64,000 nucleotides of DNA from Flavobacterium sp. N2038 (GTDB lineage: Bacteria > Bacteroidota > Bacteroidia > Flavobacteriales > Flavobacteriaceae). Made by a program: the position numbers and the translations under genes. Shown piece by piece: positions 1 to 64,000 of this stretch. Within the stretch, counting starts at the first letter, position 1. Each line of letters starts with the position of its first letter. The notes under the pieces were generated by a model. That model worked only from the letters and a program-made list of their open reading frames with translations, had not been told where the DNA came from and made no database searches. The DNA is taken from NCBI RefSeq assembly GCF_025947185.1, contig NZ_CP110001.1, forward strand, positions 186,001-250,000. Reading direction: 5' to 3'.

Positions 1-1547
1 ACTTGTTGTGATCCCGGACCAGAATATTGGTACATGAAAACAGGATATTTTTTTGAAGGATCAAAATCTTTCGGTTTTAAAATCCATGCATTAAGTTCGT
101 TTCCTTTTGCCGTTTTTAAAACAAAGAATTCTTTTGCAGGAAGGTTATATGCTTTTAATTTATCAGCAAGAGCCTGATTATTCTCGATAACCTGAATTTC
201 TTTTCCTGTTTTAGCCTCGTTTAAAGTATAAGTTGTAGGCTGTAAATTACTTGAGAAAGTATTAATAAAGTATTGGAAATTTGGACTAAAAGTAGCTGCA
301 CTTGTTCCTACTTTTGAAGTTAAACGTACTTTGTTTTTTCCGTCTAAACCAATTCTGTAAATATCTCTGTTGATAGAACCATTTTCTGTAGACTGATAGA
401 AAATAGTTTTTGTTTTTTCGTCTAAACCGTAGTATGAAACCACTTCCCAGTTTCCTTTTGTAACCTGGTTTTTAAGTTTTCCAGTTTTATCATAAACATA
501 AATATGATTAAAACCATCTTTTTCGCTTGTCCAGATAAAACTATTATCTTTTAAGAAAGTCAAATTATCTGTAATATCAACATATGCTTTGTCTTTTTCA
601 TTCAAAACAACTTTTGCTGCTGCAGTTGTTCCATCGACAAATAATAAATCAAGATTATCCTGATGACGATTTAAAACCTGAGCAGACAATACATTAGCAT
701 CATTTGTCCATTTTAATCTTGCGATATAAAAATCATTATAATTACCTAAATCAACTTTTTTAGTACTGTTTCCAACTACATCGTATACATGCAAAGAAAC
801 TACCGAATTCTTCTCTCCCGCTTTTGGATACTTAAAAGTTTCAACTGTTGGATATAAATCTTTATGAAACATAGACATAGAAAACTCCGGAACAGCACTT
901 TCATCAAAACGGATGTAAGCTATTTTTTTACTGTCTTTACTCCAGTCAAAAGCCCGTACAAAAGCAAATTCTTCTTCATAAACCCAATCCGTAATACCAT
1001 TTATAACAGCATTTTTCTTTCCGTCAGTTGTAACAGCTGTAGATTTTTTTGAAGCTAAATCATACACATAAAGATTATTTTCTCTTGCATAAGCGATTTT
1101 AGTTCCGTCTGGTGAAAAAGTTGGCTCCTGAATTTGAAAATCAACCAATTTTGTTAGTGATTTTGAAGCGATATCGTATAAAAAATAATCTGCTGTAAAT
1201 GAATGACGAAAGATTTTATTAGTATGAGTAGCAACTAAAATCTTTTTTTCTGAAGCATCAAAGATGTAGCTATCAATTCCGTCAGCAAGTTCTTTGTAGT
1301 TTTTTGTATCAATTAAGTTAGATACCTTTTTTAAAGTTGCAAAATCGTATAAATCAATCTGCTTGCTCCTGGTTGACTGATCTACATTTAAAACAGTGTA
1401 TTGATCTGTGTTTTTTAAAGATTGCAATTCATCCATTCCTTTTGCACGGAATGCACCGCCATAAATGCTCTCAACAGTAATTTTTTGTTGACCAAAAACA
1501 GTCGCAACAAATAACAAAAGCATTACAGTAATTTTACTTGTATTCAT
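1..1547 (-). CDS. Dipeptidyl peptidase IV (S9 family), N-terminal part
   Basis: Reading leftward from ATG at 1547, an open frame of about 515 codons runs off the left edge. The protein starts with a signal peptide (MNTSKITVMLLLFVATVFGQ). A long beta-propeller region follows, with repeated blade-like strings such as FSPDGTKIAYARENNLYVYD and NFQYFINTFSSN, typical of the DPP-IV N-terminal domain. The last visible residues, YPVFMYQYSGPGSQQ, match the start of the alpha/beta-hydrolase domain of S9 peptidases. The catalytic Ser-Asp-His lie outside the window and cannot be checked. The family removes X-Pro dipeptides from exported or periplasmic peptides. It is transcribed away from the HMG-CoA reductase gene, so 1548-1727 is a divergent promoter region. 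Confidence 0.9.
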   Translation of the reverse strand, partial: MNTSKITVMLLLFVATVFGQQKITVESIYGGAFRAKGMDELQSLKNTDQYTVLNVDQSTRSKQIDLYDFATLKKVSNLIDTKNYKELADGIDSYIFDASEKKILVATHTNKIFRHSFTADYFLYDIASKSLTKLVDFQIQEPTFSPDGTKIAYARENNLYVYDLASKKSTAVTTDGKKNAVINGITDWVYEEEFAFVRAFDWSKDSKKIAYIRFDESAVPEFSMSMFHKDLYPTVETFKYPKAGEKNSVVSLHVYDVVGNSTKKVDLGNYNDFYIARLKWTNDANVLSAQVLNRHQDNLDLLFVDGTTAAAKVVLNEKDKAYVDITDNLTFLKDNSFIWTSEKDGFNHIYVYDKTGKLKNQVTKGNWEVVSYYGLDEKTKTIFYQSTENGSINRDIYRIGLDGKNKVRLTSKVGTSAATFSPNFQYFINTFSSNLQPTTYTLNEAKTGKEIQVIENNQALADKLKAYNLPAKEFFVLKTAKGNELNAWILKPKDFDPSKKYPVFMYQYSGPGSQQ

Positions 1548-1666
1548 CAGAATTATTTAATTTTAAAAAAGAGCCCAATTTTAGTGAAAAAAATAAACAT
1601 ATTACACATTATAAGTGTTAAATGTAAAAAAAAATAACGATTGCGTATTTTCATCTTTCAAATACA

Positions 1667-1698
1667 TTGCAATGAAAAGTCTTAAAATAGTATCTTTG
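1667..1698 (+). promoter_or_regulatory. Bacteroidota-type promoter of HMG-CoA reductase
   Basis: TTG at 1667-1669, 21 bases, then TATCTTTG at 1691-1698. This fits the TTG-N17-23-TAnnTTTG consensus for the Bacteroidota housekeeping sigma factor. The start codon follows 29 bases downstream. The assignment is by pattern only. Confidence 0.65.
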
Positions 1699-1727
1699 CA
1701 GCAACATTATTATTTAATATACTGAGA

Positions 1728-3041
1728 ATGAACAACGCTGTTGCCGGATTTTCTAAATTATCCAAAAAAGAAAAAATTAATTGGATTGCCAATGAATACT
1801 TTTCTACTCCAGAAGAAGCACTAAATATTATAAGAAATTACTGGAATTCAGACAAAAAGCTCCAACAACTGCATGACGAATTCATCGAAAATACAATTAC
1901 AAACCTATATATTCCTCTTGGAGTTGCCCCTAATTTTTTGATCAATGGAAAATATAAAACAATTCCAATGGCAATCGAAGAAAGTTCAGTTGTTGCTGCA
2001 GCTTCAAAATCTGCTAAATATTGGGCAACAAGAGGCGGATTTAAAGCAACAGTAATCAATACTGAAAAAATTGGCCAGATTCATTTTACTTTTAAGGGCG
2101 ATGCTGAAAAACTAGAATTGTTTTTTAACGCCATTAAACCAAAGTTTTTCTCCGAAACGCAAAGTATCACCAAGAATATGCAACAACGCGGAGGCGGTAT
2201 ATTGGATATTCAGTTAAGAGACAAGAGAAATTTACTTGAGAACTACTTTCAGCTCCATGCAACTTTCGAGACCAAAGACAGTATGGGGGCTAATTTCATC
2301 AACTCATGCTTAGAACAATTTGCTACAACCTTAAAAGAGGAATTTCAGCATTCTGAATTATTTACAGAAGATGAAAACATTAAGGTTGTAATGAGTATTT
2401 TATCTAATTATGTTCCTAATTGCATCGTTAGAGCCGAAGTTTCCTGTCCTATTGAAGAGTTAGCCGAAAAACATATTTCAAATCCTCAGGAATTTGCCGA
2501 GCGTTTTGTTCAGGCCGTTCAGATTGCCGAGGTAGAGCCTTTTAGAGCAGTTACGCACAATAAAGGAATTATGAATGGTGTTGATGCTGTTGTTCTGGCA
2601 ACAGGAAACGATTTTAGAGCTATTGAAGCCGGCATACATGCTTATGCTTCAAAAAACGGGCAATATTCAAGTTTATCTCACGCAAAAATAGAAAATGGCA
2701 TCTTTACTTTTTGGCTTGAAATACCTTTGGCTTTGGGTACTGTTGGAGGGCTAACTTCTCTACATCCTCTTGTAAAACTTTGTCTTGAAATGCTTGAGAA
2801 ACCTTCTGCACAAGAATTAATGGAAATTGTTGCTGTAGCTGGTCTGGCACAAAATTTTGCTGCATTACGATCATTAACTACAACCGGAATCCAGGAAGGA
2901 CATATGAAAATGCACTTAAACAATATCATTAATCAATTTGAGGCAACAGATGAAGAACGTCATTTGATTAAAACTCATTTTAAGAAAACTGCCGTTTCTC
3001 ATAGTGCTGTTGTAGAGTTTATTGAGAATTTAAGAAAATAG
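1728..3041 (+). CDS. mvaA: Class II (degradative-type) hydroxymethylglutaryl-CoA reductase
   Basis: The 437-residue length is normal for class II HMG-CoA reductase, which interconverts HMG-CoA and mevalonate with NAD(P)H. The family residues are all visible. The catalytic Glu is in EESSVVAAAS (about residue 84), a DSMGAN nucleotide-contact motif lies near 184, the Lys is in HNKGIMNG (279), the Asp in TGNDFRAIEA (295), and the C-terminal His in GHMKMH (392). Sequences of this class are often labelled degradative. Here a GHMP kinase follows, and mevalonate kinase and mvaD lie about 39 kb away in the same window, so biosynthesis of isoprenoids is the more likely direction (inference). Its own promoter is at 1667-1698. 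Confidence 0.93.
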   Translation: MNNAVAGFSKLSKKEKINWIANEYFSTPEEALNIIRNYWNSDKKLQQLHDEFIENTITNLYIPLGVAPNFLINGKYKTIPMAIEESSVVAAASKSAKYWATRGGFKATVINTEKIGQIHFTFKGDAEKLELFFNAIKPKFFSETQSITKNMQQRGGGILDIQLRDKRNLLENYFQLHATFETKDSMGANFINSCLEQFATTLKEEFQHSELFTEDENIKVVMSILSNYVPNCIVRAEVSCPIEELAEKHISNPQEFAERFVQAVQIAEVEPFRAVTHNKGIMNGVDAVVLATGNDFRAIEAGIHAYASKNGQYSSLSHAKIENGIFTFWLEIPLALGTVGGLTSLHPLVKLCLEMLEKPSAQELMEIVAVAGLAQNFAALRSLTTTGIQEGHMKMHLNNIINQFEATDEERHLIKTHFKKTAVSHSAVVEFIENLRK

Positions 3042-3079
3042 AATATATAAAAATTCCAAAAAATCTTAGCCTCCAAATA

Positions 3080-3117
3080 AAATTCCAAATTCCAACGATA
3101 ATTGGAATTTGGAATTT
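3080..3117. repeat. 16-bp inverted repeat behind HMG-CoA reductase
   Basis: Perfect arms at 3080-3095 and 3102-3117 with a 6-base loop. The arm is itself a double unit, AAATTCC-AAATTCC-AA. There is no T-tract, so it may be an mRNA-stabilising hairpin or a member of an intergenic repeat family rather than a terminator. Confidence 0.7.
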
Positions 3118-3147
3118 AAAATATTGGGATTTATTTAAAATCGAAGT

Positions 3148-4062
3148 ATGAAAACAACTTTTTACAGTAACGGAAAATTATTTATCTCTGGAGAATATTT
3201 AGTCCTGGATGGTGCAGATGCTTTTGCATTACCAACCAAATTTGGACAAAATTTAATTGTTGAAGATGGAAACGATAAAACCATTGAATGGAAAAGTTAC
3301 GATTATGATCAACAACTTTGGTTTGAGAACACCATTTCGTTTGATGAAATTATAAATAATACAAATCCCGAGATTGAAACTGTAAAATCAACCCTCATTA
3401 ATATTCTGCATGAGGCTTATCTTCTTAATCCGGATTTTATTAATCAGGCTCAAGGGTACAAAGTTAAGACAAATCTTACTTTTCCAAGAAATTGGGGACT
3501 AGGAACATCCTCTACTTTGATTAATAATATTGCACAATGGACCAAAATCAATGCTTTTACACTTCTAAAAAATAGTTTTGGAGGAAGTGGTTATGATATT
3601 GCCTGCGCACAAAATAATACTCCTATTGTTTACAAAATAGAAAACAACAGCGTTACGCCAGTTTCATTCTATCCTGACTTTACAAAAAATATTTTCTTTG
3701 TATATCTTAATAAAAAGCAAAACAGTAAAGCAGCAATTCATGCTTACAACAATCATAAAAGTCAGAATTTAACCAAAAATATTGTTGAAAATAACAAGAT
3801 TACTGAGGCGATTTTAAATGCTAAAACTTTAAATGAGTTTGCCAAAGCAGTTGAAAAACACGAAGTTCATCTTAGTAAAATTCTTGAATTGGACACTATA
3901 AAAGAACGCGCTTTTCCTGATTTTAATGGCGCAATTAAGAGTCTTGGTGCGTGGGGCGGAGATTTTGTAATGGTGGTTTCAAAAGAAAACCCAACAACTT
4001 ATTTTGAATCTAAAGGATACAATACAATCCTAACTTATGATGAAATGATCTTAAAGGAGTAA
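3148..4062 (+). CDS. GYDIA-type GHMP kinase, possible phosphomevalonate kinase
   Basis: The 304-residue protein has the GHMP kinase layout: N-terminal GKLFISGEYLVLDG (residues 9-22), a glycine-rich phosphate loop FPRNWGLGTSS (112-122, where relatives have GLGSSAA), and the signature GGSGYDIA (145-152) that names the family. It ends in a C-terminal domain with GAWGGDFVMVV. GHMP kinases phosphorylate small metabolites such as mevalonate and phosphomevalonate. The gene follows HMG-CoA reductase by 106 bases. A separate, more typical mevalonate kinase is encoded at 43037. Position and family therefore suggest the phosphomevalonate step, but that is inference and the substrate cannot be read from the sequence. 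Confidence 0.8.
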   Translation: MKTTFYSNGKLFISGEYLVLDGADAFALPTKFGQNLIVEDGNDKTIEWKSYDYDQQLWFENTISFDEIINNTNPEIETVKSTLINILHEAYLLNPDFINQAQGYKVKTNLTFPRNWGLGTSSTLINNIAQWTKINAFTLLKNSFGGSGYDIACAQNNTPIVYKIENNSVTPVSFYPDFTKNIFFVYLNKKQNSKAAIHAYNNHKSQNLTKNIVENNKITEAILNAKTLNEFAKAVEKHEVHLSKILELDTIKERAFPDFNGAIKSLGAWGGDFVMVVSKENPTTYFESKGYNTILTYDEMILKE

Positions 4063-4110
4063 TTGTCATTTCTAGAATCTGATTTAGTAAAGCAAAATCA
4101 GTACATTTTC

Positions 4111-4533
4111 TTATCCGATTTGTTTAGACTCGAGGTGCCGGACTTTTTGATTCTCCAGTTCATTAGACTCTATAAGTGTATTATGGAGTCGTTCTGCCAT
4201 CTTTTCTATACTATTATTAATAGAATCATAAACCAGCTCCATTCTACGGTGTTTTTCTTCTTTAACCGCTTTTAAAACATCCTCAACAAATACTTTATCG
4301 TATTTTTCAGCTACAGAATCACGAGTATTCGTTAATCTTATAACATAATCGTTGCTTAATATAGTCACTTTAAAATGCTGCTCTTCGTTGCTTAAATAGT
4401 ATTTCCCTCCCAACTCATCAACATTGATGTCGGTGCTGCTCACTTTTAAAAGCTCAATGATGATTCCATAAATATGATTTTCTATTTTAGAATATACTCT
4501 GGGCTTTCTACGAAACAAACTAAACAAAAACAT
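4111..4533 (-). CDS. Conserved hypothetical protein, 140 aa
   Basis: I do not recognise a characterised family. The protein begins with a short hydrophobic and basic stretch (MFLFSLFRRKPR). A mixed alpha/beta part follows, and from about residue 85 a highly charged, probably helical tail (VKEEKHRRMELVYDSINNSIEK). There is no signal peptide and no catalytic motif. It converges with the GHMP kinase gene, leaving 48 bases between the stops. Codon use looks like that of its neighbours, which supports a real gene. Confidence 0.65.
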   Translation of the reverse strand: MFLFSLFRRKPRVYSKIENHIYGIIIELLKVSSTDINVDELGGKYYLSNEEQHFKVTILSNDYVIRLTNTRDSVAEKYDKVFVEDVLKAVKEEKHRRMELVYDSINNSIEKMAERLHNTLIESNELENQKVRHLESKQIG

Positions 4534-4754
4534 TAACCAACTGATTATTAAAATACTTATTCATTTTTTTAACTCACGATTTTAAAAACAAACATTAAAC
4601 TAATTTTATTCTGTTTAAATAAAATTTCAGCAAATTAACAGTAATAATTTTAATAACACAAATTTGTTAAGATTAAATTTCTATTATTCCTATATAATTA
4701 AGAAAAAATTGTCAATTATTTATTACAAAACAAGTTAGAGAATTAATTAAAGCA

Positions 4755-4790
4755 AAAAACCCGAAGATTCGATTGAATCTTCGGGTTTTT
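4755..4790 (-). terminator. Rho-independent terminator after the PpiD-type gene
   Basis: Perfect 16-bp arms at 4755-4770 and 4775-4790 with a 4-base loop. The outer ends are A5/T5, so it can work in either direction. It lies 24 bases past the stop of the leftward envelope operon. The remaining 4534-4754 stretch is AT-rich and shows nothing else. Confidence 0.85.
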
Positions 4791-4814
4791 AATCTTTATT
4801 TATTTTACTAAAAA

Positions 4815-6914
4815 CTAGTAATTAAATTGTAATCTGTTATCTTCAATTTTAGCATTGCTTTTCAAAGCTGGTAAAATTCTGTTAGTATCAGATGCGCTTT
4901 GTGCTTTTACTTTAGCTACATACTCTGCATGATTAGCAAGAGCAGGAGCTTTTACTGTACTGATGTTTTTTACAACATATACTCCAGTATTTCCTTCAAT
5001 TGGAGCAGAAACTTTATTTGCAGCTAATGCAAACGCATTTCCAACAACTTTTGGCTCTTGACCAACTCCTCCAGGTAATACAGGATTATCTAAAGTAACA
5101 TTTGTAGCTTGTTGAACTGCTACACCAGCACTTTTAGCAATAGCTTCGATTGTAGAACCAGTTAATTTAGCTTTTAGCATTTCTGCTTTTTTCTTGTTTT
5201 TCAAGATAGACTCAACATAAGGTCTTGCTAAACTTACAGATACTAAACCTGATTTGTTTTCGCTTTTGTATTGTGCGATCACGTGTCCAACGTTTGCAAT
5301 TTCGAAACGCTTAACATCACCTGTACTAGTTTCTTTATCAAATGCCCATCTTACAATGTTACGTTGGTTTCCTAGAGGACCAAACGCTTCATCCATAGCT
5401 TTAGCAGTTACCGGAGCAGCCACTTTTAAACCTAACTCTTTTGCAGTTGCAGCAAAATCCTTATCAGCCGCAGCCATTTCGAATTTAGTTGCCAATGTAA
5501 ATACTTTATCAGAAGTAGCTTCAGAAGGCTCTATTTTTTGAGCAATTGTAGCTAAACGAATTCCGTCTTGTTTATCTGTAATTTTGATGATGTGAAATCC
5601 GAAAGGAGTTTCAACTAATCCAACTTTACCAATTCCGTTATTGAATACAAAATCATTGAATGGTTTTACCATTTGACCTTGACCAAAATATCCTAAATCA
5701 CCACCTTGTTGTGCAGATGAATCGTCAGAACTTGTAAAAGCCAACATCATGAAACTATCCGGATTAGCCTGAACTTGTGCTAAAATTTCTTCAGCTTTAG
5801 CTTTAGCCTCTTCTTTAGTTCTTTTTTCTTTAGCGTTTGGTGTTTGAGATCCATCATAAGCGATTAAGATATGACTTGCTTTTGCATTAACACCAGCTTT
5901 AAATCCTAAAGATTTAGAGATCGCATAATATCTTCCGTAAACATATGGTCCGTAGATTGCTCCAGCAGGTAAGCTGAATAATTTATCAGCATCAACAGCT
6001 GGCAAAGCATTTTTAGGAACATAAGTAGAATCGTAAGGAACATCAGAATTTGAGTTTACAAATTCCGCAATGTTTGTAGCATTTTTAAAACCAGCTAAAG
6101 TATCATTTTTACCAGTTTTAGCATTGTAAACAACACTTCCGTTTAATAATCCTGTGATTTTAGCTTTAATTTCAGCTTCGTCTTCTTTTGAAGCTTTATC
6201 TTCAACTAAAACATATTGAATTTCACGAGTTTCATCCGCTTTGAATTTTTTCTCGTTTTTCTTCATATAGTCAACAATGTCTGAATCTGAAATTTTAACA
6301 TCACTATCTTTAATAGAAGAATATAAAGCTGCAGCATAACTAAAGTTTACTTTGTTAGCTTCCATTTCATATTTCAACTTTCCTTCACTAGCAGTTGTGT
6401 AAAGTCCAGATTTAATCAATGTATTGTAAATTTGAAATTTTGCATTCAATTCTGCATCTTTCTCTTTACTTGAAATATATTGTGCTGCTTCAGGATTTGT
6501 TTTGAAGTACTCTTTAAATTTTACTACATCAAACATACCAGCGGCATTTAAGAACATTGGATTTTTACCAATATTTGGATCAGCCTTTAAAACTTCCAAT
6601 AAGTGCTTTTCTCCAACTCTCAATCCTAATTTATCAAACTGAGTTGATAATAATGCGATTGAAACCTCTTGGTCCCAAACTCTGTTTGCAGCTTCAGTGG
6701 AAGTAATTCCTTGCCCACTTTTTTCAACATTACTAACTTTAATTCTAAAGTCTTCAAATGAAATATCTTTCCCGTCGATGCTTCCCACATCTTTTGAACT
6801 TTGACTAAATGTCCCTTTACCGATTAGATCTTGTATTATAAATGCAAATAATGCAAGTGCAATAACTCCTATCAATAAAGCGGAACGCTGTCTAATTTTT
6901 GCTAAAACTGCCAT
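4815..6914 (-). CDS. PpiD/SurA-type periplasmic peptidyl-prolyl isomerase
   Basis: The chosen start is the ATG at 6914 (MAVLAKIRQRSALLIG), giving 699 residues. An in-frame start at 6956 would add 14 residues of non-coding look. A single N-terminal membrane anchor (about 11-30) is followed by a SurA_N/PpiD-like helical region. A parvulin domain sits at about 344-450, with ASHILIAYDG, GGDLGYFGQGQMVKPFNDF and ETPFGFHIIKI. A long C-terminal domain completes it. PpiD-type proteins are membrane-anchored chaperones that help outer membrane and secreted proteins leave the translocon. It is the last gene of the coaX-to-ppiD direction and ends at a strong terminator (4755-4790). Confidence 0.88.
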   Translation of the reverse strand: MAVLAKIRQRSALLIGVIALALFAFIIQDLIGKGTFSQSSKDVGSIDGKDISFEDFRIKVSNVEKSGQGITSTEAANRVWDQEVSIALLSTQFDKLGLRVGEKHLLEVLKADPNIGKNPMFLNAAGMFDVVKFKEYFKTNPEAAQYISSKEKDAELNAKFQIYNTLIKSGLYTTASEGKLKYEMEANKVNFSYAAALYSSIKDSDVKISDSDIVDYMKKNEKKFKADETREIQYVLVEDKASKEDEAEIKAKITGLLNGSVVYNAKTGKNDTLAGFKNATNIAEFVNSNSDVPYDSTYVPKNALPAVDADKLFSLPAGAIYGPYVYGRYYAISKSLGFKAGVNAKASHILIAYDGSQTPNAKEKRTKEEAKAKAEEILAQVQANPDSFMMLAFTSSDDSSAQQGGDLGYFGQGQMVKPFNDFVFNNGIGKVGLVETPFGFHIIKITDKQDGIRLATIAQKIEPSEATSDKVFTLATKFEMAAADKDFAATAKELGLKVAAPVTAKAMDEAFGPLGNQRNIVRWAFDKETSTGDVKRFEIANVGHVIAQYKSENKSGLVSVSLARPYVESILKNKKKAEMLKAKLTGSTIEAIAKSAGVAVQQATNVTLDNPVLPGGVGQEPKVVGNAFALAANKVSAPIEGNTGVYVVKNISTVKAPALANHAEYVAKVKAQSASDTNRILPALKSNAKIEDNRLQFNY

Positions 6915-7022
6915 TTTTATTATCGTTAATTTTATATTCAGTTTGCGAAAATACAATTATCTAGTTAATAACAATACAACTAGCGTTTTATTTTCAACAA
7001 TTTTTTTAATAATTAAAAAAAA

Positions 7023-8282
7023 TCACTCTTTTATAGTCATTTTTACCAATTCAATTTTCTTATCTGTGGCCTCTTCGATCACAAATTCATACTTATCTAT
7101 AAGAATTTTATCTCCTTTTTGCGGAATTTCCTTCGTAAAGTTGACGATAAATCCTCCTAATGTTCCATATGAATCTTCTTCCGGAATTGTCAATTTGTAC
7201 TCTTCATTTAAATATTCGACATCTAATCTTGTAGAAAACAAATATTTACCATTACCCAATTCTTCTTCAATCAATTCTTCATCTAAATCATGTTCGTCTT
7301 CAATCTCACCGAAAAGTTCTTCTACAATATCTTCTATGGTTATAATTCCCGAAGTCCCTCCATATTCGTCTAAAACTACGGCAACGTTTTTTCGCTTTTT
7401 GATCAGCAAACTTAAAGCATCTTTTATCAAAATTGTTTCAGGAACAAATTCAACTGTCATCAAAACAGATTTGATGGTTTTTGGCTTTTTGAACAAATCA
7501 AATGAATGCACATAACCCACAATATCATCCAGCGAATTTTGACTTACTATAATTTTAGAATAACCAGTCTCAATAAAAAGCTCTTTAAGCTCTGTAACGC
7601 TTTCAAACAAATCAATATCTACAATTTCTGTACGTGGCGTCATAATATCACGCGCTTTTACGCCTGAAAACTCTAAAGCATTTTGAAAAATCTGGATTTC
7701 AGAATCAACTTCCTGATCGTCTTCAACAGAATTCATTTGCTCTGTGATATAATTCCCCAACTCCACTTTACTAAAATACAATTGCACCTGATCTCCTTCT
7801 GTTTTGAAAAACTTTCTCAAAACAAAGTCTGAAATCCAAATAAAAAAAGTAGAGATATAATAAAAAAGGCGATAGAACAGAAAAGCTGGAATTGCAAAAA
7901 ATTTAATTAAAGAATTGGCATAAATCTGAAAAAAAACTTTTGGTAAAAACTCTGCCGTTAGCAAAACGATAAACGTCGAAATGATAGTTTGAATCGCTAA
8001 GCTTGTAAGATCTGAAAAATGAAATCCTAAGCTTATAAGACCGTTTAGAATTAAATCCCCCATATAAAAACCATACACTACCAATGCCACATTGTTACCA
8101 ATAAGCATTGCAGCAATAAATTTGGAAGGATTCCCGGTAAGTCTGGTTAAGATTCTTGAGAGAAAATTTTCCTGCTTTTTCTCTATTTCAAGATAAATTT
8201 TATTGGATGAAATAAAAGCTATTTCCATTCCCGAAAAAAAGGCTGATAGTATTAAACATAGTATTATAATACTAATTTCCAT
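7023..8282 (-). CDS. CNNM/CorC-type membrane protein with CBS domains
   Basis: 419 residues. A DUF21/CNNM membrane domain fills about residues 1-175, with several hydrophobic helices starting MEISIIILCLILSAFFSGME. A CBS-domain pair follows at about 205-325 (VKARDIMTPRTEIVDID and VVLDEYGGTSGIITIEDIVE). A CorC_HlyC domain ends it (YGTLGGFIVNF). Such proteins are often annotated as hemolysins but are generally linked to Mg2+/Co2+ efflux or homeostasis. The gliding-associated GldE protein has the same architecture, and this sequence alone does not separate the two. It starts 3 bases after the small membrane gene, so they are co-transcribed. Confidence 0.87.
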   Translation of the reverse strand: MEISIIILCLILSAFFSGMEIAFISSNKIYLEIEKKQENFLSRILTRLTGNPSKFIAAMLIGNNVALVVYGFYMGDLILNGLISLGFHFSDLTSLAIQTIISTFIVLLTAEFLPKVFFQIYANSLIKFFAIPAFLFYRLFYYISTFFIWISDFVLRKFFKTEGDQVQLYFSKVELGNYITEQMNSVEDDQEVDSEIQIFQNALEFSGVKARDIMTPRTEIVDIDLFESVTELKELFIETGYSKIIVSQNSLDDIVGYVHSFDLFKKPKTIKSVLMTVEFVPETILIKDALSLLIKKRKNVAVVLDEYGGTSGIITIEDIVEELFGEIEDEHDLDEELIEEELGNGKYLFSTRLDVEYLNEEYKLTIPEEDSYGTLGGFIVNFTKEIPQKGDKILIDKYEFVIEEATDKKIELVKMTIKE

Positions 8283-8285
8283 TTT

Positions 8286-8480
8286 TTACTGTTTTTTGTT
8301 TCGGTCGTCAAATTTCTTAACAAATCTTCTTCTAAAGAAAAACATAAACACTGCCATTCCGGCAATTACAAAGCTCAGAGGGTATCCCTCATTGTTTTCA
8401 TTAAGCTTTGTTACCCCGTCATAAATAAAGAAAACGGCAAATGCAATGTAAACGTATTGTGTGTATTTTAAGTAACCCAT
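8286..8480 (-). CDS. Small membrane protein, 64 aa
   Basis: The start chosen is the ATG at 8480 (MGYLKYTQYVYIAFAVFFIYDG). A GTG at 8513 would overlap lptC by 23 bases. Two hydrophobic segments, about residues 8-22 and 32-48, flank a short polar stretch, and the C-terminus is very basic (FFRRRFVKKFDDRNKKQ). That predicts a two-helix inner membrane protein with its tail in the cytoplasm. The function is unknown. It sits between lptC (10 bases away) and the CNNM/CorC gene (3 bases away). Confidence 0.75.
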   Translation of the reverse strand: MGYLKYTQYVYIAFAVFFIYDGVTKLNENNEGYPLSFVIAGMAVFMFFFRRRFVKKFDDRNKKQ

Positions 8481-8490
8481 AACCTGTTTT

Positions 8491-9042
8491 TTATTCGTTT
8501 GATTCAATTTCACCGCTTATTCGCTGTGAATTAATCACTTTAAAATCTTTACTAAAATCTACCCCTTGTCCATTTGAAACTCCTTTAGCATCAGTAAGCT
8601 TAAATTTTCTTTCGGTATAGAACCATTCATTTTTCTGATCAAAATAAAGCTGTTCTGTTTCCAGAACCTGCCCTGCTTCTGACGTAATTTTTACTTTTCC
8701 CTGTAAATCTATTATTCCGGTTTGTTTATACGATACGGCATAATTTGATCTGATAAAAGTACGCTTTTGTTTTTTATCATAAAGCGTTACATCAATGCCT
8801 TTTGGAAAGTCTGTAAAAGGGAATTCTAAATTAGAATAATCCAACATCTTAGGACTTTTTAGGACTCCTGTAATACGTCCGGAATCTGTATATTTTATAT
8901 CAACAGTATCAGCGTCACTTCCCGGAACAAACTCTGCGAAGTTACTTCGCTGAACTTCTTTAAAATTACTTTCGCATCCAAAAAACAGTGTCACAGCAAG
9001 AACTGTGACAACGCTTATAATATATCTCTTTGGTAAATTCAT
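8491..9042 (-). CDS. lptC: LPS-transport protein LptC
   Basis: 183 residues. A hydrophobic N-terminus ends in a lipobox-like FFGC (Cys about 23), followed by the beta-jellyroll pattern of LptC/OstA-type domains. Recognisable pieces are GVLKSPKMLDYS, FPKGIDVTLYDKKQ, LQGKVKITSEAGQVLETEQLYFDQ and SNGQGVDFSKDFK. LptC links the inner membrane ABC exporter to the periplasmic LptA bridge. The position after an outer membrane protein gene and before envelope genes fits. A lipidated rather than membrane-spanning N-terminus is inferred from the Cys. Confidence 0.85.
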   Translation of the reverse strand: MNLPKRYIISVVTVLAVTLFFGCESNFKEVQRSNFAEFVPGSDADTVDIKYTDSGRITGVLKSPKMLDYSNLEFPFTDFPKGIDVTLYDKKQKRTFIRSNYAVSYKQTGIIDLQGKVKITSEAGQVLETEQLYFDQKNEWFYTERKFKLTDAKGVSNGQGVDFSKDFKVINSQRISGEIESNE

Positions 9043-9093
9043 TTGCCAAAAGTAGTAAATTGTAGTGAGCTTAAAAAAGATAAAATCCAGTTC

Positions 9094-10323
9094 TTAGTTG
9101 AATTTACTCTTCACAAACCATCTGTCGTTGAAAGAGAAACTTACACTAAAGTTCATGTAGTTTTCCTGAATCAGGCCAGCTGATGTTGTTCCTTTTTTAC
9201 CAAACTCAATCCCAAGGTTTACATTTGAGAATGATCCGGTGATTGGGAAACCAGCTCCTAAAGTCACTCCAACATCATTGATAGACTGATTGTTAATTAC
9301 CAAACCTAGTTTTTCGTATTTCAAACCAGCTCTGTATGTAATTCTGCTAAAGTAATTACTAAATGAAGTATAGTTAGGAATAAAATAACCTCCCACAGCA
9401 TATTTTGAATACTTTTCATAACGAACATTATCGCTTGAATTGTAGTAATTAGCATATTGTCCATTACCCTGAAAAGCCAAAGTAGTTCCAACAAGCCATT
9501 TTCTTGCTTCCCCGATACCGGCACCAATTGTCAATTTATTTGGCAATTTTAATTTTGTTTCAACCGCATCGTAAATTATAGGATCCGGATCTGAATAAAC
9601 CGAAATTACTCTCGAGTTGGTCGAATTTAATGTACTTGCAAAAGTATAATTTAAACTTGTAAACAATCCTAACTTCTTGCTTAATTTAGCTTGATACATG
9701 GTTCCAATATTAAAATTGACACCCGATAATTCAGATAAATTCGTCTCAGTTGTTACATCTGCAACATCTGTAATTCCTTCAATACTTAATGTTGTAATTT
9801 TTCCAAAATTGTACTGTACATCTGCACCAATATTCCAGTTTGGTTTAATCTTATAGGCTAAACCTAAAAACACTTTATTTACACCACCTTTTCCTTCAAA
9901 CTGACCGCTTGCTGCATTAGGATCTGCTGTATTATCATCTAAGATCTTATACCCTACAGAAGACAATGGAACTAAACCAAATGAAGCCCCAAATTTACCC
10001 ATTGGAATCCCTAACGCTAAATAATCAAAAGTTGCTCTTTGTGCTTTTGAAGATTCGTTATCATTTTTTAATGTTGATGTTCCAAAAGAACCTCCAACAG
10101 AAAAAGTCGTCTGAATCAAACTAGCATAACTTGCCGGGTTATCAATATTCAAGTGAATACTATCCTGCTCAACGGCAACTCCGGCCATAGATCTAAATTC
10201 AAGCGTACCTTTGAATCTTGAGTCTCCAATTCCGTAAAAAGAATATGGTGAAGCTGTACCTTGCTGAGCAAATGAAACGAATGAAACAAGCAGACAAGCG
10301 CTTATTATAATTTTTTTAATCAT
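9094..10323 (-). CDS. Outer membrane beta-barrel protein, 409 aa
   Basis: A clear signal peptide (MIKKIIISACLLVSFVSFAQ) is followed by a FadL/PorV-like opening (SPYSFYGIGDSRFKG, MAGVAVEQDSIHLNIDNPAS). Many alternating amphipathic strands continue to an aromatic terminal strand (FSFNDRWFVKSKFN). This is the look of a Bacteroidota outer membrane barrel of unknown cargo. The start codon overlaps the end of coaX by 8 bases, indicating translational coupling. FadL-type transport of hydrophobic molecules is possible but not shown. Confidence 0.75.
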   Translation of the reverse strand: MIKKIIISACLLVSFVSFAQQGTASPYSFYGIGDSRFKGTLEFRSMAGVAVEQDSIHLNIDNPASYASLIQTTFSVGGSFGTSTLKNDNESSKAQRATFDYLALGIPMGKFGASFGLVPLSSVGYKILDDNTADPNAASGQFEGKGGVNKVFLGLAYKIKPNWNIGADVQYNFGKITTLSIEGITDVADVTTETNLSELSGVNFNIGTMYQAKLSKKLGLFTSLNYTFASTLNSTNSRVISVYSDPDPIIYDAVETKLKLPNKLTIGAGIGEARKWLVGTTLAFQGNGQYANYYNSSDNVRYEKYSKYAVGGYFIPNYTSFSNYFSRITYRAGLKYEKLGLVINNQSINDVGVTLGAGFPITGSFSNVNLGIEFGKKGTTSAGLIQENYMNFSVSFSFNDRWFVKSKFN

Positions 10324-11050
10324 TGTCGGTTTTATATTGAAAAGTTTGATTCAAACTCTCTAGTAAGAAATTTGAATTGGCAAATATGGTATTTTTTAAT
10401 CGTTTAGCCAAAAAATCTGCATCGCCTCCCGTTAAAATTATTATAAAATTTGAAAAGTTTGCCCGATATTCATCGATAAAACCATCTATCTCATAGACGA
10501 ATCCATTAACAACACCAGAATGAATTGCCTGTGGCGTTGAGTTTCCGATATAAGAATCCGGATTCTCTAAGGCAAGCAAAGGCAGTCGTGCTGTAAAGTT
10601 ATGCAAAGATTCATAACGCAAACGAAGTCCCGGAGAAATGGCTCCGCCCAGATAATTATCGTTTTCGTCGATAAAATCGTAAGTTATGCAAGTTCCGGCA
10701 TCAATAACCAATCTATTTTGTTTTGGAAATTGTAATGTAGCCCCGGAAGCCAAAATCATTCTATCTATTCCTAAGGTTTTTGGCGTTGCATATTTATTTT
10801 TGAATGGAAAAATGTCTTCATGTGTAAAAAAGTGAACTTTCAATCGGTTTTCGAAAGCCAAAAAAGACTCTTTTTCAATTTTTCCAACCGAAGAAACGAC
10901 CAAATCGGAACAATTTGAAAATTTTATTAATATTTTTTCAATATTTTTTTCAAGCTCATTTTTCTCAAAAACAAAATTCTCAAGAGCAGTACTTCCCTCA
11001 AATACAGATGCTTTAATCCGAGTATTCCCAACATCAACAGTTAAAACCAT
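10316..11050 (-). CDS. coaX: Type III pantothenate kinase
   Basis: The start is the ATG at 11050 (MVLTVDVGNTRIKASVFEG), giving 244 residues, normal for CoaX. An upstream in-frame start at 11116 would run into the tRNA promoter. The family motifs are present: DVGNT phosphate loop at 6-10, TLGIDRMILASGA, VIDAGTCITYDF, GGAISPGLRLR and the late ILTGGDA. The enzyme phosphorylates pantothenate, the first step of coenzyme A synthesis, in the cytoplasm. It is the first gene of the leftward cluster that continues to the PpiD-type gene. Confidence 0.93.
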   Translation of the reverse strand: MVLTVDVGNTRIKASVFEGSTALENFVFEKNELEKNIEKILIKFSNCSDLVVSSVGKIEKESFLAFENRLKVHFFTHEDIFPFKNKYATPKTLGIDRMILASGATLQFPKQNRLVIDAGTCITYDFIDENDNYLGGAISPGLRLRYESLHNFTARLPLLALENPDSYIGNSTPQAIHSGVVNGFVYEIDGFIDEYRANFSNFIIILTGGDADFLAKRLKNTIFANSNFLLESLNQTFQYKTDND

Positions 11051-11103
11051 ATTTACTTTTTTACTTCTGCGAAGATACAAATTGATTTTTTTAAAAAAAT
11101 GTT

Positions 11104-11133
11104 TTGCACAAATCAAAAATGGTTATATATTTG
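11104..11133 (+). promoter_or_regulatory. Promoter of tRNA-Phe
   Basis: TTG at 11104-11106, 19 bases, then TATATTTG at 11126-11133: an exact match to TTG-N19-TAnnTTTG. It lies 16 bases before the mature tRNA 5' end. Confidence 0.75.
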
Positions 11134-11149
11134 CACCCGCAACAAGCAC

Positions 11150-11222
11150 GGTACCTTAGCTCAGATGGTAGAGCAATGGACTGAAAATCCATGTGTCCCT
11201 GGTTCGATCCCTGGAGGTACCA
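11150..11222 (+). tRNA. tRNA-Phe (anticodon GAA)
   Basis: The cloverleaf can be folded by eye. The acceptor stem is GGTACCT with AGGTACC, the D arm GCTC...GAGC, and the anticodon stem ATGGA/TCCAT around the loop CTGAAAA, which places GAA at 34-36. The T arm CCTGG-TTCGATC-CCTGG has one T-T mismatch. The discriminator is A. The terminal CCA is not encoded. The length is 73 nt. Confidence 0.95.
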
Positions 11223-11223
11223 C

Positions 11224-11251
11224 AAAACCCGAATAGAAATATTCGGGTTTT
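11224..11251 (+). terminator. Terminator of tRNA-Phe
   Basis: A 12-bp perfect stem (11224-11235 with 11240-11251), a GAAA tetraloop, then a T-rich tail. It starts one base after the discriminator. The stretch 11252-11493 shows no gene. Confidence 0.88.
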
Positions 11252-11493
11252 TTGTTTTTATTATTTTTAGTAAATATTTTACTGTAAAGTCCTATCAATA
11301 CAAAGGTTCACAAAGTTTCAAATAAGTTTTCCCGACCTTTCTTTTTTTTATTGTGCAACTTTTGAACAAACTTCAGAGTCAATAAACAAATCCTTTTTGT
11401 TAAAAAAACATCCTGTAGCTAAAAAACTATCTGATATATTCGTAAAACTATATTTTCATATTTTAACCTTTACTAAATATATAAAATTGCTTT

Positions 11494-11706
11494 ATGGATA
11501 AAACTTCTATTAAGGGCATTTAGAAAGTGATTTCGGCCTCTTCTATGGGCATCATGATTGAATGGTATGATTTTTACATTTTCGGGAGTTTAGCAGTCGT
11601 TATTTCTGAAATCATAATTCTTTTTATTCTCACCCCGCTAATCGTTTTAGGCTTGGGAACTTTTGGCTATTTTTCTTTGATTCGAGAATACAACGAGAAA
11701 AAATAA
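11494..11706 (+). pseudogene. Remnant of an MFS transporter with a large internal deletion
   Basis: From ATG at 11494 the frame reads MDKTSIKGI, then TAG at codon 10, then KVISASSMGIMIEWYDFYIF, and ends with ILTPLIVLGLGTFGYFSLI and a natural stop at 11704. The first block matches the N-terminal helix of proline/metabolite:H+ symporter-like MFS proteins (the SSxGTxIEWYDFYIFG signature). The second block looks like the last helix and cytoplasmic tail of the same family. About 400 residues between them are gone, with the frame preserved across the junction near codon 38-44. The deletion and the early stop make it a dead gene. Confidence 0.8.
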
Positions 11707-11724
11707 CCAAAACTACTCAAACAG

Positions 11725-11758
11725 AAAAGGGCTGCCTAATGAAACAGACAGCCCTTTT
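11725..11758. terminator. Hairpin terminator between the MFS remnant and the amylase gene
   Basis: A 10-bp stem AAAAGGGCTG with CAGCCCTTTT (11725-11734, 11749-11758). It is symmetrical enough to stop transcription from both sides. It lies about 100 bases past the amylase stop and resembles the hairpin at 15134-15161. Confidence 0.7.
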
Positions 11759-11856
11759 ACTTTACTAACTAACCAAATTTTACATGCTCTTTTTATAGTT
11801 TTAGACCTAGAAATACGATTTCGTTTTTGCCTAAAATCCTTTAAAAATTGACATCT

Positions 11857-14730
11857 TTATTTTTTAATAAATTTCATTACCTGAACTTTATTATTTTCAT
11901 CCAGTGCTTTTACAAAATATAATCCTGTTTTTAACTCGCTTACACCAAACTGAAAATCTACATTTCCACTTGAAGCAAAGCTTTTTACTAATTGACCTGA
12001 TATTGCATAAACCTGCACTTTTGTAGTCGCAATATTCAGGGTAAAATAATTAACTACCGGATTTGGGTATAAATTAACCGTATTTCCAGTTTCAAATTCA
12101 GGCAGCGCCAAATTGGCTGTTTTATTTCCGTAGATTCTGTACTCTCCCGGACCTAAATTTATTGTAGCATTTACATCGGTAACATTTAAGGTTGTATTCT
12201 CCATCAGGTTGTACCATGCTCCCGCATATTGAAATCCTGTTGCAACATTCTTTGCCGTAACATCAAAATTGGCAATGATTAGCACATCTTTTAATTGTGT
12301 CGCTGCAAGATTGCTGTTTGTAATTTTTATATTTACAGTTACTGCACTTGTATTTGCCATAGTAGCGGTTCCTAAAAACACAGGTTCTGTAACTTTCATG
12401 TTGATCATTTTTGCCCAATCATAATAAATCTTATTACGATTTGTATCTCCCAACCAATTTTCTGCCCATTGTGGTTGCGGCTTCGTATCTAATTTACAAT
12501 CGCCGCCAATCGTTGCCGAAGTGTCATTTATAGTACCATTATTACACGTATAAATTGAATCATCCCACCCTAACTCACCAAAATGCCAAATCATTTTTGG
12601 ACCAGGAACCAGTAATGAAACGGCGCCAATTGCTGACATTCTTGACAAAGCCGTATTCAATGTTTTTACATTGTAACTTCCTGCCGAATTTCCATATTTT
12701 ACATTTTTATACATCAAACGTTCTTCGTCATGACTTTCGGCATAACCCATTAAACGGTTTCCTGTAAAGCCATGATTAGAACTCATCATTCTTGATATAT
12801 TACTAGTATATCCCATAGACAATTCATTGTACTGATCTGTCATTTTACCCCACATCATAACTCCTTTGCTTGGTGTTTCTCCCACTCTGTAATTTGCCCA
12901 TTGTTGCTCTTCAAGATCAGAATTTCCTAAATGTTCAAAAATAATGTAATGTGTCGGGTCAAGACTCCAAGAATAATCTGCATATTTTCTTAAAACATCA
13001 ACTCTATCCTGCTGATATCCATCTGTACAAGCCTGATCTGAAGCTGTACATGCTTGTGTAAATCCTTTGGTTAAATCCCAACGGAAACCATCAATTTTAT
13101 ACTCTTCAATCCATTGTTTGATAACACGATCTACATAATATTGTGTTTTTGCAGATTGATGATTAAAATCTTCCCCTACACTATAGGTATGTTTTGCAAC
13201 GGTATTAAAGTATGGATTTTCTGTCGTTGGAGAACCAAAGCCGTCTCCGTCCGGATCATTCATCCACATTCTTATCATTGGGTTTCTCCCGAAAGCATGA
13301 TTTAAAGCCACATCCAGAATAACAGCGATTCCGTTTTGATGACACAAATCGATAAGCTCCTTTAATTTATCTGATGTACCGTAAAATTTATCTAATGCCA
13401 TATGAAACGAGGTATTATACCCCCAACTTTCATTGCCTTCAAACTCCATTACCGGCATTAATTCGATAGCATTAATTTTAAGCGTTTTAAAATATTCAAT
13501 TCGATCTATTAAACTTTGAAAATTTCTTGTAGCATCAAAATCACGAACTAAAACCTCATAAACTACTAACTTGTCTTTTTCTGGCTTTACAAAATTCGTA
13601 ACCTGCCAGTTGTAAGGCGTTTGTCCTGTTTTAAGAACGGTAACTTCAAAGCTCTGACCTGCCGGATAAGCGGGAATATTTGGATAAGAAGTTGCCGGAA
13701 TCGAAGGATCATCATACGGCGACAACACTAAAGTTGAATAAGGATCAGCGACTTTTACCATTGATGGAGAATTCGCAAGAGGCGTTTTATCAACAACCCA
13801 ATATTGATATGTATTATTTTGTCCAGAAACCAATCCTGTCAATTCCAGCCAGAATTTACCTGAAACCGGATCTTTTTTCATTGCATATGCTGTTGTTGGC
13901 TGCCAATTATTAAAACTTCCGGCAACGTAAACAAAATCCTTTAAGGGTGCATCTAAAACCAGAGTCGCTTTTGTTGCATCTGCAGTATTGTAATTTATTC
14001 CATCTACCAATCCAGCCGGCATTGCCTCTGAAACTGTGTTTGGATCGATAACGACCGAGAATTTTTTCACAACCGTCGTTGCCCCCTGAGTAACCGCTAA
14101 TTCGTAACTCTGATTATCAACAATACCAGTATGATTGAATGCGTAACTGGATGTACTTGTGTTGGCGTTAATCTCAACTCCATTTGATTTTAAAACATAA
14201 CTTGCGACACCATTTGTATTTGTTGCTGCAATATTAAAAGCAGAACCTGAAGCCAAAATTGTACTGCTGTTTTCAGCAGGAGAATTTAGCGTTACCTGAA
14301 AAGAGCCAACATTCAGAAAAAAGTCAGAACAAGATGGTGCTAATTTTAAGGTTTGAGATCCGTTAGCGTTTCTAAATACAAGCCCCATTTTTACTGCCGC
14401 AGCTTGCTGAGTCGCATTTAATCCAAAATAAATGCTTGGTGTAATGGTGATACTCCAGGTACCATTTGCATTTTTTGTCATCAGACCAACACCATCATCG
14501 GCACCCCAATTTCCTTTGGTAACCTGCCATGGATTGGCTTCGGTACCAATTCCTGAATGCATATAAACTTTCGTCGGATTAGTGCCCATTGTATTACAAG
14601 TACTTGATGTAAATGAAGCTGTAATCGTTATGGACTGATTTACCTGAAATACAGCCGGGGAAACTGTAATTTGCTGAGAATATGCAGTAATCGATAATAA
14701 AAAGAGAATTAAAAGTATAGTTTTTTTCAT
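11857..14730 (-). CDS. Secreted multidomain GH13 alpha-amylase with T9SS sorting signal
   Basis: 957 residues. Domains in order: a signal peptide (1-18); a beta-sandwich region; a CBM48/early-set domain near 255-345 (VYVAGSFNNWQPTTAYAM); a GH13 catalytic barrel from about 385; and a type IX secretion C-terminal domain near 885-957 (NLYPNPVVNYFTLNI to the terminal KVQVMKFIKK). The GH13 regions are intact: DVALNH (Asp473), GFRWDLTKG (nucleophile Asp552), IIFEHLG (acid/base Glu599) and ESHDEE (His667-Asp668). The T9SS domain predicts export to the surface or the medium, giving the first cut of starch outside the cell. The gene lies downstream of susCDE in the same direction but has its own upstream region with two putative operators. 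Confidence 0.93.
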   Translation of the reverse strand: MKKTILLILFLLSITAYSQQITVSPAVFQVNQSITITASFTSSTCNTMGTNPTKVYMHSGIGTEANPWQVTKGNWGADDGVGLMTKNANGTWSITITPSIYFGLNATQQAAAVKMGLVFRNANGSQTLKLAPSCSDFFLNVGSFQVTLNSPAENSSTILASGSAFNIAATNTNGVASYVLKSNGVEINANTSTSSYAFNHTGIVDNQSYELAVTQGATTVVKKFSVVIDPNTVSEAMPAGLVDGINYNTADATKATLVLDAPLKDFVYVAGSFNNWQPTTAYAMKKDPVSGKFWLELTGLVSGQNNTYQYWVVDKTPLANSPSMVKVADPYSTLVLSPYDDPSIPATSYPNIPAYPAGQSFEVTVLKTGQTPYNWQVTNFVKPEKDKLVVYEVLVRDFDATRNFQSLIDRIEYFKTLKINAIELMPVMEFEGNESWGYNTSFHMALDKFYGTSDKLKELIDLCHQNGIAVILDVALNHAFGRNPMIRMWMNDPDGDGFGSPTTENPYFNTVAKHTYSVGEDFNHQSAKTQYYVDRVIKQWIEEYKIDGFRWDLTKGFTQACTASDQACTDGYQQDRVDVLRKYADYSWSLDPTHYIIFEHLGNSDLEEQQWANYRVGETPSKGVMMWGKMTDQYNELSMGYTSNISRMMSSNHGFTGNRLMGYAESHDEERLMYKNVKYGNSAGSYNVKTLNTALSRMSAIGAVSLLVPGPKMIWHFGELGWDDSIYTCNNGTINDTSATIGGDCKLDTKPQPQWAENWLGDTNRNKIYYDWAKMINMKVTEPVFLGTATMANTSAVTVNIKITNSNLAATQLKDVLIIANFDVTAKNVATGFQYAGAWYNLMENTTLNVTDVNATINLGPGEYRIYGNKTANLALPEFETGNTVNLYPNPVVNYFTLNIATTKVQVYAISGQLVKSFASSGNVDFQFGVSELKTGLYFVKALDENNKVQVMKFIKK

Positions 14731-14799
14731 AATTTTAGTTAAGATATTTTAAAGCAAAAACTGAGATAATTAATAAAGATATCTTATTAACTGTAAATC

Positions 14800-14817
14800 C
14801 ACTACAGCGTTTTCGAA
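14800..14817 (-). promoter_or_regulatory. Putative LacI-type operator, copy 2
   Basis: CACTACAGCGTTTTCGAA on the plus strand. It matches the copy at 14825-14842 and the susC copy (plus or reverse orientation), with consensus CACTAC-N-RCGTTKTCG. It lies about 70 bases before the amylase start, just upstream of a weak -7-like TATCTTTA (reverse strand, 14774-14781). Confidence 0.6.
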
Positions 14818-14824
14818 ATTGAGT

Positions 14825-14842
14825 CACGACAACGTTGTAGTG
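14825..14842 (-). promoter_or_regulatory. Putative LacI-type operator, copy 1 (best palindrome)
   Basis: CACGACAACGTTGTAGTG is an 18-bp palindrome with only one mismatched pair, centred on AACGTT. LacI-family operators usually have a central CG. The flanking bases on the minus strand (AAAGTTTT-AAA) are also shared with the susC copy. The rest of the amylase-to-susE spacer (14843-15133) is AT-rich and shows nothing further. Confidence 0.7.
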
Positions 14843-15133
14843 TTTAAAACTTTATTTTAAATCACCGAAAATTATTATAAAAATGAAATTCCTAAATGGC
14901 TTATTTTAAACTCCTTTTATTATCAAATAAGCACATATCTCTATGCTAATTACTCAAATTAATAAAAAACCACTCAGTTAAATGTGTTTCATCATTTACA
15001 ACATCAGCAGATTGGGCACATTATTTTAAACTCTTTTAGCATTAAATTTTACTTGCATTTATTTACTGCAATTGCAAATTATTAAAAACAGAAAAATATC
15101 CGGATACAGGTTTATTTCAAACAATTACATAAA

Positions 15134-15161
15134 AAAAGGGCTGTCTTACGACAGCCCTTTT
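15134..15161 (-). terminator. Terminator of the susCDE operon
   Basis: A perfect 12-bp stem (15134-15145 with 15150-15161), loop TTAC, flanked by A and T tracts. It lies 18 bases past the susE stop. Confidence 0.88.
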
Positions 15162-15179
15162 AAAATCTATTTATAAGTA

Positions 15180-16358
15180 TTACAATCCTGAAACAACAGC
15201 AGTTCCATCAAAATTCACTACTAATTTTGGTTTAGCACCAGCAGCAACTACAAAGTTTTTACCTGTACCACCATCACCAACAAAAAGTAAATCACCTACA
15301 TTGTATGTCCAGCTTCCTTCACTTCCGTTAATGTAAATACCAGTATTTTTAGATCTGAATTTCATTTCTCCTGCGGTAATATCTGTTCCTGCATATGCCC
15401 AAGTGTTTGATGCAAAATCATACCCCATTGCGCTTTCGTCATTCCATCCACCAGCAGTAGCAGCACCAATTACACCCCAGTTCATTTTTATAACTTTAAC
15501 TTTCATTGCATCCATATCAACACGAACATAGTATAATCCAGCACCGTCAGCCTCAGCAACTTTAAGATCGCTACTCGCGCCTGAGTCTTTTAAACTAAAT
15601 TCTTGTCCTCCAGAAATTGCAGCAACTGCTCCATCTGTACCATAGTTACCATTATCCCAAGTTTTTCCGTCTCCTGTAAATTTGAATCCATCTCCAATAG
15701 CAACTTTTACATAAGCTTCAAAAACTTTTGTACCTTTTTTCGAATCTCCAACATACTTCATTGAAAGACCATTTTTCTCATCCCAGCCAGATTTTCCATA
15801 ATAAGCTTGTGGAGCACCAACTAAAAATAATGTTGGAGTAATAACCACAATTTTTTCGTAAGCATTAATTTTCATTAATTGTGTTGTAGAATAACCAACC
15901 ACTAAAGATTTTTCAGCAATTGCTTTAACACGCACATCAAATTCAGCCAAAGTACCAAATTTAATTTTTGCTTTTCCATTAGAAATCAATGTAGCACTTA
16001 GTCTATTTACAGCTGCATTTAAATCTCCAAAAGTAAAAGCTTGTGATGTAGTTGAAACACTAGTTGAAAACACATCTACAGCGCTAGAAAAATCACTCCC
16101 AGCCGGAGCAATTTGAATGTAATAGCTTACCGGTCCGTTGTATTGTAAATTTGCTGCAGACCATTTAAAAGTACCTGCTTCTTTATCTTCATTTACATCT
16201 TGTTGAACAGCATATTCAGCAGGTGCCGGAAGAGCTTCCAAAACTGGTAAAGTTGTTATTTTTTCGTTTTCGTTTACGATAATATCCGGATCGTCATCAC
16301 TACATGATGTTACAGCAAATGCAAGTAGTCCTAGTAATAAAAAAGTTAATTTTTTCAT
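15180..16358 (-). CDS. susE: SusE/SusF-type starch-binding outer membrane lipoprotein
   Basis: 392 residues. The signal peptide ends in a lipobox, AVTSC, with Cys19, followed by Asp residues (SDDDPD) typical of surface-exposed lipoproteins in this phylum. An N-terminal SusE domain holds FKWSAANLQYNGPVSYYIQI. Two later beta-sandwich modules start near LFLVGAPQAYYGKSGWDEKN and WGVIGAATAGGWNDESAMGY, repeating the SusE/F carbohydrate-binding pattern with Trp residues. It should hold starch at the cell surface for SusCD. It is the last gene of susC-susD-susE, 22 bases after susD, and is followed by a terminator. Confidence 0.88.
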   Translation of the reverse strand: MKKLTFLLLGLLAFAVTSCSDDDPDIIVNENEKITTLPVLEALPAPAEYAVQQDVNEDKEAGTFKWSAANLQYNGPVSYYIQIAPAGSDFSSAVDVFSTSVSTTSQAFTFGDLNAAVNRLSATLISNGKAKIKFGTLAEFDVRVKAIAEKSLVVGYSTTQLMKINAYEKIVVITPTLFLVGAPQAYYGKSGWDEKNGLSMKYVGDSKKGTKVFEAYVKVAIGDGFKFTGDGKTWDNGNYGTDGAVAAISGGQEFSLKDSGASSDLKVAEADGAGLYYVRVDMDAMKVKVIKMNWGVIGAATAGGWNDESAMGYDFASNTWAYAGTDITAGEMKFRSKNTGIYINGSEGSWTYNVGDLLFVGDGGTGKNFVVAAGAKPKLVVNFDGTAVVSGL

Positions 16359-16380
16359 TTTGATTTATATTTTTATATTA

Positions 16381-17898
16381 TTAATATCCTGGGTTTTGTG
16401 GCAATAAGTTTTGGTTTGCATTGATTGCAGACTGAGGAAGAGGGAACAATCTATGGTTAGGATCTGTATCTGATTTTTCCCACCATACATTTTCAAATTT
16501 ACCGTTACGAATTAAATCCTGACGACGGTGTCCTTCCCACATCATCTCTCTACCTCTTTCAGCTAAAATATCATTCAAAGTGTAACCGCTTGTTTGAGTA
16601 ATTCCGGCTCTGCCCTTAATTTCATTTACTAATGCATCACCTGCACCAGCACCATTTAACCAAACTAAAGCTTCAGCTTTCATAAGCTTCACGTCTGCTA
16701 ATCTGAAAAGAGGAAAGTCATTACTTAAATTTTCTTTCGCTCCCGGAGCAATTTCCCATTTAACAGGTCTGGCTCCGGCCATTCTAATCTGCTCTTGCGT
16801 ATTTTGTCCAAGAGACATTTGTAGATTCGGAATATTAGCCGTAAAAACTAAGTTTGCATTCCCTGATTTAGGATCTAGAATAATATCTCCCGCTTTTGTT
16901 CTTTGCTGTCCTACAAGAATACCTGCTAACCTTTTATCATCTGCAGGAAATGTATTGTAGTGCGCTTCCAGAGTCGCAAAACCATTCCATGGAGCTGTAC
17001 TCATGTTGAAAGTCTGCTGAGACAAATCAATTAATGTACGCATATGAAGATTAAACCCTTTGTAAGTATCCTGATCAAAAGGAATTGTATAAATATTTTC
17101 TTTACAATTTTCATTTTGAGTTGCAAATGGAGCTAACGGATTAGATTCCAGAGAATATCCTAATGCCAATACTTTATCGCAAGCTGCGATAGCTTTCTCC
17201 CACATTGCAGTACCAGTATATACTTTTGCGTTCAGATACAATTTAGCCAAAAGTGTATACCCCATACCTTGTGTAATATCACTTCTTACAATTCCATCAT
17301 CACCTTGTTTTGGTAATAACGCTACGTTATCTTCTACATCTTTAACAATAGCTGCAAAAACTTCTGCTCTTGGTGTCTTTTTTGGAAACTCATCAGCACC
17401 TGTAAAAGTGGTTGGAAAAGCAACATCTCCAAAACTATCAATAGCTAAATAGTAGTAATAAGCTCTTGAAACTTTTACCTGAGCCAATACTTTAGCTACT
17501 CTTGGATTTGTTAAAGAAGCCGGAGTCAATGTCTCAATCGCATAATTAGCTTGTGGTACCGCAGAATAAATCATATTGTACAGATTTACAACTGCCTCAG
17601 TTTTTGGCCCCCATGTATGTCTTGATAAAGCTCTCCACTTACCACTATCATCCCAGTCTGCTCCTCTTGTAGGACAAACTGCTTCATCAGAGCTTAACTC
17701 CTGAGCAAACCACCATCCGCCATTATCAAGCATTGCTTGTGTTTTAGCAAAAACAGGAGTAGCAAGATTTAAAGCTTGTTCTGTTGTCTCAGGATATTGC
17801 TCTCCTGTCAAATACTCGCTATTTGTTGTATCTAGATCAGTACAAGAAAAAGCTAAAAAGCTTAAACCTAATACTGTTATTTTATTTTTTAGTTTCAT
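16381..17898 (-). CDS. susD: SusD/RagB-type starch-binding lipoprotein
   Basis: 505 residues, usual for SusD. The lipobox LAFSC gives Cys19. The N-terminal helical part contains the TPR-like pairs of SusD proteins (ALNLATPVFAKTQAML, VSRAYYYYLAIDSFGDVAFP). The C-terminus has the family pattern RGREMMWEGHRRQDLIRNGK and LFPLPQSAINANQNL. SusD caps the SusC barrel and binds the oligosaccharide. It starts 10 bases after susC ends, so the two are translated together. Confidence 0.95.
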   Translation of the reverse strand: MKLKNKITVLGLSFLAFSCTDLDTTNSEYLTGEQYPETTEQALNLATPVFAKTQAMLDNGGWWFAQELSSDEAVCPTRGADWDDSGKWRALSRHTWGPKTEAVVNLYNMIYSAVPQANYAIETLTPASLTNPRVAKVLAQVKVSRAYYYYLAIDSFGDVAFPTTFTGADEFPKKTPRAEVFAAIVKDVEDNVALLPKQGDDGIVRSDITQGMGYTLLAKLYLNAKVYTGTAMWEKAIAACDKVLALGYSLESNPLAPFATQNENCKENIYTIPFDQDTYKGFNLHMRTLIDLSQQTFNMSTAPWNGFATLEAHYNTFPADDKRLAGILVGQQRTKAGDIILDPKSGNANLVFTANIPNLQMSLGQNTQEQIRMAGARPVKWEIAPGAKENLSNDFPLFRLADVKLMKAEALVWLNGAGAGDALVNEIKGRAGITQTSGYTLNDILAERGREMMWEGHRRQDLIRNGKFENVWWEKSDTDPNHRLFPLPQSAINANQNLLPQNPGY

Positions 17899-17908
17899 GA
17901 TTTATGTA

Positions 17909-20878
17909 TTAAAATGAAAGATTCAAACCAAATGTTAAGGTTCTTGTTTTTGGATAATTATTGTAGTTATCTATTCCAAAAAAGATTTCTTTATTGTCTT
18001 TTCCTCCAGAGAAATTAACTTCAGGATCAGCCCCTCCGTAATTAGTCAAGGTAAATACATTATTCATAGAAGCATAAAAACGAAGTTTAGAAATTGCCGA
18101 AGCAAATGAAGGATTTACAAAAGTGTAACCTAAATTGATGTTATCCAGTTTTATAAAACTTGCATCCTCGATATAATAAGACAATGCGCTATATGCTCCT
18201 TGAATTCCAGCATCATTTAGAAGTAGGGCCTCATTGTTTACACTTCTTGTTCCTACCTGATCCGGGTTACCAAAAACCTGATTTGTTGCATTGTAAACAT
18301 CATTACCCACAACTGCTCTGAATGACATGCTTAAATCCCAGTTTTTGTATTTAAAATAGTTGCTCCATCCCATCTCAAAATCCGGCAAAGCATTACCAAG
18401 CACTTTTTTATGCTCATCAGAGTTTGCTACATCTTCTAAGTAATGCAACTGATTATCATTTCCTTTGATTAACCATTTACCGTTTGATACTCCCGCATAT
18501 TCATATCCGAAAAATGTACCCAATTTATATCCAGCCTGCATTCTTTGCGTTGGAACACCAACTAAACCAGGTCCTGAAATATAACCAGTATCAATAAACG
18601 AATAGTTATAACGAGAATTTCCTAAAGCAATAACTTCTTGTTTATTCTGTGTATATACAACTGTAGTATTCCAGCTAAATTTTCCGTTATCTACTACTTT
18701 AGCACTTAAAGTTGCCTCAATTCCTGAGTTTTTCATTTCTCCACCATTAATAAATGTTGTATTTGAGAAATTTGTTTCAGTTGGTACGTTTGTATTAGCA
18801 ATTAACATATCTGTAATTTTCTTGCTGTAAAATTCAACCGATCCCGATAATCTGTTATTAAACAATCCAAAATCAAGACCTAAGTTTGTCTCTGTATTTT
18901 GATCCCATTTTAAATCAGGATTAGCATTATGACTGTATCCGTATGCTACTAATCCACCCTGAATAGATGGTCTAACCGCTAAGTCTTTTGCATCAATCGG
19001 TAAATTACTGTTTCCGGAAATACCCCAGCTCCCTCTGAATTTCAATAAATTCAATGCACTTACATTGTCTTTAATAAAATTCTCATTAGCTATATTCCAG
19101 GCTACTTGTACAGATGGGAAATAACCCCATTGCTCATTGTCACCAAAAATTGAAGATCCATCTCTACGAATCATTCCGGTTACATAATATTTAGACTCGA
19201 AATCATATGTAGCTCTTGCAAACATACCGATGTCTTTACGTTCGTTTTTATAAGATTTCATATTTCCTAAAACAATAGTCTCGAAATTTTCAAAATTATC
19301 TGATCCAAGAGTATTAGAAGTAGGATTATTTGCTTCCATATTAAAACCGTCACTATCAGTTGTTCTATAAGAGTAACCACCTAGTAAGGTTACATTATGA
19401 GATTCTGCAAATGTCTTTTTATAAGTCAAAGTCGCCTCAATTAAACCTTGCTCCCAATTAGCATAAGATCTTTTTCCATATCCTGTGTAAATTGGTGTTT
19501 CTGTCGTACCAGTAAAAATGTAATTATAAGTTGGCTCAAAATAAGTACTTTCACTATCGTTTCTCAAGTAACTCCCCGAAACTTTACCAGTTAATCCTTT
19601 TGCCAACTCATAAGACAAAGCTAAATTACCTGATAAGAATTTTGCGTCTCTGTTGTTTTCAATATTATTAACAGAATGCAATGGATTATAATAATTATTT
19701 GTTCCCGGAGCTTCAAACAACTTTCCTTCAGCATTGTAAACAGGATCGGTTGGTAGCCTTTGGAAAGCCTGATAAATTACCTGGTCTTTACCATCTGTTC
19801 CATAATTTACATAATCATTGTGCTCGATAGTGGCAGAAAGCCCCATGTCGATAGTCATTTTATCATTAAATGCTTTTTGAGTTACATTTAATCGACCAAC
19901 AGTTCTCTTTTTTCCTGAGTTTCTAATTACCCCTTCAAAGTCACTGTTTGAGATAGACCCTCTATAATTACTAGTTTCACTTCCTCCGGAAACCGCTAAG
20001 CTGTTTACTTTTGTAAAACCTGTTCTGAAGATTTCATTTTGCCAGTCAACACTGCCTCCGTTATCTGTAAAATCTATATTTGGATGCGCTGCAATATATT
20101 CTCTATATCTGCCTGCAGAAATAAATTTTTGCTCTATTGCCTTATCTGTAGCAATTGACGAATTAAATTCTATTGTAGTTTTTCCTGATTTTCCTTTTTT
20201 AGTTGTAATGAAAACAACTCCATTTGCTCCATCAGCACCATAAATTGCAGTTGAAGCCGCATCTTTAAGAATGTCATAAGAAACAATGTCGTCAGGCGAA
20301 ATCGTTGTAGGATCTACCCCTCTAATTCCGTCAACTACATATAAAGGCGAACCTCCGGCAGCAAAACCTGCAGCACCACGAATACGAACATCAAAACCTT
20401 TATTTGGGTCACCCCCTTGTTTTGTGATCGAAACACCGGCAGCTTTACCTTGTAGTCCCTGAATAGGATCTACCAAAGTTCCCTGATTCAGATTCTCTGC
20501 AGTAACCTTAGATACCGCACCTGTTACGTCTTTCTTTTTTGCAGATCCGTAACCTACCTGAACCACTACTTCTTTAAGTTCGTTTGAATCTTCCTGTAAG
20601 ATTACGTTTATTGATTTTTGTCCATCATAGATAAGAGAGTAAGTTTTGTACCCAATAAAAGAGACCTGAATTTTGTCTCCTTTTTTCACATTAGGCAACT
20701 GAAACTTTCCATCAAAATCTGTAGAAGCACCACCTGGCGTGCCTTGTACATTTACATTTACCCCCGGAATTGGTTGTCCTGACTTTTCGACAACAGTTCC
20801 GCTTAAGGTACTTTGAGCGAGTACACTAAACGGCAACAACAGGAATAAAAATAACAACTTTTTGTAAATTGTTTTCAT
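17909..20878 (-). CDS. susC: SusC/RagA-type TonB-linked outer membrane transporter
   Basis: 989 residues. A signal peptide (MKTIYKKLLFLFLLLPFSVLA) is followed by a carboxypeptidase-D-like beta-sandwich (about 22-100, GTVVEKSGQPIPGVNVNVQG), a SusC linker with plug domain (VVVQVGYGSAKKKDVTGAVS; GLQGKAAGVSI; VRIRGAAG; DPTTISPDDIVSYDILKDA), and a large barrel ending in LTFGLNLSF. It imports oligosaccharides with energy from TonB-ExbBD. The substrate is inferred to be starch or malto-oligosaccharides from the surrounding amylases and maltose genes. First gene of susCDE, it is divergent from the LacI-type gene with a shared 236-base control region. Confidence 0.95.
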   Translation of the reverse strand: MKTIYKKLLFLFLLLPFSVLAQSTLSGTVVEKSGQPIPGVNVNVQGTPGGASTDFDGKFQLPNVKKGDKIQVSFIGYKTYSLIYDGQKSINVILQEDSNELKEVVVQVGYGSAKKKDVTGAVSKVTAENLNQGTLVDPIQGLQGKAAGVSITKQGGDPNKGFDVRIRGAAGFAAGGSPLYVVDGIRGVDPTTISPDDIVSYDILKDAASTAIYGADGANGVVFITTKKGKSGKTTIEFNSSIATDKAIEQKFISAGRYREYIAAHPNIDFTDNGGSVDWQNEIFRTGFTKVNSLAVSGGSETSNYRGSISNSDFEGVIRNSGKKRTVGRLNVTQKAFNDKMTIDMGLSATIEHNDYVNYGTDGKDQVIYQAFQRLPTDPVYNAEGKLFEAPGTNNYYNPLHSVNNIENNRDAKFLSGNLALSYELAKGLTGKVSGSYLRNDSESTYFEPTYNYIFTGTTETPIYTGYGKRSYANWEQGLIEATLTYKKTFAESHNVTLLGGYSYRTTDSDGFNMEANNPTSNTLGSDNFENFETIVLGNMKSYKNERKDIGMFARATYDFESKYYVTGMIRRDGSSIFGDNEQWGYFPSVQVAWNIANENFIKDNVSALNLLKFRGSWGISGNSNLPIDAKDLAVRPSIQGGLVAYGYSHNANPDLKWDQNTETNLGLDFGLFNNRLSGSVEFYSKKITDMLIANTNVPTETNFSNTTFINGGEMKNSGIEATLSAKVVDNGKFSWNTTVVYTQNKQEVIALGNSRYNYSFIDTGYISGPGLVGVPTQRMQAGYKLGTFFGYEYAGVSNGKWLIKGNDNQLHYLEDVANSDEHKKVLGNALPDFEMGWSNYFKYKNWDLSMSFRAVVGNDVYNATNQVFGNPDQVGTRSVNNEALLLNDAGIQGAYSALSYYIEDASFIKLDNINLGYTFVNPSFASAISKLRFYASMNNVFTLTNYGGADPEVNFSGGKDNKEIFFGIDNYNNYPKTRTLTFGLNLSF

Positions 20879-20943
20879 ACTTTTTGTTTAAATTAGTTTG
20901 AGTTTGTGATTGTTAGTTAAGTTTTTAATTTTACTTCGAATTT

Positions 20944-20972
20944 CAAAATTAGGAATTTATTAACACGCCCAA
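20944..20972 (-). promoter_or_regulatory. Promoter of susCDE
   Basis: On the minus strand, TTG (20972-20970), 18 bases, then TAATTTTG (20951-20944): an exact TTG-N18-TAnnTTTG match, 65 bases before the susC start. The putative operator lies just upstream of the -33 element, not on top of the promoter. Confidence 0.7.
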
Positions 20973-20994
20973 CCTGAGGCAATTTTTATTGGTT

Positions 20995-21012
20995 TACGAA
21001 AACGTGGTAGTG
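20995..21012. promoter_or_regulatory. Putative LacI-type operator between susC and lacI
   Basis: TACGAAAACGTGGTAGTG (plus strand). On the minus strand, the 30 bases ending here agree with the amylase upstream region at about 26 positions, including the adjoining AAAGTTTT. It is 23 bases upstream of the susC -33 element, a place that suits activation better than blockage. Confidence 0.68.
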
Positions 21013-21052
21013 TTGAAAACTTTCTATTTTTTGTAATCTTTTAAGTCAAAAA

Positions 21053-21083
21053 TTGCTGAATATAAAAATTTCAGATACCTTTA
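21053..21083 (+). promoter_or_regulatory. Possible promoter of the LacI-type gene
   Basis: TTG (21053-21055), 20 bases, TACCTTTA (21076-21083). The last base deviates from the TAnnTTTG consensus. It lies 31 bases before the start codon. Confidence 0.45.
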
Positions 21084-21114
21084 TTACTAATTAGATTTTT
21101 TTCAATTAACTACC

Positions 21115-22146
21115 ATGAAACGCAAAATAACCTTAAAACAGATTGCAAAAGAACTCGATGTATCTATTTCAACTGTCTCAAAATCACTTAGAAACAGTCT
21201 TGAAATTGGCGAAGAAACACGATTAAAAGTGCAGGCTTTTGCAAAGTTTTACAACTATAAACCCAACAATATTGCCCTTAGTTTAAAAAACCGAAAAACA
21301 AAAAGTATTGGTATTATCATTCCGGAAATTGTACATTATTTTTTCTCTACCGTAATCAACGGAATCGAACAAGTTGCCAATGAAAACGGATATAGTGTTG
21401 TCATTTGTTTGTCCGATGATTCGTTTGATAAAGAAGTCCTGAATATGGAAATGTTAGCCAACGGAAGCATCGACGGTTTTATCATGTCACTTTCTAAAGA
21501 AACACAATTCAAAGGCGATTTTCATCATATTACAGAGGTTATAAATCAGGGAATGCCTGTTGTAATGTTTGACCGTGTTACCAATGATATTTTATGCGAC
21601 AAAGTTATTATTGATGATAAAGCTGCGGCCTACGAAGCTGTTCAGAGCTTAATTGACAACGGTCGAAAAAAGATTGCTCTGGTAACAACTGTTGATTATG
21701 TGAGTGTAGGTAAACTAAGAACTGATGGTTATGAAAAAGCACTGCTGGATAACGGAATACCCTTCAACGAAGATTTAATCATAAAAATTGAAGATGTAGA
21801 TACTTGCGAAATTACGATTAGCCAACTTTTACACGACAGAGCCTTTGATGCTGTTTTTGCTGTAAATGAACTTTTTGCCGTAACAATTATTAAAACGGCA
21901 TCAAAAATGGGATTAAAAGTTCCTGAAGATTTAGCAGTGATTGCTTTTACTGACGGAATTATTTCAAAATACTCCACTCCAAGTATTACAACAGTAAGTC
22001 AAAGTGGCGAAAAAATGGGAAATAAAGCTGCTAAAATGCTGATCGAAAGACTTGAAGCTGAACATGATGATGATGACGAAGAAAACGAAAATTACACCAC
22101 AGAAGTTATAGAAACACATTTAATAGAACGAGAATCTACTGACTAA
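21115..22146 (+). CDS. LacI-family transcriptional regulator of the starch/maltose locus
   Basis: 343 residues. The N-terminal LacI helix-turn-helix (ITLKQIAKELDVSISTVSKS) is followed by the hinge region (YNYKPNNIALSLKNRKTKSI) and a periplasmic-binding-protein-like effector domain (IGIIIPEIVHYFFSTVINGI; DGFIMSLSKET; AVIAFTDGIISKYSTPSITT). An unusual acidic stretch lies near the C-terminus (EAEHDDDDEENENY). Bacteroides sus loci use the membrane regulator SusR. Here a soluble LacI-type protein has the divergent position, and CG-centred palindromes lie next to susC and the secreted amylase gene. It probably senses a maltose-type sugar. Activation versus repression cannot be read directly. Confidence 0.9.
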   Translation: MKRKITLKQIAKELDVSISTVSKSLRNSLEIGEETRLKVQAFAKFYNYKPNNIALSLKNRKTKSIGIIIPEIVHYFFSTVINGIEQVANENGYSVVICLSDDSFDKEVLNMEMLANGSIDGFIMSLSKETQFKGDFHHITEVINQGMPVVMFDRVTNDILCDKVIIDDKAAAYEAVQSLIDNGRKKIALVTTVDYVSVGKLRTDGYEKALLDNGIPFNEDLIIKIEDVDTCEITISQLLHDRAFDAVFAVNELFAVTIIKTASKMGLKVPEDLAVIAFTDGIISKYSTPSITTVSQSGEKMGNKAAKMLIERLEAEHDDDDEENENYTTEVIETHLIERESTD

Positions 22147-22170
22147 TTTTCTTAAAATCAACACATTCTA

Positions 22171-22199
22171 AAGCTATAAAAAATATTTATGGCTTTTTT
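22171..22199 (+). terminator. Terminator of the LacI-type gene
   Basis: A 10-bp stem (AAGCTATAAA with TTTATGGCTT, one G-T pair) followed by T6. It lies 24 bases past the stop and separates the regulator from the permease operon. Confidence 0.7.
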
Positions 22200-22279
22200 A
22201 TTAGCATAAATAAAAAAATAATTAATACTTTTACGCCGCTCAAAGCTTTTACTTTTACTTCGAAAAAATAGTAAGTTTT

Positions 22280-22298
22280 GATAAGCAAAGCGCTTATC
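22280..22298 (+). promoter_or_regulatory. Inverted repeat before the permease gene
   Basis: GATAAGC and GCTTATC, 5 bases apart, 26 bases before the start codon. It may be a second regulatory site or a 5'-UTR hairpin. It does not match the CACTAC motif of the other putative operators. Confidence 0.4.
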
Positions 22299-22324
22299 GT
22301 CTAATTAATTCTTTAATTACGATA

Positions 22325-23845
22325 ATGGAAAAGCGTAAATTAAGTTTCTGGGAAATTTGGAACATGAGTTTCGGTTTCTTAGGAATACAATTCGGTTTTG
22401 CACTGCAAAATGCAAATACTTCAAGAATTTTTGAAACCCTTGGTGCTAAAATAGATGAAATCCCAATCTTGTGGATTGCTGCCCCTGTTTCTGGCTTAAT
22501 AATTCAGCCTGTTATTGGTTATTTCAGTGATCGAACATGGACTCGTTTAGGACGTCGTCGCCCTTATTTTTTAATTGGCGCGCTTTTATCTTCTATCGCA
22601 TTATTCATAATGCCCAACTCTCCAACTTTATGGATTGCTGCAGGTACATTATGGATAATGGATGCCTCGATAAATGTTTCAATGGAGCCTTTTCGTGCTT
22701 TTGTCGGAGATAATTTACCTGACCATCAGCGTGCATTAGGTTTTGTAATGCAGAGTTTTTTCATTGGTACCGGCGCCGTTGTAGGTTCTGTTTTGCCCTA
22801 TCTTTTCACAAATGTTTTTGGAGTAAGTAATACTGCACCAGAAGGAATTATTCCGGATGCAGTAAAATGGTCTTTTTATATTGGTGGAATCGTTTTTCTC
22901 CTTTCCGTTTTATGGACTGTTTTTAAGACTACAGAATATACGCCGGAAGAATTACATGCTTTTGAAGCTAACAGCAAAAAAGACTCCCAAAATCTTTCTG
23001 CTGATTCCGAAACAGAATCAGGTGTTACAATTAAAAAACAATTGCTTTTAGGATTATTATTTACCGCAATTGGAGGATTAATCTCGTTTCTGATTTTTGA
23101 AAACAGTCTGGCAAAAGAGTTATATATTCTATTCATCGGATTGATTTTTATGGGCGTTTTATTTGTAATTGCATCACAATTACGAACTAAAAAAGTTCAG
23201 AATGGTTTTACCATAATCATGACCGACTTACTGAATATGCCAAGAACAATGCAAAAATTAGCATGGGTTCAGTTTTTCTCCTGGTTTGCGCTTTTCTCCA
23301 TGTGGATTTATACCACACAAGCCGTTACACAACACATTTTTGGCACAACAGACACCACTTCAAAAGTATACAATGATGCTGCCGACTGGGTTTCTGTTTT
23401 ATTTACAGTTTATAACGGAGTTGCGGCGGCTGTAGCTTTCTTATTACCAGTTATTGCAAAAAAAGTAGGCGTTAGAGCAACACATTTATTGGCCTTATGT
23501 GCCGGAGGTGTTGGTTTAATTTCGATTTATTTTATTGGTGATAAACAAATGCTAATCCTGCCAATGTTAGGTGTTGGTATTGCATGGGCAAGTATTTTAT
23601 CGATGCCTTATGCGATGCTTTCTGGCGCTTTGCCTGCAGCAAAAATGGGTTATTATATGGGAGTTTTCAACTTTTTTGTCGTAATACCACAAATTGTAGC
23701 TGCAACAATATTAGGATTTGTAATTAAACAATTCTTTCATAACGAACCTATTTACGCCTTAATAATTGGAGGTGTATCGATGATATTTGCCGGATTACTT
23801 ACACTTAGAGTAAATAGCAAAACTAAAATTGAAATTCATGAATAA
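22325..23845 (+). CDS. MFS sugar (maltose) permease, inner membrane
   Basis: 506 residues with about 12 hydrophobic helices. The start (SFWEIWNMSFGFLGIQFGFA) and the loop-2 motif YFSDRTWTRLGRRRPYFL are those of the GPH/SLC45-like branch that includes maltose and sucrose permeases. A charged central loop near residues 210-240 divides the two halves. It is first in a run permease, beta-phosphoglucomutase, maltose phosphorylase, GH97, GH13, GH13, so maltose or small maltodextrins are the likely cargo (inference from context). Its stop overlaps the next start by 8 bases. Confidence 0.88.
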   Translation: MEKRKLSFWEIWNMSFGFLGIQFGFALQNANTSRIFETLGAKIDEIPILWIAAPVSGLIIQPVIGYFSDRTWTRLGRRRPYFLIGALLSSIALFIMPNSPTLWIAAGTLWIMDASINVSMEPFRAFVGDNLPDHQRALGFVMQSFFIGTGAVVGSVLPYLFTNVFGVSNTAPEGIIPDAVKWSFYIGGIVFLLSVLWTVFKTTEYTPEELHAFEANSKKDSQNLSADSETESGVTIKKQLLLGLLFTAIGGLISFLIFENSLAKELYILFIGLIFMGVLFVIASQLRTKKVQNGFTIIMTDLLNMPRTMQKLAWVQFFSWFALFSMWIYTTQAVTQHIFGTTDTTSKVYNDAADWVSVLFTVYNGVAAAVAFLLPVIAKKVGVRATHLLALCAGGVGLISIYFIGDKQMLILPMLGVGIAWASILSMPYAMLSGALPAAKMGYYMGVFNFFVVIPQIVAATILGFVIKQFFHNEPIYALIIGGVSMIFAGLLTLRVNSKTKIEIHE

Positions 23846-24494
23846 TAAAAAAGCATTCATCTTCGATCTTGACGGAGTGATCGTTGATACCGCTAAATAC
23901 CACTTTTTAGCCTGGCAGAAAATTGCCAAATCATTAAACATAAATTTTACACATGAAGACAACGAACTTCTTAAAGGCGTAAGCCGAGTTCGTTCGTTGG
24001 ATATAATACTTGGATTAGGAAATGTTCAGGCTTCTCAGGAAGACAAAGACAAATGGCTGATTCAGAAAAACGAAGATTATTTATCTTATTTAGTTGACAT
24101 GGACGAAAGTGAGGTTCTTCCAGGAGTTATTACAATTCTAAAACTATTAAAAGATAAAAATCAAGGAATTGCATTGGGCTCTGCCAGCAAAAATGCAAGA
24201 CCCATTTTAGAAAAAACAGGGATTCTGTCTTACTTCGATGTTATTGTTGACGGAAACGATGTCAGCAATGCAAAACCAGATCCTGAAGTTTTCTTAAAAG
24301 CGGCTCAATTATTAAACATTGATCCAAAAAATTCAATTGTATTTGAAGACTCTGTTGCTGGAATTCAGGCAGCAAACATCGCAGAAATGGTAAGTGTTGG
24401 AATTGGTGAGGAAACAATTTTACATGAAGCTGATCATATTTTTAAAGATTTTACCCAAATCGAAACAAGCTTTATAGAAAAATTAATCAATTAG
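23838..24494 (+). CDS. pgmB: Beta-phosphoglucomutase (HAD family)
   Basis: The start is the ATG at 23838, which overlaps the permease stop by 8 bases. A TTG at 23829 is possible but unlikely. 218 residues. The HAD nucleophile motif FDLDGVIVDTAKYHFLAW gives Asp10 and Asp12, where the second Asp and the cap domain are typical of beta-PGM. Later motifs are GSASKNARPILEKTG (Ser/Lys) and NAKPDPEVFL with VFEDSVAGIQAA. The enzyme turns beta-glucose-1-phosphate, made by the GH65 enzyme encoded next, into glucose-6-phosphate. Confidence 0.92.
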   Translation: MNNKKAFIFDLDGVIVDTAKYHFLAWQKIAKSLNINFTHEDNELLKGVSRVRSLDIILGLGNVQASQEDKDKWLIQKNEDYLSYLVDMDESEVLPGVITILKLLKDKNQGIALGSASKNARPILEKTGILSYFDVIVDGNDVSNAKPDPEVFLKAAQLLNIDPKNSIVFEDSVAGIQAANIAEMVSVGIGEETILHEADHIFKDFTQIETSFIEKLIN

Positions 24495-24572
24495 AAAATG
24501 TGTCAATTAGATAATTTCCAAATCGCGTAATTATCTCATTTTCTAATTAACTGAATTATCAAATTAAAAAAA
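24495..24572. repeat. AT-rich degenerate intergenic repeat
   Basis: The spacer contains TGTGTCAATTAGATAATT and nearby AATTATC/ATTTTCTAATT units. The same words recur in 51420-51480 and 52056-52140. It looks like a dispersed low-complexity repeat, not a coding sequence. Confidence 0.5.
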
Positions 24573-29009
<4,437 letters not shown>

Positions 29010-29016
29010 TTTTTTC

Positions 29017-29055
29017 AAAGACAAGTGATTTTCCCCAAAATTACTTGTCTTTTTT
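29017..29055 (+). terminator. Hairpin terminator after the GH97 gene
   Basis: Stem AAAGACAAGTGATTTT with AAAATTACTTGTCTTT (one mismatch) followed by a T tract. It starts 8 bases past the stop. Confidence 0.8.
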
Positions 29056-29060
29056 TTAAT

Positions 29061-29174
29061 CTTATTAGTTGTCCTGCAAGGTTTCCAAAACCTTGTAGGT
29101 CTTCTAAAAACTTTACTTTACTCCATTCATACCTACAAGGTTTTGGAAACCTTGCAGGAAATCGAACTAATAAG
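29061..29174. repeat. Long inverted repeat with 28-bp perfect arms
   Basis: Inner arms at 29073-29100 and 29131-29158 are perfectly complementary over 28 bases (CCTGCAAGGTTTCC... ). Ten further bases pair outside them (CTTATTAGTT at 29061-29070, AACTAATAAG at 29165-29174). Each inner arm is itself partly symmetrical (AAGGTTTCC AAAACCTT). It ends 8 bases before the next start codon. It has the form of a Flavobacterium dispersed palindrome or a small MITE-like element. Confidence 0.85.
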
Positions 29175-29181
29175 AAAAACT

Positions 29182-31044
29182 ATGAATAACCTAAAAAACA
29201 ACCATTCGGTTTATAAAATAATTCTGTTTGTCTTGTTGTTTTCCGCTTCCGCGAAAGCGCAAATCCAGAAAGTAGAACCGCCATTTTGGTACGCCGGAAT
29301 GAAAAATCCTGAGTTGCAGATTATGTTCTACGGAAAAAATATCGCACAATACGAAGCTTCAGTTTCAAATAATGTGGTGATTAAAAATGTAGAAAAAACA
29401 GAAAATCCAAATTACCTTTTCGTAACAATTGACACACAGAACTTAAAAGCTTCTGAATTACTTTTCTCTTTCAAAAACAAAAGCAAAGTCGCATTTACGC
29501 AGAAATATTCGCTTAAAGAAAGAAGAGCAAATTCAGCAGATAGAAAAAGTTACGATGCATCTGATTTGATTTACTTAATCATGCCGGATCGTTTTGCGAA
29601 TGGAAATGATAAAAACGACAGCAATGCTTCTTTAACTGAAAAAGCAAATCGTCATGATCCAAGCGGACGTCACGGTGGAGATATCGAAGGAATCATCAAA
29701 AACTTAGATTATATTTCATCTCTTGGCGCAACTACAATCTGGAGTACACCTCTATGTGAAGACAACGACAAACAGCATTCTTATCACGGATATGCGCAAT
29801 CTGATGTTTACAAAATAGATCCGCGTTACGGAACAAACGATGATTACGTTCGTTTATCGGCAGAAATGCACAAAAAGAACATGAAACTGGTTATGGATTA
29901 TGTAACCAATCATTGGGGAATTACACATTGGATGATCAAAGATTTACCAACAAAATCTTGGATTAACCAATTCGAAAACTACACACAAACGCATCACCGT
30001 CGTGAAGTAATTACAGATGTTCATGCTTCAAAAATAGATCAGGAAGTTTGTGTTGATGGCTGGTTTGTTCCTTCGATGCCAGATTTGAATTTAAGAAATC
30101 CTCTAGTAGCAAAATACTTAACTCAAAACGCTATTTGGTGGATCGAATTTGCTAATCTTGACGGATTTAGAGTAGATACTTATAATTATTCTGACCAAAC
30201 TGCAATGGCAAATTGGGCAAAATCAATTACAAATGAATATCCGAACTTTAATATCGTTGGGGAAATCTGGATGCATAATCAGGCAAATTTAGCCTATTGG
30301 CAAAAAGACAGTAAAATTGGTGCTATCGAAAATTACAATTCAAACCTTCCAAGTGTAATGGATTTTACGCTTCAAAGTCAAATCGGGTCTGCTTTTAACG
30401 AAAATGCACCAAGCTGGGACAACGGATTGATTAAATTCTACAACAATTTTGCAATGGATTATCTATATCCAAACACCAATAATATTCTAGTTTTTGCCGA
30501 AAATCATGATACAGATCGTATGAATCATACTTTTAAATATGATTTACCAAAATACAAACTGGCAATGACTTTATTGGCTACCGTTCGCGGAATTCCACAA
30601 GTGTATTACGGTTCAGAAATTGGAATGGGTGGTGACAAAAGCAAAGGCGATGCCGATATTCGTCAGGATTTTCCTGGTGGATGGACTGGCGACAAAAACA
30701 ATGCTTTAACAGCAGCAGGAAGAACAGCTGAACAGGCTAAATATTTCGATTTTACTTCAAAATTATTCAATTGGAGAAAAACGAATGAAGCCGTTCATTT
30801 CGGGAAAATGACACATTATATTCCAGAAAACAACACTTACGTTTATTTCAGATATACAGATGCTAAAACCGTAATGGTAATCTTCAACAACAATGCAAAA
30901 GAACAGGTTGTAAAAACAAATCGTTTTAAAGAAAACATCAAAAACTTTAAATTAGGAAAAGATGTTATCACAGGAAAAACATTCGATTTAGCTTCTGAAA
31001 TTACTTTAGAACCAAAATCAGCTTTGGTTTTAGAATTGGAATAA
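29182..31044 (+). CDS. susA: GH13 cyclomaltodextrinase/neopullulanase (SusA type)
   Basis: The start is the ATG at 29182 (MNNLKNNHSVYKIILFVLLF). An earlier frame start would lie inside the inverted repeat. 621 residues. A signal peptide ends ASAKAQ. An N-terminal cyclomaltodextrinase Ig-like domain starts VEPPFWYAGMKNPELQIMFY. The GH13 barrel starts YLIMPDRFANGNDKND, with catalytic regions VMDYVTNHWG, DGFRVDTYNY (nucleophile Asp), IVGEIWMH (acid/base Glu) and ENHDTDRM. A C-terminal beta domain closes it. It is a periplasmic enzyme that shortens malto-oligosaccharides or cyclodextrins that came through SusC. Confidence 0.92.
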   Translation: MNNLKNNHSVYKIILFVLLFSASAKAQIQKVEPPFWYAGMKNPELQIMFYGKNIAQYEASVSNNVVIKNVEKTENPNYLFVTIDTQNLKASELLFSFKNKSKVAFTQKYSLKERRANSADRKSYDASDLIYLIMPDRFANGNDKNDSNASLTEKANRHDPSGRHGGDIEGIIKNLDYISSLGATTIWSTPLCEDNDKQHSYHGYAQSDVYKIDPRYGTNDDYVRLSAEMHKKNMKLVMDYVTNHWGITHWMIKDLPTKSWINQFENYTQTHHRREVITDVHASKIDQEVCVDGWFVPSMPDLNLRNPLVAKYLTQNAIWWIEFANLDGFRVDTYNYSDQTAMANWAKSITNEYPNFNIVGEIWMHNQANLAYWQKDSKIGAIENYNSNLPSVMDFTLQSQIGSAFNENAPSWDNGLIKFYNNFAMDYLYPNTNNILVFAENHDTDRMNHTFKYDLPKYKLAMTLLATVRGIPQVYYGSEIGMGGDKSKGDADIRQDFPGGWTGDKNNALTAAGRTAEQAKYFDFTSKLFNWRKTNEAVHFGKMTHYIPENNTYVYFRYTDAKTVMVIFNNNAKEQVVKTNRFKENIKNFKLGKDVITGKTFDLASEITLEPKSALVLELE

Positions 31045-31066
31045 TTTTAAACACACAGCATATAAC

Positions 31067-31092
31067 GTAGAGGCGCACAGCAGTGCGTCTAC
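31067..31092. repeat. Short palindrome GTAGA-rGCGCAC/GTGCG-TCTAC
   Basis: Imperfect inverted repeat at 31067-31092 with a 4-base loop, a common type of intergenic hairpin in flavobacterial genomes. Confidence 0.6.
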
Positions 31093-31103
31093 ACAAAGGT
31101 TTT

Positions 31104-31166
31104 TAGCCACAGATTAAAGGATTAACGCAGATTTTTAAATCATTTTAATCTTATAATCTGTGGCTA
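31104..31166. repeat. Inverted repeat of the AGCCACAGATTA family
   Basis: TAGCCACAGATTA (31104-31116) pairs perfectly with TAATCTGTGGCTA (31154-31166). Inner AAAGGATTAA/TTTTAATCTT add partial pairing. Relatives of the same word are at 32969-33011, 33751-33784 and 55772-55812. Confidence 0.75.
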
Positions 31167-31205
31167 TTTTTTTCAACACAATCCATCCTAAAATATTCTA
31201 AAATA

Positions 31206-32873
31206 ATGAAAAAATACACTTTCCTTTTTTTATCTTTAGTATACTTAACAATGAGTTGTTCTGGCTCAAAATCAGTTACAATGAATAACGAAAATACTTC
31301 GAAAACACCTTTCGTTTGGGAAGGAGCAAATGTTTATTTTTTACTTACAGATCGTTTTTACAACGGAGACAAATCAAACGACGTCAATTTCAACCGAACC
31401 AAAACTCCAGGAAAATTACGCGGATTTGAAGGCGGAGATATCATCGGAATCACCAAAAAAATTGAATCAGGATATTTTGAAAAATTAGGAATAAATGCCA
31501 TTTGGTTTACGCCAATTATCGAACAGATTCACGACGGTGTTGATGAAGGAACCGGGCTTAGCTATGGCTTTCACGGTTATTGGGCAAAAGACTGGACGGC
31601 TCTCGATCCAAATTTTGGAACCAAAGAAGATTTAGCAAAACTGGTCAAAAAAGCACACGAAAAAGGTATCAGAATAATTCTTGACGGCGTTATCAATCAT
31701 ACGGGACCTGTAACTCCCGAAGATCCTGTTTGGCCTTCAGACTGGGTAAGAACGGGCGTTGTCTGCGATTACAAATCATTCGAAAACACTACAATGTGTA
31801 CTTTGGTAGACAATCTTCCAGACGTTAGAACAGAAAGTACCCAGGAAGTTTCGATCCCTCCTTTTTTAGCTGAAAAATGGAAAAAAGAAGGCCGCTATGA
31901 AAAAGAAATTGCTTCGCTTGACGAATTCTTCAAAAGAACAAATTATCCAAGAACTCCCAAATATTACATTATAAAATGGCTGACAGATTATATTCTCGAA
32001 TTCGGAGTTGACGGTTACAGAGGCGACACCGTAAAACATACGGACGAAAACGTTTGGGCCGATTTTAAAAAAGAGTGTAACTACGCATTTGAAACCTGGA
32101 AAAAACAGCATCCGTTGGAAGTTTTAGATCAAAATTCGTTTTACACCATTGCTGAAGTTTACGGTTATGGAATCAGTGGTGGACAAGAATATGATTTTGG
32201 AGACCGAAAAGTAAATTATTTCCAGAATGGTTTTAACAGCATGATCAATTTTGAATTTAAATGGAATGCTGCACAAAATGATCACGAAGGTCTATTCTCA
32301 AAATATTCAAATGCTTTGAACAATGAATTAAAAGGATATTCGGTTTTAAACTATATGTCTTCGCACGATGATGGTCAGCCTTTTGATGCCAATCGAGTAA
32401 AAGGTATTGAAGCAGGAACTAAATTATTGCTTTCTCCTGGAATATCTCAGGTTTATTATGGTGACGAATCTAATCGCTCTTTAGTAATTGAAGGTACAAA
32501 TGGCGATGCCACTTTACGTTCAAATATGAATTGGGATGATATTCAGAACAATTCTGAAACTCAAAAAATACTTTTACACTGGCAGAAATTAGGCCAATTT
32601 AGACGAAATCATCCAGCCGTTGGAGCGGGTGTTCACAAACTAATTAATCCGTATCCATATACTTTTTCCAGAACATTTACCAAAGGTGCTTTTACAGACA
32701 AAGTAATCATGGGAGTAGATTTACCAAAAGGCAGAAAAGAACTTCCTGTTGGCGATATTTTCCCAAACGGAACAAAACTAAAAGACACTTACTCTAATCA
32801 AAATACAGAAGTCATTGACGGAAAAGTGATTATCGACAGTGATTTTGACATCGTTTTATTAGAAGAGATTTAA
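31206..32873 (+). CDS. susG: GH13 alpha-amylase, lipoprotein (SusG-like)
   Basis: 555 residues. The signal peptide ends LTMSC with Cys18, so it is a lipoprotein. The barrel starts VYFLLTDRFYNGDKSNDVNF. The GH13 regions are visible: ILDGVINHTG, GVDGYRGDTVKH (nucleophile Asp), YTIAEVYGYG (acid/base Glu) and YMSSHDDGQ. It ends in a short C-terminal beta domain. By analogy with SusG it could be a surface endo-acting amylase. Residues after the Cys (SGSKS) are not a strong surface-export signal, so periplasmic placement is also possible. Last gene of the permease-to-amylase direction, it lies between palindromic repeats. Confidence 0.9.
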   Translation: MKKYTFLFLSLVYLTMSCSGSKSVTMNNENTSKTPFVWEGANVYFLLTDRFYNGDKSNDVNFNRTKTPGKLRGFEGGDIIGITKKIESGYFEKLGINAIWFTPIIEQIHDGVDEGTGLSYGFHGYWAKDWTALDPNFGTKEDLAKLVKKAHEKGIRIILDGVINHTGPVTPEDPVWPSDWVRTGVVCDYKSFENTTMCTLVDNLPDVRTESTQEVSIPPFLAEKWKKEGRYEKEIASLDEFFKRTNYPRTPKYYIIKWLTDYILEFGVDGYRGDTVKHTDENVWADFKKECNYAFETWKKQHPLEVLDQNSFYTIAEVYGYGISGGQEYDFGDRKVNYFQNGFNSMINFEFKWNAAQNDHEGLFSKYSNALNNELKGYSVLNYMSSHDDGQPFDANRVKGIEAGTKLLLSPGISQVYYGDESNRSLVIEGTNGDATLRSNMNWDDIQNNSETQKILLHWQKLGQFRRNHPAVGAGVHKLINPYPYTFSRTFTKGAFTDKVIMGVDLPKGRKELPVGDIFPNGTKLKDTYSNQNTEVIDGKVIIDSDFDIVLLEEI

Positions 32874-32888
32874 AACAAATATTTTTTT

Positions 32889-32960
32889 TCTCTCGCAGAT
32901 TTAGGAGATTGAGCAGATAATTTTAATAAAATCTGCCGTATCTGCAAAATCTGCGAGAGA
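32889..32960. repeat. Inverted repeat of the CGCAGATT family
   Basis: TCTCTCGCAGATTT (32889-32902) pairs perfectly with AAATCTGCGAGAGA (32947-32960). The interior repeats GCAGAT/ATCTGC. It follows the amylase stop by 16 bases and may act as its terminator. Confidence 0.75.
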
Positions 32961-32968
32961 CATAATTT

Positions 32969-33011
32969 AGCACAGATTTTGAAAATCATTTTAATCCTTT
33001 AATCTGTGGCT
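32969..33011. repeat. Second palindrome, AGCACAGATT/AATCTGTGGCT
   Basis: An imperfect inverted repeat directly behind 32889-32960. Its right half repeats the sequence word seen at 31142-31166. Confidence 0.6.
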
Positions 33012-33062
33012 ATTATTTTTCCTTTGCTCCTTTGTACCTTTGCAACTCTGAACCTTTATAAA

Positions 33063-33746
33063 ATGAATGTTTTAAAGATCGCACATCGAGGCGCCAAAGC
33101 CTACGAACCTGAAAATACTTTACAAGCTTTTCAAAAAGCTTTAGACTTAAATTCAGACGGAATTGAACTCGACGTTCATTTGAGTTCGGATGGACATATA
33201 ATCGTAATTCACGACGAAACCATCGACAGAACTACCGATGGAAAAGGTTTAGTAAATGATTTTACTTTAGCAAGATTGAAATCATTTTTAATCGATAGAA
33301 AACATCAAATCCCAACTCTAAACGAGGTTTTTGATTTGGTGGACAAAAAATGCCTGATCAATATCGAATTAAAAGGTTTAGGAACTCCCAGCAAAGTTGC
33401 TCAGCTTATTGAGGAATATATTTCAGAAAAAAACTGGAATTACAATCACTTCATCATTTCAAGTTTCGATTGGAATATGTTAGAAGAAACATCAAACCTA
33501 AACCCAAATATCCCAATTGGTGTTTTAACCGAAGAAAATCTTGATATCGCTTTGGCTTTCGCCGAAACCATAAACGCAAAGGCCATTCATCCAGATTTTA
33601 ATTTATTGAATAAGGAGAATGTAAGCAAAATACAGGAAAAAGGATTCTTAGTTTTGCCTTGGACAGTAAACTCCGAAGAAGACATTCAAAAAATAAAAAG
33701 TTATAATGTAAACGGAATTATCTCTGATAATCCAGACAAAATATAA
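33063..33746 (+). CDS. Glycerophosphodiester phosphodiesterase
   Basis: The start chosen is the ATG at 33063 (MNVLKIAHRGAKAYEPENTL), 227 residues. Longer forms would begin in the repeat. The GDPD barrel motifs are complete: the catalytic HRG with PENTLQAF, IELDVHLSSDGHIIVIHDET (metal-binding Glu, Asp and second His), CLINIELKG, and the end motif VNGIISDNPD. It splits glycerophosphodiesters to glycerol-3-phosphate and an alcohol. With no signal peptide, it is probably cytoplasmic. Confidence 0.9.
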   Translation: MNVLKIAHRGAKAYEPENTLQAFQKALDLNSDGIELDVHLSSDGHIIVIHDETIDRTTDGKGLVNDFTLARLKSFLIDRKHQIPTLNEVFDLVDKKCLINIELKGLGTPSKVAQLIEEYISEKNWNYNHFIISSFDWNMLEETSNLNPNIPIGVLTEENLDIALAFAETINAKAIHPDFNLLNKENVSKIQEKGFLVLPWTVNSEEDIQKIKSYNVNGIISDNPDKI

Positions 33747-33750
33747 GAAT

Positions 33751-33858
33751 AGCCACAGATTAAAAGGATTTTTTAAAATCTGTGTAAATCATTTTATCCC
33801 GATAGCTACCGGGAGTGGCAAAATAAAAAATTAGTGCCAATTCGTGTAATTCGTGGCA
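33751..33858. repeat. Cluster of three small palindromes
   Basis: CACAGATT/AATCTGTG (33754-33784), then the near-perfect CCCGATAGCTACCGGG (33798-33813), then a TGCCA/TGGCA-bounded stretch with two ATTCGTG words (to 33858). The block ends 12 bases before the next start codon. Confidence 0.65.
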
Positions 33859-33870
33859 ACCCAAAAAAAT

Positions 33871-35079
33871 ATGATCAAAAATTTCGACATAATCATCGTT
33901 GGCGGAGGCGCTGCAGGTTTTTTTACTGCGATTAATATTGCAGAAAAAAATCCGAAACTTAAAATTGCCATTTTAGAAAGAGGAAAAGAAGTTCTTTCTA
34001 AAGTTCGTGTTTCCGGTGGTGGACGCTGTAACGTTACGCACGCTTGTTTTGAACCCAACGAGTTGGTTAAATTTTATCCGCGAGGCGAAAAAGAACTTCG
34101 TGGTCCGTTCCATCAATTCTGTTCCGGAGACACGATAGAATGGTTCGAAAAACATGGAGTTGAATTAAAAATTGAAGAAGACGGCAGAATGTTTCCGGTT
34201 TCAAATTCATCCCAAACCATCATTGATTGTTTTCTAAAAGCAACTGAAAAATTAGGCATAAAAGTACTGACGGGACAAAGTGTGCAATCGATTTTTAAAA
34301 AAGAAAATCATTGGAAAATTGATACGCAAAGTGATAATTTCGCTGCTGAAAAATTAATATTGGCAACGGGAAGTAATCCAAAAATCTGGGAAATGCTTCA
34401 GCAACACGGGCACGCGATTGTAAGTCCTGTTCCTTCCCTATTTACTTTCAACATTAAAGATTCCAGAATTAAAGAATTACCCGGCGTTGCGGCACAAGTT
34501 ACTGTAAACGTAAAAGATACCAAACTAGAATCGACAGGCCCTTTGTTAATCACGCATTGGGGAATGAGCGGTCCGGCTATTTTAAAACTTTCGGCTTGGG
34601 GCGCACGTATTTTACACGATAAAAATTATCAGTTTACCATTTTCGTCAATTGGCTAAATGATATTGATGCCGAAGATGCCGAAAAAATCCTAAAAGACTT
34701 AAAACAGGAACACGCTAAAAAAGCAGTTTCAAAAAAATCTCCATTTGATTTTCCAAACCGTTTATGGGAAAGTTTGGTTTTGGCTTCGGGAATTGATGCA
34801 GAAACTAAATGGGCAGATTTATCTAAAATTCAATTACAGAATTTAGTCTCTCAACTTACAAAAGCCGAATTTAAAGTCAACGGAAAAAGCACCTTTAAGG
34901 AAGAATTTGTAACGGCCGGCGGAATTGATTTAAAAGAAATCAACTTTAAAACGATGGAAAGCAAAATTCACGAAAATCTTTATTTTGCAGGTGAAATTGT
35001 AAATATCGACGCTATTACTGGCGGATTTAATTTTCAGAATGCCTGGACAAGCGGGTTTATTCTGGCTCAAAGTATTTAA
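33871..35079 (+). CDS. HI0933/YhiN-family NAD(P)/FAD-dependent oxidoreductase
   Basis: The start is the ATG at 33871 (MIKNFDIIIVGGGAAGFFTA), 402 residues. The FAD dinucleotide-binding loop GGGAAG is at about 11-16. The family signature SKVRVSGGGRCNVTHA follows near residue 45. The C-terminal FAD contact is NIDAITGGFNFQNAWTSG. It is an uncharacterised flavoprotein group; the reaction is unknown. A phosphatase gene follows 4 bases later. Confidence 0.9.
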   Translation: MIKNFDIIIVGGGAAGFFTAINIAEKNPKLKIAILERGKEVLSKVRVSGGGRCNVTHACFEPNELVKFYPRGEKELRGPFHQFCSGDTIEWFEKHGVELKIEEDGRMFPVSNSSQTIIDCFLKATEKLGIKVLTGQSVQSIFKKENHWKIDTQSDNFAAEKLILATGSNPKIWEMLQQHGHAIVSPVPSLFTFNIKDSRIKELPGVAAQVTVNVKDTKLESTGPLLITHWGMSGPAILKLSAWGARILHDKNYQFTIFVNWLNDIDAEDAEKILKDLKQEHAKKAVSKKSPFDFPNRLWESLVLASGIDAETKWADLSKIQLQNLVSQLTKAEFKVNGKSTFKEEFVTAGGIDLKEINFKTMESKIHENLYFAGEIVNIDAITGGFNFQNAWTSGFILAQSI

Positions 35080-35083
35080 TAAA

Positions 35084-35731
35084 ATGAAATTCAAAGGAAT
35101 TATTTTTGATTTAGACGGCACATTAGTCAATTCATTACATGACATCTCAGATGCGATGAATAAAGTACTTACCGCTTTAAATTATCCTACACATACTTAC
35201 GACACTTATCAATATTTTATTGGGAGTGGTTTACGAAATCTGGTAAGTAAAGCTTTACCCGCTGCAAACAGTTCTGATGATGAAATTGAAAGTTGTTTTG
35301 AATGTATGGTTGAAGAATATACTAAAATCTGTACGCTGAAAACAAAACCTTATGACGGAATTGTTGAATTGCTTGAAAAACTGACTTCACAAAACATCAA
35401 AATGGCGGTTTTTTCTAACAAAGCCGATGAATTAACCAAGAAAATAGCATCTGAAATATTTCCAAAACAATTTGACACAGCGATTGGTTTAAGTACAGAA
35501 GAACTTAAAAAACCAAATCCGTTTGAGGCTTTAGAAATTGGCAAGAAATGGAATTTAAAACCCGAAGAAATTCTTTTTGTGGGTGATTCTGATATTGATA
35601 TGCAGACGGCAGTAAATGCCAATATGTTTCCTGTTGGGGTTACTTGGGGTTATAGAACTGAAGATGAATTGAAATCAAGTGGGGCAAAAGCGGTTATTAA
35701 CAATGCTTCGGAATTAATTGAATTATTCTAA
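35084..35731 (+). CDS. HAD-superfamily hydrolase, phosphoglycolate-phosphatase-like
   Basis: The start is the ATG at 35084 (MKFKGIIFDLDGTLVNSLHD), 4 bases after the previous stop, 215 residues. Nucleophile motif DLDGTLVNS, a helical cap, motif II VFSNKAD, a Lys in LKKPNPFEAL, and motif III FVGDSDIDMQTAVNA are present. The layout matches Gph-type phosphatases. The exact substrate cannot be told from the motif set. Confidence 0.87.
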   Translation: MKFKGIIFDLDGTLVNSLHDISDAMNKVLTALNYPTHTYDTYQYFIGSGLRNLVSKALPAANSSDDEIESCFECMVEEYTKICTLKTKPYDGIVELLEKLTSQNIKMAVFSNKADELTKKIASEIFPKQFDTAIGLSTEELKKPNPFEALEIGKKWNLKPEEILFVGDSDIDMQTAVNANMFPVGVTWGYRTEDELKSSGAKAVINNASELIELF

Positions 35732-35820
35732 TCTAATTCGTTTTCATTTTCATTTAAAATACTTTTTTATCTTTGCTTTTTTTAAATAAGAGCAAACCTA
35801 CAAATTACTTCAAATCACAA

Positions 35821-36894
35821 ATGAAAAAAATATTATCCATAGCCATTTTGTTAATTATAATCGTTGGCTGTGAAAATGAAGATTCTCAAAAAATTAAAGA
35901 AGAGAAAATAATATTAAAAACGAATGTTCTAGATGCTGAATATTCAAAAAAAACTGATCAATTAGTTTATATCTCAACAAATCCTGCTCAAGTAAACATT
36001 TTTAACTCCAATACTGAGACATTACAAAAAATTTCACTGGCTTATGCTCCTAAATGTATTTCTATTTCACAAGATGGTAATACAGCTGCGGTGGGTCATG
36101 ATGGCCACATCACACATGTTAATTTAAAAAATCCATCCATAATCCAAACCTATAATATTTCTTGTTCTGCACTTGATATCATTCTTGGAAATAATAAATG
36201 GGCGTATGTTTTTCCCGAAAAAGATCAATGGACTTACATCAGAAGTGTTAATATGAACTTGGAATATAATTACGAAATGCCCACAAGTATGTACAATCAA
36301 TTGCACGCCGGAGCTAAAGGAAGGTTACATCCTTCAGGTAATTATATTTACATGCAAAGTCCACTATCAAGAGCACAAGTTCAACGCCTAACAATTAAAA
36401 ATGGAAATATTGATGATCGATATGAATCTAACTTTGAAGAAGAAGACTACACTATTCCCAGCATATGGTTTTCAGAGGACGGCAACAGACTTTTTACTAG
36501 AGAAAGAAGTGTTTTAAAAACCTCTGAACTTAATAGTTTAGATGCTGTTTATAATGGTAGAATTCCTTCCGAAAGCAATTATAAGATTGATTGGCTGGAT
36601 CATTCTTCTTCAAAAGGAAAATTATATGTAATCTTTTCAAGTGACAATTATTGGAATCCTATAAAATCGAATAACGTTTATGTTTATAACGATTCAGATC
36701 TTAGCTATCTAAATAAATTTGATTTGGAAAAATATTTCAATCAAACGACAAGAAACAGTCAAGAAAGTTATGATGCTGTCCCTTATTTTGTTTTTAGCAA
36801 TTCTAACGGAAACAGTTTATTTGTAGTAACAAAAGCACTAAATTCTGATTTAGTCAATGAATGGGCAATTCAAAAAATCACTATTAAACAATAA
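35821..36894 (+). CDS. Beta-propeller-like lipoprotein, shorter copy of a tandem pair
   Basis: The start is the ATG at 35821 (MKKILSIAILLIIIVGCENED), 357 residues. A lipobox places Cys at 17. The rest reads as repeated four-strand blades: DAEYSKKTDQLVYISTNP, CISISQDGNTAAVGHDGHIT, WAYVFPEKDQWTYIR, IWFSEDGNRLFTRERSVLKT. I recognise no named family. The body is clearly homologous to the protein encoded directly downstream at 36996. A TATCTTTG -7-like element lies at 35768-35775. Function unknown. Confidence 0.75.
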   Translation: MKKILSIAILLIIIVGCENEDSQKIKEEKIILKTNVLDAEYSKKTDQLVYISTNPAQVNIFNSNTETLQKISLAYAPKCISISQDGNTAAVGHDGHITHVNLKNPSIIQTYNISCSALDIILGNNKWAYVFPEKDQWTYIRSVNMNLEYNYEMPTSMYNQLHAGAKGRLHPSGNYIYMQSPLSRAQVQRLTIKNGNIDDRYESNFEEEDYTIPSIWFSEDGNRLFTRERSVLKTSELNSLDAVYNGRIPSESNYKIDWLDHSSSKGKLYVIFSSDNYWNPIKSNNVYVYNDSDLSYLNKFDLEKYFNQTTRNSQESYDAVPYFVFSNSNGNSLFVVTKALNSDLVNEWAIQKITIKQ

Positions 36895-36995
36895 ATATTT
36901 ATCTTAAATAAAACCACTTAATATTTCATGTTTCTTTTTTAATATAATTATGACAGACTATTAAAAAGTAATGAATAACAAAATCAATTAATAAT

Positions 36996-38366
36996 ATGAA
37001 AAAAATTGTATTAACATTAATAACATTGTTAACACTTATTGGCTGTTCTAGCAATGATTCAAATGATTCAAACGAACAAATAAAAGAAACCAATTACTCT
37101 ATACCAGATACCTTAAATTTTACTATTTTCAACAACAATCTCATTCTTAACATTGAAAATCAAGCAAAAACATCATTAAATTATACAATAACAAGCTCAA
37201 AAGATCATGTCAGTCTTTCTAAAAAAGAGGGTGCCATAACCTCTTTAAATCATGATGAAATTAAGGTTACTGTTGATAAAAAAAACTTGCCAAATGGTAA
37301 ATCTTATTCAAAATTATATCTAAATATCAACAATAAAAAGGACTCAATAGTTGTAAGTGTAACCAATTTTGTAGAACAAAAAGTAATTTTAAATTCTGAT
37401 GTTGTCGATGCAGAATTTTCTAAAGTTACTAATCAGCTTATTTATGTTTCTTCAAGTCCTGCAGCGCTCAATATTCTGTCTACAAACACAGGGATAATAG
37501 AAAGCATACCTTTACAATATGTTCCTACATGCGTGTCGGTTTCGCAAGATGGAAAAACTGCTGCCGTTGGTCATGACGCACACATTTCTTATATTAATCT
37601 AACTAACAAAAGTATCATAAACACCTACTCTGTATCTTGCTATGCTCTTGATATTGTATTAGCAAACAATAAATGGGCTTATGTTTTTCCACAAAGAGAT
37701 CAATGGACCCAATTAAGATGTGTCAATATGAATTTGCAGGATGACAACGAAATTCTTCAATCTGGCAATCAAATATATGCAGGTACAAAAGGAAGGTTAC
37801 ATCCGTCTGGCAAATATTTATATGGAGCAAACAATGGACTAAGCCCCTCAGATATAGAAAAATACAACATTCAAAATGGAAATGCAGAATATCTTTATGA
37901 TTCTCCTTATCATGGGGATTATCCGATGAATGGAAATATATGGTTCTCTGAAGATGGAAATAGAATATTTACCAGAGGTAAAACTGTATTAAGAACTTCG
38001 GAACTTAGAAATCAGGATATGGTATATAATGGTACAATTACTACTACCGAATCATACTCATCAATTGAATGGTTAGATCACTCATCAGTAAAAAATAATA
38101 TTTATCTACTACTAACAGCGGGAGATTGGATGCTAAAGAAACTTCCTTACGTTTACGTATATAATGATACAAATCTCGCTTTCAAAAAGAAAATAGCGTT
38201 AGAGCAATTTCTAGTTTCTAAAAATGAATCAGAAAAAGTATTCTACGATGCCGAGCCATTTTTTGCGTTTAGTAATTCTGCTGGAAACAATTTATTTGTA
38301 ATAGTAAAAGCAACTGGAGCAGGTTTAAACAAAGAATGGGCAATAGAAAAAATAAGTATCGAATAA
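36996..38366 (+). CDS. Beta-propeller-like lipoprotein with extra N-terminal BACON-like domain
   Basis: 456 residues. Signal peptide and lipobox LIGC, Cys17, followed by a Ser/Asn/Asp linker encoded in part by a 9-bp tandem repeat (37053-37070). Residues about 40-125 form a beta domain with LNYTITSSKDHVSLSKKEGA and LPNGKSYSKLYLNIN, resembling BACON or Ig-like modules. From about 130 it aligns with the upstream protein: DAEFSKVTNQLIYVSSSP, CVSVSQDGKTAAVGHDAHI, KWAYVFPQRDQWTQLRCVNM. A tandem duplication in which one copy gained or lost the N-terminal domain explains the pair. Function unknown. Confidence 0.75.
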   Translation: MKKIVLTLITLLTLIGCSSNDSNDSNEQIKETNYSIPDTLNFTIFNNNLILNIENQAKTSLNYTITSSKDHVSLSKKEGAITSLNHDEIKVTVDKKNLPNGKSYSKLYLNINNKKDSIVVSVTNFVEQKVILNSDVVDAEFSKVTNQLIYVSSSPAALNILSTNTGIIESIPLQYVPTCVSVSQDGKTAAVGHDAHISYINLTNKSIINTYSVSCYALDIVLANNKWAYVFPQRDQWTQLRCVNMNLQDDNEILQSGNQIYAGTKGRLHPSGKYLYGANNGLSPSDIEKYNIQNGNAEYLYDSPYHGDYPMNGNIWFSEDGNRIFTRGKTVLRTSELRNQDMVYNGTITTTESYSSIEWLDHSSVKNNIYLLLTAGDWMLKKLPYVYVYNDTNLAFKKKIALEQFLVSKNESEKVFYDAEPFFAFSNSAGNNLFVIVKATGAGLNKEWAIEKISIE

Positions 38367-38387
38367 AATCTTATTATTTTAATCTGA

Positions 38388-38969
38388 TTGACAAAAAAAT
38401 ATATTTCACTACAAAAACAAATCATAGCAATTGCCTCTTTTTCTGAAAATGAAATTGAGACAATTGCTTCTTGTTTTGAATATGAGAAATGTCCGGCTAA
38501 AGAATTTCTTTCGTCAATGGGCAAAATCAGCAATAAGATTTTTTTTATTCTCAACGGATTGGCGAGAGTATATTATCTCAAAGATGGGAAAGAAATCACC
38601 ACGTATTTAAGCTGCGATGACGGTTTTATTGCTTCATATTCCAGTTTTATCAATCAGACACAGTCTTTTGAGAACATTCAATGCATTGAAGATTGTGAAG
38701 TGCTTTCGATCACCTTCGAAAAAATGCAGTTTCTGTATCGCGAGATTCCAAATTGGGAACGTGTAGGAAGAATTCTGGCCGAACAAAACTACCTTTGTAT
38801 GGCAGATCGTGTTTTAAAACTTCAAATGATTCCTGCCAAAGAAAAATACCAAACTTTTTTAGCATCCTCTCCACCCAAAATAATTCAGCGAACACCTTTA
38901 ATTTATATCGCTTCATTTCTCGGAATTACTCCAGAATCACTGAGTAGAATCCGCCAGGATATTTCTTAA
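38388..38969 (+). CDS. Crp/Fnr-family transcriptional regulator, TTG start
   Basis: 193 residues. The start must be the TTG at 38388, because an in-frame TGA precedes it directly and no ATG is near. The N-terminal cyclic-nucleotide-binding-like fold (ISNKIFFILNGLARVYYLKD, TTYLSCDDGFIASYSSFI) lacks a clear phosphate cassette, so the effector may not be cAMP. A short C-terminal helix-turn-helix is TPLIYIASFLGITPESLSRI. The MBL hydrolase gene follows 60 bases downstream and may be its target. Confidence 0.85.
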   Translation: MTKKYISLQKQIIAIASFSENEIETIASCFEYEKCPAKEFLSSMGKISNKIFFILNGLARVYYLKDGKEITTYLSCDDGFIASYSSFINQTQSFENIQCIEDCEVLSITFEKMQFLYREIPNWERVGRILAEQNYLCMADRVLKLQMIPAKEKYQTFLASSPPKIIQRTPLIYIASFLGITPESLSRIRQDIS

Positions 38970-39029
38970 CATTTATCAAGTGGATTGAAAAAGCAAATTC
39001 AAATCTTTGTCAAAATAAAATTTGAAAAG

Positions 39030-39698
39030 ATGAAGAATATTGCCCAAGACGTTTACCAGATTCCGTTATTTCCACGCAACGGCATTAATTGTTATTTAAT
39101 AGAAGATGTTTTAATCGATGCCGGAATTCGAAGTTCTGCCAATACAATTCTTAAGGCATTAAAAGAAAAATCAATTAGTAAACATGTCTTAACCCATGCA
39201 CATGCCGATCATCAGGGCAGCAGTAAAACAATCTGTGAAACATTACAGATTCCTCTTCTCTGTAGTCAGCCTGAAAAAGAATTCGCAGAAAATGGAAATG
39301 TAATTACAGAATACCCCAATCCAAATCATATCATCCCAAAATTTCAGAAAACCTTCTGGGCAGGAAAAGGACATTTCGTTTCTCAAACTTTAAAAGAGGG
39401 AGACCAAATTGGCGGATTTACTGTAATTGAAACACCCGGGCACTCCAGAGGCCATTTATCTTTTTTCAGAGATAAAGACGGCGTTTTAATCGTTGGCGAT
39501 GTTATGACCAATATGAATCTGCTCACAACAAAAGTGGGACTGCATGAACCACCACATTTATTTACTGCTGATAAAAAAACCAATAGAAAATCAATTTTAA
39601 AATTGACATCTCTAAAACCAAAAATACTCTGCTTTGGTCACGGACCTGTTTTATTTAATAATGGAGAATTGGAAGAGTTTATTCAAAATATCAAATGA
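39030..39698 (+). CDS. MBL-fold metallo-hydrolase
   Basis: The start is the ATG at 39030 (MKNIAQDVYQIPLFPRNGIN), 222 residues. All metallo-beta-lactamase-fold metal ligands are visible: THAHADHQG (HxHxDH), a His in ETPGHSRGHLSFF, the Asp in VGDVMTNMN, and the His in CFGHGPV. Small proteins of this type hydrolyse thioesters or other esters. The substrate is unknown. It lies downstream of a Crp-like regulator. Confidence 0.87.
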   Translation: MKNIAQDVYQIPLFPRNGINCYLIEDVLIDAGIRSSANTILKALKEKSISKHVLTHAHADHQGSSKTICETLQIPLLCSQPEKEFAENGNVITEYPNPNHIIPKFQKTFWAGKGHFVSQTLKEGDQIGGFTVIETPGHSRGHLSFFRDKDGVLIVGDVMTNMNLLTTKVGLHEPPHLFTADKKTNRKSILKLTSLKPKILCFGHGPVLFNNGELEEFIQNIK

Positions 39699-39780
39699 TT
39701 TTATTAACAAGAATTTACATGTTCTGTAAGTTTTCATTAAGACTATTCTAATAATTTTACTCTCAGCTAAATACCATTAA

Positions 39781-40500
39781 ATGAGAGTAAAATTACTTAC
39801 CACAATTTCTTTTTTCACTTACCAGCTTTCTATTTCCCAAACTGAAAAATTACTTCACGGAAAAGTCATTTCGAATAATTTAGTCCTTAAAGATGTTGAA
39901 GTCATTAATAAAACGGCGCAAACAAGTACCAGAACAAACACTTTAGGCGAATTCACGATTTCGGTAAAAGCGCAGGATAGTTTAATTTTTTTCGCAAAAG
40001 ACTATCTGTTTACCAGATTAAAAATCACCACCAAAGATATTGAGAACAACAATCTCCTCGTCAACATGATTCTAAAACCAGAAGAACTGGATGAAGTTGT
40101 AATAAATAAGGTCGAATTTGATAAAGTTAAGATTAGTGCTGATGATGTTGCAGATGTATTAATCAGTAAAAATGCCAAAGATTTATTCTGGAATACAGGA
40201 GTTAGTGATAATTCGATTAGGGAAGCGCTTCGAGTTTCATTTCCTTTAAAAGGTAAGCAGAAAAAAACAATTGAAGTTGCCGACGACCGTTTTAAGAAAC
40301 TGGTTGTTGCTACTTGTCCTCCCGATTTCTTTCTAAAAAGTTTAAAAATAAAACCTGAAGAAAAAGAGCTTTTTATTGCTTTTTGCGAAGCAGATCCCAA
40401 ATCAAAAACACTTCTGGAAAATCAAAATGTTTTGACTATTATGGATTTTTTGTATGCTAAAAATGAAGAGTTTCAGGAATTGAAAACTAAAAGCCATTAA
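39781..40500 (+). CDS. Exported protein with carboxypeptidase-like regulatory domain, copy 1
   Basis: 239 residues. A signal peptide (MRVKLLTTISFFTYQLSISQ) is followed by a CarboxypepD_reg-like beta-sandwich (LLHGKVISNNLVLKDVEVIN, TRTNTLGEFTISVKAQDSLI). A C-terminal part keeps DDRFKKLVVATCPPDFFLKS and LKIKPEEKELFIAFCEADPK. The gene behind it encodes a close relative, and the stop codon touches the next ATG. No catalytic residues are visible. Function unknown. Confidence 0.78.
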   Translation: MRVKLLTTISFFTYQLSISQTEKLLHGKVISNNLVLKDVEVINKTAQTSTRTNTLGEFTISVKAQDSLIFFAKDYLFTRLKITTKDIENNNLLVNMILKPEELDEVVINKVEFDKVKISADDVADVLISKNAKDLFWNTGVSDNSIREALRVSFPLKGKQKKTIEVADDRFKKLVVATCPPDFFLKSLKIKPEEKELFIAFCEADPKSKTLLENQNVLTIMDFLYAKNEEFQELKTKSH

Positions 40501-41223
40501 ATGAAAGCAAAATTACTCACAACCATTTCCTTTTTCACTTATCAATTAAGTATTTCTCAAACCGAAAAAGTATTGAACGGAAAAGTTCTTTCGCAAAACG
40601 TTCCGCTTGACAAGGTGGAAGTCATAAATAAAACTGGCAAAACAAGTAGTAGAACAAACGAATTTGGAGAGTTTTCAATTTTAGCAAAAGAGCAGGACAG
40701 TTTATTGTTTTTTTCAAAGAATTACTTATTTACAAGATTGAAACTAACGTTGAAAGATCTAGAAAAAAACTATCTCATTGTCGAAATGAATCCAAAAGCC
40801 GAAGAATTGGAGAATGTTATAGTTTCTAAATCTGTTTTTACTAAAACTGAAATTAAAAAAATCGTAAATAATAAGGACGAAATAAATAAGATTATAATTC
40901 GAAAGAAATTTGATGAAGTAACTTCAAAAGTGACTGTTTATGACGGGAGAATCAAAAATGGATTAGATTTCAGTTACCCCATTTTTGATAAACCGAAGAA
41001 AAAAATTGAACCTCGTGACGACCGTTTTAGAAAACTTGTCATCGCTTCTTGCTCTCCAGATTTTTTCATCAAAAATTTAAAAATTAAACCCGAAGAAAAG
41101 GAACTTTTTTTAAAATTCTGCGATGCCGACCCAAAATCTAAAATTCTTTTAGAACATCCAAATGTTCTGGCGGTAATGGATTTTTTGTATGATAAGAATG
41201 ATGAGTTTAAGAAACCGAAATAG
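40501..41223 (+). CDS. Exported protein with carboxypeptidase-like regulatory domain, copy 2
   Basis: 240 residues, beginning at the base after the previous stop. It repeats the architecture of copy 1: MKAKLLTTISFFTYQLSISQ, VLNGKVLSQNVPLDKVEVIN, SSRTNEFGEFSILAKEQDSL, DDRFRKLVIASCSPDFFIKN, LKIKPEEKELFLKFCDADPK. The two ends are best conserved, while the centre (residues about 115-165) has diverged and gained Lys/Ile-rich sequence. A tandem duplication is evident. Function unknown. Confidence 0.78.
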   Translation: MKAKLLTTISFFTYQLSISQTEKVLNGKVLSQNVPLDKVEVINKTGKTSSRTNEFGEFSILAKEQDSLLFFSKNYLFTRLKLTLKDLEKNYLIVEMNPKAEELENVIVSKSVFTKTEIKKIVNNKDEINKIIIRKKFDEVTSKVTVYDGRIKNGLDFSYPIFDKPKKKIEPRDDRFRKLVIASCSPDFFIKNLKIKPEEKELFLKFCDADPKSKILLEHPNVLAVMDFLYDKNDEFKKPK

Positions 41224-41261
41224 CTTAACTTGAAACAAAAAAACTTGAAACCTGAAACAAA

Positions 41262-41738
41262 CTATTTATTCAGCCACCAAATACTAGCGTTCAAAACTGC
41301 TGCAAACGCAACCCACACCATATATGGAATCAATAAATAACCCGAAATTTTATTGATTTTGACAAATTTTAAATACGTTTCGTAAATCATCAGCCATAAA
41401 AGCACGATTTCAATTAAAGCCAGCATCGGATTTTTCAATCCGAAGAATAGATATGACCAAATCGAATTTAAAATCAATTGAATTATAAAGAACAATAATG
41501 CCTTCTTAACTTCTTCGGTTTGCTCTTTTATCTTGTCCCAGACTAAAGCCGCAGCAATCGCCATAAAAATGTAAAGAATAGTCCAAACTGGCATAAAAAT
41601 CCAATTCGGCGGATTAAAAACCGGTTTTTCCAGCATTACATACCAAGTTTCAATACTTGGTCTTGTTACTAAACTTGCAGAATATCCAACTGCTAAACAA
41701 ATAATTAATGCAATAGCGATTTTTACGAACTTATTCAT
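41262..41738 (-). CDS. TspO/MBR-family membrane protein
   Basis: The start is the ATG at 41738 (MNKFVKIAIALIICLAVGYS), 158 residues. A frame extension to 41804 would start in the inverted repeat region. Five hydrophobic helices, with the family motifs WYVMLEKPVFNPPNWIFMPV and WTILYIFMAIAAALVW, and a C-terminal VWVAFAAVLNASIWWLN. TspO proteins bind porphyrins and are tied to stress and tetrapyrrole handling. It is divergent from mvaD and convergent with the tandem exported pair. Confidence 0.9.
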   Translation of the reverse strand: MNKFVKIAIALIICLAVGYSASLVTRPSIETWYVMLEKPVFNPPNWIFMPVWTILYIFMAIAAALVWDKIKEQTEEVKKALLFFIIQLILNSIWSYLFFGLKNPMLALIEIVLLWLMIYETYLKFVKINKISGYLLIPYMVWVAFAAVLNASIWWLNK

Positions 41739-41780
41739 GGTATCAATTTTGTAGTCAAAAATAGTTAAAAGAAAATTAAA

Positions 41781-41846
41781 CCATAATAAGTAATATAAGT
41801 TCATTTTAGCAAAGCCTGCTTATAATTTCTTATATTACTTATATGG
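41781..41846. repeat. Inverted repeat between tspO and mvaD
   Basis: CCATAATAAGTAATATAAG (41781-41799) pairs with CTTATATTACTTATATGG (41829-41846), differing by one base gap. It is centred between two divergent genes. A TATCTTTG -7-like element for mvaD is at 41864-41871. It may be an operator shared by both promoters or a mobile palindrome. Confidence 0.7.
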
Positions 41847-41888
41847 TGAAAAAATTTAAAAACTATCTTTGCCAAAATTTTATAATTC

Positions 41889-42989
41889 ATGTTAACAGCA
41901 GCTGATTTTATTCCAAATCAATATACTTCAACAATCGAAAACGGAAACTTTGAATGGAGCGCTCCAAGCAACATTGCATTAGTGAAATACTGGGGTAAAA
42001 AAGACAACCAGATTCCGGCAAATCCATCTGTAAGTTTTACACTAAACAATTGCAAAACAATTACAAAGCTGGCTTTTTCAAAAAAAGACAATTCGACTCC
42101 GCTCAGCGAGACAAATAGCTTTTCTTTTGATTTGCTTTTTGAAGGAAAACCTAAAGAAGATTTTAAACCAAAGATTCAGAAATTTTTAGAAAGAGTTGAA
42201 ATTTATTTGCCGTTTTTGAAAGAATATCATTTTACAATTGACACTCAGAATACATTTCCACACAGTTCAGGAATTGCATCTTCGGCTTCAGGAATGGCGG
42301 CTTTGGCAATGAATTTTATGAGTTTAGAGAAATTATTAAATCCGGAAATGACAGATGATTATTTCTATCAAAAAGCCTCATTTTTGGCCCGTTTAGGTTC
42401 AGGAAGTGCCTGCCGAAGCGTAAAAGGAAATGTAGTTGTTTGGGGAAATCAAGCCAATATTGAAGGAAGCACCGATTTATTTGGTGTTGAATTTCCATAT
42501 GCGATTCACGAAAATTTCAAGAACTATCAAGATACTATTTTATTAGTCGATAAAGGCGAAAAACAAGTTTCAAGTACTGTAGGACACGACTTAATGCATA
42601 ATCATCCTTATGCTGAAAGACGTTTTGCTCAGGCACATGAAAATCTGGATAAACTAGTGAACATTTTTGAAAGCGGTGATTTAGTAGAATTCATAAAAGT
42701 TGTAGAAAGCGAAGCTTTGACGCTACATGCTATGATGATGACTTCAATGCCCTATTTTATTTTAATGAAGCCAAATACGCTGCAAATCATAAATGCAATC
42801 TGGAAATTTAGACAAGAAACCCAGATTCCAGTATGTTTTACACTTGATGCCGGTGCAAATGTACATGTACTTTATCCCGAAAACGTTAGCGAAAAAGTAT
42901 TACAATTTATTCAGGACGAATTAGTTGTATTTTGTCAGAATGGTCAGTACATTTGCGACAAAATTGGAAGCGGATCAATTGCATTATAA
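41889..42989 (+). CDS. mvaD: Diphosphomevalonate decarboxylase
   Basis: 366 residues. GHMP-superfamily features of this enzyme are visible: SAPSNIALVKYWGKKDNQIP near residue 25, the phosphate loop TFPHSSGIASSASGMAALAM, SGSACRSVKGNVVVWG, and the catalytic Asp in TLDAGANVHVL. It converts mevalonate diphosphate to isopentenyl diphosphate with ATP. Mevalonate kinase follows 47 bases later. A 16-base word found also in the cyclase gene at 55337 is embedded in frame at 42092-42107, coding the unexpected STPLS. Confidence 0.93.
   Translation: MLTAADFIPNQYTSTIENGNFEWSAPSNIALVKYWGKKDNQIPANPSVSFTLNNCKTITKLAFSKKDNSTPLSETNSFSFDLLFEGKPKEDFKPKIQKFLERVEIYLPFLKEYHFTIDTQNTFPHSSGIASSASGMAALAMNFMSLEKLLNPEMTDDYFYQKASFLARLGSGSACRSVKGNVVVWGNQANIEGSTDLFGVEFPYAIHENFKNYQDTILLVDKGEKQVSSTVGHDLMHNHPYAERRFAQAHENLDKLVNIFESGDLVEFIKVVESEALTLHAMMMTSMPYFILMKPNTLQIINAIWKFRQETQIPVCFTLDAGANVHVLYPENVSEKVLQFIQDELVVFCQNGQYICDKIGSGSIAL
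42092..42107 (+). repeat. Dispersed repeat word inside mvaD (codes STPLS)
   Basis: TTCGACTCCGCTCAGC, identical to 55337-55352. It lies in a poorly conserved loop of the protein (about residues 68-73) and keeps the frame. Confidence 0.6.
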
Positions 42990-43036
42990 TTTTCCGTATC
43001 TTTAATTAATTTTTTAAGACAGACATAAAATAAATC

Positions 43037-43975
43037 ATGAAAGGACCACTATTTTACTCAAAAATATTACTCTTTGGAGAATACGGAATTATCCGCGACT
43101 CTAAAGGACTTTCTATCCCTTATAATTTTTACAACGGTGCATTGAAGAAATCTGAAGAGCCAACGGCAGAAGCAATCTCTTCAAACAAAAGTTTAAGAAG
43201 TTTTGCTTCTTATCTTGAAGTACTTCATGTACAGCAACCGGAATTGGTTACTTTTGATTTGAACACGCTTAAAAACGATGTTGAAACCGGAATGTACTTT
43301 GATTCCAGTATTCCTCAAGGATATGGCGTTGGAAGCAGTGGTGCCCTCGTAGCAGCTATTTATGATAAATATGCTATTAACAAAATCACTGTTTTAGAAA
43401 ATTTAACCCGCGAAAAGCTTTTACAGCTAAAAAATATATTTTCTCAGATGGAAAGCTTTTTCCATGGAAAAAGTTCTGGTTTAGATCCGTTAAATAGCTA
43501 TTTGAGTATTCCGATTTTAATTAATTCTAAAGATAATATTGAAGCAACCGGAATTCCGACTCAAAGCTTTGACGGAAAAGGTGCTGTATTTTTATTAGAC
43601 TCAGGAATTGTTGGTGAAACGGCTCCTATGGTAAATATTTTTATGGAAAACCTAAAAGACAAAGGTTTCCGCACGATGCTTAAAAATCAGTTTGTTAAAT
43701 ATACAGATGCCTGCGTAGAAAACTTTCTGCATGGAGATATGAAATCGCTGTTTACCAATACTAAGAAGCTTTCTAAGGTTGTATTAAACAACTTTAAACC
43801 AATGATTCCGGAACAATTTCACGGAATCTGGCAGCACGGAATTGATACTAACGATTATTACTTAAAACTTTGCGGTTCTGGTGGAGGCGGTTATATTCTT
43901 GGCTTTACCGAAGATTTAGAACGCGCAAAAGCATCTTTGAAAGATTACAAACTAGAAGTAGTTTATCAATTTTAA
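43037..43975 (+). CDS. mvk: Mevalonate kinase
   Basis: 312 residues with GHMP kinase organisation: FYSKILLFGEYGIIRDSKGL at the N-terminus, phosphate loop IPQGYGVGSSGALVAAIY (92-109), the typical mevalonate-kinase string FFHGKSSGLDPLNSYLS, and a late KLCGSGGGGYILGF. It phosphorylates mevalonate to 5-phosphomevalonate. It sits directly between mvaD and a DUF502 gene. Together with the HMG-CoA reductase and GYDIA kinase at the left end, it supports a full lower mevalonate route. Confidence 0.88.
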   Translation: MKGPLFYSKILLFGEYGIIRDSKGLSIPYNFYNGALKKSEEPTAEAISSNKSLRSFASYLEVLHVQQPELVTFDLNTLKNDVETGMYFDSSIPQGYGVGSSGALVAAIYDKYAINKITVLENLTREKLLQLKNIFSQMESFFHGKSSGLDPLNSYLSIPILINSKDNIEATGIPTQSFDGKGAVFLLDSGIVGETAPMVNIFMENLKDKGFRTMLKNQFVKYTDACVENFLHGDMKSLFTNTKKLSKVVLNNFKPMIPEQFHGIWQHGIDTNDYYLKLCGSGGGGYILGFTEDLERAKASLKDYKLEVVYQF

Positions 43976-44050
43976 GTTTTATTCTCTTAAAAAAGTTAGC
44001 GCTATTTGAATACATTTTCCTAAAATCTTAATCCTAAAAAGTTACTGAAT

Positions 44051-44641
44051 ATGAAAAGTATTTTAAAGATTATCAAAGCAACTTTTTTAGGAGGAATTCT
44101 TTTTTTAGTACCATTAGTTGTTCTGTTGGTTTTTTTGGAAAAAGGATATGGAATAATTCAAAAAACCACGCTCCCTATTGTAAATAACTTTCCAAAAATT
44201 AATGTTTTAGGAATTGCACTTCAGGAACTTATTGGAATATTGATTATTATTCTTATTTGCTTATTTGCGGGATTGCTGGCAAAAACTGTGGCTGCCAGGA
44301 ATCTGGTTCAAAAATTAGAAGACGGTGTTTTGAGTTTTGTTCCCGGATATTCATTTATGAAAAGCATGAATGAAAATATTTTAGGTTTTGAATCTAATGA
44401 AGACTTAAAAGTAATCCTGGTCCCTACTGATGCCGGCTTGCAATTTGCTTTTTTAATAGAACAAATAAGTGAAGAGAAATTTACAGTCTTTATTCCGGAT
44501 GCGCCAAATCCATGGAGCGGATCTGTAGTTTTTGTAGAAAAAAAAGACATCCAGGATATTGAAATTACACAAAAACAGGCTCTGGCTTGTATTAGAAAAC
44601 TAGGTTATGGTTCTAAAGAATTGTTAAAAAACAAACTCTAA
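44051..44641 (+). CDS. DUF502 membrane protein
   Basis: 196 residues. Two N-terminal hydrophobic segments (about 10-30, FLGGILFLVPLVVLLVFLE, and 55-80, LIGILIIILICLFAGLLAK) are followed by a soluble domain with ILVPTDAGLQFAFLIEQI and FTVFIPDAPNPWSGSVVFV. This is the DUF502 pattern: a two-helix inner membrane protein of unknown role. It lies between mevalonate kinase and a prenyltransferase, so a link to isoprenoid or membrane lipid metabolism is possible but unproven. Confidence 0.85.
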   Translation: MKSILKIIKATFLGGILFLVPLVVLLVFLEKGYGIIQKTTLPIVNNFPKINVLGIALQELIGILIIILICLFAGLLAKTVAARNLVQKLEDGVLSFVPGYSFMKSMNENILGFESNEDLKVILVPTDAGLQFAFLIEQISEEKFTVFIPDAPNPWSGSVVFVEKKDIQDIEITQKQALACIRKLGYGSKELLKNKL

Positions 44642-44702
44642 ATTTTTGAATCAAAAAATATATTTTAACTTCCCTCAATATAATCCATCACACTTTTAAT
44701 TT

Positions 44703-45659
44703 ATGTTAAGCAGACAGCACAAACTTATAGTAATGAAAATTGTTAGTTTGTTTTCTGTCGTGCGTGGTTACAATATTCCGATCATTATTCTGGCACAATA
44801 TTTATCGGCTATTTTTATTCTCGCTCCCGAGAAAAGAGCACTTGATATCTTACTTGATTTTTATTTATTTCTAATTGTTTTTGCATCTGCAATTACAATT
44901 GCTTCAGGATATATTATCAATAATTTTTACGACAGCCAAAAGGATTTAATAAACAGACCAAACAAATCGATGCTGGATCGTTTAGTGAGTCAAAAGACAA
45001 AACTAACCGTTTATTTTAGTCTAAATTTTATAGCTGTATTAATGGCTTCCATTGTTTCATGGCGTGCTTTTTTGTTCTTTTCAGGCTATATTTTTTTGAT
45101 TTGGTTTTACTCCCATAAAATAAAAAAATATCCATTTGTTGGCAATTTAACAGCCGCACTTATGGCAGTAACTCCTTTTTTTGCCATTCTGTTATATTTC
45201 TACAATTCGATTTCGTTTGAAGAAATTGAAAATCATATGAGTCATTTTATGGTTATTTCGGCGCATGCTGTATTCCTGTTTTTATTGCTTCTAATTCGCG
45301 AAATGATAAAAGATTTAGAAAATCTGAAAGGCGATTTAGCTAATGATTATCGCACGATCCCTATTATTTACAGCGAAAAAGTTTCTAAACAAATTATTAC
45401 CATTTTGACTTTTTTAACGGTCTTTCCGGTTTATATTCTAGTTAATATTTATGATGTTGGGTATATGGATATTTACTTTTATATCTGTTTTGGAGTATTA
45501 TTATTTTTCCTGATTTATCTATGGAGATCAAATTCTAAAGAACATTTTTTAATACTTCATAATGTTTTGAAATTTCTGATTGTTTCGGGAGTTTTCTGCA
45601 TTGTTTTGATTAATCCGAGTGTTTTGTGGCATGGACGTCAATTGATTTCTAATTTCTAA
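44703..45659 (+). CDS. UbiA-family prenyltransferase, geranylgeranylglycerol-phosphate type
   Basis: 318 residues from ATG 44703. An inner ATG at 44733 (MKIVSLFSVVRGYNIPIIIL) is an equally plausible start. About eight membrane helices. The two Asp-rich prenyl diphosphate motifs are INNFYDSQKDLINRPNKSM (N-x2-D-x3-D) and IKDLENLKGDLANDYRTIPI (D-x5-D-type). The pattern resembles the archaeal-like digeranylgeranylglyceryl-phosphate synthase branch that Bacteroidota often carry, rather than MenA or UbiA. Position after mevalonate genes suits prenyl-lipid synthesis. The actual acceptor is unknown. Confidence 0.82.
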   Translation: MLSRQHKLIVMKIVSLFSVVRGYNIPIIILAQYLSAIFILAPEKRALDILLDFYLFLIVFASAITIASGYIINNFYDSQKDLINRPNKSMLDRLVSQKTKLTVYFSLNFIAVLMASIVSWRAFLFFSGYIFLIWFYSHKIKKYPFVGNLTAALMAVTPFFAILLYFYNSISFEEIENHMSHFMVISAHAVFLFLLLLIREMIKDLENLKGDLANDYRTIPIIYSEKVSKQIITILTFLTVFPVYILVNIYDVGYMDIYFYICFGVLLFFLIYLWRSNSKEHFLILHNVLKFLIVSGVFCIVLINPSVLWHGRQLISNF

Positions 45660-45978
45660 AATAGTTGTTTCACGCAGATTTGACAGATTAAGCAGATTTT
45701 CATTGTGTAAGTCTTTGTGTTGGCTTTGAGCAAGTACGTAATAACTAAATATTTATAAGAAGCCAATTGTCTAAACCCTAGCCCCGATTGAAGAGGAAAT
45801 CCTTTTGTTTTTTTGAAGAAAAAATAAAAGATTGAAACGAAAAGCGGGAAACCATGCCTTAAAAAATATCTTTTGTGATGCTTTAAATCATTACAAATTT
45901 GACCGCTATTAATCTAAGAACATAGAACTTAAGAATATTTAGCAAGAATAAACTATCTTTGCACAAATTACAGATTTT
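45660..45978. other. 319-base spacer with repeats
   Basis: Holds a CACGCAGATT/GCAGATT fragment (45670-45705), the structured element at 45772-45855, and a TATCTTTG -7-like element at 45954-45961 that probably serves the pseudouridine synthase gene. No coding frame of merit. Confidence 0.6.
45772..45855 (+). repeat. Structured intergenic element (CCCTAGCCCCGATTGAAG type)
   Basis: Starts ACCCTAGCCCCGATTGAAG. It contains an inner hairpin AATCCTTTT...AAAAGATT and an outer pair CCCCG with CGGGA. I recall similar sequences being widespread between genes in flavobacteria, but have not checked it here. It may be an RNA structure or a short mobile repeat. Confidence 0.55.
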
Positions 45979-46887
45979 ATGAACAATAAGGAAGGCAATA
46001 ATAAAAGAGGCGGATCTAGACCAAACAGCTCAAGATCAAACTCTAGCAAGCCAAAACCTCCTATGGCAAAACGTGCTCAGGGGCCTAAAAAAGTGAAGCC
46101 GGAAGTTAAAGCGGCTCAAGAAGCAGCAGAGCAAAAAATTAAGAAGCAAAACCAGGCTCCGAAGAGACAAAAGGCTTCTGACGAAATTCGTCTGAACAAA
46201 TATATCTCTAATTCAGGGGTTTGCTCTCGTCGTGATGCCGATATATATATTCAGTCCGGTAACGTAAAAGTTAACGGAACTGTTGTTACCGAAATGGGGT
46301 ATTTGGTAAAAATTAATGATGTCGTAAACTTTGACGGCGTTACTCTGACTCCGGAAAAGAAAGAATATATTTTACTGAACAAACCTAAAAACTTTACGAC
46401 TGCATTTGATGAAGGTCAGGAGTATCGTAACGTTCTGGAACTTGTTCGTGGAGCTACAAATGCTAAAATTGGAGCTATTGGTAGAATGGATAAAAACACA
46501 ACCGGATTGTTGTTGTTTACCAACGATACTGATATGATTCGTAAATTTACTTTACCAAATCAGAAATCGTCTAAAATCTATCAGGTTTCACTAGACAAAA
46601 ACTTAAAGTTTGAGGATTTAGAAAAAATCAGCAAAGGTTTAGTTCTTGACGGACACCGCGTATTTGTTGAGGAAGTTAGTTATATCGAGAAAGAAGCAAA
46701 AAGCGAAGTGGGTCTTAAACTTCGTTCATCAAATGTAAAAGTGGTTCGTGCTATTTTTGAACACTTTGAATATGATGTTTTACGTATTGATCGTGTTGCC
46801 TTTGCAGGTTTAACAAAGAAAAATTTACCAAGAGGTAACTGGCGTTTTCTGACAGACCAAGAGGTTATCAATTTGAAAAACGCTTAA
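45979..46887 (+). CDS. RsuA/RluB-family pseudouridine synthase
   Basis: 302 residues. A Lys/Ser/Pro-rich disordered N-terminus (1-70) is followed by an S4 RNA-binding domain (EIRLNKYISNSGVCSRRDAD to NVKVNGTVVTEMG), then the catalytic domain with GRMDKNTTGLLLFTND, where the nucleophile is Asp at about 171, and GLKLRSSNVKVVRAIFEHF. It is likely to modify one uridine in 23S or 16S rRNA. The basic N-terminal extension is common in Bacteroidota members. Confidence 0.9.
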   Translation: MNNKEGNNKRGGSRPNSSRSNSSKPKPPMAKRAQGPKKVKPEVKAAQEAAEQKIKKQNQAPKRQKASDEIRLNKYISNSGVCSRRDADIYIQSGNVKVNGTVVTEMGYLVKINDVVNFDGVTLTPEKKEYILLNKPKNFTTAFDEGQEYRNVLELVRGATNAKIGAIGRMDKNTTGLLLFTNDTDMIRKFTLPNQKSSKIYQVSLDKNLKFEDLEKISKGLVLDGHRVFVEEVSYIEKEAKSEVGLKLRSSNVKVVRAIFEHFEYDVLRIDRVAFAGLTKKNLPRGNWRFLTDQEVINLKNA

Positions 46888-46912
46888 TAAGCCGTTTCAA
46901 ATTTTAAATATT

Positions 46913-46948
46913 AATCCTGTTTTGCTTTTGTAAGACGGGATTTTTTTT
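46913..46948 (+). terminator. Terminator of the pseudouridine synthase gene
   Basis: An 11-bp stem AATCCTGTTTT with AAGACGGGATT (two G-T pairs) followed by T8. It lies in the 59-base space before the convergent DUF937 gene's stop. Confidence 0.75.
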
Positions 46949-47549
46949 AGAAACTAAAAAAGTTGTGTCCGAAAAGTGTAAATATCGATCTCCCGATAGA
47001 TTGGTTTTTATCTTCGACAGTTTCGTAACATGAAAATCCTAAGATGATTTTGATTCCGGGTTGAATACTGTTCAGGATCTCTCTTTTTTGTTCTTCAAGA
47101 AGTAATTTTAAACTGTCTAATAACTGCATGTTATTTTTAAGATAAGAGATCACTAAAAGTGCTGAAAAGTTAAGTATTTCTCTGGCGGTTTCGCTTTTGA
47201 TTCCTACTTCGTTTGAAATCATTTCAGAAATTCTTCCTTTTTTATTTGTGAAGATTTCTTTTAGGATAGCGTTTCCTTCTATGCGGTAACAATCGTCAAC
47301 TGATAAAATTCTGCCAGAAGTAAAATCTACTTCCTGATAAAAAGTGGAATCATCTGCAATTAGGTTAATAATCTCTTTGTAAAAATCTGACTCGCTTGCT
47401 TTATTATACAAACCCATTAAAACTGTTCCTATTGATACATCTATTCCTTTGATTAATAAGGCATCATTTTCAAAATAAAACTTGTTTAACTTAGAAACGA
47501 CGTTGGAAGAAATGAAACGTCTTAGTTCAATTTGTAGGTTAGGAGTCAT
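46947..47549 (-). CDS. DUF937-family protein, 200 aa
   Basis: 200 residues, soluble and mostly helical, without signal peptide. Pieces such as VLMGLYNKASESDFYKEIIN, LSVDDCYRIEGNAILKEIF and SEMISNEVGIKSETAREILN resemble DUF937 repeats. Function is unknown for the family. The start is the ATG at 47549, and the 280-base region to the next gene (47550-47829) has no convincing gene, only an AT-rich, low-complexity frame. Confidence 0.75.
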   Translation of the reverse strand: MTPNLQIELRRFISSNVVSKLNKFYFENDALLIKGIDVSIGTVLMGLYNKASESDFYKEIINLIADDSTFYQEVDFTSGRILSVDDCYRIEGNAILKEIFTNKKGRISEMISNEVGIKSETAREILNFSALLVISYLKNNMQLLDSLKLLLEEQKREILNSIQPGIKIILGFSCYETVEDKNQSIGRSIFTLFGHNFFSF

Positions 47550-47829
47550 AGTTAATTTATTTAAATTATTTAAAACCGTTCAAAATAATCGATAAAGTGG
47601 GGCTTTTTATCGTTTATCAGGATAAAAATATAAAATATTTTAACATTTCCAAAAAGTTAGTTACAAATTTACGTGTCGATTTAACAGTTATTAACAGTGA
47701 AAATCTGCCAGTACCAGTAAACATAACCGTTTCGTTATCAAAAGAAAATGATTTTTTTTTTCACAAAAAACTCATTATTTTTCAAAAAAAACAGAAAAAT
47801 AAGAAAAAAGCTCTAAAAAATTTAGACAA

Positions 47830-48330
47830 TTAAAAGAGTATGCTACGATATTCCCACACCAGATGCAGGTAAAGACCTAGAAAAATAATACAAAACATGA
47901 AGTTGATAAAACTCGAAGCAAGAAATCCTAATAATGACCCTGTTGCTGCTTTTAGTGCACGCTCATGATTTTTAGAATCGTAAATAAGTTCTCCCAGGAA
48001 AGCACCAACAAATGGTCCTATAATAACTCCGAAAGGGATTGGTGCAAAAATACCTACTATTAAACCAATGTTTGTTCCCCAGACTCCATAAGAACTACCT
48101 CCAAATTTTTTGGTTCCTTTAGAAGGAATTATATAATCTAAAACTGTAATAATGATTGTAATGGCAAACGTAATCCCCAAAACCCAATAATTATTCTCGA
48201 CAGCTTTTGTTAAATACAACAACAACAAACCTACCCAACAACTTGATAATCCGGGTAAAACGGGAAGAAAACTACCAAAAACTCCAACTATCATACAGAT
48301 AAAACTGAGTGTCAACAATAATGAATCCAT
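47830..48330 (-). CDS. DUF456 membrane protein
   Basis: 166 residues, with long hydrophobic stretches and Gly/Pro-rich turns typical of DUF456: MIVGVFGSFLPVLPGLSSCW at the start, then FGGSSYGVWGTNIGLIVGIF and IPFGVIIGPFVGAFLGELIY, and a final hydrophobic helix. An inner membrane protein of unknown function. It is divergent from the 48375 gene with 44 bases between starts. Confidence 0.87.
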   Translation of the reverse strand: MDSLLLTLSFICMIVGVFGSFLPVLPGLSSCWVGLLLLYLTKAVENNYWVLGITFAITIIITVLDYIIPSKGTKKFGGSSYGVWGTNIGLIVGIFAPIPFGVIIGPFVGAFLGELIYDSKNHERALKAATGSLLGFLASSFINFMFCIIFLGLYLHLVWEYRSILF

Positions 48331-48374
48331 AAAAATTTTGTAATTTTACACCTACAATTTAAATAAATTTAAAG

Positions 48375-48749
48375 ATGCGTATTATATTAAAACTAGCTCT
48401 TTTGTCCTTATTGGTCAACATTAGTGTTTGTGCGCAAACTAAAGAAAAATCAATTGACGACAAAATATTACTAGACAGTCTTTATAAAAGTAATAAGAAA
48501 AAAGTATTAAATTTTTCAATGAAAGAATTTGACGCGCTTTTTTTTGAATTTTTCAGTAAAAAGAATGATCCTAATGTTCTTTTAACGAAAACAGAATTTT
48601 ACAATTATACCGTTCAAATTGCTGCATTCTCAGATCGGCTTGCTCTTTTATATCCTGACCAAAAGGAAGTTGCTGTCAAAAACAAAGAAACCTGGCTCTC
48701 TGAAAACTATGAAGATTATCTGGAATACAAGGCATCTCAAAAAAAATAA
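48375..48749 (+). CDS. Small exported hypothetical protein, 124 aa
   Basis: A signal peptide (MRIILKLALLSLLVNISVCA) with a cut after CAQ or lipidation at Cys19 (a weak lipobox, ISVC). The mature part is charged and helical, with LDSLYKSNKKKVLNFSMKEF and FSKKNDPNVLLTKTEFYNYT. No family recognised. The next gene, also an exported protein, starts 50 bases later. Confidence 0.7.
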   Translation: MRIILKLALLSLLVNISVCAQTKEKSIDDKILLDSLYKSNKKKVLNFSMKEFDALFFEFFSKKNDPNVLLTKTEFYNYTVQIAAFSDRLALLYPDQKEVAVKNKETWLSENYEDYLEYKASQKK

Positions 48750-48799
48750 TCGTACTTTTATATTTTAAATAACAGTTTATTTAATTCAACGCCAAAATC

Positions 48800-49279
48800 T
48801 TGAAGCAGTTTTCCTTTTTTTTAGTATTCCTCTTTTTTAATTCTTGTCAATACTTTGGGAAGCAGATTCCGTCTGAAAAAGATTTACTACAAAAAGAATT
48901 AAAATCAATTAACTGGAAAGAAGTCGACGAATACCCAACTGTTGCCAATTGCGAAGCGATAAGTGATAAAAAAGAACGTCAAAAATGTTTTTTTGATGTT
49001 ATGGCGCAGCTTATTCAGGAAAAACTAAATATTGACAGCCTATCAATCTTATATCCGGAACTAGATACAGTTGAAGTCAAAGTAACCGTTTTTCCTAATT
49101 CAAAAATAAAATTCGAGCCTCAGTTTCCAAAAGATTCAGTTGCTTATGACACAATCAAAATCGATAGTATTCTTAAGGCACGTTTAATTGATTTCCCCAA
49201 AGTAAATCCTGCCATAAAACGTGGAGTTCCCGTAAAAACACAATTTATTCTGCCCGTTATTATTAAAGCAAAAGAGTAA
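48800..49279 (+). CDS. Lipoprotein with TonB-C-like end, 159 aa
   Basis: A TTG at 48800 is the probable start (MKQFSFFLVFLFFNSCQYFG). A lipobox-like FNSC puts Cys at 16. The final 50 residues (KARLIDFPKVNPAIKRGVPV then KTQFILPVIIKAKE) recall the C-terminal domain of TonB-like energy transducers, in which a P-x-x-KRG-x-PV pattern precedes a beta strand. Without an N-terminal membrane helix in the inner membrane it cannot be a full TonB. Role unknown. Confidence 0.6.
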   Translation: MKQFSFFLVFLFFNSCQYFGKQIPSEKDLLQKELKSINWKEVDEYPTVANCEAISDKKERQKCFFDVMAQLIQEKLNIDSLSILYPELDTVEVKVTVFPNSKIKFEPQFPKDSVAYDTIKIDSILKARLIDFPKVNPAIKRGVPVKTQFILPVIIKAKE

Positions 49280-49355
49280 TTTTTTTAATCAACAGAAAGA
49301 AGATATGTTCATTTAATCTCTTCACACAAGTTTTAAATTCTCAACAAATTATTAC

Positions 49356-50459
49356 TTACTTTCTAAACTGACGATCTTTCCATTCATAAGATCCAAACAA
49401 ACTATACAAAGCTACTGTCGAACTAAAAAAGGGATAAAATAAACTACTTAAAAGCAAGCTTTTTATTCGGTTTTGAGTCAAAAATTGATTTGCGCTGTAA
49501 AGCAAAACAAAATCAATTAGGAATTTAGAAAAAGCAAACAAAACAAAAATTGGATAGGAAAAAAAACCTAAAAGGAGGAAGAAAAAACCAATTACAAAAC
49601 TCAAATTCCCCAGGAAAACAATCAATCCTAAAAACTTACCGAAAGTACTTCTGTACGAACTTGTTTTTGCTGCCCAACGAACTCTCTGATAAAACAATGC
49701 TTTCCAATTTTCTGTTGGTTTTGTAATTACAATTGCTTCTTCTGCTTTTAAATAATGAACTTCTTGCGGAAATTTTTCAAATGCTTTTTGCAGCAAAAAC
49801 ACGTCATCACCGCTGGCGATTTTGTCATTTCCTTCAAAACCATTTAAGCTTTCAAACAATGATTTTTTGTATGCAAAATTGGCTCCGTTACACATAAAAC
49901 CTCTGTTTACACCAAAACTTCCAATTGTTGCGCCTTGTAAACTGGTCAAATCTAATTGCTGGAAATGATCCAGAAATGAATTTTTACATTTATACGTCAC
50001 AGCACCCGCAAGCATTAAAACACTGGTTTCCTGTATATAATTATCAAATGTCAAAAGCCAGTTTTGAGGAACAATACAATCAGCATCAGTTGTAATAACC
50101 CAATCTGTTTTTACATATTGTATTGCAGTCGTAATTGCATCTTTTTTTGGAGAATTTGAAACGCGAATATTGTCAATAATTGATACTTGATAATTAACAA
50201 TTGATAATTGAAACTTCTCATTAGAATTATCATCAACTAAAATCACTTCAAATAAACTTGATGGGTAATTTAAACTGGAAAAGCTTTTTAAAAGATTTGG
50301 AAGATTGTCTGCTTCATTTCGAAACGGAACTATAATTGTAAAACTTGTTTTCGGTTCTAAACCTTTTTTATAAAATGTTTTTGCTTTAAAAAAACCATAA
50401 ATAAGCAAAACAATACAGATTGTATAAACGGCTAATATGGCGAACAATCCAAAAATCAT
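49356..50459 (-). CDS. Glycosyltransferase family 2, membrane-bound
   Basis: 367 residues. An N-terminal helix (MIFGLFAILAVYTICIVLLI) is followed by a GT-A domain: TIIVPFRNEADNLPNLLKSF, VILVDDNSNE, the metal-binding DxD in VITTDADCIVP, and QRVRWAAKTSSYR (the QxxRW-type end motif). Three C-terminal hydrophobic segments finish it. It may add sugars to a lipid-linked or envelope glycan. The start overlaps the upstream gene's stop by 4 bases. The stretch LSIVNYQVSIIDN (near residue 85-100) is coded by repeat-like DNA, see findings. Confidence 0.88.
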   Translation of the reverse strand: MIFGLFAILAVYTICIVLLIYGFFKAKTFYKKGLEPKTSFTIIVPFRNEADNLPNLLKSFSSLNYPSSLFEVILVDDNSNEKFQLSIVNYQVSIIDNIRVSNSPKKDAITTAIQYVKTDWVITTDADCIVPQNWLLTFDNYIQETSVLMLAGAVTYKCKNSFLDHFQQLDLTSLQGATIGSFGVNRGFMCNGANFAYKKSLFESLNGFEGNDKIASGDDVFLLQKAFEKFPQEVHYLKAEEAIVITKPTENWKALFYQRVRWAAKTSSYRSTFGKFLGLIVFLGNLSFVIGFFFLLLGFFSYPIFVLFAFSKFLIDFVLLYSANQFLTQNRIKSLLLSSLFYPFFSSTVALYSLFGSYEWKDRQFRK

Positions 50460-51400
50460 TCTGTCGTTTTGGTTTTAAAATTCAGCACAAAATAACTTCC
50501 TAAAACTACCGGAAGAACTACGTTTAAAAACCACATTAGCGTGCTGATAAAAATAACAATCCATTCGTTTACACCCAAAATTCCAAAGAAATAAATGGCC
50601 ACACTTCCTTTTACTGCAAAATCTAAAAACTGAAAGGTGGGCAATGACGAAGCCAAAAAGTAAACAGATGTAATCGCGGCCATTAAGGTTAAATAAGGCA
50701 AATCAACATCAAAAGCTAAAAACAAAAAGTAATATTGGTGCGAAAAAACCAAATAGCGACAAATACCTAAAAAGATATTTTTTTGATGCACTGATTTTGG
50801 AATTTCATTTATTTTATGAATCAGTTTTTCAATTGAGTATCCTTTAACTTTTATTTTTTTGACTGAAAACAAAACGACTAAAATCAGCAAAAATCCACCA
50901 AACAAAATCAAAACTGTTTTGGTCGTAATTACATTAAATTGAGCGTTGAAATATAACAGCCCAAATATTCCAAAAATAATAGTCAGAATCATCTGGATTC
51001 CGTTACAGATTAAATTTAGAAAAACTACTCTTTTGGCTTCCGATTTTGAGTAATACAAAGCTTTTCCGGCGTACTCTCCTACTCCATTTGGTGTGAAAAT
51101 TCCGGCCGTCAGAGCTGCTAAAACTTGTTTTGTAGCTTCGTAACCCGAAATTTTATGAATTACTTGTGCCAGATTCTGCCATTTTAAAATCTCAAAATAG
51201 CGATTCAAAACACTCAAAAGCAAGATAAATCCAATTCCTAAAACAGATTGTTTTTTTCGAAACAAAACAATAAACTTTTGCCAGTCCAGTTTATCATTGT
51301 TTGCCAGCTGATTGTAAATAAAATAAAATGCACCGCCAACAATCAAAAGTTTGGCTACAAGAACAAGGAATTGCTTAGCTTTGTGAGGAATTGAAATCAT
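50456..51400 (-). CDS. Lysylphosphatidylglycerol synthase-like membrane protein (UPF0104)
   Basis: 314 residues with about eight membrane helices. Motifs of the LPG_synthase_TM family are seen: LAALTAGIFTPNGVGEYAGK near residue 95 and the C-terminal VYFLASSLPTFQFLDFAVKG. Only the integral domain is present, with no aminoacyl transferase domain, so lipid aminoacylation is not implied. It shares 4 bases with the glycosyltransferase gene, making a two-gene unit for envelope lipid or glycan work (inference). Confidence 0.83.
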   Translation of the reverse strand: MISIPHKAKQFLVLVAKLLIVGGAFYFIYNQLANNDKLDWQKFIVLFRKKQSVLGIGFILLLSVLNRYFEILKWQNLAQVIHKISGYEATKQVLAALTAGIFTPNGVGEYAGKALYYSKSEAKRVVFLNLICNGIQMILTIIFGIFGLLYFNAQFNVITTKTVLILFGGFLLILVVLFSVKKIKVKGYSIEKLIHKINEIPKSVHQKNIFLGICRYLVFSHQYYFLFLAFDVDLPYLTLMAAITSVYFLASSLPTFQFLDFAVKGSVAIYFFGILGVNEWIVIFISTLMWFLNVVLPVVLGSYFVLNFKTKTTE

Positions 51401-51420
51401 GCTGCAAAAGTAATCAAATG

Positions 51421-51500
51421 TGCCAATGAAAATGTGCCAATTTGAAAATTAGAAAATTAGTTAATTTTCCAAACTTGAAACCTTAAACTTGAAACCAAAA
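51421..51500. repeat. AT-rich repeat words before ruvC
   Basis: Contains two AATGTGCCAAT words, a double GAAAATTAG, and AAACTTGAAACC twice; the last recurs at 41228-41250. Non-coding and degenerate. Confidence 0.5.
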
Positions 51501-51504
51501 TCTC

Positions 51505-52059
51505 TTGACAAAAGAACGCATCATATTAGGTATTGACCCCGGAACCACAATCATGGGTTTTGGATTAATTAAAGTAACCAATAAAAAAATGGAATTTCTG
51601 CAATTGAATGAATTACAGCTTTCCAAATACGATAATCATTATCAAAAACTGAAAATAATCTTTGAAAGAACCATCGAATTAATCGAGACGCATCATCCCG
51701 ACGAAATTGCTATTGAAGCACCTTTCTTTGGTAAAAACGTTCAGTCGATGTTAAAGCTTGGTCGTGCACAAGGCGTTGCAATGGCAGCAGGACTTTCAAG
51801 AGATATTCCAATCACGGAATATGAACCTAAAAAGATAAAAATGGCAATTACCGGAAACGGAAATGCCAGCAAAGAACAGGTTGCCAAAATGCTGCAACAG
51901 CTTTTGGGCTTAAAAGAATTGCCGAAAAATCTCGATTCAACCGATGGTTTAGCAGCGGCAGTTTGTCACCATTTTAATTCCGGAAAAGTCATTGCCGGAA
52001 AAAGTTACTCGGGTTGGGATGCTTTTGTGAAACAGAATGAAGATAAAATTAGAAAATGA
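51505..52059 (+). CDS. ruvC: Holliday-junction resolvase RuvC
   Basis: 184 residues with a TTG start at 51505. The acidic catalytic residues are all visible: GIDPGTTIMGFGLIKV (Asp11), IAIEAPFFGKNVQSMLKLGR (Glu), and NLDSTDGLAAAVCHH (two Asp). It cuts four-way junctions made by RuvAB-driven branch migration. The neighbouring hemW gene follows at 85 bases. No ruvA or ruvB is nearby, which is usual in this phylum. Confidence 0.94.
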   Translation: MTKERIILGIDPGTTIMGFGLIKVTNKKMEFLQLNELQLSKYDNHYQKLKIIFERTIELIETHHPDEIAIEAPFFGKNVQSMLKLGRAQGVAMAAGLSRDIPITEYEPKKIKMAITGNGNASKEQVAKMLQQLLGLKELPKNLDSTDGLAAAVCHHFNSGKVIAGKSYSGWDAFVKQNEDKIRK

Positions 52060-52142
52060 GATAATTAGTCAATTAGATAATTTCTTCCAAGCCTAATTTT
52101 CATTATCTAATTATCAAATTGACACATTATCTAATTAAAAAA
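52056..52142. repeat. AT-rich repeat words between ruvC and hemW
   Basis: AATTAGTCAATTAGATAATT and ATTATCTAATTATC words, plus TTGACACATTATCTAATT, echo the spacer at 24495-24572 in both strands. Confidence 0.5.
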
Positions 52143-52143
52143 A

Positions 52144-53274
52144 ATGAGCGGTATCTACATCCATATTCCATTCTGTAAACAAGCATGTCATTATTGCGAC
52201 TTTCATTTTTCGACTTCAATGAAAAAGAAAGACGACATGGTTTTGGCTTTAGCCAAAGAAATTAACATGCGCAAAAATGAATTTGCAGCTGAAACTATAG
52301 AAACCATCTATTTCGGCGGAGGAACTCCTTCGGTATTATCAAATGACGAAATCAATTTTTTAATTTCTGAAGTTTACAAAAATTATACTGTTGCAGATAA
52401 CCCGGAAATTACACTCGAAGCCAATCCGGATGATTTATCTGCGGAACGAATTCTGGAATTGTCTAAAAGTCCAATAAATAGATTAAGCATCGGAATTCAG
52501 TCTTTTTATGAAGAAGATTTGAAGATGATGAACCGTGCTCATAATTCGGCGGAAGCCAAAAAATGTCTGGAAGAAGCTACTAAATATTTTGACAATATCT
52601 CACTGGATTTGATTTACGGAATCCCGGGAATGACTGACGAAATGTGGAGACAAAATATACAAACGGCTTTAGATTTTGGTATTCCCCATATCTCAAGTTA
52701 TGCTTTGACAGTTGAACCAAAGACGGCACTAAGCAAATTAATTCAAACCGGAAAAATTGCAGAACCACAGGACGAAGCGGCTTCCAATCATTTTATGATT
52801 TTGGTTGAAATACTTCAGAAAAATGGTTTTATTCATTATGAATTATCCAATTTTGGAAAAGAGAACTATTTCTCCAAAAACAATTCGGCTTATTGGCTAG
52901 GTAAAAAATATATCGGAATCGGTCCTTCTGCACATAGTTATGATGGCGAAAAAAGAGGCTGGAATATTGCTAATAATTCCTTGTATCTGAAATCAATTCA
53001 AAATAATGAACTTCCAATTGAAACTGAAACCCTAACCGTTTCAGATCGTTATAACGAATACATTATGACAGGTTTACGAACCATTTGGGGTGTTTCTTTA
53101 GAAAGAATTAAAAATGAATTTGGACTGGAATATTTAAATTATCTTCAAAAGCAATCTCAAAAATTCTTAAACGACAATTTACTTTTTATTGAAAATGATA
53201 TCCTGAAACCAACTCCAAAAGGAAAATTTTTAACAGATGGAATCGCTTCAGATTTATTTTATGTAGACTCTTAG
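52144..53274 (+). CDS. hemW: HemW, radical-SAM heme chaperone
   Basis: 376 residues. The radical-SAM iron-sulfur motif lies in PFCKQACHYCDFHF (Cys11, 15, 18). A Phe follows at the position where true HemN has a fourth Cys, which marks HemW. Further motifs are IYFGGGTPSVLS, TLEANPDD, NRLSIGIQSF and DLIYGIPGMT. It is often called coproporphyrinogen oxidase, but members of this branch handle heme. The last 18 codons (53210-53262) are repeated beyond the next gene, see the element at 53277-53928. Confidence 0.92.
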   Translation: MSGIYIHIPFCKQACHYCDFHFSTSMKKKDDMVLALAKEINMRKNEFAAETIETIYFGGGTPSVLSNDEINFLISEVYKNYTVADNPEITLEANPDDLSAERILELSKSPINRLSIGIQSFYEEDLKMMNRAHNSAEAKKCLEEATKYFDNISLDLIYGIPGMTDEMWRQNIQTALDFGIPHISSYALTVEPKTALSKLIQTGKIAEPQDEAASNHFMILVEILQKNGFIHYELSNFGKENYFSKNNSAYWLGKKYIGIGPSAHSYDGEKRGWNIANNSLYLKSIQNNELPIETETLTVSDRYNEYIMTGLRTIWGVSLERIKNEFGLEYLNYLQKQSQKFLNDNLLFIENDILKPTPKGKFLTDGIASDLFYVDS

Positions 53275-53276
53275 GC

Positions 53277-53818
53277 TTAACCGCAAGGTTCGCAAAGGTT
53301 TACGCAAAGCACGCTGTTTTGTTTTTTTTTGTAAGAATTAAACTATATTTTAAATCTCAAATGTTATATTTGAAATTTAATTTTGATTTTATGTCCGAAA
53401 ATGATTTATCTCGAATTGTGTTTCACTCGGCCTTGAAGGTTCATCAATCTTTAGGTCCGGGTCTTTTAGAAAATGCTTATGAAGCATGCTTGTTTTATGA
53501 GTTGAAGAAACTCAACTTATTAGTTGAAAAACAAAAGGCTTTACCCTTAATTTATGAAGAAGTAAAATTAGATGTTGGTTATCGATTAGATATTTTAGTA
53601 GAAAACAAACTAATTTTGGAAATAAAAGCAGTCGATTGTTTAAATGAAGTTCATTTTGCTCAACTATTAACTTATTTAAAACTGACCAATTGCAAACTAG
53701 GATTATTAATAAATTTTAATGTCGCATTACTAAAACACGGAGTCAAAAGAATAGCGAACAATCTTTAACAAAAAACTCTGGCGTCCTTTGCGCAAACCTT
53801 TGCGAGCCTTGCGGTTAA
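53277..53818. mobile_element. Inverted-repeat cassette carrying a GxxExxY gene
   Basis: Arms of 33 bases at 53277-53309 and 53786-53818 are complementary at 31 positions (arm starts TTAACCGCAAGG). They enclose a single gene for a nuclease-fold protein. The left arm starts 2 bases after the hemW stop. A diverged copy of the hemW tail lies 45 bases beyond the right arm. The composition (termini rich in CGCAAAGG) differs from the AT-rich surroundings. No transposase is present, so if mobile it depends on an outside enzyme or on the GxxExxY protein. Confidence 0.6.
53391..53768 (+). CDS. GxxExxY protein, PD-(D/E)XK nuclease-like
   Basis: The start is the ATG at 53391 (MSENDLSRIVFHSALKVHQS), 125 residues. 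The naming motif is in GPGLLENAYEACLFYEL (G-x2-E-x2-Y), and the later YRLDILVENKLILEIKAVD holds the D...ExK pattern of the PD-(D/E)XK nuclease fold. The C-terminal part (FAQLLTYLKLTNCKLGLLIN) is also typical of the family. The substrate and role of these proteins are unknown. It is the only gene in an inverted-repeat cassette inserted after hemW. Confidence 0.85.
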   Translation: MSENDLSRIVFHSALKVHQSLGPGLLENAYEACLFYELKKLNLLVEKQKALPLIYEEVKLDVGYRLDILVENKLILEIKAVDCLNEVHFAQLLTYLKLTNCKLGLLINFNVALLKHGVKRIANNL

Positions 53819-53863
53819 ATTATAACAGCAAAATAAACAACCTGAAAATCGAATTATCAAAAT

Positions 53864-53928
53864 CAACTCCAAAAGGAAAATTTTTGACAGATGGAATTGC
53901 TTCAGATTTATTTTATCTAACTTTATAG
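53864..53928 (+). pseudogene. Detached second copy of the hemW 3' end
   Basis: 53864-53916 repeats 53210-53262 with 51 of 53 bases identical. Translation gives TPKGKFLTDGIASDLFY in both. Both differences are silent (TTA/TTG, ATC/ATT). The final residues differ (VDS against LTL) and the stop here is at 53926-53928. No start or body belongs to it. It marks the ancestral or imported end of hemW next to the cassette. Confidence 0.85.
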
Positions 53929-53965
53929 TAAAAACATTTTCAATAATTCAAAATGTCAAAATATT

Positions 53966-54931
53966 ATGAAAATTACACTACTGGATGATTATCAAAATGC
54001 TGTTGAAAAGCTGGAATCTTTCAAAATATTAAAAGGATTGGATGTTACTATTTTAAATCATACTGAAAAAAATACTTCAAAATTAGCGGAACTATTAAAA
54101 GATACCGAAATTCTGATTTTAATTCGGGAAAGGACACAAATAACAGCAGATTTACTTTCAAAATTACCAAAACTGAAACTTATCAGTCAGACCGGAAAAA
54201 AATCAAATCACATTGATATTGATGCTTGTACAAAACATAAAATTGCAGTTGCAGAAGGAATTGGTTCACCTATTGCTCCATCAGAACTTGCATGGGCTCT
54301 GATCATGAATTCTGTTCGACAAATACCACAGGCGATTCAGGGAATGAAAGAAGGAAAATGGCAAACTAATATTGGTTCTGTCATAAGTGGTAAAACATTA
54401 GGAATTTGGGGTTATGGCAAAATAGGACAACATATTGCCAAATATGCCGACGTATTTGGAGCAAATGTATTGGTTTGGGGAAGCCTTGATTCCAGAAAAC
54501 AAGCACAGCTGGATGGGTATAAAAAAGCGACTTCAAAAGAAAGTTTTTTTGCAAAAAGCGACATCATTACCTTGCATCTCAGACTTAACGAAAGTACTCA
54601 TGAAATTGTAAAAGAGGCCGATCTGAATTTGATGAAACCAGATGCCGTTTTAGTAAACACAGCCCGAGCCGAATTAATAGAAAAAGGAGCATTAGTAAAA
54701 GCTTTAAAAAACGGTCGCCCCGGATTTGCTGCGCTCGATGTATATGAAGAAGAACCGGTTTACGATGTAGATTTTGAATTGCTACAAATGCCAAATGTTA
54801 TCTGTACACCACATTTAGGCTATGTTGAGAAAAACAGCTACGAACTATATTTTGCAAAAGCTTTTGAGAATGTAGTCAATTTTATTCATAAAAAACCAAC
54901 CAATATCGCCAATCCCGAAACATTATTATAA
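53966..54931 (+). CDS. D-2-hydroxyacid dehydrogenase family protein
   Basis: 321 residues. The NAD-binding loop is LGIWGYGKIGQHIAKYADVF (G-x-G-x2-G). The catalytic Arg is in LVNTARAELIEKGAL, the Glu in DVYEEEPV, and the His in CTPHLGYVE. The family reduces 2-keto acids or oxidises D-2-hydroxyacids, and SerA-like phosphoglycerate dehydrogenase belongs to it. The substrate cannot be told from these residues. It lies 31 bases before a cyclase-family gene, probably in one transcript. Confidence 0.9.
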   Translation: MKITLLDDYQNAVEKLESFKILKGLDVTILNHTEKNTSKLAELLKDTEILILIRERTQITADLLSKLPKLKLISQTGKKSNHIDIDACTKHKIAVAEGIGSPIAPSELAWALIMNSVRQIPQAIQGMKEGKWQTNIGSVISGKTLGIWGYGKIGQHIAKYADVFGANVLVWGSLDSRKQAQLDGYKKATSKESFFAKSDIITLHLRLNESTHEIVKEADLNLMKPDAVLVNTARAELIEKGALVKALKNGRPGFAALDVYEEEPVYDVDFELLQMPNVICTPHLGYVEKNSYELYFAKAFENVVNFIHKKPTNIANPETLL

Positions 54932-54962
54932 TTGTAAACAAAGATAAATTTAGTGTTTAACT

Positions 54963-55730
54963 ATGATAGCAAAAATCAATAACTTCGAAATTGACTTATC
55001 AAAACCTATTGATATTTCGATTCCGCTAACCAATACAGACGAAAACCCAATTGCGTGGTATATTGAAAAACCCGAGATAAAACCAGTGGTTTTTGGCGAT
55101 TGGATCGGGAAAGTTTCTGAAGGAAAATCATCTACTAATTTTAATAATATTTTCTTCAATCCGCATGGACATGGGACGCATACGGAATGTCTTGGACATA
55201 TTACCAATGATTTTTACAGCATTAATCAATCATTAAAACAATTTTTCTTTTTCGCTAAACTGATTACGATTGAACCTGAAAGAATTGGAGAAGATCTCGT
55301 TATTTCAAAAGAACAAGTTCTAAAAGCGTTGAGCACTTCGACTCCGCTCAGCATGACAAAAGAAGCATTAGTAATTCGTACAGTTCCAAATGAGAGAGCT
55401 AAAAAATCAAGGAAATACTCCAATACCAATCCGCCTTATTTGTCTGAGGATGCTGCGATTTTCATTCGCGAAAGCAAAATTCAGCATCTTTTGATCGATT
55501 TACCAAGTGTAGATAAAGAGCATGATGAAGGTAAGCTACTGGCGCATAAAGCGTTTTGGAATGTAAAAGACACACATCATCTAAATTCTGATGCGCGATT
55601 GAATGCTACAATTACCGAAATGATTTATGTTCCGGATGAAATAGAAGATGGAAATTATATACTAAACCTGCAAATCGCTTCGTTTGAGAATGACGCAAGT
55701 CCATCAAAACCCATTTTATATAAAATTTAA
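54963..55730 (+). CDS. Cyclase family protein (kynurenine-formamidase-like)
   Basis: 255 residues. The metal-binding motif is in NPHGHGTHTECLGHI (HGHGTHTE), the mark of the cyclase/KynB-like amidohydrolases. Later LLIDLPSVDKEHDEGKLLAH and ITEMIYVPDEIEDGNYILNL also fit. A 16-base word shared with mvaD lies at 55337-55352, coding STPLS inside a variable loop. No kynurenine genes are nearby. The dehydrogenase upstream may share its pathway. Confidence 0.83.
   Translation: MIAKINNFEIDLSKPIDISIPLTNTDENPIAWYIEKPEIKPVVFGDWIGKVSEGKSSTNFNNIFFNPHGHGTHTECLGHITNDFYSINQSLKQFFFFAKLITIEPERIGEDLVISKEQVLKALSTSTPLSMTKEALVIRTVPNERAKKSRKYSNTNPPYLSEDAAIFIRESKIQHLLIDLPSVDKEHDEGKLLAHKAFWNVKDTHHLNSDARLNATITEMIYVPDEIEDGNYILNLQIASFENDASPSKPILYKI
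55337..55352 (+). repeat. Dispersed repeat word inside the cyclase gene (codes STPLS)
   Basis: TTCGACTCCGCTCAGC, identical to 42092-42107. Here the word sits within TTGAGCACTTCGACTCCGCT, where TGAGC and GCTCA can pair into a hairpin. The frame is kept. Confidence 0.65.
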
Positions 55731-55771
55731 TGAAGTTGCCACTAATTTTCACGAATTAATCCTGCTTTTTT

Positions 55772-55812
55772 GCCACAGATTAAAGGATTAAAAATGATTC
55801 AATCTGTGACAG
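55772..55812. repeat. GCCACAGATT palindrome
   Basis: GCCACAGATT (55772-55781) with AATCTGTGAC (55801-55810), the same family as 31104-31166. A TTAGTGAAATTCGTGGCAA word follows, similar to 33829-33859. Confidence 0.65.
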
Positions 55813-55868
55813 AATAAAAAAGAAATTAAAGCAAATTAGTGAAATTCGTGGCAAAAAACATAACTCCA

Positions 55869-56270
55869 ATGATAACAGTATCTACAGATAAAACAAATCT
55901 CGACGTTCCGTTTATACAAAACTTTTTAAAGGATATTTACTGGGCTGCGGGAAGAACTATAGACGAAGTACAGCGTACGATCGATACTTCTTTTTGTTTT
56001 GGAATTTATTTAAATGACAAACAAATTGGTTTTGCCCGCGTGATAACCGATTATGTTGTCTTTGCTTATTTAATGGATGTTTTTATTACAGAAGAACATC
56101 GCGGAAAAGGCTATTCATCGATTTTAATTGAAACAATGATGAATGAACCCCAGCTTCAGGAAGTTAAAATCTGGCGATTGGCAACAAGTGATGCGCACTT
56201 TTTATATGAAAAATTCGGATTTACAAAACTGAATCATCCTGAAAAGATGATGGAAAAAATCGTAAAATGA
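55869..56270 (+). CDS. GNAT-family N-acetyltransferase
   Basis: The start is the ATG at 55869 (MITVSTDKTNLDVPFIQNFL), 133 residues. A GTG at 55839 lies in repeat DNA and is unlikely. The acetyl-CoA-binding loop is in VFITEEHRGKGYSSILIET (R-G-x-G-Y-S), and the fold continues to HFLYEKFGFTKL. The acceptor is unknown. The stop overlaps the following start by 4 bases. Confidence 0.88.
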   Translation: MITVSTDKTNLDVPFIQNFLKDIYWAAGRTIDEVQRTIDTSFCFGIYLNDKQIGFARVITDYVVFAYLMDVFITEEHRGKGYSSILIETMMNEPQLQEVKIWRLATSDAHFLYEKFGFTKLNHPEKMMEKIVK

Positions 56271-56617
56271 ACACGATAATCAAACTCGAAGAAGTTGCTT
56301 TATTTATTCTCGGAATCTATCTATTCAGTCTTTTAAATTTTGAATGGTGGTGGTTTTTAGCTTTAATCTTAGTACCGGATTTGTCGATGATTGGTTATGC
56401 ATTTGGGAACAAAAGTGGTGCATTTTTTTATAATGTGTTTCATCATAAAGGAATCGCAATTCTATTGTATATTTTAGGTATTTATTTTAGAAATGAATTG
56501 CTGCAATTAGCCGGAATTATTTTATTTTCACATTCAGCAATGGATCGTATTTTTGGTTATGGCCTTAAATATGAAAAGGGTTTTAAATACACGCATTTAG
56601 GTGAAATTGGAAAATAA
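56267..56617 (+). CDS. DUF4260 membrane protein
   Basis: 116 residues with about three to four hydrophobic helices: LEEVALFILGIYLFSLLNFE, WWWFLALILVPDLSMIGYAF and IAILLYILGIYFRNELLQLA. The end HSAMDRIFGYGLKYEKGFKY fits the DUF4260 family. Function unknown. Coupled by a 4-base overlap to the acetyltransferase and close to the MmcQ/YjbR gene. Confidence 0.87.
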   Translation: MNTIIKLEEVALFILGIYLFSLLNFEWWWFLALILVPDLSMIGYAFGNKSGAFFYNVFHHKGIAILLYILGIYFRNELLQLAGIILFSHSAMDRIFGYGLKYEKGFKYTHLGEIGK

Positions 56618-56624
56618 ACAAATT

Positions 56625-56996
56625 ATGAATCTAGAAACGTTTTACGAATATTGTCTTTCGAAAAAAGGAGTCAGCGAACATTTTCCTTTTGATGAAGATA
56701 CTCTGGTATTTAAAGTAGGTGCAAAAATGTTTGCTTTATCATCCTTATCGCAATGGGAAAAAGATGAAGCTTCGGTCAATTTAAAATGTGATCCGGACCG
56801 TGCACAAGAGCTCAGAGCAGAGTATGATGAAATAAAACCGGGTTTTCATATGAGTAAAGTGCATTGGAATACGGTGGCTTTAAACGGAAATTTGCCTGAT
56901 AAATTTGTGAAAGAACTTATAGATCATTCGTATGAATTGGTTTTCAAAAGTTTGACAAAGAAAATTCAAAATGAAATTGTCGAATTAGAAAATTAG
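56625..56996 (+). CDS. MmcQ/YjbR-family protein
   Basis: The start is the ATG at 56625 (MNLETFYEYCLSKKGVSEHF), 7 bases after the previous stop, 123 residues. Signatures of the CyaY-like DNA-binding fold family: HFPFDEDTLVFKVGAKMFAL, SVNLKCDPDRAQELRAEYDE and MSKVHWNTVALNGNLPD. It is soluble and small. Its biological role is not established. Confidence 0.9.
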   Translation: MNLETFYEYCLSKKGVSEHFPFDEDTLVFKVGAKMFALSSLSQWEKDEASVNLKCDPDRAQELRAEYDEIKPGFHMSKVHWNTVALNGNLPDKFVKELIDHSYELVFKSLTKKIQNEIVELEN

Positions 56997-57038
56997 GCAT
57001 TACATTTGCAGCGTAAGAAAAAAAACTTAGCAACTTAG

Positions 57039-57056
57039 TCCTGATAGCTATCGGGA
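57039..57056. repeat. TCCTGATAGCTATCGGGA palindrome
   Basis: Near-perfect self-complementary 18-mer flanked by two AACTTAGCAACTTA words (57024, 57060). It shares its core with 33798-33813. Confidence 0.65.
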
Positions 57057-57081
57057 TATAACTTAGCAACTTATACCACCC

Positions 57082-57792
57082 ATGAAAGAACAATTTAAAA
57101 AATTTCTGAACGAAGAACAAGATCCAAAAGCGATTGAAAAAATCACTTCAAAACTCACTGATTTATTAATGAAAGGTGAAGAAGTTGGATATATCGCAGT
57201 ACAAAAAAAACCTGCAATAACTGTTTTTCCTGACAGTATAGTTTTGACTAATAAAAGAATTATCATCTGCAAACCTAAAAATCTTGGTCTTTCTATGGAC
57301 TTTACAGATTATACCTGGGATGATATTGCAAGTACTTTTGTAAAAGAAAACATCTTAGGTTCTGAGTTTTCATTTGGTACAAAAACAGATTTAGCTGTTT
57401 CTATTGATTACATCCCTAAAATTCAGGCAAGAAAGATTTATACTTATGCTAAAGAGCAAATGGATTTATTAAAAAATCCAGTTGTGGCAGGAGCTCCGAT
57501 TCAGGAAACTGCTATAATTGAAGAAGCTGTATTTGAAGACGAGGACGAAATCGAAGAAGTTGAAACTGAAGAAGTAACAAGCTTTGCCGAAATTTTGCCG
57601 GCTGCTCCAGTCTACACTGAAACTTTCGAACCAATTCAGCCTCAGGCTCCAACCGGAGATCGTAAATTAAGCGATTTATCAAAAGAAGAACTTTTTGACA
57701 AATTGCAGAATTACAAAAAACTTCTTGACAATGGTTTAATCATGCAGGGAGAATATGATACTTATAAAAAAGAAATCTTAAGCTATATGTAA
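57082..57792 (+). CDS. PH-domain protein with C-terminal SHOCT motif
   Basis: 236 residues. An N-terminal helical stretch is followed by a bacterial PH-like domain (IAVQKKPAITVFPDSIVLTN to RKIYTYAKEQMDLL, residues about 38-135), an acidic linker rich in Glu and Val (150-200), and a SHOCT-like end with LSDLSKEELFDKLQNYKKLL then DNGLIMQGEYDTYKKEIL. SHOCT motifs are found at the ends of many oligomeric proteins. It is cytoplasmic, and the function is unknown. It converges with the DUF4407 gene. Confidence 0.8.
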   Translation: MKEQFKKFLNEEQDPKAIEKITSKLTDLLMKGEEVGYIAVQKKPAITVFPDSIVLTNKRIIICKPKNLGLSMDFTDYTWDDIASTFVKENILGSEFSFGTKTDLAVSIDYIPKIQARKIYTYAKEQMDLLKNPVVAGAPIQETAIIEEAVFEDEDEIEEVETEEVTSFAEILPAAPVYTETFEPIQPQAPTGDRKLSDLSKEELFDKLQNYKKLLDNGLIMQGEYDTYKKEILSYM

Positions 57793-57795
57793 AAT

Positions 57796-57942
57796 TAGTC
57801 TTAAAGTCAAAAGTCGAAAGTCTTAAAGTTTTCCTGACTTTGCTTAGATATAAAAAAGCCAAAATAGAAATTCTATTTTTGGCTTTTTCTTTTTTAAGTC
57901 TGTACTTCACTTTCAAACTTTCGACTTTTGACTTTAAGACTA
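57796..57942. repeat. 26-bp inverted repeat between convergent genes
   Basis: Perfect arms at 57796-57821 and 57917-57942. The right arm covers the stop codon of the DUF4407 gene. The terminator at 57852-57888 sits inside, so the whole block folds as nested hairpins. Confidence 0.85.
57852..57888. terminator. Bidirectional terminator of the PH-domain and DUF4407 genes
   Basis: AAAAAAGCCAAAATAGAA pairs with TTCTATTTTTGGCTTTTT (one bulge), with A and T tracts on both sides. Confidence 0.82.
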
Positions 57943-59040
57943 AAGCGTAGCTTTCTGTTTTTCTACAAATTTATGGGATTGTAATTCCAGTAACTCTTTG
58001 GCATTTTTTCGTTGTAAATCAAATAGTCCTCTGTCTTCGGCAATATCAGCATAAACCTTGTCATGCATTGTGGCGCTGGTTTTAACTAATAATTCACGCT
58101 GGTACTTATTTTGTACCAAAGTCGCTTTCATCGCCGTTTCGGCTTCTTCCTGTTTGAAATCGAATTCTCCTTTTGGAGCCAGTAATTTGGCAATAATTGG
58201 TGAAGTTTCAATCGCTAAAAACAACAGCATAATAAAAAATGACGGTAACCAGGGTAGTTTGTTCAATGCGTTTATGCGCGCCATTAAACCATCAAACCCT
58301 TCAATAATAGGTTGTGTCTGCGAAACTTTTTTATCTAAATCAGCCTGTAATTGTTTGGCTATTTTTTCTTTTTCTGCAATTTTAGCTTCGTTTGCTACTT
58401 TCAAAGCTTCAAGTTCCTTTAAAGAGGCATCATGTTTTTCGCGTTTTTCTTTATAAACTGGACCTTTTCCTAATTTTTTGGTTCCTGCAGTTCCCTCTGC
58501 TTCTGTAATGTAAGTTGAATATAAAGCATTTACTTCTTTTTCTTTTGTTACAATATCTGCTTTTAATGCTGCAATCTCTGCCATATTTTTATCTAAATCA
58601 GATTTGAAATAATTACCAACCTGCTTTTTGTTGGCTAATTCCATTTCGTTTTTCTCTTTCAATAAGACTGTATTGATTTCTTTTTCGAAAATTTTAATTT
58701 CCAGTGGTTTTGAAATAACAATAGCAATAATAATTGCCAATATAATACGCGGGGTTGCTTGTAGAAATTCATCAAAAAAACGATCTCTTTTTTTAATAGT
58801 AGAAACGATAAACCGGTCCAGATTAAAAATTAGTAAACTCCACACAAATCCGAAAATCAAAGCTGGATAAATAGAATCGAAAACAGTAAAAAGGGCATAA
58901 GCACTGGCCAGAAAAGCCATAACTGCAGTAAAGAAAACAGTGGCGCCTATACCAACATATTTGGTTTGTTCACCTTCTGAACAACCTTCGAGGAGATCAC
59001 TGTCTGCCCCCGAACATAGGATAAAAAATTGTTTTAACAT
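57940..59040 (-). CDS. DUF4407 membrane protein
   Basis: 366 residues. Four hydrophobic segments: two near residues 32-75 (FFTAVMAFLASAYALFTVFD; IYPALIFGFVWSLLIFNLDR), one near 90-110, and one around 265-285 (WLPSFFIMLLFLAIETSPII). Between the third and fourth is a long charged coiled coil (residues about 120-245, ALKADIVTKEKEVNALYSTY and EALKVANEAKIAEKEKIAKQ). This is the DUF4407 layout. The function is unknown. Its stop codon lies in an inverted repeat shared with the convergent PH-domain gene. Confidence 0.87.
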   Translation of the reverse strand: MLKQFFILCSGADSDLLEGCSEGEQTKYVGIGATVFFTAVMAFLASAYALFTVFDSIYPALIFGFVWSLLIFNLDRFIVSTIKKRDRFFDEFLQATPRIILAIIIAIVISKPLEIKIFEKEINTVLLKEKNEMELANKKQVGNYFKSDLDKNMAEIAALKADIVTKEKEVNALYSTYITEAEGTAGTKKLGKGPVYKEKREKHDASLKELEALKVANEAKIAEKEKIAKQLQADLDKKVSQTQPIIEGFDGLMARINALNKLPWLPSFFIMLLFLAIETSPIIAKLLAPKGEFDFKQEEAETAMKATLVQNKYQRELLVKTSATMHDKVYADIAEDRGLFDLQRKNAKELLELQSHKFVEKQKATL

Positions 59041-59274
59041 GATTGATGATTTTTGATTGTGATTGATATGGCAAATTTAGCGCCAAAATTTTAATTCTCA
59101 GGTAAATAGTTGATTTGTTTTTACTTACACCTTAGATTATTTGATCTTAACAAATGTTATTTTAACATTAATAACTCTATTTTTTATCCGTCTAATCATA
59201 ACGTTATGTTAATTTTTTTCAACTCCTTTAATAACATTAAGGTTCTAGTTTCGCACCCAATCAAACTACACACC

Positions 59275-62085
59275 ATGAAAAAAATTTATTTATTAGTAAC
59301 ATTTATGCTATTGGCCTTTTCCGGTTATGCTCAAAAAGCAATAATTTCAGGAAAAGTATTAGATATTGACGATAAACTTCCTTTGCCTGGAGCGATGATT
59401 CAGATCGTTGGCGAAAACAAATACACGGTTTCAGATTACAATGGCCGCTTTGAATTATTAAACATCAATACAGGAACCTATAAAGTAACTGTAAAATATA
59501 TTGGATATACTGCAATTACTAAGGAAATAACCGTAGAGCAAGGAAAAAACAACATAATCGATTTTGCTCTTAAAACTTCGGGAACAGAATTAAATGAAGT
59601 AGTTGTTGGAGACATTTTAAAAGGTCAGGCTAAAGCGCTGAATCAACAAAAAAACAATAAGAATATTGGAAACGTAATCTCATCTGATCAGGTTGGACGT
59701 TTTCCTGATGCCAATGTGGGGGATGCCTTAAAGCGTGTTCCGGGAATCACGATGCAGAATGATCAGGGTGAAGCCAGAAACATTATTATTAGAGGTTTGG
59801 CTCCTTCTTTAAACTCTGTTACTTTAAATGGTGACCGTATTCCATCAGCAGAAGGAGACAACAGAAACGTTCAAATGGATTTAATTCCGTCTGATATGAT
59901 TTCTACCATCGAAGTAAATAAAACCCTTACGTCAGATATGGATGCTGATGCTATTGGAGGTTCTGTAAACTTAATTACAAGAGCAACTCCAAATGGCGAA
60001 AGAATCTCTGCAACCCTAGCCGGAGGATATTTACCAATTCGTGAACATGCTTCTTATACTGCAGGTTTAGTTTACGGAAATCGTTTTTTCGACAACAAAC
60101 TTGGCGCTGTGTTTAGCGGTTCTTATAATAATGTCGATTACGGTTCTGACAACATCGAAAACGAATGGGTAAAAGATGATTTCGGAAATGAATATTTACA
60201 GGCTTCAGAAATCAGAAAATACGACGTACAGCGTATTCGCCGTAGTGGTTCTATTGCTTTAGATTATAAATTTGACGAAAACAATACCATTTTTGCCAAT
60301 GCAATTTATAACTGGAGAGACGATAGAGAAAACCGTTTCAGAACTACTTATGATGATATTGAGCCCATTTACAATGGCGAAGAAATCACTGGTTTTGAAG
60401 GACGTGTAAAACGTCAGACAAAAGGAGGAGTTGACAACAACAGAAACAAAAACAGAAGATTAGAAGACCAGCGTGTTCAGAATTATTCTATTCGCGGAGA
60501 ACACTTAATAAGCTCAAAACTAGATCTTGACTGGTCTGCAAATTATGCAAAAGCAAGAGAATATCGTCCGGAAGAACGTTATATCGAATACCGTCAAAAA
60601 GGTTTAGATATGACTGAGGATTTATCGGATTTGAGATTTCCTCTAATTACAACAACCGGAGAATCTTTAGATAAATTCAAATTTGATTCGGTTACTGAAA
60701 ATACAGATGATACAAGCGAAAGCGAATTTGGAGCAAAAGTAAACATCCGTTTTCCATTTTCTGTAATTGCAGGAGAAAAAGGAAGACTTAGAACAGGTCT
60801 TAGACTACGTTTAAAAGAAAAAGAAAGAAACAACTCTTTCTATTCTTATGAGCCAATTAATGACGGAATGGAATTGCTATCTGAGGTTCCTACAAGTTAT
60901 TATGATGGAAAAAACTTTAATCCGGGAAGCAAATATGTACCGGGAACTTTTGCATCGGCAGCGTTCTTAGGAAGTCTGGATTTAAACAATCCTGCATTAT
61001 TTGACAAAGAATCTGACCCGGCTGAATTTTTAGCTGTAAACTACAATGCAAAAGAAAGTATTTATGCTGCTTATGTAAGATGGGATCAGGATTTTAACGA
61101 TAAACTTTCAATGGTTTTAGGTTTCCGTATGGAGAATACTCATATTGATTATACCGGAAATCGTGTTTTGGATGAAGAAGAATTAGAAAGCCAGATCAAT
61201 ACTAAAAACTCGTATACGAATGTATTACCAAGCATATCTTTTCAATATAATGCTACAAAAGATTTAGTTTTAAGGGCGGCTGTAACAACAGCTTTGGCAA
61301 GACCAAACTATTACGCATTAGCTCCTTATGTAAACAATATTGCTGCCGATAAAGAAATTACAGCCGGAAACCCGGATCTTGATGCAACATACTCATACAA
61401 TTATGATTTCATGGCCGAGAATTATTTCAAATCTGTTGGTTTGATTTCCGGAGGTGTTTTCTACAAAAAACTACATGATTTCATTTACAACTACAGCGAC
61501 AATCAATATACCAATGCTAAATTTGCAGCAGATTTCCCTAATCAGGTAAATCCAATTCCTGCGGGAGAAAACTGGTCATTTTTGCAATCAAGAAATGGCG
61601 ACACTGTAGATGTTTACGGTTTTGAGGTTGCTTTTCAACGTCAGTTGGATTTCTTACCTGGAAAATTCCTTAAAGGTTTTGGTATCTATTTAAACTATAC
61701 TTACACAAAATCTGAAGCAAAAGGTATTGCCGATGAAGACGGAAACGAAAGAAACAATATAAGTCTTCCGGGAACTACACCACATATGTTTAACGGATCT
61801 TTATCTTGGGAAAACAAACGTTTTTCTGCCAGAGTTTCAACCAACTTTACATCTGATTATTTAGATGAATTAGGTTCTGAATCTTATAAAGACAGTTATT
61901 ATGACAAGCAATTTTTCTTAGATGCAAATGCTTCTTATAAAATTACACCAAAACTTCGTCTTTTTGCAGAAGCCAATAACTTAACCAACCAGCCATTACG
62001 CTACTATCAAGGTGTTGAGGCACATACAAAACAAGCTGAATATTATCAGGCTCGTTACAATTTTGGATTAAAACTGGACTTGTAA
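59275..62085 (+). CDS. TonB-dependent outer membrane receptor, probably for phytate or phosphate esters
   Basis: The start is the ATG at 59275 (MKKIYLLVTFMLLAFSGYAQ, signal peptide), 936 residues. A carboxypeptidase-like domain (about 22-105) is followed by a plug of the type seen in Caulobacter/Xanthomonas-like receptors: VGRFPDANVGDALKRVPGIT, EARNIIIRGLAPSLNSVTLN, TSDMDADAIGGSVNLITRAT. A 22-strand-type barrel closes with YYQARYNFGLKLDL. No SusD partner is present. The phytase lipoprotein gene follows 76 bases later, so the cargo is inferred to be phytate or its products. Confidence 0.9.
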   Translation: MKKIYLLVTFMLLAFSGYAQKAIISGKVLDIDDKLPLPGAMIQIVGENKYTVSDYNGRFELLNINTGTYKVTVKYIGYTAITKEITVEQGKNNIIDFALKTSGTELNEVVVGDILKGQAKALNQQKNNKNIGNVISSDQVGRFPDANVGDALKRVPGITMQNDQGEARNIIIRGLAPSLNSVTLNGDRIPSAEGDNRNVQMDLIPSDMISTIEVNKTLTSDMDADAIGGSVNLITRATPNGERISATLAGGYLPIREHASYTAGLVYGNRFFDNKLGAVFSGSYNNVDYGSDNIENEWVKDDFGNEYLQASEIRKYDVQRIRRSGSIALDYKFDENNTIFANAIYNWRDDRENRFRTTYDDIEPIYNGEEITGFEGRVKRQTKGGVDNNRNKNRRLEDQRVQNYSIRGEHLISSKLDLDWSANYAKAREYRPEERYIEYRQKGLDMTEDLSDLRFPLITTTGESLDKFKFDSVTENTDDTSESEFGAKVNIRFPFSVIAGEKGRLRTGLRLRLKEKERNNSFYSYEPINDGMELLSEVPTSYYDGKNFNPGSKYVPGTFASAAFLGSLDLNNPALFDKESDPAEFLAVNYNAKESIYAAYVRWDQDFNDKLSMVLGFRMENTHIDYTGNRVLDEEELESQINTKNSYTNVLPSISFQYNATKDLVLRAAVTTALARPNYYALAPYVNNIAADKEITAGNPDLDATYSYNYDFMAENYFKSVGLISGGVFYKKLHDFIYNYSDNQYTNAKFAADFPNQVNPIPAGENWSFLQSRNGDTVDVYGFEVAFQRQLDFLPGKFLKGFGIYLNYTYTKSEAKGIADEDGNERNNISLPGTTPHMFNGSLSWENKRFSARVSTNFTSDYLDELGSESYKDSYYDKQFFLDANASYKITPKLRLFAEANNLTNQPLRYYQGVEAHTKQAEYYQARYNFGLKLDL

Positions 62086-62161
62086 AATACAATTTTTGAA
62101 AATTCTTAAATTAGACAGAGTTTAGCGCTCTGTCTAATTGTATTAAAATATATAAAACAAA

Positions 62162-63220
62162 ATGAAAAATAAATCTTTAATAGCTTTTTTAATTTTAAGC
62201 TTTTCTTTTATAGCTTGTAAAGATGATAAACTAGCCCCGATTGCAGCAAATGCCGTAAAACCAACAACCGTTACTGAAGCTTTACCACACGATACAGATG
62301 ACCCATCGATTTGGATTCATCCAACAGATGCTTCAAAAAGTATTATTGTTGGAACCGATAAAGACACTGATGGTGGTTTGTATGCTTTTGATTTAAGTGG
62401 GAAAATTATCGCCAAATCTGAAGTTCTAAAACGCCCAAATAATGTTGATATCGCTTACGGATTATTAATAGACGGAAAAAAAACTGATATTGCAGTAACT
62501 ACAGAACGCGAAACTAATAAAATAAGAATCTTTAGTTTACCAGATTTAAAAGCAATTGATAATGGCGGAATTCCAGTTTTTGAAGGGGAAGATTTGCGCG
62601 ACCCAATGGGAATTGCATTATACACACGCCCTAGCGACAAGAAGATTTTTGCTGTCGTTGGCAGAAAATCGGGCCCTTCGGGAAGTTACTTATGGCAATA
62701 CGAACTTTCTGGTTCTGGTAAAAATGCAGTTGCAAAAGTAGTGCGCAAATTTGGAACTTACAGCGGAAAAAAGGAAATTGAAGCCATTGCCGTTGATAAC
62801 GAATTGGGAAATATTTATTACTGCGATGAACAAGTTGGAATTAGAAAATACAAGGCTGATCCTGCTTTAAACGACAATAAAGAACTAGCGTTTTTTGGTC
62901 AAAAAGATTTTAAAGCAGATCACGAAGGAATCGCGATATACAAAAAAACAGATTCTACGGGATATATTTTAGTTTCAAACCAACAGGCCAATAGTTTTAT
63001 GGTTTATCCTAGAGAAGGTGCAAAAGGAAATCCAAACAGTTATCCGTTATTGGCTGAAATTCCAACCTCTACTATAGAATGTGATGGTGCCGATGTTACG
63101 AGTATTAACCTCGGAGGAGATTACAAAAACGGTCTTTTTGTAGCAATGAGTAACGGAATGACATTTCATTATTACACCTGGGATTTAATTCAAAAACGAA
63201 TTGACGAGGCTAAAAAATAA
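62162..63220 (+). CDS. Beta-propeller phytase (3-phytase), lipoprotein
   Basis: 352 residues. The signal peptide ends FSFIAC with Cys19. The body has the beta-propeller phytase pattern: TDDPSIWIHPTDASKSIIVG, TDKDTDGGLYAFDLSGKI, KRPNNVDIAYGLLIDGKKTD, GTYSGKKEIEAIAVDNELGN, YYCDEQVGIRKYKAD and DHEGIAIYKKTDSTGYILVS. These proteins are calcium-dependent and release phosphate from phytate. It is placed on the outer membrane, directly behind a TonB-dependent receptor, suggesting an uptake pair induced by phosphate need. Confidence 0.92.
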   Translation: MKNKSLIAFLILSFSFIACKDDKLAPIAANAVKPTTVTEALPHDTDDPSIWIHPTDASKSIIVGTDKDTDGGLYAFDLSGKIIAKSEVLKRPNNVDIAYGLLIDGKKTDIAVTTERETNKIRIFSLPDLKAIDNGGIPVFEGEDLRDPMGIALYTRPSDKKIFAVVGRKSGPSGSYLWQYELSGSGKNAVAKVVRKFGTYSGKKEIEAIAVDNELGNIYYCDEQVGIRKYKADPALNDNKELAFFGQKDFKADHEGIAIYKKTDSTGYILVSNQQANSFMVYPREGAKGNPNSYPLLAEIPTSTIECDGADVTSINLGGDYKNGLFVAMSNGMTFHYYTWDLIQKRIDEAKK

Positions 63221-63287
63221 GATTTTCAGGTTTTCAGTCGTAGTGTCAGTGTTCTATTTATTTTTTTTTATGCGACTGGAAACCAAA

Positions 63288-63318
63288 AAAAAAGCTGTTC
63301 AAATTGAACAGCTTTTTT
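63288..63318. terminator. Bidirectional terminator of phytase and pckA
   Basis: 15-bp arms AAAAAAGCTGTTCAA (63288-63302) and TTGAACAGCTTTTTT (63304-63318) leave almost no loop, so the inner pairs will open. It separates two convergent genes. Confidence 0.82.
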
Positions 63319-63341
63319 AATTTTGAATTAGTAATTGCCCC

Positions 63342-64000
63342 TTATTCTGTAATTGGTGCGCCAGCTAAAATCTCAGCATTGGCAAACTCTTCAAATTTGG
63401 CAAAATTAGCTTTGAATTTTCCAGCTAATTCTAACGCTTTTTTATCGTATGTATCTTTGTCTTCCCAAGTATTTCTAGGATTTAAAATTTCAGTTGGAAC
63501 ATTTGGACAATCCTGAGGAATTGCAATTCCAAATACATCATGATTCTTAAACTCTACATTATCCAGTTCTCCGTTTAATGCAGCAGTAATCATGGCGCGG
63601 GTAAATTTAAGTTTCATACGGCTTCCTGTTCCGTATGCTCCACCAGTCCATCCTGTATTGATTAACCAAACTTTTACATCAGCATCTTTCATTTTTTTGC
63701 TCAACATTTCAGCATATTTTGTTGGATGCAAAGGCATAAATGGTGCTCCAAAACAAGCCGAGAAATTAGGCTGTGGTTCTGTTACTCCTGCTTCTGTTCC
63801 TGCAACTTTTGCAGTATATCCAGAGATAAAGTGGTATGCCGCCTGACCTGGAGTTAATCTAGAGATTGGAGGCAAAATTCCGAAAGAATCTGCTGTTAAG
63901 AAAAATATATTTTTTGGATTGTGACCAATAGAACCCGGCTGAATATTATCAATATGTGTTATTGGGTAACTTACACGTGTATTTTGAGTAATCGAAACAT
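63342..64000 (-). CDS. pckA: Phosphoenolpyruvate carboxykinase (ATP), C-terminal part
   Basis: The frame is open to the right edge, giving the last 219 codons or so. Recognisable motifs: NTRVSYPITHIDNIQPGSIG, PKNIFFLTADSFGILPPIS (Asp-Ser-Phe-Gly near the metal site), YHFISGYTAKVAGTE, NFSACFGAPFMPLHPTKYAE, and VWLINTGWTGGAYGTGSRMK with the adenine-binding contacts. It converts oxaloacetate to phosphoenolpyruvate at the entrance to gluconeogenesis. The N-terminal part with the kinase-1a P-loop is outside the window. Confidence 0.95.
   Translation of the reverse strand, partial: VSITQNTRVSYPITHIDNIQPGSIGHNPKNIFFLTADSFGILPPISRLTPGQAAYHFISGYTAKVAGTEAGVTEPQPNFSACFGAPFMPLHPTKYAEMLSKKMKDADVKVWLINTGWTGGAYGTGSRMKLKFTRAMITAALNGELDNVEFKNHDVFGIAIPQDCPNVPTEILNPRNTWEDKDTYDKKALELAGKFKANFAKFEEFANAEILAGAPITE

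Follow-up and report, generated by a model that had tools for sequence, protein, structure and literature searches.

We analysed a 64,000-nucleotide stretch of the Flavobacterium sp. N2038 genome (the window), in which one small gene of the GxxExxY family lies between inverted repeats just downstream of hemW. The locus is composed of the following features.

52144..53274, + strand: hemW, the upstream neighbour of the cassette (TIGR00539, 291 bits over a cut-off of 205; open reading frame)
53277..53314, + strand: left arm of the inverted repeat, TTAAC followed by CGCAAGG (53282), CGCAAAG (53291), CGCAAAG (53303) and CGC (53312)
53391..53768, + strand: GxxExxY gene for a predicted RecB/Cas4-like PD-(D/E)XK nuclease of 125 residues (TIGR04256, PF13366)
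53781..53818, - strand: right arm, the inverted copy of the left arm
53819..53862, + strand: degenerate remnant of a cyclase start (about the first 42 nt), outside the element (score 21 to the intact start)
53860..53919, + strand: second hemW tail, from another hemW lineage, outside the element (direct repeat and comparison with relatives)
53966..54931, + strand: 2-hydroxyacid dehydrogenase gene (PF02826)
54963..55730, + strand: intact cyclase gene (PF04199)

The initial annotation had described inverted arms that enclose a single GxxExxY gene directly after hemW, and this layout stands: the hemW stop codon occupies 53272-53274, the left arm begins 2 nt later, and the two arms of 38 nt each are 92% complementary with 466 nt between them. 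The repetition of the hemW tail beyond the right arm could be confirmed as well (53206-53265 and 53860-53919, 60 nt, 93% identity), and the two differences within the 53-nt stretch described at first are indeed silent (TTA/TTG for Leu, ATC/ATT for Ile). The arm consists of CGCARRG units spaced at steps of 9 and 12 nt. Across the genome, 18 sites match the arm motif CGCAAAGNTTYRCGCAAAG with up to two mismatches, both arms counted, as against 0 for the reversed control. A search against Rfam at an E-value of 1 met no known RNA family within 51400-55000. Another, gene-less hairpin of the AATTAGATAATTAG type lies in the gap between ruvC and hemW (52047-52136; 35-nt arms, 80%, an 8-nt step by eye), and hemW is thereby flanked by hairpins on both sides.

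The gene product is a full-length member of the GxxExxY family TIGR04256 (143 bits, curated cut-off 35) and of PF13366, PDDEXK_3 (137 bits), and the profile searches at E 0.001 found no family beyond these two and no Y1/HUH tyrosine transposase. The earlier claim that the cassette contains no transposase is thus upheld, as its gene has no match to any transposase family. The residues E27, D67, E77-x-K79 and Q91-x3-Y95 supply the E, D, ExK and QxxxY elements of the restriction-endonuclease fold, and the protein, predicted to be a single-domain RecB/Cas4-like PD-(D/E)XK nuclease, is under purifying selection. The family comprises at least 8000 proteins, and this genome (4.67 Mb, one contig) has eight GxxExxY genes; in one paralogue (L003), ATA stands where the start codon is expected, without ATG, GTG or TTG, and the gene may be decaying. 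A role in defence was considered and set aside, PADLOC giving only weak matches to Cas4, Cas4b, RT-associated PDDEXK or PDC-M36A (E 0.0007-0.02). A phage origin was likewise dismissed: the window protein has no PHROGs match at E 0.1, and two of three paralogues match weakly (E 0.00007-0.08). A sequence search of the PDB returned three S100-A8 matches (E 0.4-0.8), which we took as chance.

Inverted arms and repeat units of GxxExxY genes

All eight GxxExxY genes of the genome lie, by eye, between inverted sequences, of eight different kinds; by alignment, seven of the eight reach a score of 20 or more, the exception being L007 (14.5). The initial annotation had proposed looking for the same arms around other GxxExxY genes, and the cassette proved to be recurrent. 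Among 113 usable loci of 118 (L084 and L105 lacking a gene match), 84 beat the best of 40 shuffles and 29 did not. In the larger comparison, 123 of 170 GxxExxY loci scored 17 or more against 10 of 161 neighbouring control ORFs, 47 of the 170 staying below that score; at a score of 25 or more, the counts were 56/170 and 0/161. The 170 loci derive from 174 after removal of L007, a group of one, and of three loci with flanks too short. The score of 17 was reached in each clade: GXA (85/112; its loci are the best 80 of 578 plus the best 30 from the phylum scan), GXB, the clade of L006 (18/30), and GXC, the clade of L005 (20/28). Shuffles and neighbouring ORFs replaced a first null, in which the upstream flank of one locus was set against the downstream flank of another, because that null was inflated by repeat types shared among loci.

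Each arm is a series of 7-mers, mostly CRCARAG, spaced at steps of mostly 9, 8 or 10 nt. Those of GXA are composed of CRC-N-RRG 7-mers, mostly CGCAAAG, CACAAAG, CGCAGAG and CACAGAG. Four loci that are own copies or close orthologues (L196, L197, L226, L227) were left out before the analysis of clade and step. The mean autocorrelation peaks at 9 nt in GXA, 10 nt in GXB and 8 nt in GXC, and single loci vary, the clade's own lag being the best one in 40/85, 7/18 and 12/20 of them, respectively. None of 5000 permutations of the clade labels reached the observed separation of steps, and the same held among the GxxExxY clades alone. A strict period scan at 80% identity showed enrichment at 7 and 8 nt and none at 9 nt, because the 9-nt arrays step irregularly.

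The step also follows the protein within GXA. In a sub-clade that includes the own paralogue L002, all 24 spacings are 8 nt, compared with 28 of 332 in the rest. A tree of 89 loci, from which loci with fewer than two unit spacings had been left out, places seven of the ten 8-nt loci in one clade (SH-aLRT 97) drawn from several families, with L105, L125 and L157 outside it; the 8-nt label needs 4 changes on this tree against a shuffled mean of 9.6, and none of 500 shuffles was as low. This clade was named from the tree after the arms of L002, L089, L104 and L128 had been seen, those of L111, L114, L120 and L132 being still unseen. Within the own genome, paralogues of different step each stand beside their own arm type. 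The phyla do not cluster on the protein tree, where their labels need 11 changes (shuffled mean 11.0); this is weak evidence of transfer, drawn from the 80 best-scoring loci, some of them in bins. One contig labelled 'Rhizobium' (L063) branches within Flavobacterium, possibly through misbinning.

The 23 loci at the hemW site, whose synonymous sites are far diverged, permit a comparison of units with spacers. The units are conserved at 0.93 and mismatch between left and right arm at 34 of 472 positions (0.07), whereas the spacers are conserved at 0.70 and mismatch at 76 of 196 (0.39). At one unit position, 12 loci have A on both sides and 10 have T on both sides, and left/right agreement is 0.852 within a locus against 0.826 between loci (p 0.002). 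Conserved units next to free spacers point to a protein that would read the units, more than to base pairing alone.

Gene-less repeats within and across genomes

Hairpins are common between the genes of this genome. In 800 kb of it, a hairpin scoring 20 or more is present in 136 of 425 intergenic gaps, compared with 26 in the best of three shuffles; some are plain terminators and many carry the arm sequences of GxxExxY genes. Outside all eight gene loci, the same 800 kb contain 10 copies of the L001 arm type, 10 of L002, 14 of L004, 28 of L006 and 8 of L008, with shuffled means of 0-1.8, and 64 of these 70 copies lie in gaps. The arm types of L003 and L007 have 1 and 0 copies, respectively, and the 26 copies of the L005 type do not rise above shuffles (mean 19.2). 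Many of the dispersed copies are paired in inverted orientation, as in the gene-bearing elements. In another genome (G104), a query from the hemW site found 84 matching pieces, dispersed as well as clustered, many at the same place on both strands. The share of gaps with a hairpin is 0.11 for divergent, 0.31 for tandem and 0.69 for convergent neighbours.

Gene-less repeats also occupy the hemW site itself. We read 26 hemW gaps without the gene, 20 of them from the top of the ranked match list. Two or more units in arm orientation are present in 22 of the 26, and 96 units point inward against 8 the other way, with a pattern that allows G or T at the unit end. The left and right parts are complementary at p 0.05 or less in 21 of 26 gaps, a version of the comparison run after the whole-gap result was known; in the whole-gap self-alignment, whose score counts the short palindromes of shuffles twice, 5 of 26 beat 50 letter shuffles. 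The exceptions include a gap without units (L334) and one with a GIY-YIG gene (L331).

Among 198 genomes of the phylum, GxxExxY genes were found in 101 and Y1 transposases in 145. The unit pair CRCARAGNNCRCARAG occurs on average 10.6 times in genomes with the gene (n = 101) and 0.88 times in those without it (n = 97), the reversed control giving 0.29 and 0.42, respectively. Five or more pairs are present in 44/101 genomes with the gene, the other 57 staying under five, and in 3/97 without it. The contrast appears in six of the seven families compared and is absent in the remaining one (f5). In a joint fit of the number of pairs, in which the genomes are not independent of each other, the GxxExxY gene has t = 9.2 and the Y1 transposase t = 0.8. 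Gene-bearing genomes with Y1 have a mean of 11.8 pairs (n = 86) and those without Y1 3.4 (n = 15); the own genome has four Y1 matches. We rejected a RAYT-type transposase as the driver: with GxxExxY in the fit, Y1 has nothing to add, even though pairs are most numerous in genomes that have both genes.

Origin of the second hemW tail

To the initial annotation, the second hemW tail was a replacement that the element had brought along, and comparison with relatives did not bear this out. We searched 150 genomes of the genus and examined 30 loci, of which 22 besides the window carry the gene beside hemW. Their usual order is hemW, left arm, gene, right arm and cyclase; L028, L033, L034, L035, L036, L039 and L043 have additional sequence to one side or lie on a cut contig. 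None of the 22 has a match to the dehydrogenase, and the 60-nt copy of the hemW end is missing downstream of the gene from all of them in the stretches examined. At L036, 24-nt copies of the hemW end lie tandemly arrayed upstream of the gene, and L030 has a single 16-nt match to the hemW end with 3 mismatches. Tandem amplification was seen at two loci, in genomes G001 and G104: at L036 it comprises the left arm and the last hemW codons with about 85 nt per unit, and at L035, by eye, the left arm and a spacer.

The 44 nt ahead of the tail copy are a degenerate 5' end of the cyclase gene. Positions 53819-53862 align to the intact cyclase start (54962-55004) with a score of 21, while the best of 1000 letter shuffles reached 17, and the remnant aligns to locus L018 with a score of 41 over 57 columns, the end of the arm included. 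The tail copy itself scores 61 to the hemW of L324, a relative without the gene, against 52 to the hemW of the window, and its six best hemW matches all come from relatives without the gene. In two genomes, G004 and G101, the order is hemW, hairpin-like repeats, dehydrogenase and cyclase, with dehydrogenases 81% and 79% identical to that of the window, respectively. From these alignments, the remnant would mark the ancestral order hemW-element-cyclase, and the tail copy appears to be a scar of the arrival of the dehydrogenase and not part of the element. Most likely, a block of hemW tail, dehydrogenase and cyclase from a lineage like G004 or G101 recombined in behind the element, because the remnant precedes the tail, the tail fits gene-less lineages and both genomes share the order; the dehydrogenase presumably came in together with the tail copy.

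The single gene of the cassette has no match to an integrase, and we saw no sign of the addiction role that the initial annotation had considered. The GxxExxY genes at the hemW site show dN/dS of 0.03-0.12 at dS above 0.5 (19 comparisons), which argues against a recent entry at hemW; the gene is old at this site, and its copy looks inherited. We found no clean pair of filled and empty sites with a target duplication at hemW, because gene-less gaps mostly hold other inverted units.

A proposed nuclease-repeat system and its rivals

We place the cassette in a large family of intergenic hairpins, as one that carries a gene; the family would constitute a repeat-nuclease system similar to REP/RAYT with an unrelated enzyme, and we give this reading a probability of about 0.6. 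What has to be explained is the association of arms with the gene, the clade-specific step, the conservation of units, the copies that track the gene and the purifying selection, all of which were observed. In each arm, short recognition units of the form CRCARAG would follow one another at a fixed step, inverted between the two arms, and the GxxExxY nuclease would recognise the units of its own arms together with those of matching gene-less repeats at other places in the genome. It might cut or process the hairpin or cruciform in DNA that has become single-stranded, and such processing could keep the repeats alive and let copies reach new intergenic sites, as is thought for RAYT. A nuclease that reads the units and keeps or spreads the repeats is the simplest account of the general arms, the step bound to the clade and the gene-less copies. 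Several observations count against it: we saw no insertion with clean ends and a target duplication, the copy at hemW looks inherited, some loci lack arms, steps vary from locus to locus, the arm types of L003, L005 and L007 have few or no copies above shuffles, most gene-bearing genomes have under five unit pairs, and pairs are more numerous where Y1 is present. RecB-type nucleases, moreover, are not known as enzymes that transpose DNA. Taken together, the findings suggest selfish repeat elements of a kind that has drawn little notice, run by a nuclease and not by a transposase.

Rather unlikely, in our judgement, is a nuclease that reads the arms without spreading them, in which case the arms would serve as operators or decoys, in autoregulation or in a host function, and the copies would spread by another route. 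Such a role fits a gene long kept at the hemW site under strong purifying selection, the conservation of units suits any kind of binding, and Y1 transposases are common, with the most unit pairs in genomes that have both genes. However, the dispersed copies are often inverted pairs, their number tracks the gene and Y1 contributes nothing to the joint fit. We regard it as very unlikely that the arms are hairpins of the ordinary intergenic kind, terminators for instance, with the gene as a passenger. Hairpins do shun divergent gaps, and inverted units are frequent at this hemW site in relatives without the gene, but ordinary hairpins would leave the clade-set step and the excess over the control ORFs unexplained.

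An element acting at the RNA level, like the intervening sequence (IVS) of 23S rRNA, with RNase III removing the transcribed hairpin and the ORF either travelling along as a passenger or working on RNA, appears distinctly improbable here. IVS elements are described in PMC4990558 as ORF-bearing hairpins with terminal inverted repeats and RNase III excision, called selfish, of unclear function and origin; the cassette resembles them as a hairpin with terminal inverted repeats bearing an ORF, and S23-type genes, the family of the IVS protein, share the layout in this genome with a 7-nt step. Yet the ORF is GxxExxY with a unit step of 8-10 nt and not a four-helix-bundle S23 protein with a step of 7, and both this element, between hemW and cyclase, and those at the hemW site of relatives are intergenic, where excision would be needless. 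No rRNA was found in 20 GxxExxY loci run against Rfam, and the spacers are often unpaired while the units are fixed, the sequence being kept more than the pairing. A mobile element that entered at the 3' end of hemW with its own replacement tail is hardly credible: the second tail beyond the right arm is what speaks for it, and that tail is missing from the 22 relatives, stands behind the cyclase remnant and belongs with another hemW lineage. The cassette differs from elements that integrate at 3' ends in having neither an integrase nor a replacement tail of its own.

The closest parallel to the nuclease-repeat reading is REP/REPIN with RAYT, for which PMC3686654 describes a single gene between inverted short repeats, dispersed gene-less doublets and repeats that diversify alongside the cognate protein. 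The GxxExxY gene likewise lies between inverted repeat copies and has dispersed gene-less doublets cognate to it (L003, L005 and L007 excepted in the 800 kb). The enzyme is, in contrast, a predicted PD-(D/E)XK nuclease instead of a Y1/HUH transposase, and the repeats are arrays of units at a fixed step instead of one tagged palindrome. A REP tag of the GTAG/GTGG type, by the definition in PMC3686654, is absent by eye from both strands of the window arms, which begin with TTAACC. As in MITEs and insertion sequences, gene-bearing and gene-less forms share their ends, although the element has no transposase and no clean site pair with target duplication was found at hemW.

GxxExxY is a named family without a function, reported as a CRISPR neighbour in PMC8934634. 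In the literature searched, which leaves out most subscription journals, we found neither a paper linking it to periodic inverted repeats nor any of six repeat strings. The link between protein clade and repeat step offers a testable function for both partners, including the dispersed CACAGAG- or CGCAAAG-type repeats present in many intergenic gaps, and it furnishes natural protein-site pairs ready for work on repeat recognition. It also suggests that REP-like repeat systems have had more than one origin, on unrelated nucleases.

A wider reading, which we hold as a tentative possibility, is a class of mobile or self-maintaining DNA without transposase, in which GxxExxY (8-10 nt), S23 (7 nt) and perhaps GIY-YIG proteins would drive their own hairpins, the protein setting the step; this might account for much of the dispersed intergenic repeats of Bacteroidota and perhaps of other phyla. 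The own genome has 10 genes for S23-type four-helix-bundle proteins (TIGR02436). The arms of S23-type genes have a 7-nt step, with autocorrelation peaks at 7 and 14 nt and 7 nt being best in 14/20 loci, and 20 of 39 S23-type loci score 17 or more. In 800 kb, 33 intergenic arrays of step 7 compare with 0 in shuffled and 0 in coding sequence, and 27 arrays of step 8 with 3 and 0.9, respectively, the coding counts being scaled by length. The units seen at S23-type loci (L047-L056 and L167-L195) are AAGTCNN, GGTTGAT and AAATTCC, and similar arrays without a gene are common between genes.

GIY-YIG genes with repeats are a possible third repeat-nuclease pair. At L331 (genome G007), a GIY-YIG gene takes the place of GxxExxY at hemW, by eye amid inverted CTGAA..TTCAG palindromes. 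The GIY-YIG gene of L344 is enclosed by inverted GTCATTTCGA..GAAATC repeats (score 43); gene-less copies of these repeats lie at 4428756 and 260319. Of the other six GIY-YIG loci, five score 13.5-19.5, and L348 (20.0) was misread. Three near-identical GIY-YIG genes (L345-L347, G000:C1:2573226-2574167) form a tandem row at intervals of 372 nt, and ahead of each lies an apparent 3' part of a tRNA.
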